Positions 1-30,942 of a stretch of DNA of 30,942 nt are shown piece after piece. The stretch spans positions 1 to 30,942 of IMG/VR virus record IMGVR_UViG_3300037883_000075; one strand, 5' to 3'. The DNA is from a virus. Both the position numbers and the translations under genes were made by a program. The notes below the pieces were generated by a model. The model worked only from the letters and a program-made list of their open reading frames with translations, was not told the DNA's origin and made no database searches. How positions within the stretch are numbered: the first letter of the stretch is position 1; each line of letters opens with the position of its first letter.

Positions 1-711
1 ATGGTGCGCATCGACATGTCGGAATACATGGAAAAGCACTCGGTTGCCCGCCTGATCGGCGCGCCGCCGGGTTATGTCGGCTACGAGGAGGGCGGCAGTC
101 TGACGGAGGCGGTGCGTCGCCGGCCCTATCAGGTGATCCTGTTCGACGAGGTCGAAAAGGCGCACCCCGACGTCTTCAACGTATTGCTGCAGGTTCTCGA
201 CGACGGCCGCTTGACCGACGGTCAAGGCCGAACCGTCGATTTCCGCAACACGCTGATCGTGCTGACCTCAAATCTCGGAAGCGAGGCGTTGGCGCGCCTA
301 CCCGAGCGAGCGGACGTGTCGGTCGCGCGGGAGGCGGTGATGGAAGCGGTGCGTGCCGCGTTCCGGCCCGAGTTCCTTAACCGGCTCGACGAGATCCTGT
401 TGTTCCGCCGGCTGTCGCGCGACGACATGAAGGGGATCGTAACGATCCAGATCGAGCGCCTGAAAAAGCTGCTGGCTGACCGCAAGATCACGATCGAACT
501 CGATGCGCCGGCGATGGCCTGGCTGGCCGACGCCGGGTACGACCCGGTCTACGGAGCCCGGCCGCTGAAGCGGGTCATCCAGCGCGAATTGCAGAACCCG
601 TTGGCGCAGTCGATCCTCGCCGGGCGCATTCCGGATGGGTCGATGGTGGGCGTCACCGCCGGGGACCGCGGTCTGGTCATCGAGGAGGCGGCGCGGGCCG
701 AGGCGGCCTGA
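1..711 (+). CDS. clpB: ATP-dependent chaperone ClpB, C-terminal part (5' end outside window)
   Basis: This is the last 236 residues of the ClpB disaggregase, a cytosolic AAA+ hexamer that works with DnaK to pull apart protein aggregates. The window opens inside the second nucleotide-binding domain, so the ATG at position 1 is an internal methionine. Visible family marks are [20 protein letters not shown] (pore-loop region), the Walker B segment [15 protein letters not shown], the sensor-1 segment IVLTSNLGS, the arginine-finger region [12 protein letters not shown], and the sensor-2 segment [11 protein letters not shown]. The reading frame is intact to its TGA. It is a host housekeeping gene and marks the left flank of the prophage; only 69 bases separate its stop from the stop of the convergent repressor gene. 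Confidence 0.96.
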
Positions 712-780
712 CAAGGTCCCCGTGCCGGGCAGCGGCTAGATCGAAGCGCCGCGCGGAGACGGGTGGCGCTGCGAGGTTGA

Positions 781-1446
781 TCAGCCCTCCTGATCGGTGC
801 CGACGACGAGATGGCATTCCTCCACGTCCGAGCGCGGGATCCGCAGGGTATCGGGCGGGTTCAACTGGCGCAGCACCAGGGTATCGCCCTCCCAGCCCAC
901 GAACTGCTTGATCAGCACCGCCTGCCCCTTTTTGTAGACCACGACGTCACGGCCCCGCCTCGGCGGTTTGAACGGGTTGACGTGCAATAGCCAGTTTTGC
1001 TCGTAGCGCGGCTCCATGCTGTCGCCCACCATGTAGATGGCGTACGCCGCGCGCACGCCGCCGAGATTGGCTGGGCGCGGGGTGTAGCCGATCTCATCCT
1101 GCAGAAACATCTCCTGATCATTGCCGCCGCGTCCGGCGCTGCGGATCGGGATCATGTCCGGCGAGCGTGCAATGCCCGACGGCCGCGCCGAGGGTGGGCG
1201 GCCACGTCCGGGGCGCGGCATATCGACGGCGGGTTGCGAACCAACCTCGGCGACGGCATGGCGAAGCACCTCGTCCGGGCTCACCCCGAGGAAGGCGGCA
1301 ACCTGTACGGTCTCCAGTTGCTTCATCTGACGCTCTCCTTTGAGCATCCGTGAGACCGCCGAAGGGGCGAGCCGCAGGTGGCGGGCGAGGTCGGCCTGGG
1401 TGGCGCCGATCCGCTCGAGAGCTTGGTGAAACCAGGAGGCGTCCAT
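781..1446 (-). CDS. XRE-family prophage repressor with S24 (LexA/CI-like) self-cleaving domain
   Basis: This 221-residue protein has an N-terminal helix-turn-helix (about residues 8-60, core ATQADLARHLRLAPSAVSRM) that should bind the operator next to its own start. A proline-rich linker follows, then a C-terminal S24 peptidase domain (about 100-218). The Ser/Lys dyad is visible: S143 in MVGDSMEP and K180 in AVLIKQF. A104-G105 lies 38 residues before the serine, the distance expected for the Ala-Gly self-cleavage site of CI and LexA, so induction by RecA during the SOS response is likely. An AAAGGG ribosome site (bases 1452-1457, minus strand) lies 5 bases before the ATG. It is the only leftward gene in the window and faces the early genes, as a lysogeny repressor should. 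Cleavage itself is inferred. Confidence 0.9.
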   Translation of the reverse strand: MDASWFHQALERIGATQADLARHLRLAPSAVSRMLKGERQMKQLETVQVAAFLGVSPDEVLRHAVAEVGSQPAVDMPRPGRGRPPSARPSGIARSPDMIPIRSAGRGGNDQEMFLQDEIGYTPRPANLGGVRAAYAIYMVGDSMEPRYEQNWLLHVNPFKPPRRGRDVVVYKKGQAVLIKQFVGWEGDTLVLRQLNPPDTLRIPRSDVEECHLVVGTDQEG

Positions 1447-1471
1447 CTATGCCCTTTACGCAATTTCTATA

Positions 1472-1499
1472 TTGACAACATACCTAGTCATGTTATCAT
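1472..1499 (+). promoter_or_regulatory. Rightward early promoter (PR-like)
   Basis: TTGACA (1472-1477), a 16-base spacer and TATCAT (1494-1499) form a near-consensus sigma70-type promoter pointing into the early genes. The -10 box lies inside the left arm of a perfect inverted repeat, so repressor bound there would block RNA polymerase. Transcription would start near 1506, about 45 bases before the first early gene. Confidence 0.7.
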
Positions 1500-1518
1500 G
1501 GCGATGCGATGATAACAA
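1490..1518 (-). promoter_or_regulatory. Leftward promoter of the repressor gene (PRM-like)
   Basis: On the minus strand TTGTTA (1513-1518) and TAACAT (1490-1495) are separated by 17 bases. They make a moderate sigma70-type promoter that would transcribe the repressor with a leader of roughly 35-40 bases. It overlaps the rightward promoter face to face, and its -35 box falls in the right arm of the inverted repeat. The two promoters therefore compete for the same DNA, and one bound repressor could affect both. Confidence 0.5.
1491..1517. promoter_or_regulatory. Likely repressor operator: perfect 9-bp inverted repeat
   Basis: TGTTATCAT (1491-1499) and ATGATAACA (1509-1517) are exact reverse complements separated by 9 bases, so the arm centres lie about two helical turns apart. 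This suits a dimer of the adjacent helix-turn-helix repressor. The left arm carries the rightward -10 box and the right arm the leftward -35 box. A weaker partial repeat, AACAT (1477-1481) and ATGTT (1490-1494), may be an auxiliary half-site. Binding is inferred from position and symmetry. Confidence 0.65.
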
Positions 1519-1549
1519 GGGTATTCGATTGTCAATGTGCGAGGGACCT

Positions 1550-1843
1550 ATGGAGACGCTATCTATCGAGCCGCACGACACTAACGATACCGGGTGCGCC
1601 TATCCTCTCGGCGGTAATGGTGAACGCCGAAATTGCGGGGTACGGCGGCGCATAGGCTCGCCTTATTGCTCGGACCATCACAGGCTGTGCCACGTTCCTT
1701 GGGGGACGAGCGAGGAAGTCAAGCGGTTGCGCGAGGTCGAAGCGCTGGCGAGCGTCGTCGGCGGGCGTCGGGCTCGAGACGGCGGCGAACCGTCGCAGCG
1801 TTTTTTGAGACGGCTGGAGCACGCCGTCCGCTGTTTTTCGTGA
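1550..1843 (+). CDS. GcrA-like small zinc-binding early protein
   Basis: This 97-residue protein has a Cys/His-rich core (C16, C29, C40, H43/H44, C47; segments CAYPLGG, NCG and GSPYCSDHH) like the C-terminal part of GcrA-family proteins of alphaproteobacteria. GcrA binds sigma70 RNA polymerase and methylated promoters, and phages carry short relatives. The N-terminal helix-turn-helix of full GcrA is absent, so this would be the zinc-binding part only, followed by a basic helical tail. I chose the ATG at 1550 because GAGGGA lies just upstream; ATG 1535 is in frame and would add five residues. It is the first gene after the rightward promoter, which suggests an early regulatory role. The function is inferred, and the match to GcrA rests on motif pattern alone. 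Confidence 0.6.
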   Translation: METLSIEPHDTNDTGCAYPLGGNGERRNCGVRRRIGSPYCSDHHRLCHVPWGTSEEVKRLREVEALASVVGGRRARDGGEPSQRFLRRLEHAVRCFS

Positions 1844-1874
1844 CCGGTTTGTTCATGATTTGTTCGGAAATAGA

Positions 1875-2435
1875 ATGACCCGTCTGAAATCAGGACGACA
1901 AAACCTGTCAGCAGCCTCTCAACAGGAGTTGGCTCCCACCGACGAGCGCATCCGGCAAGGGGCGGTCGAACGGCTGGACCGTCCGATCGCCGATGAAATG
2001 GGCCGTTCGGCGCGCCCTTACCGCGCCGTCGACACCTTGGCGACGATGGAACGACGGGGATCCATCACCGCGGGGATGCGCCAAGCCGCAGAAGATTTTC
2101 GCGTTCGCTTTCTTAAAGCGCAGCTCGATCCGCTGCGCGCGCTCGACTATTCGCGACCGAGGGATAGCCGAACCGGCCGGGCGAAGGACGGTGGCGAAAC
2201 GGGGTTGCGGGTCGAAAACGCCCGTCAGCATGTCTGGCGGGCGATCGTCGCGGTTGGTGGTCCGAGTTCGCCCGGCGGATCATGCCTATGGCATGTCGTC
2301 GGCTGGGAGTGCTCGCTAAAGGAATGGGCGTTCGAACAAGGCTGGAATGGTCGTCGGGTCAGCCAAGAGGCCGCTTCGGGGATACTGATCGCGGCGTTGG
2401 GTGCGCTCGAAACGCATTACCAACATGCCGCATGA
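1875..2435 (+). CDS. Early phage protein resembling the DUF6456 domain
   Basis: This 186-residue protein has a basic, poorly conserved first half and a compact second half. That half runs from a segment resembling the DUF6456 start (ITAGMRQAAEDFRVRFLKAQ, about residues 62-81) to HVVGWECSLKEWAFEQGW and a closing helix ILIAALGALETHY. The family is common in alphaproteobacteria and their prophages, often beside regulators, and its molecular role is not established. The helical C-terminal part could be a winged-helix-like DNA-binding unit. ATG 1875 was preferred to the TTG five codons earlier. It is the last gene before the strong promoter at 2458, so it could regulate the switch to late transcription; a terminase-related role is also possible. 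Both ideas are inferences. Confidence 0.6.
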   Translation: MTRLKSGRQNLSAASQQELAPTDERIRQGAVERLDRPIADEMGRSARPYRAVDTLATMERRGSITAGMRQAAEDFRVRFLKAQLDPLRALDYSRPRDSRTGRAKDGGETGLRVENARQHVWRAIVAVGGPSSPGGSCLWHVVGWECSLKEWAFEQGWNGRRVSQEAASGILIAALGALETHYQHAA

Positions 2436-2841
2436 TTGCGATAATCAGATTTTGCGATTGACAAATCCGGATTGATCTGGTATAAGACAGCGAAATTGGC
2501 AAAGCCGGCCGCAGCGATCTGGTTTGAGCCCATCGGGGAGGCCGCGGTGCCGCTCGAAGGGATCGCGAGTTTTAAACCGCCTATATTGTGCCCAGTCGAT
2601 AAATTGTAACGAGAACGAGTGCTGGCGTTTGCCAGCGACCTTGAATGATTTAATAATACGCTCCGGTGTTCATGATAGTAAAATTTTACGGCAGACGCGG
2701 TCGGTGGTGCCTTGGGAACAATCGAGTGACGCGTCAAGAAATAATGGTGAAGCTCGACACTGGCGCGGATCATTTCGCAATGCTCGCGGGCTCGCCCCGG
2801 CGCCGGCAGGAGAGCGCGGCGGCCGGTCTCGCGGAGGACGC
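2436..2841 (+). other. Promoter and long leader between the early genes and terminase
   Basis: This stretch of about 400 bases starts with the strong promoter at 2458-2486. The rest is more AT-rich than its neighbours and has no convincing gene beyond the short frame at 2672-2845. A 6-bp hairpin, GCTGGC-GTTT-GCCAGC (2621-2636), has no T-tract and so is not an obvious terminator. An open frame runs in phase with the terminase from 2524, but its composition does not look like the conserved protein, so I treat it as leader sequence. Confidence 0.45.
2458..2486 (+). promoter_or_regulatory. Strong sigma70-type promoter upstream of the terminase and late operon
   Basis: A consensus TTGACA (2458-2463), an ideal 17-base spacer and TATAAG (2481-2486) make this the best promoter match I found in the window. 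The spacer contains the perfect 10-base palindrome AATCCGGATT (2464-2473), a plausible operator for a regulator other than the repressor, whose half-site TGTTATCAT is different. Transcription would start near 2493 and run into the terminase gene after a leader of about 350 bases. Confidence 0.65.
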
Positions 2842-2845
2842 GTGA
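2672..2845 (+). CDS. Possible 57-aa ORF coupled to the terminase (small-terminase candidate)
   Basis: A frame of 57 residues runs from ATG 2672 (or GTG 2726, giving 39 residues) to a TGA that overlaps the terminase GTG as GTGA. That style of coupling recurs throughout this operon. The product is basic and small (segments GADHFAMLAGSPRRRQ and GLAEDA), with no recognised domain. A small terminase subunit is expected immediately before the large one, and no other candidate is present. Against it stand the lack of a clear ribosome site, the very short length, and the possibility that this is only the leader. It is listed mainly because of its position. Confidence 0.3.
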   Translation: MIVKFYGRRGRWCLGNNRVTRQEIMVKLDTGADHFAMLAGSPRRRQESAAAGLAEDA

Positions 2846-4206
2846 CGTGTTTGCACGCCAGCTGGCTCGCCGCGTTGCCACAGGCGGTCAGAAACAGAAT
2901 CATTGACACGCTGAACCCTGACGAAGCCCTTGCGCTGCTGTATGATTGGCCGTTCTGGGCGCGGTCCAATCAGCTGCCGCCGGAGGGTGGCTGGCGAGTT
3001 TGGCTGCTGTTGGCCGGTCGCGGGTTCGGCAAGACGCGAACCGGGGCGGAGTTGGTGCGCGCGCGGGTGGCTGCACGAACCGCGCGCCGATTGGCGCTCG
3101 TCGCACCGACCGCTGCTGATGCCCGCAGTGTCATGGTCGAAGGCGAAAGCGGCATCCTGGCGATTTCGCCGCATTGGGATCGGCCGCGCTACGAGCCCTC
3201 AAAGCGCCAATTGACCTGGCCCAACGGAGCGATTGCCACCTTTTACAGCGCGGATGAGCCCGAGCGGCTGCGCGGACCGCAGCATGATGCGGCATGGTGC
3301 GACGAGCTTACCAGCTGGCGCTATCCGGACGCCTGGCACATGCTGATGTTCGGTTTGCGCTTGGGCGAGGATCCGCGGGTCGTCGTTACCACGACACCGC
3401 GGCCAACCAAGCTGCTGAGGGCGCTGATCGAGGACCCAGCAGTCGCGGTGACGCGCGGCACAACCTATGACAACCGGCCCAACCTGGCACCGAACTTCCT
3501 CGACCAGATCATTCGCAAATATGAAGGAACCCGGCTCGGCAGGCAGGAAATCGAGGCCGAAATCCTTGATGATCTTCCGGGCGGGTTGTGGAATCGGGAT
3601 GGCATCGAGGCTACGCGCGGACGCATCGCTCCTCCCTTAGCAAGGATCGTGGTTGCGATTGATCCGGCGGTTACCTCGGGCGAAACAGCGGATGAGACGG
3701 GCATTATCGTCGCCGGCCGAGACGCGGACGGTCACGGTTGGGTTTTAGCGGATCTTTCCGGACGGTACCGGCCTTTGGAATGGGCCAAAACCGCGGTAGC
3801 GGCATATCACGCGCATCATGCCGACCGGGTAGTAGCGGAAGTCAACAACGGCGGCGAAATGGTCGAGTCGACCTTGCGGGTGATGGATCCAGATCTGTCG
3901 TTCGCGCCGGTCCGTGCGTCGCGTGGCAAAGTTACCCGGGCCGAACCCGTGGCTGCGCTCTATGAGCAGGGGAGGGTGCACCATCAGGGTGTCTTCCCGC
4001 AACTGGAAGATCAGATGTGCAGCCTGATCCGAGGCGGCTTTGACGGTACGGAAAGCGCCCGGCTGGGGTTCTCTCCGGACCGTGTCGATGCGTTGGTTTG
4101 GGCGATAACCGACCTTTTGCTGGTCCCGATTATCGGCGAAGGAATTTACGACATCTATCGTCAACTGAGCGGCCAGCTGTCCCAGCCGAGCCGCTCTAAA
4201 CCGTAA
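2842..4206 (+). CDS. Phage terminase large subunit (COG5323 type)
   Basis: This is the DNA-packaging motor that translocates the genome into the prohead and cuts it. From the GTG at 2842 it is 454 residues, the usual length. The ATPase has Walker A AGRGFGKT (residues 58-65) and Walker B with D154-E155 in DAAWCDELTSW. The RNase H-like nuclease has acidic residues D274 (VVAIDPAVTSG), E333 (VVAEVNNGG) and D416 (PDRVDALVWA). The conserved family start ASWLAALP lies at residues 6-13. I chose GTG 2842 because GGAGG (2833-2837) lies 4 bases upstream and it overlaps the preceding short frame; the upstream in-frame extension looks unlike the family. It heads the late operon downstream of the promoter at 2458. 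Confidence 0.93.
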   Translation: MTCLHASWLAALPQAVRNRIIDTLNPDEALALLYDWPFWARSNQLPPEGGWRVWLLLAGRGFGKTRTGAELVRARVAARTARRLALVAPTAADARSVMVEGESGILAISPHWDRPRYEPSKRQLTWPNGAIATFYSADEPERLRGPQHDAAWCDELTSWRYPDAWHMLMFGLRLGEDPRVVVTTTPRPTKLLRALIEDPAVAVTRGTTYDNRPNLAPNFLDQIIRKYEGTRLGRQEIEAEILDDLPGGLWNRDGIEATRGRIAPPLARIVVAIDPAVTSGETADETGIIVAGRDADGHGWVLADLSGRYRPLEWAKTAVAAYHAHHADRVVAEVNNGGEMVESTLRVMDPDLSFAPVRASRGKVTRAEPVAALYEQGRVHHQGVFPQLEDQMCSLIRGGFDGTESARLGFSPDRVDALVWAITDLLLVPIIGEGIYDIYRQLSGQLSQPSRSKP

Positions 4207-4233
4207 ACTAGCGAGTTAAGGAGGACACAGTCT

Positions 4234-4671
4234 GTGCCCCTGTTGGTCAAGGATGCGAACACGACGACGCAGTCGCTATCGACCGGGCTCGACAGCTCCG
4301 GCAATTTGGTGCCGCTGCATTCGCCCGCCGCGATCGTCGCCGGGATCGCGACGCCGGTCAGCTCAGCGGCGCCGCTGCCGGTAATCAATACCGCCGGTTC
4401 GGTGGCAAGCGACGGCAGTGGCACGGTTGTCGCCGGCGGCTCTGCACAAACGCTGTTCGGCGGGATCGTGCCGGTCAACGGCTGGCTGGTCGCCAACAAC
4501 TCCGCGGCGGCGGTCTATGTTTCCGATGTTGGCGTCGCAACATCGGGAGGAGCTTCGATCCCAATCGCGCCGGGCAGTGTATTTGCGACGCCTCCTGGAT
4601 ATAAGCCCGCGGGCGCGGTCAGCCTCTATGGCTCCGCCGCCGGTCAAGCCTACGCCGCGCGGCGCTGGTAA
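4234..4671 (+). CDS. Small structural-type phage protein, unknown function
   Basis: This 145-residue protein starts at GTG 4234 behind a strong AAGGAGG (4218-4224, 9-base spacing). It is rich in Ala, Gly, Ser, Val and Thr, has no cysteine or membrane segment, and looks beta-rich. The N-terminus reads MPLLVKDANTTTQSLSTGLD, and the middle alternates hydrophobic and small residues as in capsid decoration or spike-base proteins. I recognise the general look from alphaproteobacterial prophages but cannot name a family. Its place between terminase and the spike gene suggests a virion component or a partner of the spike. It is a good gene by ribosome site and codon pattern; the function is open. Confidence 0.65.
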   Translation: MPLLVKDANTTTQSLSTGLDSSGNLVPLHSPAAIVAGIATPVSSAAPLPVINTAGSVASDGSGTVVAGGSAQTLFGGIVPVNGWLVANNSAAAVYVSDVGVATSGGASIPIAPGSVFATPPGYKPAGAVSLYGSAAGQAYAARRW

Positions 4672-4784
4672 CGAGGTTAGTTGTCGAAAACACAACATGA
4701 ATATCGATCCATCGGTGACGTGTCCCGCGACGCAGCCACAGGTCGGCACGGCGGCGGCAATGGAGACGACCGGGGTGGGGTGCG

Positions 4785-7376
4785 ATGATGTCTCTTTCCA
4801 AGATTGCCGCGGTCGGGATCGCTGTCGGCGCCGCGTGTGCAGCGCTGACGGCCCGGTCCTTCGCCCAATCACCAGGAAATTTCTCGACCTTGTCGACGAC
4901 GGGCACTGCCACGCTCGGCGGTGACGTCCTGATGTGTTCCGGTCGCCCGTGGATCGATGTGCGGTGCAACGGTGCGGTGGGGGATGATAGCCACGACGAC
5001 ACCACGGCCATCCAGACCACGATAAACAGCGCGATCGCGAATAATTGGCCGCTTCATATTCCAGCAGGCACCTACAAAGTCACTGCGGGCCTGGTAATCG
5101 ACTACGCAAGCCAGGCGGCCAACGGCTTTCGCCTGATCTCAAATGGCGCCACGCTAGACGGCCGAGGCGTGCCGACAGGGCCCGTAATCCAAATTCAGTG
5201 CGGTGGCGGCAGCTCCGGCAGCCCTACCGGATGCTTTTATTTCAAAGAGGAAGGGTCCCTGTTTGTCAACGCCAATGCCCCTGGATACGCAGTCATCGTC
5301 GGCAAGACCGATTTCTCCGATGCGCATAATTCGATAAAGATCGATCATCTGATCGTCAATAACTCGAGCGCCAGTCCCTCGGCTGGGGCGTGCCAATTCA
5401 ACGATGTCCTGGACAGCGACATCTATGCCGTTTGCGATTCGTCGGGCGGGGCCGCGGGAATGGCCTTTGAGCAAACCCAATTCTCGCGCGTCTCCGGATC
5501 GGCAACCGCGTCGGGAACCGGTGGACGCGGTGTCGTCCTCGAAAATGGCTACAATTTTTCAAACACTTTTTTCGGACTTGACCTCGAAGTGTCGCCGACG
5601 TGCTTATCAATAACTTTTAACCACAATGGATTGAATACATTTGTCTCGCCTTATTTCGACTGTGTCACCGCGGTTAACGCGACATCGAGCACCAGCAATA
5701 TTTTGATAAATCCGAATTATGGCGGCAATGTCATCAATTTTGGGCCGAATTCGGTGGGGATGTCGGTGCAGGGAACAGGCTCACGCGCCAAGTGGATTTT
5801 TCCATCGACGGCAACTTACACGGCAGCACCGATCGACGATGGAATCTCGATTTCCAGCTACAACGCGCCGGGGGCATCGATGGTGGTTACGCTACCACCT
5901 GTCGCCAATGTGAATTCCGGCTGGTCGATGGCGGTCGCGACCGACAATGGCAAAGGAATGACCGTCGACGCACCGACCGGCAATATCGTGCTGGGGGGCA
6001 AGTTCGTGCCATCGGTGACATTGGGCGGCGGGAATTACGAATACCTGCGCGTGCAGTCCGATGGCAACAATTGGCGTATTGTGTCGTCAACCCGAAACAC
6101 ACGGCTGAACATGGGTTTTGAGCCCCCGCCCTGGCCGAGCAATTGGCTTTATCCGACGAGTTCGGGTTACGCCGCCACGCTCGGCGACAACGGCAACACC
6201 TTGTCCTCGTACGATACGTCGGGCGGGCTCACCGTCACCCTGCCCCCAACCACCAGCCTGCCCAACGGCTGGTCAATGGGGTTCGCCACCGACAACAACA
6301 AGCCGCTGACCGTCGCGGTGAACAGCACAGCCGGCGGCCGCATCATCTGGCCGGGGTCGGGTGCCTCGGCGATGTCGGTCAGCCTTGCCAACAACAGCGA
6401 AGGCGCCTACGAATATTTGACCGTGCAATATGATAGTTTGTCGGCCGGCGGCAATTTCCGCGTTGTCGATGCCACCCCGGCGACCTGGCAGGCGATTGGC
6501 GGCATCGGCTCGGCCTCGATTTCGCATTGGAGCTTTCCGTCGGGGTCGACCGCCTATGCCGCGAACCGAGCCGACAACGGCAATGTGATCTCGGCCTACA
6601 ACAGCACGGGCGCCTTTCTGACCGTGATCCTGCCCCCGACAAATACGATCTCGATGGGCTGGACGATCGGGCTTACCAACGACAACGGCAAGATCGCCAA
6701 TGTCCAGGTCAATAGCACGTCGGGCGGGAATATTCTTTATCCGGGCAGCGGGAACGCGCTCAATAATTTGTCTCTCGCCTCCGGAAATTATGAGCTGCTG
6801 GTTCTGCGCTTTGACGGCAGCAACTTCCGGGTTACGGAAGCGACGCCGGCGACGGCCGCCCTGACCGGGATGTCCGGCTCGACGCCCGACATCAACCGTT
6901 GGAATTTTCCATCGGCGGCAACTTATGCTGCGGGGCCGAGCGACAACGGCAACGCATTGTCGAGCTATAACACCTCTGCCGGGCTCACCGTAACATTGCC
7001 GGCGACGACGACCATTGCGCCCGGCTGGACCATGGGGTTCGCGACCGATGACGGAAAGCCGCTGGCCGTTCAGGTCAACGAAGTTTCAGGCGGATCGATC
7101 CTCGAACCAGCGCGAGGGGGCACCTCCACTTCGTCGATCGCTCTTGCCGCCGGGCAAAACTACGAATTCCTCCAGCTCCGTTTTGACGGCAGCAATTTCC
7201 GGATTGTCGGCGCTACGCCGCAAACGATCAATGCGCTTGGCGGTTTGATCTCGCCTGGCACGCCGGCTTCGAGCGGGGCCCCGTGTAACGTTGGGCAGCT
7301 CCAGGCCGACATCAACTATCTTTATTTCTGCGCCGCGCCGAATACGTGGAAGCGCGCGGCACTGTCTTCATTCTGA
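4785..7376 (+). CDS. Pectate-lyase-like tail spike with N-terminal signal peptide and four tandem repeats
   Basis: This 863-residue protein is probably a receptor-binding or depolymerase spike. Residues 1-28 look like a Sec signal peptide: a short basic start (MMSLSK), a hydrophobic core (IAAVGIAVGAACAALTA) and an SFAQ cleavage region. About residues 55-330 match the start of a pectate-lyase superfamily beta-helix (IDVRCNGAVGDDSHDDTTAI, then HIPAGTYKV). Residues about 336-820 hold four copies of a repeat of roughly 115-125 residues. The C-terminus (about 821-863) carries a two-cysteine end, PCNVGQLQADINYLYFC. The start is one of two adjacent ATGs with only a G-rich weak ribosome site. Odd points are its position between terminase and portal and the signal peptide, which ordinary spikes lack. 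Substrate and catalytic activity cannot be told from sequence. Confidence 0.75.
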   Translation: MMSLSKIAAVGIAVGAACAALTARSFAQSPGNFSTLSTTGTATLGGDVLMCSGRPWIDVRCNGAVGDDSHDDTTAIQTTINSAIANNWPLHIPAGTYKVTAGLVIDYASQAANGFRLISNGATLDGRGVPTGPVIQIQCGGGSSGSPTGCFYFKEEGSLFVNANAPGYAVIVGKTDFSDAHNSIKIDHLIVNNSSASPSAGACQFNDVLDSDIYAVCDSSGGAAGMAFEQTQFSRVSGSATASGTGGRGVVLENGYNFSNTFFGLDLEVSPTCLSITFNHNGLNTFVSPYFDCVTAVNATSSTSNILINPNYGGNVINFGPNSVGMSVQGTGSRAKWIFPSTATYTAAPIDDGISISSYNAPGASMVVTLPPVANVNSGWSMAVATDNGKGMTVDAPTGNIVLGGKFVPSVTLGGGNYEYLRVQSDGNNWRIVSSTRNTRLNMGFEPPPWPSNWLYPTSSGYAATLGDNGNTLSSYDTSGGLTVTLPPTTSLPNGWSMGFATDNNKPLTVAVNSTAGGRIIWPGSGASAMSVSLANNSEGAYEYLTVQYDSLSAGGNFRVVDATPATWQAIGGIGSASISHWSFPSGSTAYAANRADNGNVISAYNSTGAFLTVILPPTNTISMGWTIGLTNDNGKIANVQVNSTSGGNILYPGSGNALNNLSLASGNYELLVLRFDGSNFRVTEATPATAALTGMSGSTPDINRWNFPSAATYAAGPSDNGNALSSYNTSAGLTVTLPATTTIAPGWTMGFATDDGKPLAVQVNEVSGGSILEPARGGTSTSSIALAAGQNYEFLQLRFDGSNFRIVGATPQTINALGGLISPGTPASSGAPCNVGQLQADINYLYFCAAPNTWKRAALSSF
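5790..7245 (+). repeat. Four tandem domain repeats inside the spike gene
   Basis: Four copies begin near 5790, 6140, 6525 and 6897. Each starts with an aromatic-F/Y-P motif (WIFPSTATY, WLYPTSSGY, WSFPSGSTAY, WNFPSAATY). It continues with a DNG.-.SSY segment, a TVTLPP-type strand, a GW[ST]MGFATD segment, and ends with an aromatic G-N-F/W-R-[IV] motif. Copies 2-4 are closest to each other; copy 1 is more diverged. They look like duplicated carbohydrate-binding or trimerising beta domains. Confidence 0.85.
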
Positions 7377-7544
7377 GCGGAGAGGCCTCGACCGCAGAGA
7401 GTGCGATCATCTCGGGCCGCTGCAAGAGCCGTATCGATCTCTCGTGCTTCCGGCCGCCAACATGATGATGTCTCATGAGATTGACAGAAGCGCGAGGATG
7501 ACAATGTGGTTATCGCGCAGCTCGAAGCTTTCCGAGGTAGCGGC

Positions 7545-8885
7545 ATGACCGCGCCAAGCGGAAAGCGCACCTCTCTTGCTTCCTATAGTTGGGGCGGGTT
7601 GGGTTCACAAAACGATATCACCCAGTATCGGGAGGTCTTTCAACCCGATCAAGGGATTTTTTCGCCGGGCTATCCGCTGGTTCCGCCCGAACGCGAGCGT
7701 GTCCGGGTTTGGGATTTCCCGGTTGGTTACAATACGATTTACACACCACGCGGTTACGAGCCGACCGGGTTTCACGAACTGCGCGCGTTGGCAGAAAACC
7801 ATGACATTACCCGGCTGGCGATCGAGACCCGTAAGGATCAGATCGAAAAACTCGAATGGGAGATTAGGCCGCGCAACGAACATAAACCAACCACGGACGT
7901 GTCGGCGCGCATTGCGGCGCTGACTGAATTCTGGCGGAAACCCGACGCCGAGCAGCCATTTGGAACTTGGTTACGAGAGTTGCTCGAAGATCTGCTGGTG
8001 TTGGATGCGCCGTGTCTCGAAATGCGACGCAACCGTGGCGGTGACATTATCGGTCTCGACGTTGTCGACGGTTCGACGATCAAAGTATTGGTCGATGATA
8101 CCGGTCGGCGCCCTGGGCCGCCAGCGCCAGCTTATGAACAGGTCATTCATGGCCGCCCGTGGCGACTTCTGACCGCGGATGAGCTGCTTTACCTGCCTCG
8201 AAACCGACGGCCGCATAAGGCGTATGGGTTCGGGCCGTGTGAACAGATCGTCATGACCATCAATATCGGCTTGCGCCGCCAACTCATGCAGCTGCAGCAC
8301 TTCACCGAGGGCAACGTCCCGCCCGGCCTGTTGAATGCTCCGGACGGCTGGAATGCGGAGCAGATCCGCCAATTCCAGGAATGGTTCGACTCCATCCTCG
8401 CCGGCAACACGGGCAGCCGGACCCGGTTAATTTGGGCGCCGACTGGCGCAAGATACCAAGCGTTTAAAGAGGCGCCGTACAAGGACGAGTTCGACGAGTG
8501 GTTGGCTCGGATCGTCTGCTACGCCTTTTCCCTGCCGCCCACGGCGTTCACCCCGCAAGTGAATCGTGCGACGGCCCAATCCGCGCAGGAGACGGCGCTC
8601 GAGGAGGGCCTTGCTCCGCTGACCGGCTGGGTCAAACGCCTCGTCGACGGCGTCATACAGGACCGTATGGGGCACGCGGACCTCGAGTTCGTCTGGTCAG
8701 GCGCGAGACCCACTGATCCAAAAGATCAGGCATCCATACTCGACATCTACGTCAAGGACGGAATCTATACTTTGAACGAGGCGCGCGACATCCTCGGGTT
8801 GCCGCCGACTGAAGGCGGCGACCGGCCGATTTTTCTAACCCCAACAGGCCCGATTCCACTGAGGCCGAGCCCAACATTGGATTAG
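7545..8885 (+). CDS. Phage portal protein
   Basis: The portal is the dodecameric ring at one capsid vertex through which DNA enters and leaves. This copy has 446 residues from ATG 7545, chosen because CGAGG (7533-7537) lies 7 bases upstream; an in-frame GTG at 7506 has no better site. Typical portal segments are RLAIETRKDQIEKLEWEIRP (clip/wing start), LRELLEDLLVLDAPCLEM, the ADELLYLPRNRRPHKAYGFG region, GLRRQLMQLQHFTEGNVPPG (long stem helix), and the C-terminal FSLPPTAFTPQVNRATAQSA. It is separated from the terminase by two accessory genes and from the protease by a 5-kb fibre cassette, whereas these head genes are usually adjacent. Confidence 0.92.
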   Translation: MTAPSGKRTSLASYSWGGLGSQNDITQYREVFQPDQGIFSPGYPLVPPERERVRVWDFPVGYNTIYTPRGYEPTGFHELRALAENHDITRLAIETRKDQIEKLEWEIRPRNEHKPTTDVSARIAALTEFWRKPDAEQPFGTWLRELLEDLLVLDAPCLEMRRNRGGDIIGLDVVDGSTIKVLVDDTGRRPGPPAPAYEQVIHGRPWRLLTADELLYLPRNRRPHKAYGFGPCEQIVMTINIGLRRQLMQLQHFTEGNVPPGLLNAPDGWNAEQIRQFQEWFDSILAGNTGSRTRLIWAPTGARYQAFKEAPYKDEFDEWLARIVCYAFSLPPTAFTPQVNRATAQSAQETALEEGLAPLTGWVKRLVDGVIQDRMGHADLEFVWSGARPTDPKDQASILDIYVKDGIYTLNEARDILGLPPTEGGDRPIFLTPTGPIPLRPSPTLD

Positions 8886-9075
8886 CAGATCACTCCCATT
8901 AGAGGCTGATCCGCGCGAGTTCCGGGTCTATTCGAGCGGGGAGCATCCCGGCCGAAAGTAGCTGGCACCAAGCCCAGTCTGCGGCGCTACTCCTCAATCG
9001 CGATGCTTTTAAACGATGCTGCTTTTTGCGGCCGCACGCGCCCTGCTGTCAAAGACGAGAAATTAAGGAGCCAAT

Positions 9076-10437
9076 ATGAGCGTTCTTCCGAGCGACCTCG
9101 TTGCCTATGGCTCGGCCTACATGCCGGAGGCCGATGGAACTACTGTTGGCGGCGCGGTCGATTTTTCGCGCCGCGTCGCCTTCTACGACATCACGCCGGC
9201 CGGTACGATCAACTTCGTCTCGTCGAGCGCCACCGATACGCACGTTCAAATCCAGGTCGCGGGGCGCGACAGCTCCGGAGTGGTCCAGACCCCGGCGGCG
9301 GTCACGCTCAACGGCAACACGCCCGTCAGCGGCTCGCAGAGCTTCGAGCGGCTGCTCTACGGCGTCGTCTCCGGCGCTTCGCCGAACGGGCCGCTTTCCG
9401 CCCCGACCGGGGGCGCCGATACGACGCTCTCGGCGAACATCACCAGTTCCGCCACCTCGATGACGGTTACGGCGGACACCAATTTCCCGTCCTCCGGCAA
9501 CTATTATGTCGCGGTCGATACCGGAGCCAGCTTCGAGATCATGCAGGTGACCGGCGGCCAGGGCACGACCACCTGGACCGTGACGCGCGGCGTCTCCGGG
9601 TTTCAGGGCGGCGTCGCGCATTCTTCGGGCGCCGCGGTCTATTTGATGCCGGTCGGCGACGTGGCGGGGATCAGCAACATCGCGGTGATCTCCGGGCACA
9701 CCGCGCAGACTGGTGCAGCCAGCCACAGCGGTACGACGCCAGCGCTGATGAAATTGCAATCGGGCGACGGCGCCAGCGTCTCGCCCGGCCAAATCATTCA
9801 GATCACCAACAACAGCCCGTCCGGCGTCGAATACCAGCTCCGCATGATTATCGCGACTTCGGGCTACGGCACCGACGTGGTGGCGATCAATCGCGACTGG
9901 TCGACGATCCCGACAAACGCGACAACCTACAGCGTGTTTCAAGGGATGCTGTTCGAGACAGGCTTTGCCAGCTCGGGGGCCTCCTATGGCGACCCCAACC
10001 CGGTGACCTCGGTGATCCGCTGCTTCTCGACCTCGGCCGCCGACGTGCCGACCGGATCGGCGCGATACTTTTTCGAGAAGGTATTTGTCGTCAACAACAA
10101 CACCGCAACCGCCCTCACCGGGGCGCAGATCGAGATCGCCAGCGAAACCCCGACCCTGCCGTCGGGGGCATTGCTCGACGCGGCGCTGACGACAGCGCTC
10201 AACGACACCAACACCTGCAACCCGCGGCAGCAGGCGTCGTCCTTTGTGGCGACCGGATCTGGCGCGTTTGTCACCCAGCCCGCCTTTATCAGCGTGCCGT
10301 CGCCGGGCAACCTGCCGTCTGGTGCGGCGCCCAACGCCATCGGCGCGCAAGGCGTGTGGCTGCGGCTGACCCTGCCGGCCGGCACCGCCGCCTACAAGGG
10401 GTCGGCCGACCTGCGCACGCAGGGGACGACGACCTGA
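9076..10437 (+). CDS. Beta-rich structural phage protein (fibre or decoration candidate)
   Basis: This 453-residue protein has a strong TAAGGAG (9064-9070) 5 bases before its ATG, which suggests high expression. It has no signal peptide or membrane segment and is dominated by Ser, Thr, Ala, Gly and short hydrophobic strands (for example SSATSMTVTADTNFPSSGNY followed by YVAVDTG). A segment near residues 130-200 resembles the small beta module often found in fibre and baseplate proteins (TTLSANITSS, then TWTVTRGVSGFQGG). Near the C-terminus ANAIGAQGVWLRLTLPAGT-like residues suggest a repeated jelly-roll surface domain. No enzyme motif is seen. It opens the cassette between portal and protease; a capsid-surface or fibre protein is the best guess. 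Confidence 0.6.
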   Translation: MSVLPSDLVAYGSAYMPEADGTTVGGAVDFSRRVAFYDITPAGTINFVSSSATDTHVQIQVAGRDSSGVVQTPAAVTLNGNTPVSGSQSFERLLYGVVSGASPNGPLSAPTGGADTTLSANITSSATSMTVTADTNFPSSGNYYVAVDTGASFEIMQVTGGQGTTTWTVTRGVSGFQGGVAHSSGAAVYLMPVGDVAGISNIAVISGHTAQTGAASHSGTTPALMKLQSGDGASVSPGQIIQITNNSPSGVEYQLRMIIATSGYGTDVVAINRDWSTIPTNATTYSVFQGMLFETGFASSGASYGDPNPVTSVIRCFSTSAADVPTGSARYFFEKVFVVNNNTATALTGAQIEIASETPTLPSGALLDAALTTALNDTNTCNPRQQASSFVATGSGAFVTQPAFISVPSPGNLPSGAAPNAIGAQGVWLRLTLPAGTAAYKGSADLRTQGTTT

Positions 10438-10468
10438 TGGTTCGGCTTCGCATCGTGGCGGGCCGTCG

Positions 10469-11146
10469 ATGACGTTTATCTCAGTCCTAGCCACGCCCGG
10501 CGCGCAAGCGTTCGACACGGACACGGTGTTGACGCAAGCACAGGCACCGGCGCTCGCCGCGCAAGGTTACGTCTGCGCTATCCGCTATGTCAGCCGCACC
10601 AGCTCGAACGCCGCGGGCGACATTTCCGCGAGTGAGGCGCAGACGATCATCGAGGCCGGCCTCGGGCTGATGCTGGTGCAGCATTGCCCGCCGGCCTATT
10701 GGACGCCGACGCCTGCCGTCGGCACGCAATACGGGACGGCTGCCGCGGCGAATGCGTCGAGCGTCGGGTATCCGCGGGGTGCTACCCTCTGGCTTGATCT
10801 CGAAAACATGCGGCCCGGCTGCGGCGATCGGGCGATCATCGCCTATGTCAATTCGTGGTGCCGCGCGGTGGCGGCGGCAAGATATTTGCCGGGTCTCTAC
10901 TTCAGCGCCGATTGCCCGCTGACCTCGGGTCAGATTTATCTCGACCTGATCGTGACGCAATACTGGCGCTCGCTCAGCGCCGACACGCCAGCGGTCGCGG
11001 TACGCGGCCCCTGCATGCAGCAGTTCGTGCAATACGGGCAGGTCGCCGGGATCGACATCGACCGCGACGTGATCATGGCCGACGCGCTTGGCGGCCTGCC
11101 GTCATGGGCGATCAATCAGCCGACCCTGGCGATCGACGCGATATGA
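10469..11146 (+). CDS. DUF1906 (Rv2525c-like) glycoside-hydrolase-like protein
   Basis: This 225-residue protein matches the DUF1906 glycoside-hydrolase-like TIM-barrel family. Marks are AFDTDTVLTQAQ near the N-terminus (first strand acid), CAIRYVSR (about 36-43), LWLDLENM (acidic strand end, about 107-114), LPGLYFSA, TQYWRS, and the closing VQYGQVAGIDIDRDV. Family members act on or bind cell-wall sugars, though catalysis is unproven in most. In a phage it could help digest the wall during entry or lysis. It lies in the fibre cassette, 31 bases after the previous stop, and its stop overlaps the next start (ATGA), so it is co-translated with structural genes rather than with the putative lysis genes at the right edge. 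Confidence 0.75.
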   Translation: MTFISVLATPGAQAFDTDTVLTQAQAPALAAQGYVCAIRYVSRTSSNAAGDISASEAQTIIEAGLGLMLVQHCPPAYWTPTPAVGTQYGTAAAANASSVGYPRGATLWLDLENMRPGCGDRAIIAYVNSWCRAVAAARYLPGLYFSADCPLTSGQIYLDLIVTQYWRSLSADTPAVAVRGPCMQQFVQYGQVAGIDIDRDVIMADALGGLPSWAINQPTLAIDAI

Positions 11147-11367
11147 TCTTCGGCCGCTCAAACTGCCTCTTTTGGGCACTGGGGCGGTGGCGGCGGTTTG
11201 GCGGCTATCTTTTGGTGCGCCGCTCGCAATGGGGTCCTTTCCCTCATTTCGCCTGGAGCGAGACGCTGCAAACCTTCAAGAGCTTCGAACCGTTGCACCC
11301 GCGGCGTCGACGGCTGCCGCCGCTGATCTTCCGCGGTCGGGTCAGGACGACACGTCAGCCGCCATGA
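11143..11367 (+). CDS. Small conserved phage protein with NCLFWAL and PPLIFRGRVR motifs
   Basis: This 74-residue basic protein starts at ATG 11143, overlapping the previous stop (ATGA). It has the pattern I associate with a small protein family of alphaproteobacterial phages: an N-terminal GRSNCLFWALGRW, then GGYLLVRRSQWGPFPHFAWS, and a C-terminal LPPLIFRGRVR. It has one cysteine and many arginines and tryptophans and no membrane segment. The function is unknown. The start-stop overlap on both sides and the intact motif order make it a real gene, even though it is short and its neighbour downstream is broken. Confidence 0.7.
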   Translation: MIFGRSNCLFWALGRWRRFGGYLLVRRSQWGPFPHFAWSETLQTFKSFEPLHPRRRRLPPLIFRGRVRTTRQPP

Positions 11368-11564
11368 TTTTTCAGTCAAATTAGCCGGGGATCGCGAGAT
11401 GGTGAAGCGGCTCGAAGCGATGCCCGGAGGCGTGCAGCAGAGCCTCGCCCGCGCCGTGAACCCGCATCGAATTGCAGCGCGGCAGACTGTAGGACCAGGT
11501 GCTCAACGCCCGCACCGGCATCCTGCATCCGCCGATGGCCACGCTCGGCGGCGGCGGTCGATGA
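11364..11564 (+). pseudogene. Decayed HK97 gp10-like gene (second copy)
   Basis: The ATG at 11364 overlaps the preceding stop (ATGA), but the frame closes after six codons. Adding one T to the run at 11368-11372 restores a gp10-type N-terminus, with FSVKLAGDREMVKRLEAMPG and VQQSLARAVN. A second shift in the C-run at 11461-11463 then gives RIELQRGRL, an in-frame TAG (11490-11492), and DQVLNARTGILH. This last piece parallels LSGQVLHARSGALKQSI of the intact gp10-like gene at 19600-20079. The C-terminal two thirds are missing. Two frameshifts, a stop and the truncation show that it cannot make a working completion protein. Read as a relic of another phage's connector module. Confidence 0.72.
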
Positions 11565-11665
11565 ATTTAGCTCTCGACGGTAGCACCCAGGCTTTCGTGT
11601 TCAGGCTGCTTCCGCGTTCTAGGGGCGGCGCGCCAGTTTGGATGATCATTGGCCCGGTCGGATAA
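11561..11665 (+). CDS. Possible 34-aa remnant ORF
   Basis: The frame starts at ATG 11561, overlapping the stop that ends the gp10 relic (ATGA), and encodes MNLALDGSTQAFVFRLLPRS plus 14 further residues ending PVWMIIGPVG. It is too short for any family call. It may be a leftover of the gene that once followed gp10, or chance. Nothing else is seen before the next gene at 11669. Confidence 0.2.
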   Translation: MNLALDGSTQAFVFRLLPRSRGGAPVWMIIGPVG

Positions 11666-11668
11666 CCC

Positions 11669-14053
11669 ATGACCTGGAACCTCATTGCGTCTACCTCGGC
11701 GACGCCCGGCCCAAGCGGTGGGTCGACCTCAAGCATCAACACGACTGGGGCCGACCTGATTGTTGTCGAGGTCAGCCACTACAACGCAGCGACGCCAAGC
11801 TTTTCCGACAGCAAAAGCAACTCGTGGCAGCAGATCGGAGCCTTCACCCAAGGCGCCGTCACAACATCCCTGTACTTTTCTCTTGGGCCGACGGTCGGCG
11901 CCGCGCACACCTTCTCGGCCACCGCCGGGGGTTGCTATCCCGCGATTAACGTATTGGCGTTCTCCGGTTCGCCAGGCAGCGGCAGCTACGACCAGGTAAG
12001 CCACGCCACGGCGGCGAGCGCCACGTCTCTTGCCGCCGGCTCGATCACGCCCTCGGTAAGCAATTCCCTGATCATCGCCGCCCTCGGGACAGACGGCGGG
12101 TCGAGCCAGACGATCAGCGTCGGCACGGTCCAGGAAAATGCGCCGTGGGTCAACAACGTAAACGAAGGCAGCTCGACCGCCTATGACGAACAGTCCACGG
12201 CCGCGGCGATCAACCCCGATTGGTCATGGACTGGGGCCGCCAATGCGGCTGCGATCGTTGTTTCATTTGAGCCGGGGTCGAGCGGCACATCGGTCACCGC
12301 CGACGTGCTGGCGCCACTCGAATTCGCCGAGACGGTGCTGCGCGCGCAGCCGGCTGGGGCGGTGCGCGTCTTTCTGACGTCGGGCTCGACCTGGACGGTC
12401 CCGGCCAACTGGAACAGCGCCAACAACACGGTCGAGGTCGTCGGCGATGGCGGCGGCGGCGGCACCGGCTATGGTTTCTCGCCGGCGGCGGGCGGCGGCG
12501 CCGGCGGCTATGCCAAGGCGGTGAACCTGGCGCTGACGCCGGGTCAGGTGGTCAATATCGGGATTGGCGCCGGCGGCGCTGGCGGTGCTGCGGCCCAAGG
12601 CGGCAACTCGGCCGGGACCGGCGCCAACGGCAGCGGCACGTGGTTTGGCGGGACAAGCTTTTCGACAGCATTGGTCAACGCGTCTGGTGGCACCGGCGGC
12701 CTTGCCGCCTATCTGATCAATGGCAGCCCCGCCAATGGCGGCGGCCCCGGCGGAGTAGGCGGCGGCTCGGCCGCGAGCCTGACCCATACCGGTGGCGCCG
12801 GCGGCAACAACTCGTCGGGCAACGATGGCGGCTCGGGCGGCGGCGGTGCGGCTGGCCCATCGGGCAACGGGGGCGCCGGCGCCGAAGGTGCCGCTGGCCC
12901 CGGCAGCGGCGGCGGCGGCGCTGATGGCGGCACTGCCGGCGAGCAAGGCAATATCCCAGGTTCCTACACCGGCGGCGCCGGCGGCAACGGCCCCGGCGGC
13001 ACCGGCGGCGGCGCCTCGGTTTACGCAGCGCCAGGAAGTAACATTTCGGTCGCCGGCAACCCGGGCACGGCGGGCACCGGCGGCGGCGGCGTCGGCTCGA
13101 CCCTGGACGGCGAAAGCACCTCGATCGTCGGCGATGCCGCCGGCAATGGCGCCACGGGGTCGGAATGGGGCAGCCATGGCTGCGGCGGCGGCGGCGGCGG
13201 CGCCTGCGGGCTCGGCAACGCGACCGCGACCGGCCAGGGCGGCGACGCCGGCAACTACGGCGGCGGCGGCGGCGGCGGCGGCAACACCTTCCCCGGCTCG
13301 GGGGCGGGGCGCGGCGGCAACGGGGCAGCGGGGCTGATCGTCGTCAGCTTTCAGGCGGGCGGCGACCCGGTAGAATTTTTGGCAGCCGGGCGGCGAGATC
13401 TCACGACCCCGCTGGAAAGCCTCGGCACCAGCGGGACTGAATTAAATTCAGACGCAATAATTCGAGCAGAAGTCCAGGCCTCGCCCGCGGCCGATGTCGC
13501 GGCCAGGCTCGAGCTGGCCGGTACGCCCCTACGAGACAGCAACAATCTAGTCGAAAGCAGCCGTCGCTTATTGGTCGATCCGGCCATCGCATTAGATGTG
13601 TCAACCGTCTTGCGTACAGTGCCCTTGCTGACGACGGAACTCCTCTCTTCCGCTGCGATTTATTGGCCGGCGCCGATTGAATGGTCGGGTGGGGTGTTGG
13701 TGGAGCGCGACGCCCTGATGGCGCCCGAGTGGAGCGCAAGATTGAGGCGTGATATTGCCGCTGCGGTGGAGACGGTCGCGGTTCTCGCAGTCGACCAAAA
13801 CCACGCCGTCGAATGGGTCGGCACCACATGGCACGACAATCCCGGGGCGGCAGAGGTGCTCAGCCGACTTTTACCTGTTGCCGAATTGGTCGTCGAGTTA
13901 TCTTCAGGTGGTATCGTAATAGTAGCCGACTCTGCATTGTTAATTGAGAGTGTAGGAACTTCCTCTGTTGAATTGTTTTCAGTGGACACCGGCCCCAACC
14001 GGGTTCGGCTGCTGACGACGCCAGGGCGAATTCGCCTTCTTCGGAGAAACTAA
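11669..14053 (+). CDS. Large glycine-rich fibre-like protein
   Basis: This 794-residue protein has three parts. Residues 1-210 form a beta-rich N-domain ending NAAAIVVSFEPGSSGTS. About 235-565 is a glycine-rich domain with the entry motif TWTVPANWNSANNTVEVVG, then long Gly/Ala/Asn tracts (TGGAGGNNSSGNDGGSGGGG) and the exit LIVVSFQAGG, as in the Gly_rich_2-type domains of phage fibres. About 566-794 is a Glu/Leu-rich repeat-like tail with recurring hydrophobic-acidic segments such as LLTTELLSSA and ELFSVDTG. Gly-rich sandwich domains at fibre tips are known receptor binders. The ribosome site is weak. It is the largest member of the fibre cassette; an adhesin or head fibre role is inferred. 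Confidence 0.65.
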   Translation: MTWNLIASTSATPGPSGGSTSSINTTGADLIVVEVSHYNAATPSFSDSKSNSWQQIGAFTQGAVTTSLYFSLGPTVGAAHTFSATAGGCYPAINVLAFSGSPGSGSYDQVSHATAASATSLAAGSITPSVSNSLIIAALGTDGGSSQTISVGTVQENAPWVNNVNEGSSTAYDEQSTAAAINPDWSWTGAANAAAIVVSFEPGSSGTSVTADVLAPLEFAETVLRAQPAGAVRVFLTSGSTWTVPANWNSANNTVEVVGDGGGGGTGYGFSPAAGGGAGGYAKAVNLALTPGQVVNIGIGAGGAGGAAAQGGNSAGTGANGSGTWFGGTSFSTALVNASGGTGGLAAYLINGSPANGGGPGGVGGGSAASLTHTGGAGGNNSSGNDGGSGGGGAAGPSGNGGAGAEGAAGPGSGGGGADGGTAGEQGNIPGSYTGGAGGNGPGGTGGGASVYAAPGSNISVAGNPGTAGTGGGGVGSTLDGESTSIVGDAAGNGATGSEWGSHGCGGGGGGACGLGNATATGQGGDAGNYGGGGGGGGNTFPGSGAGRGGNGAAGLIVVSFQAGGDPVEFLAAGRRDLTTPLESLGTSGTELNSDAIIRAEVQASPAADVAARLELAGTPLRDSNNLVESSRRLLVDPAIALDVSTVLRTVPLLTTELLSSAAIYWPAPIEWSGGVLVERDALMAPEWSARLRRDIAAAVETVAVLAVDQNHAVEWVGTTWHDNPGAAEVLSRLLPVAELVVELSSGGIVIVADSALLIESVGTSSVELFSVDTGPNRVRLLTTPGRIRLLRRN

Positions 14054-14054
14054 G

Positions 14055-14429
14055 ATGCGTTTGCCGATGGCGTTCGACCCAATCGAGGTCGGCGAGGTCG
14101 ATTATTTTGCTTTCGATTTCACCGCGGATGTGGGAGCGGCAACGATCGTATCGACGAGTTGGACCTCCGCACTCGCCCCCTTTCAGACCGCAACCGACCC
14201 CACTCCTCAAGCGCGGGTTTTGGCGGCCGCCTCGGAAATGATGATCCAATTGCGGTCGCCCCGTGACGGCTCTCTGCAAACAAAAACCGGCTCGTTCTCG
14301 GTCGCTACTATCGGCGGGATGCCAGCGTCAGCCATCGGCGCAACCTATATTCTTGAAGCTACAGCTACGCTCAGCGACGGCCGGGTTTTGAAGCTCAATT
14401 CGTCTGTGCTGTGTGCGCCTTCGGGTTAA
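14055..14429 (+). CDS. Small Ig-like protein, possible fibre-tail adaptor
   Basis: This 124-residue protein starts one base after the previous stop, with GGAGA upstream. It begins MRLPMAFDPIEVGEVDYFAF, then DFTADVGAATIVSTSWTS, and ends with TLSDGRVLKLNSSVLC. The arrangement of an acidic DYFAFDFTADVG segment followed by a single beta-sandwich is typical of the short phage proteins often annotated as fibre-tail adaptors, which dock fibres onto the virion. Its coupling to the large fibre-like gene before it supports that role. The family assignment is by overall pattern, and a head-decoration role is the main alternative. Confidence 0.55.
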   Translation: MRLPMAFDPIEVGEVDYFAFDFTADVGAATIVSTSWTSALAPFQTATDPTPQARVLAAASEMMIQLRSPRDGSLQTKTGSFSVATIGGMPASAIGATYILEATATLSDGRVLKLNSSVLCAPSG

Positions 14430-14527
14430 TGACCCAGCAAATCGCCATCCAGAACGGTCTAACTTTTGCTTTTGATTGCGGCAACCCTTCTCAGCTGAAA
14501 CCAGCACTACAGCCCGGAAATCGGACG

Positions 14528-16660
14528 ATGAGAATTTATCTGCCAATCGCCAAGGTCGATGCTGAAAGGCGTGAAGTATGGGGTTACGCCTCGACCGAAG
14601 CGCGCGACGACCAAGGCGAGATCGTCAAACGCGATGCACTCGTTAGGGCGCTCGGCGACTATATGAAATTTGCCAATATTCGAGAGATGCACCAGCTCTC
14701 TGCGGTTGGTGTCGCCAAGGAAGCCGCGGTCGATGACAAAGGTCTCTATGTCGGAGCCAAGATCGTTGACGATCAGGCGTGGCAGAAGGTGGTGGAGGGT
14801 GTCTACAACGGCTATTCGATTGGCGGACGTATAACGCAGCGCGACCCCGCCGACTACAAGACGATCACCGGGCTTGTGTTGAACGAGATTTCTTTGGTCG
14901 ATCGTCCGGCCAACCCCGAAGCGGTTTTCGATTATTGGAAAGCGTCAGGAGCTTCACCCATGCCGGAGACCCGGTTCAACCCGCCATTCCAAATCTGGGC
15001 CTGCGGCGTGCCCGAGCACCGTCATCTTGCCAAGGCCGAGGCATTGAAGTGCCAGGAACAACTAGCAGGTTCGGGGCTTGATTTAATTGCCGCGGCGAGA
15101 AACGCAATCGCGACCGCCGAAGACGCGCTGGAGAAGGCCCAGGACAAGGCCGAGAATGAAGAACCCTACGGCGATGTGGCATACGCCGATCCGGGTTATC
15201 AGTCCGACGGCAAGAAACGCTACCCGATCGACACCGAAGCGCACATCCGCGCCGCCTGGAACTTCATCAATCGGCCGAGCAATGCGCAGAGGTACACAGC
15301 GGCCCAACTCGACAAGATCAAGGCCCGCATCCTCGCCGCCTGGAAAGCAAAAATCGATAAGGAAGGCCCTCCCTCGACGCAAGACATGAGAAGTTCGGGA
15401 AGAACCCCGACCCGTCTCGCCTTAACAAAGGCACTATGGGACGTCGGCCATGTCGCGCGGATCATACTCGATCTCAACTGGCTGAAGGAGAACCTCCTGG
15501 TCGAAGCGGCGATGGAAGGCGACGGCTCGCCGCAGCCCGCAAGGCTGCAAGCCGTCATTGGCGAGCTGTGCGGGTTTCTTAATGCGCTGGTGGCGGAAGA
15601 GACCAGTGAGATTTTAAATGACGCGGAGCTCGTCGCCGACCCTGAGCAACCGAGCGCTTCGGACATTATGGTCATGGCGGCCGGGAGGACCGGCGCCACT
15701 CTCATTGCTGATTTGTGCCGAGGCCGAAGCGTGAAAATGCAGAAATTCGGCGCCGCGATCCTCGCCAAAACCAAGCATAGCGACGGGGACCAGGCGCTCC
15801 TCGACCTCGCCTATCATGCGATCAATAAATGCATGGGGATGGATGGCTTGCTGTTCGCTGAAAGGAGCCACGTCGCCAAGGCGCGCGACGCGTTGCAGGC
15901 CGCAGGTGCCATGGCGAGTGAGGAAGCGACGGTCGATACCGCGCGTTACCCCGAAACCGCGCCCCCTATGGTCCGCCCACCAGCGGCGGAATTCCGGCCG
16001 GGCCAAAACTCCACGGTTGATGCCTCGAAGCACCCGCTGTCGGGCGCCGCAAATGGAATGCTGGAAATGATCGCGACGGCGCTGGGCAAAAGGGGACAGG
16101 GTCATCAAGCGTTGATGGATATGGCCCATGACTGCATCGGCAAGCTGACGGATGGCGAATGTTGCGTTACCGCCAAAGCCGGCGCCCGTCATTCCAAGGA
16201 GACACTGGGCCACCTCGCCAAAGCGCACGATCATCTCGTAGCCGCCGGGGCGAAATGCGACGCCGCCGGATTTGCCGACAAGGCCGAATGGGAAGGAACG
16301 GAATTTGAACCCGGCAAAGCCGCGATGGGAAACCTTTCCAAGATGCTGGCTGGGGAGCGAGCCGAAAAGGCGGCCTTGATCGCGACCCTGACCGACATTG
16401 TGCCGCGACTCGATCAGTTGACGAAGAGGGTCGAAGATATCGCGCGCACCCCGCTGCCGCCACTTGCGGTTGCCAAAAACGTCACCGCGATTTCCAAACA
16501 ACAAGACGCCGGCGGCGATGGCATCTCGCCCGACGAACTCGCCGCGGCTTTTTCTCGAATGAGCAAGGAAGAGCAGACCCTGACATTGATCAAGGCGAGC
16601 TATGCGCGACCGATCCAGCCGCCCGGCCTGATGCGGGCGAAGGAGACGCGCGGCGAGTAA
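14528..16660 (+). CDS. XkdF-like prohead serine protease with long C-terminal extension (scaffold-like)
   Basis: From ATG 14528 the protein has 710 residues. Residues 1-180 are an XkdF-type (S78-like) capsid maturation protease: RIYLPIAKVDAERREVWGYA at the start, candidate catalytic H55 in REMHQLSAVG and S97 in YNGYSIGG, and the closing NEISLVDRPANP. About 216-276 match the DUF6582 pattern (RYPIDTEAHIRAAWNFI). About 400-580 contain two related helical units (QALLDLAYHAINKCMGMDG and QALMDMAHDCIGKLTDGE). The C-terminus is helical (ALIATLTDIVPRLDQLTKRV) and could be the scaffold. Family proteases are usually much shorter, so the extension is notable. ATG 14429, overlapping the previous stop as TAATG, is in frame and would add 33 residues; 14528 fits the family start better. 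Confidence 0.83.
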   Translation: MRIYLPIAKVDAERREVWGYASTEARDDQGEIVKRDALVRALGDYMKFANIREMHQLSAVGVAKEAAVDDKGLYVGAKIVDDQAWQKVVEGVYNGYSIGGRITQRDPADYKTITGLVLNEISLVDRPANPEAVFDYWKASGASPMPETRFNPPFQIWACGVPEHRHLAKAEALKCQEQLAGSGLDLIAAARNAIATAEDALEKAQDKAENEEPYGDVAYADPGYQSDGKKRYPIDTEAHIRAAWNFINRPSNAQRYTAAQLDKIKARILAAWKAKIDKEGPPSTQDMRSSGRTPTRLALTKALWDVGHVARIILDLNWLKENLLVEAAMEGDGSPQPARLQAVIGELCGFLNALVAEETSEILNDAELVADPEQPSASDIMVMAAGRTGATLIADLCRGRSVKMQKFGAAILAKTKHSDGDQALLDLAYHAINKCMGMDGLLFAERSHVAKARDALQAAGAMASEEATVDTARYPETAPPMVRPPAAEFRPGQNSTVDASKHPLSGAANGMLEMIATALGKRGQGHQALMDMAHDCIGKLTDGECCVTAKAGARHSKETLGHLAKAHDHLVAAGAKCDAAGFADKAEWEGTEFEPGKAAMGNLSKMLAGERAEKAALIATLTDIVPRLDQLTKRVEDIARTPLPPLAVAKNVTAISKQQDAGGDGISPDELAAAFSRMSKEEQTLTLIKASYARPIQPPGLMRAKETRGE

Positions 16661-16683
16661 ATTCGGCTCTAACGCCGTAACCG

Positions 16684-16710
16684 AACCCGGCGCCTCGCCG
16701 GGTTTTCTTT
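16684..16710 (+). terminator. Intrinsic terminator between protease and major capsid genes
   Basis: AACCCGGCG (16684-16692) pairs with CGCCGGGTT (16696-16704) around a 3-base loop, and TTCTTT follows. This 9-bp GC-rich stem with a T-rich tail lies 25 bases before the major capsid start. Inside a single late operon it would act as partial termination, as an antitermination-controlled site, or as a 3'-end stabiliser for the upstream message. Confidence 0.7.
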
Positions 16711-16735
16711 GCCCCCCTGTTGGGAGGAATTGTAA

Positions 16736-18235
16736 ATGAGTTCGATTACCCAGGAATCGCTGGAGCTGTTGAAGAGAGCTCTGGCCACGCCGGACGACAC
16801 GCTCACCAAATCGATCTCGACCGCGACCGGCCTCGTCGCCTACGACCTGCAGGCACCCGCGAAAAATCTCTATCCCTTTGTCACCCCGATTCGCAACGTC
16901 ATGCCGCGAGTAGGCGGCGGCACCGGCACCGCGACCAATTGGCGCCAGGTCAATGCGATCATCGGCTCCGGCTTCGACGCAATGGGCTGGGTTCCGGAAG
17001 GTCAACGCTCGGGCCAGATGTCGTATTCGACCTCGAGCAAGTCTGCCACCTTTGTCACTATTGGCGAGGAGGACGCCGCGACCTTTGAAGCGATCTCGGC
17101 CGGTCGCGAGTTCGAAGACATCCAGGCGCGGATGACTTTCCGGCTATTGCAAAAGATGATGCTGAAAGAGGAGATGGCGATCCTCGCTGGAAACGCCTCG
17201 CTGATGCTGGGTACCCCAGCGACCCCGACCCTGTCGGCATCAGGCAGCGGTGCTATCCTGCCCGCTGGAACGTATTTCGTCAAGGTTGTGGCCCTGACCC
17301 TCGAAGGCTATCAGAATTCCAGCGTGGCGGCCGGCGTTGCCACAACCAAGACCATCACCGGCGTCGACAACAAGACCTTCGCGCTCAACGGTGGCTCATC
17401 GAACATCAGCGGTGAGGCGAGCCAGGCAGTAACACTCGGCCAGACCTTGTTTTGCAGCGTCGCCCCGATCATGGGCGCCGTCGCCTATGCCTGGTACGTC
17501 TCGGCCTCGACCGGAACCGAGACATTGCAGGCGATCACGACGATCAACAGTCTCGCTGTTTCGGCGCCGCTCAGTACCGGAAACCAACCTCAAACCGCGA
17601 TTACAGGGGATAGTTCGGCCAATCCGAACTATGCTTATAACGGCCTGCTGACGACCGCGCTCATGGCCGGCTCGAACGCCTACGTCAACACTTTGTCGAC
17701 CGGCACCCCGGGAACCGGCACAACCTTGACGCCCTCGGGCCGGGGCTCGGTGGTCGAAATCGACACAATGTTCCAGACGATGTGGAACAATTTCGAGCTG
17801 TCGCCGACCGTCCTTTACGTAAATTCTCAGGAGCTGAAGAACATCACCACCAAAGTGCTGTCGAACAGCTCCGGGCCGCTTCTGCGTTACGACACTCCCG
17901 CCGACGGAAGCGAGGGCGAGTATCAGCTGACGGCGTCCGGGACGGTGCAATTCTACTACAATCCGTTCGCGATCTATGGCGGGTTGCGCATCCCGATTAG
18001 AATTCACCCGCGCGTCCCGCCCGGCACGATCATCGGCTGGGCCGAGAACCTGCCGATCCAGTATCAGTCGAACGAAGTGCCTAACGTGGCCGAGGTCAAG
18101 ACCCGGCAGGATTACTATCAGATCGACTGGCCGATCGTCACACGCCAGCGCCAAGTCGGTGTCTACGCCGAAGAGGTGCTGGCCGTCTATGCTCCGTTCG
18201 CAATGGGCGTCATCACCAACATCACCAACGGCTGA
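16736..18235 (+). CDS. Major capsid protein with an inserted Ig/FN3-like domain
   Basis: This 499-residue protein follows GGGAGGA (16722-16728) 7 bases before its ATG, one of the strongest ribosome sites here, as expected for the main shell protein. The shell fold is split. The N-terminal part (about 1-155) includes NLYPFVTPIRNVMPRVGGG, WVPEGQRSG, FVTIGEEDAATFEA and LLQKMMLKEEMAILAGN. The C-terminal part (about 290-499) includes TMWNNFELSPTVLYVNSQEL and RIPIRIHPRVPPGTIIGWAE. Between them, about residues 158-290, lies a beta-sandwich-like insertion (AGTYFVKVVALTLEGYQNSS, GAVAYAWYVSAST). It follows the protease, as in HK97-type head modules. The capsid call is firm from context; the exact capsid family is less certain. 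Confidence 0.88.
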   Translation: MSSITQESLELLKRALATPDDTLTKSISTATGLVAYDLQAPAKNLYPFVTPIRNVMPRVGGGTGTATNWRQVNAIIGSGFDAMGWVPEGQRSGQMSYSTSSKSATFVTIGEEDAATFEAISAGREFEDIQARMTFRLLQKMMLKEEMAILAGNASLMLGTPATPTLSASGSGAILPAGTYFVKVVALTLEGYQNSSVAAGVATTKTITGVDNKTFALNGGSSNISGEASQAVTLGQTLFCSVAPIMGAVAYAWYVSASTGTETLQAITTINSLAVSAPLSTGNQPQTAITGDSSANPNYAYNGLLTTALMAGSNAYVNTLSTGTPGTGTTLTPSGRGSVVEIDTMFQTMWNNFELSPTVLYVNSQELKNITTKVLSNSSGPLLRYDTPADGSEGEYQLTASGTVQFYYNPFAIYGGLRIPIRIHPRVPPGTIIGWAENLPIQYQSNEVPNVAEVKTRQDYYQIDWPIVTRQRQVGVYAEEVLAVYAPFAMGVITNITNG

Positions 18236-18240
18236 CCGAC

Positions 18241-18624
18241 TTGTCCGACCTGATAGCGCTTCGGGCCATGTTCGGCCAGGACGAGGCCAATCACGGGACC
18301 GTGCGCTATCGCGTCGGACTGGACGGCTTGGTTCTCGTGCCGCCCGAGGTTGCAGTTAGCTTGGTCAATAATGGTGGGTTTGCTGTGGTAAAACCGATTG
18401 CAATGGGGCCATCGAAGCCGCGACCGGGCGATCTGCCGTGTAACGCTCTGGTGCGATTGCATCATGATACCGCAGGCGCTTGCAGTTACGACGGCAGTCA
18501 ATATCGAGCCGATAAGAATGGGGACTTTCTTGTACCGGCCGAGGCGGTAGCGGATCTGACGGCGCACGGTTTTTTCCCGTCAGGCCGGGACAAACGCGAC
18601 AAGAGCGAGCATTCAAACCCTTAA
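18241..18624 (+). CDS. Small protein with a duplicated motif, unknown head-associated function
   Basis: This product has 127 residues from TTG 18241, or 118 from ATG 18268; neither has a clear ribosome site, and coupling to the capsid stop 5 bases before favours the first. Two halves share a pattern: YRVGLDGLVLVPPEVAVSLV near the start and QYRADKNGDFLVPAEAVADL in the second half. Each is a Tyr/Gly strand, LVP, a helix, then a Gly-Phe end. The middle is positively charged and the tail very polar. The duplicated LVP-helix unit suggests two small copies of one fold. Position after the capsid gene fits a head-joining or decoration role. I do not recognise the family. Confidence 0.6.
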   Translation: MSDLIALRAMFGQDEANHGTVRYRVGLDGLVLVPPEVAVSLVNNGGFAVVKPIAMGPSKPRPGDLPCNALVRLHHDTAGACSYDGSQYRADKNGDFLVPAEAVADLTAHGFFPSGRDKRDKSEHSNP

Positions 18625-18680
18625 AAGCAACGCCCTAGGGGCGAACCGCTAAACACCTGCGCTTGCTCGGGAGTACGACA

Positions 18681-18956
18681 ATGTCGAGGATCGACGAGGC
18701 TGTCTACGTCGATATCGTGCGCCAGGCGATCAAAGCGATTAATCCGACGATCGCCGACGCTGCAATGGCCCATGGGTGGCCTGCAGCACTCGACGCCGTC
18801 AGCACGATTTTGATGTCGCTGCTGATCGCTGCGGTTGGCGCTGACGAGGCGCGCGCGGCTTGCGGCAAGATGTACGAAGATGTCGCCCGGCTCGAGCGCG
18901 CGTGGGCGCCGGTTGTAGCTCGGGCGATGGATGAAGTGCCCGGAGGGCGAGCCTGA
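18681..18956 (+). CDS. Small helical phage protein, unknown function
   Basis: This 91-residue protein starts at ATG 18681 behind GGGAG (18669-18673, 7-base spacing); a TTG six codons earlier is less likely. It is almost all helical with small residues (IVRQAIKAINPTIADAA, then TILMSLLIAAVGADEARA). The hydrophobic stretch near residues 40-55 is short and flanked by charge, so it is more likely a buried helix than a membrane segment. Its stop overlaps the connector start (TGATG), showing it is part of the head-tail operon. No family recognised. Confidence 0.6.
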   Translation: MSRIDEAVYVDIVRQAIKAINPTIADAAMAHGWPAALDAVSTILMSLLIAAVGADEARAACGKMYEDVARLERAWAPVVARAMDEVPGGRA

Positions 18957-19603
18957 TGGCATATGGCGACTTGACGACTTTGGCCGATGTCAAGGCGTGG
19001 CTACAAACCGGGCAAAGCGCCTTTCCCCCGACCGACGACGTGCTGCTGACGAGGCTGATTACCGCTGCGAGCCAATACATACAGACTTGGCTGAACCGTC
19101 GCATTGCCGTTGCCGACTATCTGGAAGTGCGTGATGGGACCGGCGGCCAGCGCCTTCAATTTGGCTGCTTTCCGGTCTGCGCCGTTTTATCGCTAACCAT
19201 AGACGGTATCGCGATCCCGCCTGCGCCACCGCCTTCACCCAGCACTGGCTTGACGGCTGGCTATCTGTTTTCGTCGACGGAGTTAGCTGTCCGCGGCTAT
19301 TTCTTCACCCGCCGAGTGCAGAATGTCGCCTTTTCGTACACAGCCGGTTATATGACGACGCCCCCGGAGATCGCCCAGGCCTGCATCGAGCTTGCGGCCC
19401 TTCGCTATCGCGAGCGAACGCGGATTGGTGAAGTTTCGAAGACAGTCGGCAGCGGCAAGACAGTCAGCTACTCGCAAAAGGATATCAGCGCACCGATCTC
19501 GACATTGCTTCAGCAATATCGAGTTGTAGCCCCCGTTGCCGCCTATTCGGTGATAATGGCGCCGACCGCAACCGATCCGGCGATTGTCGCGGGCGTATTG
19601 TGA
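18956..19603 (+). CDS. Head-tail connector (gp6-like adaptor)
   Basis: This 215-residue protein resembles the gp6-like adaptors that form a ring under the portal. It begins MAYGDLTTLADVKAWLQTG with a helix DDVLLTRLITAASQYIQTWL. A beta segment with a proline-rich loop (IAIPPAPPPSPS) follows, then the conserved VAFSYTAGYMTTPPEIAQAC and helix LAALRYRERTRIGEVSKTVG. It is longer than the usual 100-190 residues because of the proline loop and an Ala-rich C-terminal tail. A GGAGGG (18942-18947) lies 8 bases before the ATG, and it overlaps both neighbours. Confidence 0.82.
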   Translation: MAYGDLTTLADVKAWLQTGQSAFPPTDDVLLTRLITAASQYIQTWLNRRIAVADYLEVRDGTGGQRLQFGCFPVCAVLSLTIDGIAIPPAPPPSPSTGLTAGYLFSSTELAVRGYFFTRRVQNVAFSYTAGYMTTPPEIAQACIELAALRYRERTRIGEVSKTVGSGKTVSYSQKDISAPISTLLQQYRVVAPVAAYSVIMAPTATDPAIVAGVL

Positions 19604-20079
19604 TTTCTACTAAACTGATCGGCAATGACGCGGCGCTCGATCGTCTGAACACGATCAGAGACGCCGCTAACCAGGGAGTAGCGCGAGCGATCGCCAAGCT
19701 CGGCGCCGATCTGCGAAATAGTATTCAGCAGAACAAGTTGAGCGGCCAAGTTTTGCATGCTCGCAGCGGAGCGCTTAAACAAAGCATCTCTGTTCGGGTG
19801 GATCGAAGCGCCACAACGGTCAGCGCGACCGTTTTCAGCGATCTCGACTATGCCGCAGCGCAGGAATACGGGTTCAGCGGCACAGTCGACGTACGGGCAA
19901 GCCTGCGCCAGATCAAGGAAGCATTTGGCCATCCGATCGCCGCCCAGACAATAGGGATTGCCGCACATAGTCGGCGAATGGATCTGCCCGAACGTTCGTT
20001 TTTGCGCTCGGCACTTGATGATCTGACTCCAGATATCAGCGCCGGCGTCGCGGATGCGTTGCGCGAGGCGTTGGACTAA
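19600..20079 (+). CDS. HK97 gp10-like tail completion protein
   Basis: This 159-residue protein matches the HK97 gp10 family of minor tail or completion proteins at the head-tail joint. It has the characteristic N-terminal helix followed by KLSGQVLHARSGALKQSI (about 46-63), then TVSATVFSDLDYAAAQEYGF, and a C-terminal MDLPERSFLRSALDDLTPDI. The start is GTG 19600, overlapping the connector stop as GTGA. It gives the intact reference for the broken copy at 11364-11564, which shares the QVL-AR-G motif but a different N-terminal type, so the two are not recent duplicates. Confidence 0.87.
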   Translation: MISTKLIGNDAALDRLNTIRDAANQGVARAIAKLGADLRNSIQQNKLSGQVLHARSGALKQSISVRVDRSATTVSATVFSDLDYAAAQEYGFSGTVDVRASLRQIKEAFGHPIAAQTIGIAAHSRRMDLPERSFLRSALDDLTPDISAGVADALREALD

Positions 20080-20513
20080 TGATCGAACGTGAACTGATTT
20101 ATTCGGCGCTTTGGGCTTTAGCTTCGCGCGCGTGGTCCTTTGCCAGCGCCAATCGCCGCCTACGGCATTGGTCCGACGTGTCGCCGGCCGAACAGCCGGC
20201 TCTGTTTATGAGCGAAAAGGGCGGGTACGCCGCTGTCAAGGCGTTGGGCGCACCGATCGTCTGGACGCTGTACGCTGATTTCTACATTTACGTACATGCG
20301 AGCGATCCCTACGCAGCGCCGGCGGCGATCCTCAATCCGCTGCTTGATTCGCTCGAACGCGCTTTGGCGCCGGCGCCGGCAACCGGGATCCAGAATCTGG
20401 GGCTGCCTCAATTGGTTCAGCACACTTATATCGCCGGCAAGATAGAAACCGATGAAGGCGTGCTCGGGGACCAGGCGATCGCGATCGTTCCAGTCGAGAT
20501 CCTGTGTCTGTGA
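20079..20513 (+). CDS. Tail terminator/completion protein (DUF3168-like)
   Basis: This 144-residue protein matches the DUF3168 (gp17-like) pattern: an N-terminal helix IERELIYSALWALASRAW, then a small beta sheet with PALFMSEKGG and TLYADFYIYVHA, a helical segment ILNPLLDSLERALAP, and the closing EGVLGDQAIAIVPVEIL. Family members cap the tail tube next to the head. It starts at an ATG overlapping the gp10 stop (TAATG). The order connector, gp10, DUF3168 is the standard siphovirus order and strengthens the call. Confidence 0.82.
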   Translation: MIERELIYSALWALASRAWSFASANRRLRHWSDVSPAEQPALFMSEKGGYAAVKALGAPIVWTLYADFYIYVHASDPYAAPAAILNPLLDSLERALAPAPATGIQNLGLPQLVQHTYIAGKIETDEGVLGDQAIAIVPVEILCL

Positions 20514-20871
20514 AGGCGCGCGCTACCAGGACACCGGATATTTCTATCCTCCAGGCCGGCGCCGTCACAACTGGGTTCTCGTCGATGGGGCTCATTGGAT
20601 GCGCTGAGCCGGTGCCGGTGCCGAGGTGCTGAATGCCCTTAATGGCCAGACGCATTTCGCAGACATTGGACCGGCAACTGCGGTTGCGGCGCCCAAGAAC
20701 GACGATTTTCACGCTTCGATAGTGCGCGGGATCGAAACGGTCTTAATCACCGGTACCGCCATATCCCACACCCGGGCTAGCATCCGCCAAAACCTCCGCG
20801 TCCCCGCTGCCAAGGCGATACGGGCCATGGTCTATCGCGGAGCTGCCGGTCTCAAAAAGGAATTCGACGAC
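20514..20871 (+). other. No confident gene between the tail terminator and the next small gene
   Basis: A 40-residue frame starts at GTG 20510, overlapping the previous stop (GTGA), and ends at 20632. Its stop abuts an ATG at 20633 whose frame closes after about 29 codons. A frame in phase with the next gene is open from GTG 20626, but its first 82 residues look unlike a folded protein. The stretch may hold a broken small gene. No promoter or terminator is obvious. Confidence 0.35.
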
Positions 20872-21120
20872 ATGAGCGACGATCGCGAAGCCGCACCGGT
20901 CCTGGCGCAGTCGCCCGGGCAAACCGACGACCAGCTTGGTGAGTTGATTGAGCGCTGGTGGATGGATCATTTTCCCGGCTCGGCTGTCGCGCGCGACACC
21001 GCGGCCTGGAATGCGGCCCATGCTGCCAAGGAAGCGTTGAAACGGCTGTTGGTACACCTCCAGCACCTGCCCCAGGCGACCGCCCGCGTCGAGGACAACG
21101 ATTTGCAAGGGAGTATTTAA
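20872..21120 (+). CDS. Small helical phage protein, unknown function
   Basis: From ATG 20872, with AAGGA about 10 bases upstream, the product has 82 residues: an acidic start (MSDDREAAPVLAQSPGQTDD), then helices LGELIERWWMDHFPG and NAAHAAKEALKRLLVHLQHL. It is soluble and has no cysteines. The gene sits directly before the tail tube gene, a position often held by small tail-assembly or regulatory proteins. I chose 20872 over the in-frame GTG at 20626 because the extra residues do not look conserved or folded. Confidence 0.5.
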   Translation: MSDDREAAPVLAQSPGQTDDQLGELIERWWMDHFPGSAVARDTAAWNAAHAAKEALKRLLVHLQHLPQATARVEDNDLQGSI

Positions 21121-21121
21121 A

Positions 21122-21868
21122 ATGCAGCTCAGCTTCGGCTCAGGTGCGCTTTGGGGCGAGCGCACAGACGTTACCGGCTCGGGGATCGGCCCGCGCCAGT
21201 TCGGTGTGCTCCAAGACATCCAGATCGATTTCGACTGGACCGACAAGGAGCTCTACGGCCAGTTGCAGTTTCCAGTGGCGATTGCCCGTGGTCAAGGAAA
21301 AATCAGCGGCAAGGCAAAGTTTGCGCAGATTATTGGCCTATTGTACACCGATATCTTCTTCGGAGTAACGGCGGCAACGGGCCAATTTGCCGTCTCGGAA
21401 TTCGAAGCCGCCATCGTCCCCGCGGTAACCCCCTTCACGGCAACAGTGGCCAACGCATCTAGTTATAATGACGATTTGGGGGTCATTTATGCCGCTACCG
21501 GCAAACGTTTCAATCGAGTAACGACCCCCTCCGCAGCGGGTCAGTACTCAGTCAATTTCGCCACCGGTGTCTATACCTTCTCGGCGGCCGATGCGAACGC
21601 GGCGCTTCTGATTTCATACACCTACAACGTTACGACCAGTGGCAATAAGCTGACCTTGACCAATCAATTGATGGGAACGACGCCGACCTTCAAGGCAACA
21701 TTTTATACCATGTATAGCGGTCAAGGCACAGCGTTGCGGCTGAATGCCTGTACAGCGAACAAGCTGTCGACGCCGACTAAAATCGATGATTGGACGATCA
21801 GCGAACTCGACTTTATGGCTTTTGCCGATGCGTCGGGGACAATCGGCTATCTGAGCACGGTTGAATGA
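21122..21868 (+). CDS. Major tail tube protein
   Basis: This 248-residue beta-rich protein is the likely tail tube subunit. Useful segments are MQLSFGSGALWGERTDVTGS, FGVLQDIQIDFDWTDKELYG, and GKISGKAKFAQIIGLLYTDI (the fold's helix-loop). A central insertion with TATVANASSYNDDLGVIYAA and YSVNFATGVYTFSAADANAA is Ig-like, and the closing strands contain WTISELDFMAFADASG. The start follows AAGGGAG (21107-21113), a strong site fitting an abundant protein. It precedes the chaperone pair and tape measure, the standard order. The family name is not certain, but the combination of size, composition and position is. Confidence 0.82.
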   Translation: MQLSFGSGALWGERTDVTGSGIGPRQFGVLQDIQIDFDWTDKELYGQLQFPVAIARGQGKISGKAKFAQIIGLLYTDIFFGVTAATGQFAVSEFEAAIVPAVTPFTATVANASSYNDDLGVIYAATGKRFNRVTTPSAAGQYSVNFATGVYTFSAADANAALLISYTYNVTTSGNKLTLTNQLMGTTPTFKATFYTMYSGQGTALRLNACTANKLSTPTKIDDWTISELDFMAFADASGTIGYLSTVE

Positions 21869-21914
21869 TGATGGCGGCCGTCTGCAGCCTGCCGGCGATC
21901 GATGGGGGCGGAAC

Positions 21915-22325
21915 GTGATCTCCGGGATAACAGTCACGATGGGCGGGCGCGATTGGACCGTTCCACCCCTGACCTTGGGCCAATTGCGGCTGCTGATGCC
22001 AAAGGTCCGCCAGCTTTCCGAAATCGGCGCCCAGATGGGCGAAACGCAGATTGCGGTTTTGGTCGAGATCGTTGCCGCTGCCCTGCAACGCAATTATCCT
22101 GACGTGACGGCGGAGACGGTCGAGGACTTGTTGGACCTCGGCAATGCCGGGCCGGTGCTGAACGCGGTGCTGACCGGTTCGGGTCTTCGATCGCGGGCAC
22201 GCCCATCGGGGGAAGCCTTAGCCCCCGAGCTGGTCTCGGGGGCCACGACTACTTCGACCGCGACGATAGCTGGGGGCATATCTACGGCCTCCTCGCCACC
22301 GCCTGTGGATACAGTTATCCGATAA
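21915..22325 (+). CDS. Tail assembly chaperone, first product (gpG-like)
   Basis: From GTG 21915, behind a GGGGGCGG stretch, this gives 136 residues. Residues 1-90 are compact and conserved-looking: VTMGGRDWTVPPLTLGQLRL, then KVRQLSEIGAQMG, VLVEIVAAALQRNYPDV and TVEDLLDLGNAGPVLNAVLT. After about residue 100 the sequence becomes low-complexity Ser/Thr/Pro (ATTTSTATIAGGISTASSPP) while the -1 frame becomes protein-like, as expected where a frameshift takes over. Lambda-type tail chaperones coat the tape measure protein and recruit tube subunits, and are made as a short and a frameshifted long form. An ATG at 21861 is in frame but its added residues look random. Confidence 0.75.
   Translation: MISGITVTMGGRDWTVPPLTLGQLRLLMPKVRQLSEIGAQMGETQIAVLVEIVAAALQRNYPDVTAETVEDLLDLGNAGPVLNAVLTGSGLRSRARPSGEALAPELVSGATTTSTATIAGGISTASSPPPVDTVIR
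22208..22244 (+). other. Probable -1 ribosomal frameshift region of the tail chaperone gene
   Basis: Two runs of five G lie in the first chaperone frame: 22208-22212 (read G-GGG-GAA) and 22238-22242 (read G-GGG-GCC). At either, a glycine tRNA on GGG can slip back one base and still pair with GGG. The -1 frame is open from 22103, contains no ATG, GTG or TTG before 22334, and right after the second run starts to encode a protein-like sequence that runs into the second chaperone frame. The choice between the two runs is open. Confidence 0.55.
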
Positions 22326-22333
22326 TCGACGCG

Positions 22334-22612
22334 ATGACGCTCTTCGATGTCGAAGAGCTGACGCGTTACTGGATAGACCACCCACCGCTGCATCTAATGG
22401 TCGCGGCCTATCTCGGTATCGATAAGGCCCGACGCAGACGCGCGGTGCCGCCGAGTCTAAAGGCTGCACCGGAGGCAGATCCCGACCCCAAAATTGTGCA
22501 GCTACTTGCCGATTTGGGCCCAGCATTCGCGATCGGCGACGTCCACAGAGGGCTAAGCCCTGTCGTGCTCGATTTTACCGAGCTGCGGCGGAGAAGCAAG
22601 ATCGTGGGCTGA
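22334..22612 (+). CDS. Tail assembly chaperone, second part (T-like), probably reached by -1 frameshift
   Basis: From ATG 22334 the frame encodes 92 residues: MTLFDVEELTRYWIDHPPLH, then LMVAAYLGIDKARRRR, a Pro/Asp-rich linker, and VVLDFTELRRRSKIVG. The good coding signal begins earlier, before this ATG, with GHDYFDRDDSWGHIYGLLAT followed by ACGYSYPIIDA. These residues have no start codon of their own, so the natural product is probably a fusion of about 230 residues with the first chaperone, as in lambda gpGT. Independent initiation at 22334 cannot be excluded, as no ribosome site is evident. The role would be binding tail tube subunits during assembly. Confidence 0.68.
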   Translation: MTLFDVEELTRYWIDHPPLHLMVAAYLGIDKARRRRAVPPSLKAAPEADPDPKIVQLLADLGPAFAIGDVHRGLSPVVLDFTELRRRSKIVG

Positions 22613-22644
22613 TCATGTGGGGCATGGCGGTGTAGCGAAAATCG

Positions 22645-22669
22645 GGGCGCTTCGGAGCGCCCTTTTTTT
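22645..22669 (+). terminator. Intrinsic terminator before the tape measure gene
   Basis: GGGCGCT (22645-22651) pairs with AGCGCCC (22656-22662) around a TCGG loop, and seven T residues follow (22663-22669). This is a textbook intrinsic terminator. It lies 14 bases before the tape measure start, so readthrough or an antiterminator would be needed for the distal tail genes unless a separate promoter exists; none was seen in the short gap. Confidence 0.82.
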
Positions 22670-22683
22670 GTCGAGAGGACGGC

Positions 22684-24189
22684 GTGGCGGATATCGAAAC
22701 CAGTGTTGCCATTACCGCACAGACCGACGACCTCCAGTCGGGAATGTCGGCCGCGGCTGATGCGGTAGAGGCAGCTACCGGGGCAATGAGAGCCCAATTT
22801 GGCGATCTCGGCGCCGCCGCGCAGCAGGCGCAGGCTCATATCGGCGCCGCGGCGGCGCAGATCGGGTCAACGGTCAACGCATTACAGGCCAGGACAGCCA
22901 GCCTTGTCGGGGGCGTAGGCGGGGCGACCAATCAAACCGGCAATTCCTTGGGCCAGTCTCCAGGGATCTCCGTGAGCCAACGAGGCGGGGCAGGAAGCGG
23001 CGGTACGACAAACCGACTCCCAACCTGGCGCACAGAACTGCAAGGTCAACTTGCAGCAGAGCAATCGTTCTTCAGCGATTCGAAGGCAGAGGAGCTGGCA
23101 TTTTGGCAGGACAAGCTGGCGCTGACCGAAGCAGGATCTAAAGAGCAGCTTGCAGTCGAGACCAACATTTATCAACTCGAAAAGCAGCTCGCGGTGCAGA
23201 ACGAGCGGGATACGCTCGCCTCGCTCGCTGCCGATGGAAAAGTCACGGATGCCGCTTATACCCAAAAGAAAGCGGCAATCGAGCAGCAGGTCGCGCTAGG
23301 TAAAATCTCGAGCGCCGAGGAGATCGCTCAGCTTAAGGACGCGCTCGATTCCGAGTGGGCACTCGAGCAAGATTATTACGCAAAGAAGCTGACCGCTGCC
23401 CAGAACGACGCTCAAACTCAGGAAAAGCTCACGGAGCAAGAGGAGCTCGCCTATCAAAAATATCTGACCGACAAGGACAAGCTCGACGCCCAAGCGGTAC
23501 AGAACAGTCAAAAACAGTGGGAAAGTCTATTACAGCCGATCCAGCGCGCACTGGACACGTCGATCACCGGAATCATCGTGGGCACGACGACTGTGCAGAA
23601 GGCTCTGTCCAATCTGGCGCAATCGATTATCGCAGAATTCGTCAGCTCAGTGGTCGGCAGCGTGTTTAACAGTCTGGGGAAAATGCTCGGCGGAAGCATT
23701 GCCGGCGGGAGCGGCGGAAGCAGCGGCGACCAGGATTTCTCTGGCGGCATCACCGGCGCCGGCGCGGACCTCGTCGGCGGCGGGCTCTCAGAAGGATTGT
23801 TTGGCTCCGGCGGTTTATCCGGGGCTTTGGGTCTTGGCAGTTTGTTTTCGGGCGGTAGCCTTTTTGGTAGCCTGTTCAAAGGAATCGGGTCTTTGTTCAG
23901 CTTCGAGCACGGCGGGATAGTGCCATCGGCAGCGGGCGGCTGGATGGTCCCGTCAACATCGCTAGCGATGTTGCACGCCAATGAGATGGTTCTCCCGGCC
24001 AACATCAGCCAGGGATTGCAAGGGATGATTGCCGGCGGCGGCGCGGCGCCCAGTGTCAACGCCACCTTTGCCGTATCGGCGATGGATTCGCAGTCGGTCG
24101 CAACCTTTTTCAAGAACAACGGCTCGACACTCGTAGCGGCGCTCAACCAAGCGATGCGCAACGGCTCGGTGTTGCGGACGGCGAGCTGA
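22684..24189 (+). CDS. Tail tape measure protein
   Basis: This 501-residue protein sets tail length by spanning the tube. From GTG 22684, with GAGAGGAC just upstream, it has an Ala-rich helical start (SGMSAAADAVEAATGAMRAQ) and a long charged coiled-coil region (about 115-290, for example EELAFWQDKLALTEAGSKEQ). A hydrophobic region follows (about 300-345, VQKALSNLAQSIIAEFVSSV), then Gly/Leu/Phe-rich repeats (GGLSGALGLGSLFSGGSLFG). It ends with FEHGGIVPSAAGGWMVP and LHANEMVLPANISQGLQGMI, a C-terminal pattern common in alphaproteobacterial phage tape measures. It is short for the family, so the tail should be short, roughly 75 nm at the usual 0.15 nm per residue. No peptidase domain is visible. 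Confidence 0.87.
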   Translation: MADIETSVAITAQTDDLQSGMSAAADAVEAATGAMRAQFGDLGAAAQQAQAHIGAAAAQIGSTVNALQARTASLVGGVGGATNQTGNSLGQSPGISVSQRGGAGSGGTTNRLPTWRTELQGQLAAEQSFFSDSKAEELAFWQDKLALTEAGSKEQLAVETNIYQLEKQLAVQNERDTLASLAADGKVTDAAYTQKKAAIEQQVALGKISSAEEIAQLKDALDSEWALEQDYYAKKLTAAQNDAQTQEKLTEQEELAYQKYLTDKDKLDAQAVQNSQKQWESLLQPIQRALDTSITGIIVGTTTVQKALSNLAQSIIAEFVSSVVGSVFNSLGKMLGGSIAGGSGGSSGDQDFSGGITGAGADLVGGGLSEGLFGSGGLSGALGLGSLFSGGSLFGSLFKGIGSLFSFEHGGIVPSAAGGWMVPSTSLAMLHANEMVLPANISQGLQGMIAGGGAAPSVNATFAVSAMDSQSVATFFKNNGSTLVAALNQAMRNGSVLRTAS

Positions 24190-24815
24190 TGGCGGTCAAC
24201 GATGTTGGGGTCTTTCCGTCATTGCCCGGTCTATCGTGGTCGGTCACCAAATCGCCGGTGGCGCAGACGCGCATTCAGCGCGCCGTGTCGGGTCGCGAGT
24301 TGCGGGCGATGGATTACCCCTATCCGCTCTACCAGTTCCAGCTCGTCTTCAACTTTCTGCGCCAGACGCCGGGCTACAACGAGCTCAGCACGCTCCTCGG
24401 TTTTGTGGAAGCCTGTTACGGCGCCTACGGCACGTTTCTGTTCGACGACCCTGCCGACGATACCGCAACTGGCCAAGGGATCGGCACCGGCGACAGCAGC
24501 ACGACACAATTCCAGCTTCAGTATGCCAAGGGCGCGGCGGTTGCCTTTGTGCGGCCCATAGATGCGGTTAACGTCCTGAACGCCGTCTATTTCGACGGGA
24601 TCACGCAAAGCCCTTCGACGTATGGCTGTGCCACGGGGTTAAACTCGTCGGGGCTCGTCACCTTCAACACGCCGCCCCCGTCGGGTGTGGCGATCACCGC
24701 GGATTTTACCTATTATTTCCGCTGCCGATTTACCGACGACAGCTACCAATTCGAAAATTTTATGTATCAGCTTTGGCAACTCAAGAAGCTGACCTTTATT
24801 TCGGTGTTTCCGTGA
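24189..24815 (+). CDS. DUF2460 distal tail protein (GTA gp12-like)
   Basis: This 208-residue protein matches DUF2460, the distal tail ring protein of gene transfer agents and related siphophages. It reads FPSLPGLSWSVTKSPVAQTR at the start, then ELRAMDYPYPLYQFQLVFNF, EACYGAYGTFLFDDPADDTA, and ends with RCRFTDDSYQFENFMYQLWQ. The segment after DDTATGQGIGTGDSSTTQFQ is the family's inserted beta domain. It starts at an ATG overlapping the tape measure stop (TGATG), and its own stop overlaps the next GTG start. In the virion it would sit between tube and baseplate hub. Confidence 0.9.
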   Translation: MAVNDVGVFPSLPGLSWSVTKSPVAQTRIQRAVSGRELRAMDYPYPLYQFQLVFNFLRQTPGYNELSTLLGFVEACYGAYGTFLFDDPADDTATGQGIGTGDSSTTQFQLQYAKGAAVAFVRPIDAVNVLNAVYFDGITQSPSTYGCATGLNSSGLVTFNTPPPSGVAITADFTYYFRCRFTDDSYQFENFMYQLWQLKKLTFISVFP

Positions 24816-25666
24816 AGCCGGCCTCACCGGCCCTCATCGCGCTGCTCAACTCGTCCGAGCAGTTCATCATGGCCGACCTCTATACATTCACTCTGGTCGG
24901 CGGCGGAGTGCATCGCTATTCCGGCGGCACGACGGCGATCACGGATACGAACCGTAACCTCTTCGCCCTGGGACCAAAATTCGAGCGCTCAAAGACGCAT
25001 GTCGTGATTGGCGTGCAGGTCGATGAGTTGGACGTGAAGATCTATCCCGAGCCAAGCGACATGCTGGGCTCGACGCCGTTTTTGCAAACCGCCTGGACTG
25101 GGCAATTCGATGGGGCGGTATTGCAGGTCGAGCGCGCCTTTATGTGGCCTAGCTATGGTGCCGTGGTCGGGACGGTGGTGATGTTCGCCGGGCGGATTTC
25201 GGACATCGATTGCAGTCGCACGGGTATCGACATGAAATGCCGGTCGCATCTAGAGCTCTTGAATATCCAGATGCCGCGGCGGTTGTGGCAGCCGACCTGC
25301 AACCACGTTTTTGGCGACGCAATGTGCCAGTTCGACCGGGTGAGCCTCGCCGTCACCTTCGCGGCCGGGTCGGGCACGACGCAGACGCAGATCGTCGGCG
25401 TGCCGAACACCTCGACGCCGTTCACCCAGGGGACGATCGTCGGGCTCTCCGGCGCCAATGCCGGCGAGACTCGCACGATCGCCAATTTCATGGCGGGGCA
25501 ATATGCCCAGGTAAAGCTCGCGTTTCTCGCCCAGCCTGATATCGGCGACCAGTTTCAGCTGTTGCCGGGTTGCGACCGCAGCCTTGGCACCTGCACCAAC
25601 ACGTTTTCGAACCAGATCCATTTCGGCGGGATGCCCTACATCCCGGCGCCGGAGAACGCGGTATGA
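24812..25666 (+). CDS. DUF2163 / phage BR0599-type baseplate hub protein (GTA gp13-like)
   Basis: From GTG 24812 (GTGA overlap with the previous stop) the product has 284 residues, the usual size. The N-terminal DUF2163 part includes ALIALLNSSEQFIMADLYTF and VHRYSGGTTAI. The C-terminal part has the BR0599-type cysteine pattern: C163 and C172 (TCNHVFGDAMCQFDR), C254 and C261 (GCDRSLGTCTNTFSNQIHFG). Four such cysteines could bind a metal or iron-sulfur cluster, which has been described for the hub of a gene transfer agent; here it is inference. It normally sits next to the NlpC/P60 gene, but two extra genes intervene. Confidence 0.9.
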   Translation: MKPASPALIALLNSSEQFIMADLYTFTLVGGGVHRYSGGTTAITDTNRNLFALGPKFERSKTHVVIGVQVDELDVKIYPEPSDMLGSTPFLQTAWTGQFDGAVLQVERAFMWPSYGAVVGTVVMFAGRISDIDCSRTGIDMKCRSHLELLNIQMPRRLWQPTCNHVFGDAMCQFDRVSLAVTFAAGSGTTQTQIVGVPNTSTPFTQGTIVGLSGANAGETRTIANFMAGQYAQVKLAFLAQPDIGDQFQLLPGCDRSLGTCTNTFSNQIHFGGMPYIPAPENAV

Positions 25667-25794
25667 CGCCACCGGCCGACGCCGTCATCGTCGATTTCGA
25701 TCCGCACATTGTGTGGGCAATCGCCGCCCTGTCGATCGCCATCGTCGCATTGTTTCTGCTGCTCGCAGCCGTCGCAGGAGAAAATCGGAAATGA
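25663..25794 (+). CDS. 43-aa single-pass membrane mini-protein
   Basis: This tiny gene starts at ATG 25663, overlapping the hub gene stop (ATGA), and its stop overlaps the next start in the same way. The product begins MTPPADAVIVDFDPHIVW and continues as a hydrophobic helix of about 22 residues (AIAALSIAIVALFLLLAAVA) ending GENRK. The acidic N-terminal part and basic end predict an N-out, C-in orientation. It could be a small holin, an anchor for the glycosyltransferase-like neighbour, or a phage-specified membrane factor. The tight overlaps on both sides support a real gene. Confidence 0.6.
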   Translation: MTPPADAVIVDFDPHIVWAIAALSIAIVALFLLLAAVAGENRK

Positions 25795-26831
25795 GCCCAA
25801 CCCTGCACGTCTTCACGGCGCGGTTCAACCCGCTGCGTTGGCAGGCGCCGCAGCGACATTTTGTCGATTGGGCGCAGGCGATGCGCGACCTCGGCGCCGA
25901 TGTCACGGTAGTCGAATGCGCCTATGGCGAGACGCCATTCGCGTGCGAGATGCCCGGCATCGTGACGCATATCGGGGTGCGCGCCGACAGCTGGGCGTGG
26001 ACCAAGGAATGCCTCTTGAACCTCGGCATTCAGCGCCGGCCGGAGGCGAAATACATTTGCTGGTCCGACAGCGACGTGTTCCCGCGGCGCAACGATTGGG
26101 CCGCGGCAACGATCGACGCCTTGCAGCACTATCGCATCGTGCAGCCGTGGGATGCCTGCTACGACCTCGGTCCCGATGACGCGCACGGCGACGTGTGGCG
26201 GTCCTTCGCGCGTCAATACGTGCATGGGCATCCGATCGTCGTCGGCGAGGGACAGGACTTCCACAAATTCTGGAAGGGCGGCGGCGGCCAGTTCGACTAC
26301 CCGCATCCCGGATATTGCTGGGCCACCAAGCGCGAGACGCTGAACCTGATCGGCGGGCTCTTTGAATATGCCGGCATGGGCGCGGCCGATCATCATCAGG
26401 CCGTGTCATTGCTCGGCCAGGTCACGAAGTCCTTTCCACGGGCTGTCGCGCCGACTTATCGGGCGATGCTCGAGGCGTGGCAGAGCCGCGCGCGGCACGC
26501 GGTCAACGGCCGCGTCGGCTATGTGCCCGGCACGATCGAGCACCGCTTTCACGGCGCCAAGGCCAATCGCCAATACTGGGACCGCTGGCAGATGTTCCTG
26601 CGCCATGGCTTCGACCCCGTAACCGATCTGAAGCGAAACACCTGTGGCGTCCTCGAATTTGCCGGCAACAAGCCGGCTCTCGAGCACGAGTGGGATCAGT
26701 ACCTGCGGATGCGGCGCGAGGACGACAACGCCGCGCCAGCGACGTTCCGCCGACCTGAGCCGCCGCACCGCCCGATCAAGCCGCCGCCGGCGCCCCCGGT
26801 ATCGCATCCGCATCGGCGCGATCATCGATGA
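25791..26831 (+). CDS. Glycosyltransferase-like protein (GT-A type) inside the tail tip operon
   Basis: From ATG 25791 the protein has 346 residues. The first 210 have the look of a phage-encoded GT-A family: LHVFTARFNPLRWQAPQRHF, DLGADVTVVECAYGETPFAC, WAWTKECLLNLGIQRRPEAK, then YICWSDSDVFPRRNDW with the metal-binding D-S-D at 93-95. Also visible are the acceptor-side PHPGYCWATKRETLNLIGGL and GMGAADHHQAVSLLGQ. The rest is basic, ending in a proline-rich tail (RRPEPPHRPIKPPPAPPVSH). It probably transfers a sugar from a nucleotide-sugar, either to a virion protein or to host surface sugar. The donor and acceptor cannot be told. Start and stop overlap both neighbours (ATGA), so it is co-translated with hub and peptidase. 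Confidence 0.72.
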   Translation: MSPTLHVFTARFNPLRWQAPQRHFVDWAQAMRDLGADVTVVECAYGETPFACEMPGIVTHIGVRADSWAWTKECLLNLGIQRRPEAKYICWSDSDVFPRRNDWAAATIDALQHYRIVQPWDACYDLGPDDAHGDVWRSFARQYVHGHPIVVGEGQDFHKFWKGGGGQFDYPHPGYCWATKRETLNLIGGLFEYAGMGAADHHQAVSLLGQVTKSFPRAVAPTYRAMLEAWQSRARHAVNGRVGYVPGTIEHRFHGAKANRQYWDRWQMFLRHGFDPVTDLKRNTCGVLEFAGNKPALEHEWDQYLRMRREDDNAAPATFRRPEPPHRPIKPPPAPPVSHPHRRDHR

Positions 26832-27283
26832 GCGCCAAGCGCGCGGCGGTAGTCGCCGAAGCCGAGAGCTGGCTCGGCACACCCTATCACCACATGGCGC
26901 GGCTGAAGGGCGTGGGTTGCGACTGCCTGACCCTGCTCGCCGCGGTTTATGAGGCGGCAGGCGTCGTCCCAGTGATCGAGATTCCGTTTTACCCGCCGGA
27001 CTGGCACCTGCACCGCGGGGTAGAGCGCTACATGGACGGGTTGCTCGCCTACGCGCATGAGGTTGACGCACCCGCACCCGGCGACGTGGCGCTGTTTCGT
27101 TTTGGCCGCTGCTTTTCGCATGGCGCGATCGTCGTGGAATGGCCGAGGATCATTCATGCCTGGCATGCCGCGGGCGTCGTGCGCGGCGATGCGGCCAAGC
27201 CGTTGCTCGCCGCACGGCCGCCGCGGTTTTTCAGCCCGTTTGCTGATTTGCAAAAACGCAACCTGAACGGAATGCTTGACTGA
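26828..27283 (+). CDS. NlpC/P60 family cell-wall peptidase of the tail tip (GTA gp14-like)
   Basis: This 151-residue protein is an NlpC/P60 cysteine peptidase that cuts peptidoglycan stem peptides so the tail can reach the membrane. The catalytic Cys is C33 in GVGCDCLTLL, the His is H98 in CFSHGAIVV, and H110 (IIHAWHAAG) is the likely third residue. The N-terminal AEAESWLGTPYHHMARLKG is the typical family opening. It starts at ATG 26828, overlapping the glycosyltransferase-like stop, and is followed directly by the large hub gene, the arrangement of gene transfer agents. Confidence 0.92.
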   Translation: MSAKRAAVVAEAESWLGTPYHHMARLKGVGCDCLTLLAAVYEAAGVVPVIEIPFYPPDWHLHRGVERYMDGLLAYAHEVDAPAPGDVALFRFGRCFSHGAIVVEWPRIIHAWHAAGVVRGDAAKPLLAARPPRFFSPFADLQKRNLNGMLD

Positions 27284-29977
27284 ATGACCGGTATTCTCGG
27301 CGGCGGTGCGGAAGCTAAGAAAAAGAATGTCGCCGCGGCGCTGCGGTTTCAGGCATCGACGCCGGGGGGCGCCATCCCCCTCGTCTACGGCGCGAACCGG
27401 CTCGCGATTAACCTGCTCGATTACCAGAACTTCAATTCGAACGCGACCGGGACCGGCAAGGGCAAGGGCGGCGGCGGGTCAAAAGCCGCCGGCAAGGGCG
27501 GTGGCTCGCAAGTCATATACGCCGTCGATTTTATCGCCGGGGTGTGCCAGGGGCCGATCGCCAATTGGGGCTTGGTGTGGTTCAACAAGACGATCACCAC
27601 CTTGCTCGGCGGGTTGACGCCCTACGCGCAATCGATCGACGAGCAGCCGGGGGCCGACGGCCAGCCATCCGACAGCAATTGGCGGGTTCCGGCGACGCTG
27701 CTCAATTATTCCGGCACAGCATGGTTCGACGCCATCCAATACCAGCTCGGCCAGAGCCCGGCCCTGCCGAACTTCAACGTCGAAATTTATGGGCTGGAGT
27801 CGGGCACCGCGCCCAACGGCTATGACGCCAACCCGGCTCAGATCGTCATCGACCTGCTGACCAACGACAGGTATGGCGCCGAATTCCCGGCCGCAAATCT
27901 CGACACTTCAGGGAGTCTTACCGACTACGCCAATTATTGCAACGCTGTCGGCTTTATGCTGGCGCCGGTGTACGACACGCAATCCGCCGCCTCGAACATG
28001 CTGTCGGAGATCACCGCTGCCACCAACAGCGCGATCGTGTGGTCGGGAGGTCTGCTCAAGATCATCCCCTACGGCGATCAGCCGCTTTCGTCGCTGTGGA
28101 CGCCGCTCACCTTTTTGGGCGAGCTGGTTCAATACGATATCGTGTCGGTGACGATTTCGGGGTGGTTCGGGTCGGTCACGATCACTCACCAACTGACCAA
28201 TAACGACATCGTCAGTTACGCCGCGGCGGGAGCCGGCGTCGCGACAGCGATCACCGGCAACGGCACGTTGACCGATCCCGGCAACGGCACACTCTCGGCC
28301 AATGGCATATATGCCTCAGTGACCCCGGCCGGGCTGATGATCGTACAAATTCAGAATACCAGCCAGCCGGTCGCGATCTCGGTCAATTGGAACCACGTCG
28401 GGGGCGGCTCGGAAACACTGAATGTCGGGTCGCCCGCTGGCCCCTACGCCTGGACGCCGAATACGACGCCGATCTACTCGCTCGGCGAAAACGATTACAT
28501 CGTTCAAGAATCGAGCGTTGGAACGTATCTCGGGGTGACGCCGGGTGGCCCTGCCTTGCGTATGGGCGCCGGCCCGATCACCGGCGGCTTTACCGACGAT
28601 CCGGTTCATATCACGCGATCGGCTCCAGCCGACGCGATGAACATGGTTCAGCTTGAAGTCAAGAACCGGGGCATGTCCTATGCCACCTCGGTTACCGAGG
28701 CATTCGACCAAGGCTCGATTGATCTTTACGGCATCCGCCGCGACACGTCGGTCAAGGCAAACGCAATCGTCGACCCGTATTTCGTCGCGACGATCGCGGC
28801 GCAGATCGTGCTGCAACGCCAGCTTCTCTACCGCAACACCTATGCGTTTCAGCTTGGCTGGAAATACGTTCTGCTGGAGCCGATGGACCTCGTGCAGATC
28901 ACCGATCCGTACCTCGGCGCACAGGCGATCACAGTTCAAATCACGTCGATCGAGGAAGACGACGAAGGTACGCTTTCGGTCACCGCCGAGGATTGGTTCG
29001 GCACCCCGGGTGCTGTCATGTACCCACCGCCGGCGCCGATCACGACCTTTGGCGGCGTGACGATGCTCGGTTTCGGCGGCGGCACAGCGACGCCCTATCC
29101 GAAGCAATCGGGCGCATCGGAATCATCTTCGCCGAATTACGGGCAGGCTGCACCCTCGGTCAACACGCCGTTCATTCTGGAGCCGACGGAAGAACTTCTC
29201 GTCGCACAAGGCCAGACCTCGCCCTACATCATCATCGGGCTGTCGGGCGGCCCGGCCGCGACATACAATCCAAATTGGGGCGGCGCCGGCGTCTATGTCT
29301 CGCTCGACGGCGACACGTTCGGGAAATTCGGCGAATTTGTCGGCCGCTCGACGATGGGCTACACGACCGCCGATTGTCCGGCGAGCGGGACATCGCTCCC
29401 AGTCGATCTGGCGGAAAGCAACGGCAGCCTCAACAGCGTCTCCGCACAGCTCGCCGCGAACGGCGCCTCGCTGTGCGCGGTGCGGACCCCCGCCGGTCTT
29501 CTCGAATTCCTCAGCTACACGACCGCGACGCTGACCGGCGCCAATCAGTACGCGCTGACGGGTCTTTATCGCGGGCTCTATGGCACCTACGCGATCGACC
29601 TGCCGGCCGGCTCGCAATTCCTGTCGCTCGGCTCGGCATCGTTCTTTTACGAGGTGTTGCCGACGCAGTTTGTCGGCCAGGTGCTCTATTTCGAGTTCCC
29701 GGGTTTCAACACCGTCGGCGGCGGCGCGCAGACCCTTTCGGAGACAACGATCTACAGCTATGTCCCGGTCGGGTCATCGGTCATACCGGGGACGTTCCCG
29801 GTGGCGGTGGTCAAGGACCATCTCGCTCCGTGCGAGATCGCCTCGGGCACGACACGGCGCGACAGTCCGTTGCCGATCGAGGATGAACGGTATGTCGTTG
29901 TGACCGATCAGCACCAGCCGATAGAGCAGCGCCGTCTCGTGCAGCAAGACGACGACAATCCGCTGGAAAGCAGTTGA
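27284..29977 (+). CDS. Large phage tail tip/hub protein (Phage-tail_3 type)
   Basis: This 897-residue protein forms the central tail tip. Marks are ASTPGGAIPLVYGANRLAIN, a Gly/Lys-rich linker (about 50-75), and VIYAVDFIAGVCQGPIANWG. The Phage-tail_3 core follows (NDRYGAEFPAANLDTSG, MLSEITAATNSAIVWSGGLL), then NMVQLEVKNRGMSYATSVTE and LEPMDLVQITDPYLGAQAIT. Between residues about 290 and 440 lie inserted beta-rich segments (GSVTITHQLTNNDIVSYAAA, PVAISVNWNHVGGGSETLNV). The C-terminus (about 620-897) is beta-rich (GLYRGLYGTYAIDLPAGSQF) and probably contacts the cell. The N-terminal TIM-barrel glycosidase domain of gene transfer agent gp15 is absent. It starts right after the NlpC/P60 stop. Confidence 0.86.
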   Translation: MTGILGGGAEAKKKNVAAALRFQASTPGGAIPLVYGANRLAINLLDYQNFNSNATGTGKGKGGGGSKAAGKGGGSQVIYAVDFIAGVCQGPIANWGLVWFNKTITTLLGGLTPYAQSIDEQPGADGQPSDSNWRVPATLLNYSGTAWFDAIQYQLGQSPALPNFNVEIYGLESGTAPNGYDANPAQIVIDLLTNDRYGAEFPAANLDTSGSLTDYANYCNAVGFMLAPVYDTQSAASNMLSEITAATNSAIVWSGGLLKIIPYGDQPLSSLWTPLTFLGELVQYDIVSVTISGWFGSVTITHQLTNNDIVSYAAAGAGVATAITGNGTLTDPGNGTLSANGIYASVTPAGLMIVQIQNTSQPVAISVNWNHVGGGSETLNVGSPAGPYAWTPNTTPIYSLGENDYIVQESSVGTYLGVTPGGPALRMGAGPITGGFTDDPVHITRSAPADAMNMVQLEVKNRGMSYATSVTEAFDQGSIDLYGIRRDTSVKANAIVDPYFVATIAAQIVLQRQLLYRNTYAFQLGWKYVLLEPMDLVQITDPYLGAQAITVQITSIEEDDEGTLSVTAEDWFGTPGAVMYPPPAPITTFGGVTMLGFGGGTATPYPKQSGASESSSPNYGQAAPSVNTPFILEPTEELLVAQGQTSPYIIIGLSGGPAATYNPNWGGAGVYVSLDGDTFGKFGEFVGRSTMGYTTADCPASGTSLPVDLAESNGSLNSVSAQLAANGASLCAVRTPAGLLEFLSYTTATLTGANQYALTGLYRGLYGTYAIDLPAGSQFLSLGSASFFYEVLPTQFVGQVLYFEFPGFNTVGGGAQTLSETTIYSYVPVGSSVIPGTFPVAVVKDHLAPCEIASGTTRRDSPLPIEDERYVVVTDQHQPIEQRRLVQQDDDNPLESS

Positions 29978-30253
29978 GCGCGATGGGGCCGGGACCAAAA
30001 CGATCACCGGGCGGTGAAAACATGCTCGGCTAAGGCTAAAAACGAAGCTATTGATCAGTGTGACGACTCTATTTAACTTTAATCGATTTACCTCGACATT
30101 TCGAGTTGAAATGATCTGTCAGTAGTTTCTGTCGCCATGAGAGATGTAGTGTTAGTAGATATGGTGCCGACCCTAATCTCCTCGGCACTGGCGCATACGA
30201 CCTTTGCTGATCGAGGTGTGCCTTTTTTAGTAAGCAGCTGGAGGCCAGGACAG
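29978..30253 (+). other. AT-richer intergenic stretch before the right-edge genes
   Basis: This is the most AT-rich part of the right half. It holds a small inverted repeat (CTCGA/TCGAG with a 4-base loop, 30091-30104) and scattered weak promoter-like hexamers such as TTGATC near 30051, but no match good enough to call. An open frame from 30137 is in phase with the next gene but looks like untranslated leader. It probably separates the virion operon from the next gene block. Confidence 0.4.
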
Positions 30254-30640
30254 ATGTCGAGATTCTGGAATTTCGTCGACAGGCGCGCGATCATCGTCAA
30301 TGATGGAATCGTCGCGACCGTAACACTGGTATTGATGAGTTTCCTCGCGATTTGGTTGGGTGGGTGCGCCCAAATAGGCCAGGTCGTGGCAGACGATGCA
30401 CAGAGTGCAACGACCCTTGCCGCGGCCGTCGGGGACTCTGCGGGAGTCGCCTGCTGGCCGGTGCTAGAGGCAACTGGAAACGCCATTTCGGCGGCGGGCG
30501 ATAAGCCGGGTATATTGGTTGCAATCGAGGCGAAGCGCGCGGTGCAATTAGCGCTGCAGAACACGACTTGCCAGCCAGTCTGGGCCGGAGTGTTGGCAGA
30601 GTTGCTCAAGGCCACCCCGGTAGCGCCTTTTGTTCCTTGA
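30254..30640 (+). CDS. Small lipoprotein-like or membrane protein, possible lysis role
   Basis: From ATG 30254, with GGAGG (30240-30244) 9 bases upstream, the product has 128 residues. A basic start (MSRFWNFVDRRA) is followed by a hydrophobic segment (GIVATVTLVLMSFLAIWLGG) ending at C38 in LGGC, which fits a lipobox, so it may be a lipoprotein. The rest is Ala-rich with two more cysteines (ACWPVLE and TTCQPVW) and a helical middle. Its stop overlaps the next start (TGATG), and the next protein is an inner-membrane coiled coil; the pair resembles a spanin or lysis cassette in outline. The in-frame ATG at 30137 has a worse site. Family unknown. Confidence 0.5.
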   Translation: MSRFWNFVDRRAIIVNDGIVATVTLVLMSFLAIWLGGCAQIGQVVADDAQSATTLAAAVGDSAGVACWPVLEATGNAISAAGDKPGILVAIEAKRAVQLALQNTTCQPVWAGVLAELLKATPVAPFVP

Positions 30641-30942
30641 TGGTCAAACCTCGATTCTCTCCGGAGATCAACTTCGGCCATCTATTGCAGGCAACAGTCC
30701 TGCTCTTCACCGTCAGCGGTGGCGCGGTGACGAGCTACATCAGCCTGCGCGCAGACATTGAAAATCTCCGTTCTGAAGTGGACGTCCAGCTCGCGTCGCA
30801 TGAACTGCGGATCGCTGCCGCCGAACAAGCCCTTGAGCAGCGCCGAGTCGATGAGCGCGACTTTCAGGGGGAGATGCGTTCCGCTTACGAGTTATGTATT
30901 TCAATATGTTATGGGAATTGTTGGCTTCTACCCATCATCCCG
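30640..30942 (+). CDS. Membrane-anchored coiled-coil protein, cut by window edge
   Basis: The frame opens at ATG 30640 and stays open to the window end (101 codons). The product starts MVKPRFSPEINFGHLLQA, then a membrane helix (TVLLFTVSGGAVTSYISL), then a charged coiled coil (ADIENLRSEVDVQLASHELR, EQALEQRRVDERDFQGEMRS). This single anchor plus coiled coil is typical of small phage proteins near lysis genes and of inner-membrane spanins, but the assignment is only structural. The last 17 codons (from about 30892) are rich in Cys, Ile and Trp and unlike the coiled coil before them; a frameshift there or an AT-rich 3' end is possible. The 3' end is outside the window. Confidence 0.5.
   Translation, partial: MVKPRFSPEINFGHLLQATVLLFTVSGGAVTSYISLRADIENLRSEVDVQLASHELRIAAAEQALEQRRVDERDFQGEMRSAYELCISICYGNCWLLPIIP

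Follow-up and report, generated by a model that had tools for sequence, protein, structure and literature searches.

A spike-like beta-helix protein with a conserved predicted Sec signal peptide in the late gene cluster of a soil alphaproteobacterial prophage lineage

The stretch of DNA analysed here (the window) is a linear IMG/VR record of 30,942 bases. At its left end, a host-type clpB gene precedes a repressor-like gene and the terminase gene, after which come a 145-aa ORF, the gene of a protein that we call the spike, the portal gene, adhesin-like genes, a protease gene, and capsid and tail genes (Table 1). The true start of the terminase is probably later than 2524, with homology beginning around residue 85-105. 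The 145-aa ORF, which has no match in Pfam or PHROG and a signal-peptide score of 1.52 on the scale described below, occupies the interval between terminase and portal in 32 of the 42 records that have both genes; the spike lies there in 40 of the 42, the exceptions being L070 and L128. A preliminary description of this DNA had placed the spike between terminase and portal and had called this unusual. The placement holds, except that the 145-aa ORF intervenes on the terminase side, and it is a fixed trait of the lineage. In Brevundimonas phage Polewnik, the nearest cultured relative found (portal 45% identical), the terminase and portal genes overlap and no gene lies between them. From this overlap we infer that the spike gene entered a head operon whose genes were coupled and has been retained since.

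Table 1. Positions of the spike, its parts and its neighbours in the window
Feature	Position	Strand	Remarks
Terminase large subunit	2524..4206	+	PF03237 4.1e-27, PF17289 2.6e-18; conserved upstream neighbour of the spike
145-aa ORF without signal peptide	4234..4671	+	Conserved between terminase and spike
Spike, 863 aa	4785-7376	+	ATG start
Predicted Sec signal peptide, residues 1-27, cleavage SFA/Q	4785..4865	+	Conserved site; score 4.54
Short mature linker, residues 28-55	4866..4949	+	Mostly low-confidence or unstructured in the model; sequence conserved
Cysteine pairs C51/C61, C139/C150, C203/C217, C273/C293	4935..5663	+	
Right-handed beta-helix, residues ~56-335	4950..5789	+	PF12708; model pLDDT mostly 85-97
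Invariant Glu229 and Glu253	5469..5543	+	Alignment columns; strands 224-229 and 248-252 in the model
Four repeats of ~115-125 aa each, gp9/gp10-like adaptor fold (model)	5790..7235	+	
C-terminal module with C834/C849, and stop codon	7236..7376	+	Alignment, cysteine columns
Portal protein	7533..8885	+	PF04860 6.2e-27; phrog_2662 6.4e-76; start uncertain

Within the head module, an Rv2525c-like glycoside-hydrolase domain protein (PF08924, 1e-22) without a signal peptide is encoded at 10469-11146 and is a possible endolysin. The putative major capsid protein (16736-18235) has as its sole match a PHROG of unknown function, phrog_13692 (7.1e-99), and matches no Pfam family. Glycosyltransferase-looking ORFs that differ between relatives occupy one region among the tail genes, both in the window (25584-26831) and in loci L179 and L180 (records G424 and G423). 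A small ORF at 30257-30640, in which a lipobox-like LGGC follows a hydrophobic stretch, is possibly an outer spanin. At another locus, L114, spike and portal lie within one open frame (3530-7570). A spike-portal fusion was rejected here; the frame before the portal is a jumbled, non-homologous stretch, which makes a frameshift near the end of the spike the likelier and probable origin of the single frame.

Position 4785 is the earliest usable start codon of the spike frame. The stop-to-stop frame is just 22 codons longer, and these upstream codons contain no start codon (as listed for L002, whose locus is identical to that of the window). The encoded N-terminus reads MMSLSKIAAVGIAVGAACAALTARSFA, followed by QSPGN after the predicted cleavage point; it looks like a normal Sec signal peptide, with an SFA/Q site and no lipobox, and the structure model has a helix at residues 4-20 in this region. 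Such a peptide, with its SFA end, had been proposed in the preliminary description at a length of 28 residues, which is off by one because Q28 is the +1 residue.

N-termini were graded by a home-made score of charge, hydrophobic core and the residues at -3 and -1, with a threshold of 3; in every gene family the start codon could be chosen with equal freedom, and starts were picked partly by this score. By it, the spike has the features of a Sec and signal peptidase I substrate, namely a basic n-region, a hydrophobic core and a small-x-Ala site. Its value of 4.54 leads the genes of the window, followed by the lipoprotein-like ORF at 30257 with 3.33 and by the rest with at most 1.83. On the same home-made scale, 52 of 53 distinct spike relatives score at least 3 (median 4.10), as do 0 of 77 portals, 0 of 47 capsid proteins, 0 of 47 proteases, 0 of 25 members of family g9076 and 1 of 49 of the 145-aa ORFs. 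The peptide is kept among the relatives, so that homologues starting after residue 28 are not seen. Shuffled spike N-termini reach the threshold in 18%, and this counts against the explanation that we favour below.

The sequence of the peptide differs strongly among relatives, while its charge, core and cleavage site persist. In 59 relatives, the site is AxA/Q (32), TxA/Q (17), SxA/Q (9) or GxA/Q (1), and the peptide is common to relatives as distant as 34-36% identity. We conclude that the predicted signal peptide is a trait of the whole spike family.

The monomer model of the full spike (mean pLDDT 80.5) consists of the helix at residues 4-20, a disordered linker, a beta-helix at residues ~56-335, four beta repeats and a hairpin. 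The match to PF12708 reaches 28.4 bits against a cut-off of 27 and covers residues 56-109 only; a sequence search of the PDB with the spike returned a sole, marginal match, to pneumococcal PfbA. At the level of structure, the modelled beta-helix matches alginate epimerase/lyase, AlgE4, the Sf6 tailspike, polygalacturonases and phi29 gp12 at Z ~25, and the predicted fold is one shared with polysaccharide-active enzymes and tailspikes. The pectate-lyase-like beta-helix and the repeats of the preliminary description are thereby borne out, with four repeats found, and its name of tail spike stands on the level of the modelled fold only. Glu229 and Glu253 sit at the ends of like strands in neighbouring turns of the modelled helix and are candidate active-site carboxylates.

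The repeat region, modelled apart as residues 446-863, matches the N-terminal region of CBA120 TSP4, the Pa223 capsid spike, T4 gp9 and gp10, with Z 8-11 over ~100 residues. The last 38 residues match phrog_17312, a 'tail protein' (3.1e-10), and in the L016 group the C-terminal module is swapped for a different cysteine-bearing one. Tailspikes usually carry a virion anchor N-terminal to the beta-helix. In the spike model, no virion-binding domain is present between the signal peptide and the beta-helix, just the linker of 28 residues. The tailspikes of Sf6 and HK620, the CBA120 TSPs and phi29 gp12 resemble the spike in their right-handed beta-helix (Z 22-25), and CBA120 TSP4 has gp9/gp10-like domains, as do the spike repeats. 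In contrast to these tailspikes, the spike has a conserved predicted Sec signal peptide where they carry an N-terminal virion-binding domain; its adaptor-like repeats follow the helix, its gene lies between terminase and portal, and it has conserved disulfide-type cysteines.

The mature window spike contains ten cysteines. Among 36 aligned relatives, the pairs 51/61, 139/150 and 273/293 are invariant, and C203 and C217 are both present in 19 sequences and both absent in 17. The column pairs 203/217, 702/721 and 834/849 are filled or empty jointly, with the exception of the two most divergent rows at 702/721. Each variable pair changed just about twice on the tree; because these changes are too few, co-variation was dropped as proof of export and parity over many families was used in its place. 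A preference for even numbers of cysteines is an established mark of extracytoplasmic bacterial proteins (PMC7678975). Of 49 mature spike sequences, 46 have an even number of cysteines and 3 an odd one; for portals, the numbers are 16 even and 61 odd. Beyond the spike, about 50 further ORFs in 25 families, encoded in the same region of the relatives, score as signal-bearing (Sec, some Tat-like), a family number that is approximate because ORFs were called mechanically and starts were chosen partly by the signal-peptide score. Counts are even in 22 of these 25 families, odd in 2 and zero in 1; in 40 signal-less families they are even in 11, odd in 21 and zero in 8 (even versus odd, signal-bearing versus signal-less, Fisher p = 2e-5). 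Parity appears to be stronger evidence of export than the joint presence or absence of pairs, and the paired, even cysteines suggest that the mature part of the spike suits an oxidising compartment. Together with the conserved properties of the peptide, they lend weight to the export suspected in the preliminary description.

These data bear directly on the view that the protein is an ordinary tail spike assembled in the cytoplasm, whose N-terminal hydrophobic stretch arose by chance or serves in virion attachment. Such a spike would account for a beta-helix fold common with tailspikes and for the phrog_17312 match at the C-terminus, but not for even, paired cysteines or for a signal peptide kept, with its cleavage site, in all but one of the 53 relatives scored. 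We consider it very improbable.

The setting of the gene points to late expression. In many relatives, the spike overlaps its upstream or downstream neighbour by one base, and the median dN/dS of mature spikes, 0.28, indicates purifying selection. A sigma-70-type scan of the + strand from 2400 to 9100, a kind of scan that is weak for this bacterial group, found no promoter-like site near 4785; all sites found lie within 2417-2946, upstream of or at the start of the terminase ORF. The spike is without the features of a moron, having no promoter-like site of its own and no scattered distribution, and by this sequence evidence is a core member of the late cluster. Lysogenic conversion, in which a quiescent prophage would make a surface enzyme or adhesin that alters the host or excludes other phages, would be in keeping with an export signal on a secreted-enzyme fold. 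Its late-cluster place, the overlaps with neighbours, the lack of a separate promoter-like site in the sigma-70-type scan and the presence of the gene in nearly all members speak against it. A surface gene expressed in the lysogen from a separate promoter, as the preliminary description had entertained, is therefore disfavoured, and we regard conversion as rather improbable.

The conserved export signal and the disulfide-type cysteines together argue that the spike probably leaves the cytoplasm and is freed at lysis, and is not an ordinary virion spike. The explanation that we favour, and hold to be fairly probable, is that the spike, a phage-derived protein with a spike-like beta-helix, is made late, exported by Sec, folded with disulfides, kept in the periplasm, freed at lysis and active on polysaccharide. 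What sequence analysis supports is a signal peptide kept across relatives, cysteines of the disulfide type, a fixed position among the late genes and a beta-helix fold, and we infer the cleavage, the timing, the periplasmic stay, the release by lysis and the action on polysaccharide. The spike would be translated with the head proteins and late genes, late in induction, exported through Sec and cut by signal peptidase I after A27. It would then fold with disulfides in the periplasm and wait there until cell lysis sets it free. Once freed, it would most likely act as an unattached depolymerase or lectin that cuts or binds polysaccharide of the surface or matrix, and so open the matrix for progeny or keep progeny off debris.

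The modelled C-terminal repeats resemble virion adaptors of the gp9/gp10 type and the Pa223 capsid spike, which argues for a link to the particle and against the explanation just given. Owing to these repeats, the chief rival stays alive: a virion spike that makes a detour, being exported, acquiring disulfides in the periplasm and docking on the head or tail once the contents of periplasm and cytoplasm mix at lysis. Docking would also suit a nearly invariant gene in the head module beside the portal, and C-terminal modules that are swapped as in receptor-binding proteins. However, the adaptor-like domains come after, not before, the beta-helix, and we know of no tailed phage with an exported spike that docks on particles after lysis. 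On balance, we judge docking to be unlikely, though well worth keeping in mind.

The favoured explanation, in which the spike is exported and then freed, can be compared with known systems. Shiga toxin is the textbook exported phage product of a late operon, released by lysis. The spike would be like it in its export signal and disulfides, in being a prophage late-operon product and in its release by phage lysis; unlike it, the spike is no toxin, has a spike-like fold inside the head module and is nearly invariant in its lineage. WceF of Pantoea stewartii is a tailspike-like trimeric beta-helix glycosidase with a Tat export signal that acts on exopolysaccharide (PMC7949094). Like the spike, it combines a beta-helix of the tailspike type with an export signal, but it belongs to a bacterial exopolysaccharide operon rather than to a phage late cluster, and uses Tat rather than Sec (PMC7949094). 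The RcGTA protein TspA, described in a preprint, is a biofilm-degrading beta-helix spike that can work as a free depolymerase once detached (PMC13420450). It shares with the spike the beta-helix and an origin in a phage-like element of Alphaproteobacteria, and differs in being delivered by the particle and in having a beta-sandwich domain as its N-terminal region; the text of that paper nowhere mentions 'signal peptide' or 'periplasm' (PMC13420450). The proposed steps therefore have precedents, in the exported tailspike fold of WceF and in the reported action of TspA off the particle. Among titles and abstracts of the open-access literature, we found no report of a signal-peptide-bearing spike in the head operon of a tailed phage.

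A search of 84,980 genomes (one per species) gave 10 spike homologues, all in MAGs and nearly all labelled Alphaproteobacteria, and phage and plasmid collections gave no homologue. Matches occur in 10 of 39 genomes from the family to which one carrier belongs, as against 2 of 385 across the class of that carrier. All 10 homologues adjoin genes of the same element. The spike is carried by a prophage lineage of uncultivated soil Alphaproteobacteria. The preliminary description had also raised the capture of a host secreted protein. A recent capture by the prophage of a pectate-lyase-like protein would explain the similarity of fold to secreted host enzymes, yet it is at odds with the company of all 10 homologues from the 84,980 genomes, with C-terminal repeats of the phage adaptor type and with a signal peptide found in relatives down to 34-36% identity, and we give it almost no credence. 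A candidate host ancestor of the spike, L151, was rejected; it is 36% identical over ~100 residues only and has no signal peptide.

The PF00589 integrase is absent from 23 of 24 records, which may be fragments (the window and G422-G444, except G438); a phage integrase occurs solely in the record of L128. Two MAG contigs with host flanks (L171-L176) hold elements of ~24-28 kb in which inspection by eye found no integrase-like or replication ORF. Host flanks differ between clades of the element. The clpB flank beside the repressor is common to the window (1-711), L002, L003, L004, L041 and L149, which are diverged members, and L033, L134 and L142 have a common metallo-hydrolase-like flank. Integrase-less elements of this kind are reminiscent of GTAs or domesticated prophages, a likeness that is no more than suggestive. 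Tentatively, the lineage may be an element that lacks an integrase, is perhaps domesticated or GTA-like, and encodes in its late cluster an exported set that every lysing cell would release with the particles. Besides the core spike, such a set would take in ~25 families that can replace one another, made up of spikes, adhesins and enzymes and bearing Sec or Tat-like signals.

In soil viromes, it is usually left undecided whether pectate-lyase-like phage genes encode virion spikes or secreted auxiliary enzymes. A conserved signal peptide and even, paired cysteines point to the exported kind from sequence alone, and the same test fits viromes in general. Should the exported set prove real, these prophages would give uncultivated soil Alphaproteobacteria an additional exoproteome at lysis, with an attack on polysaccharide unlike that of particle-borne spikes and of detachable ones such as RcGTA TspA.

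Among the companion families are a GDSL lipase (PF13472, 2.7e-14) and a protein with a weak alpha/beta-hydrolase match. Three signal-peptide families have no homologue in the phage collection, and two families searched against viral contigs have few relatives, mostly on contigs of the existing set. At three loci (L069:5108-8008, L068:5105-8008 and L066:2057-4969), four tail- or adhesin-like ORFs lie between spike and portal, each with a predicted export signal of its own, three Sec and one Tat-like. The Tat-like signals at these loci (RRRFM, RRRFL and RRYLL) are borne by a protein with an FNGSSQYIW-like stretch. Second beta-helix proteins with signal peptides are encoded downstream of the portal at L032:8096-9598, L131:8470-10434 and L133:5921-7885. 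A 93-kb record (L181-L182, G427) has a second tail-like gene set upstream of the terminase, with more signal-bearing spike-like ORFs.
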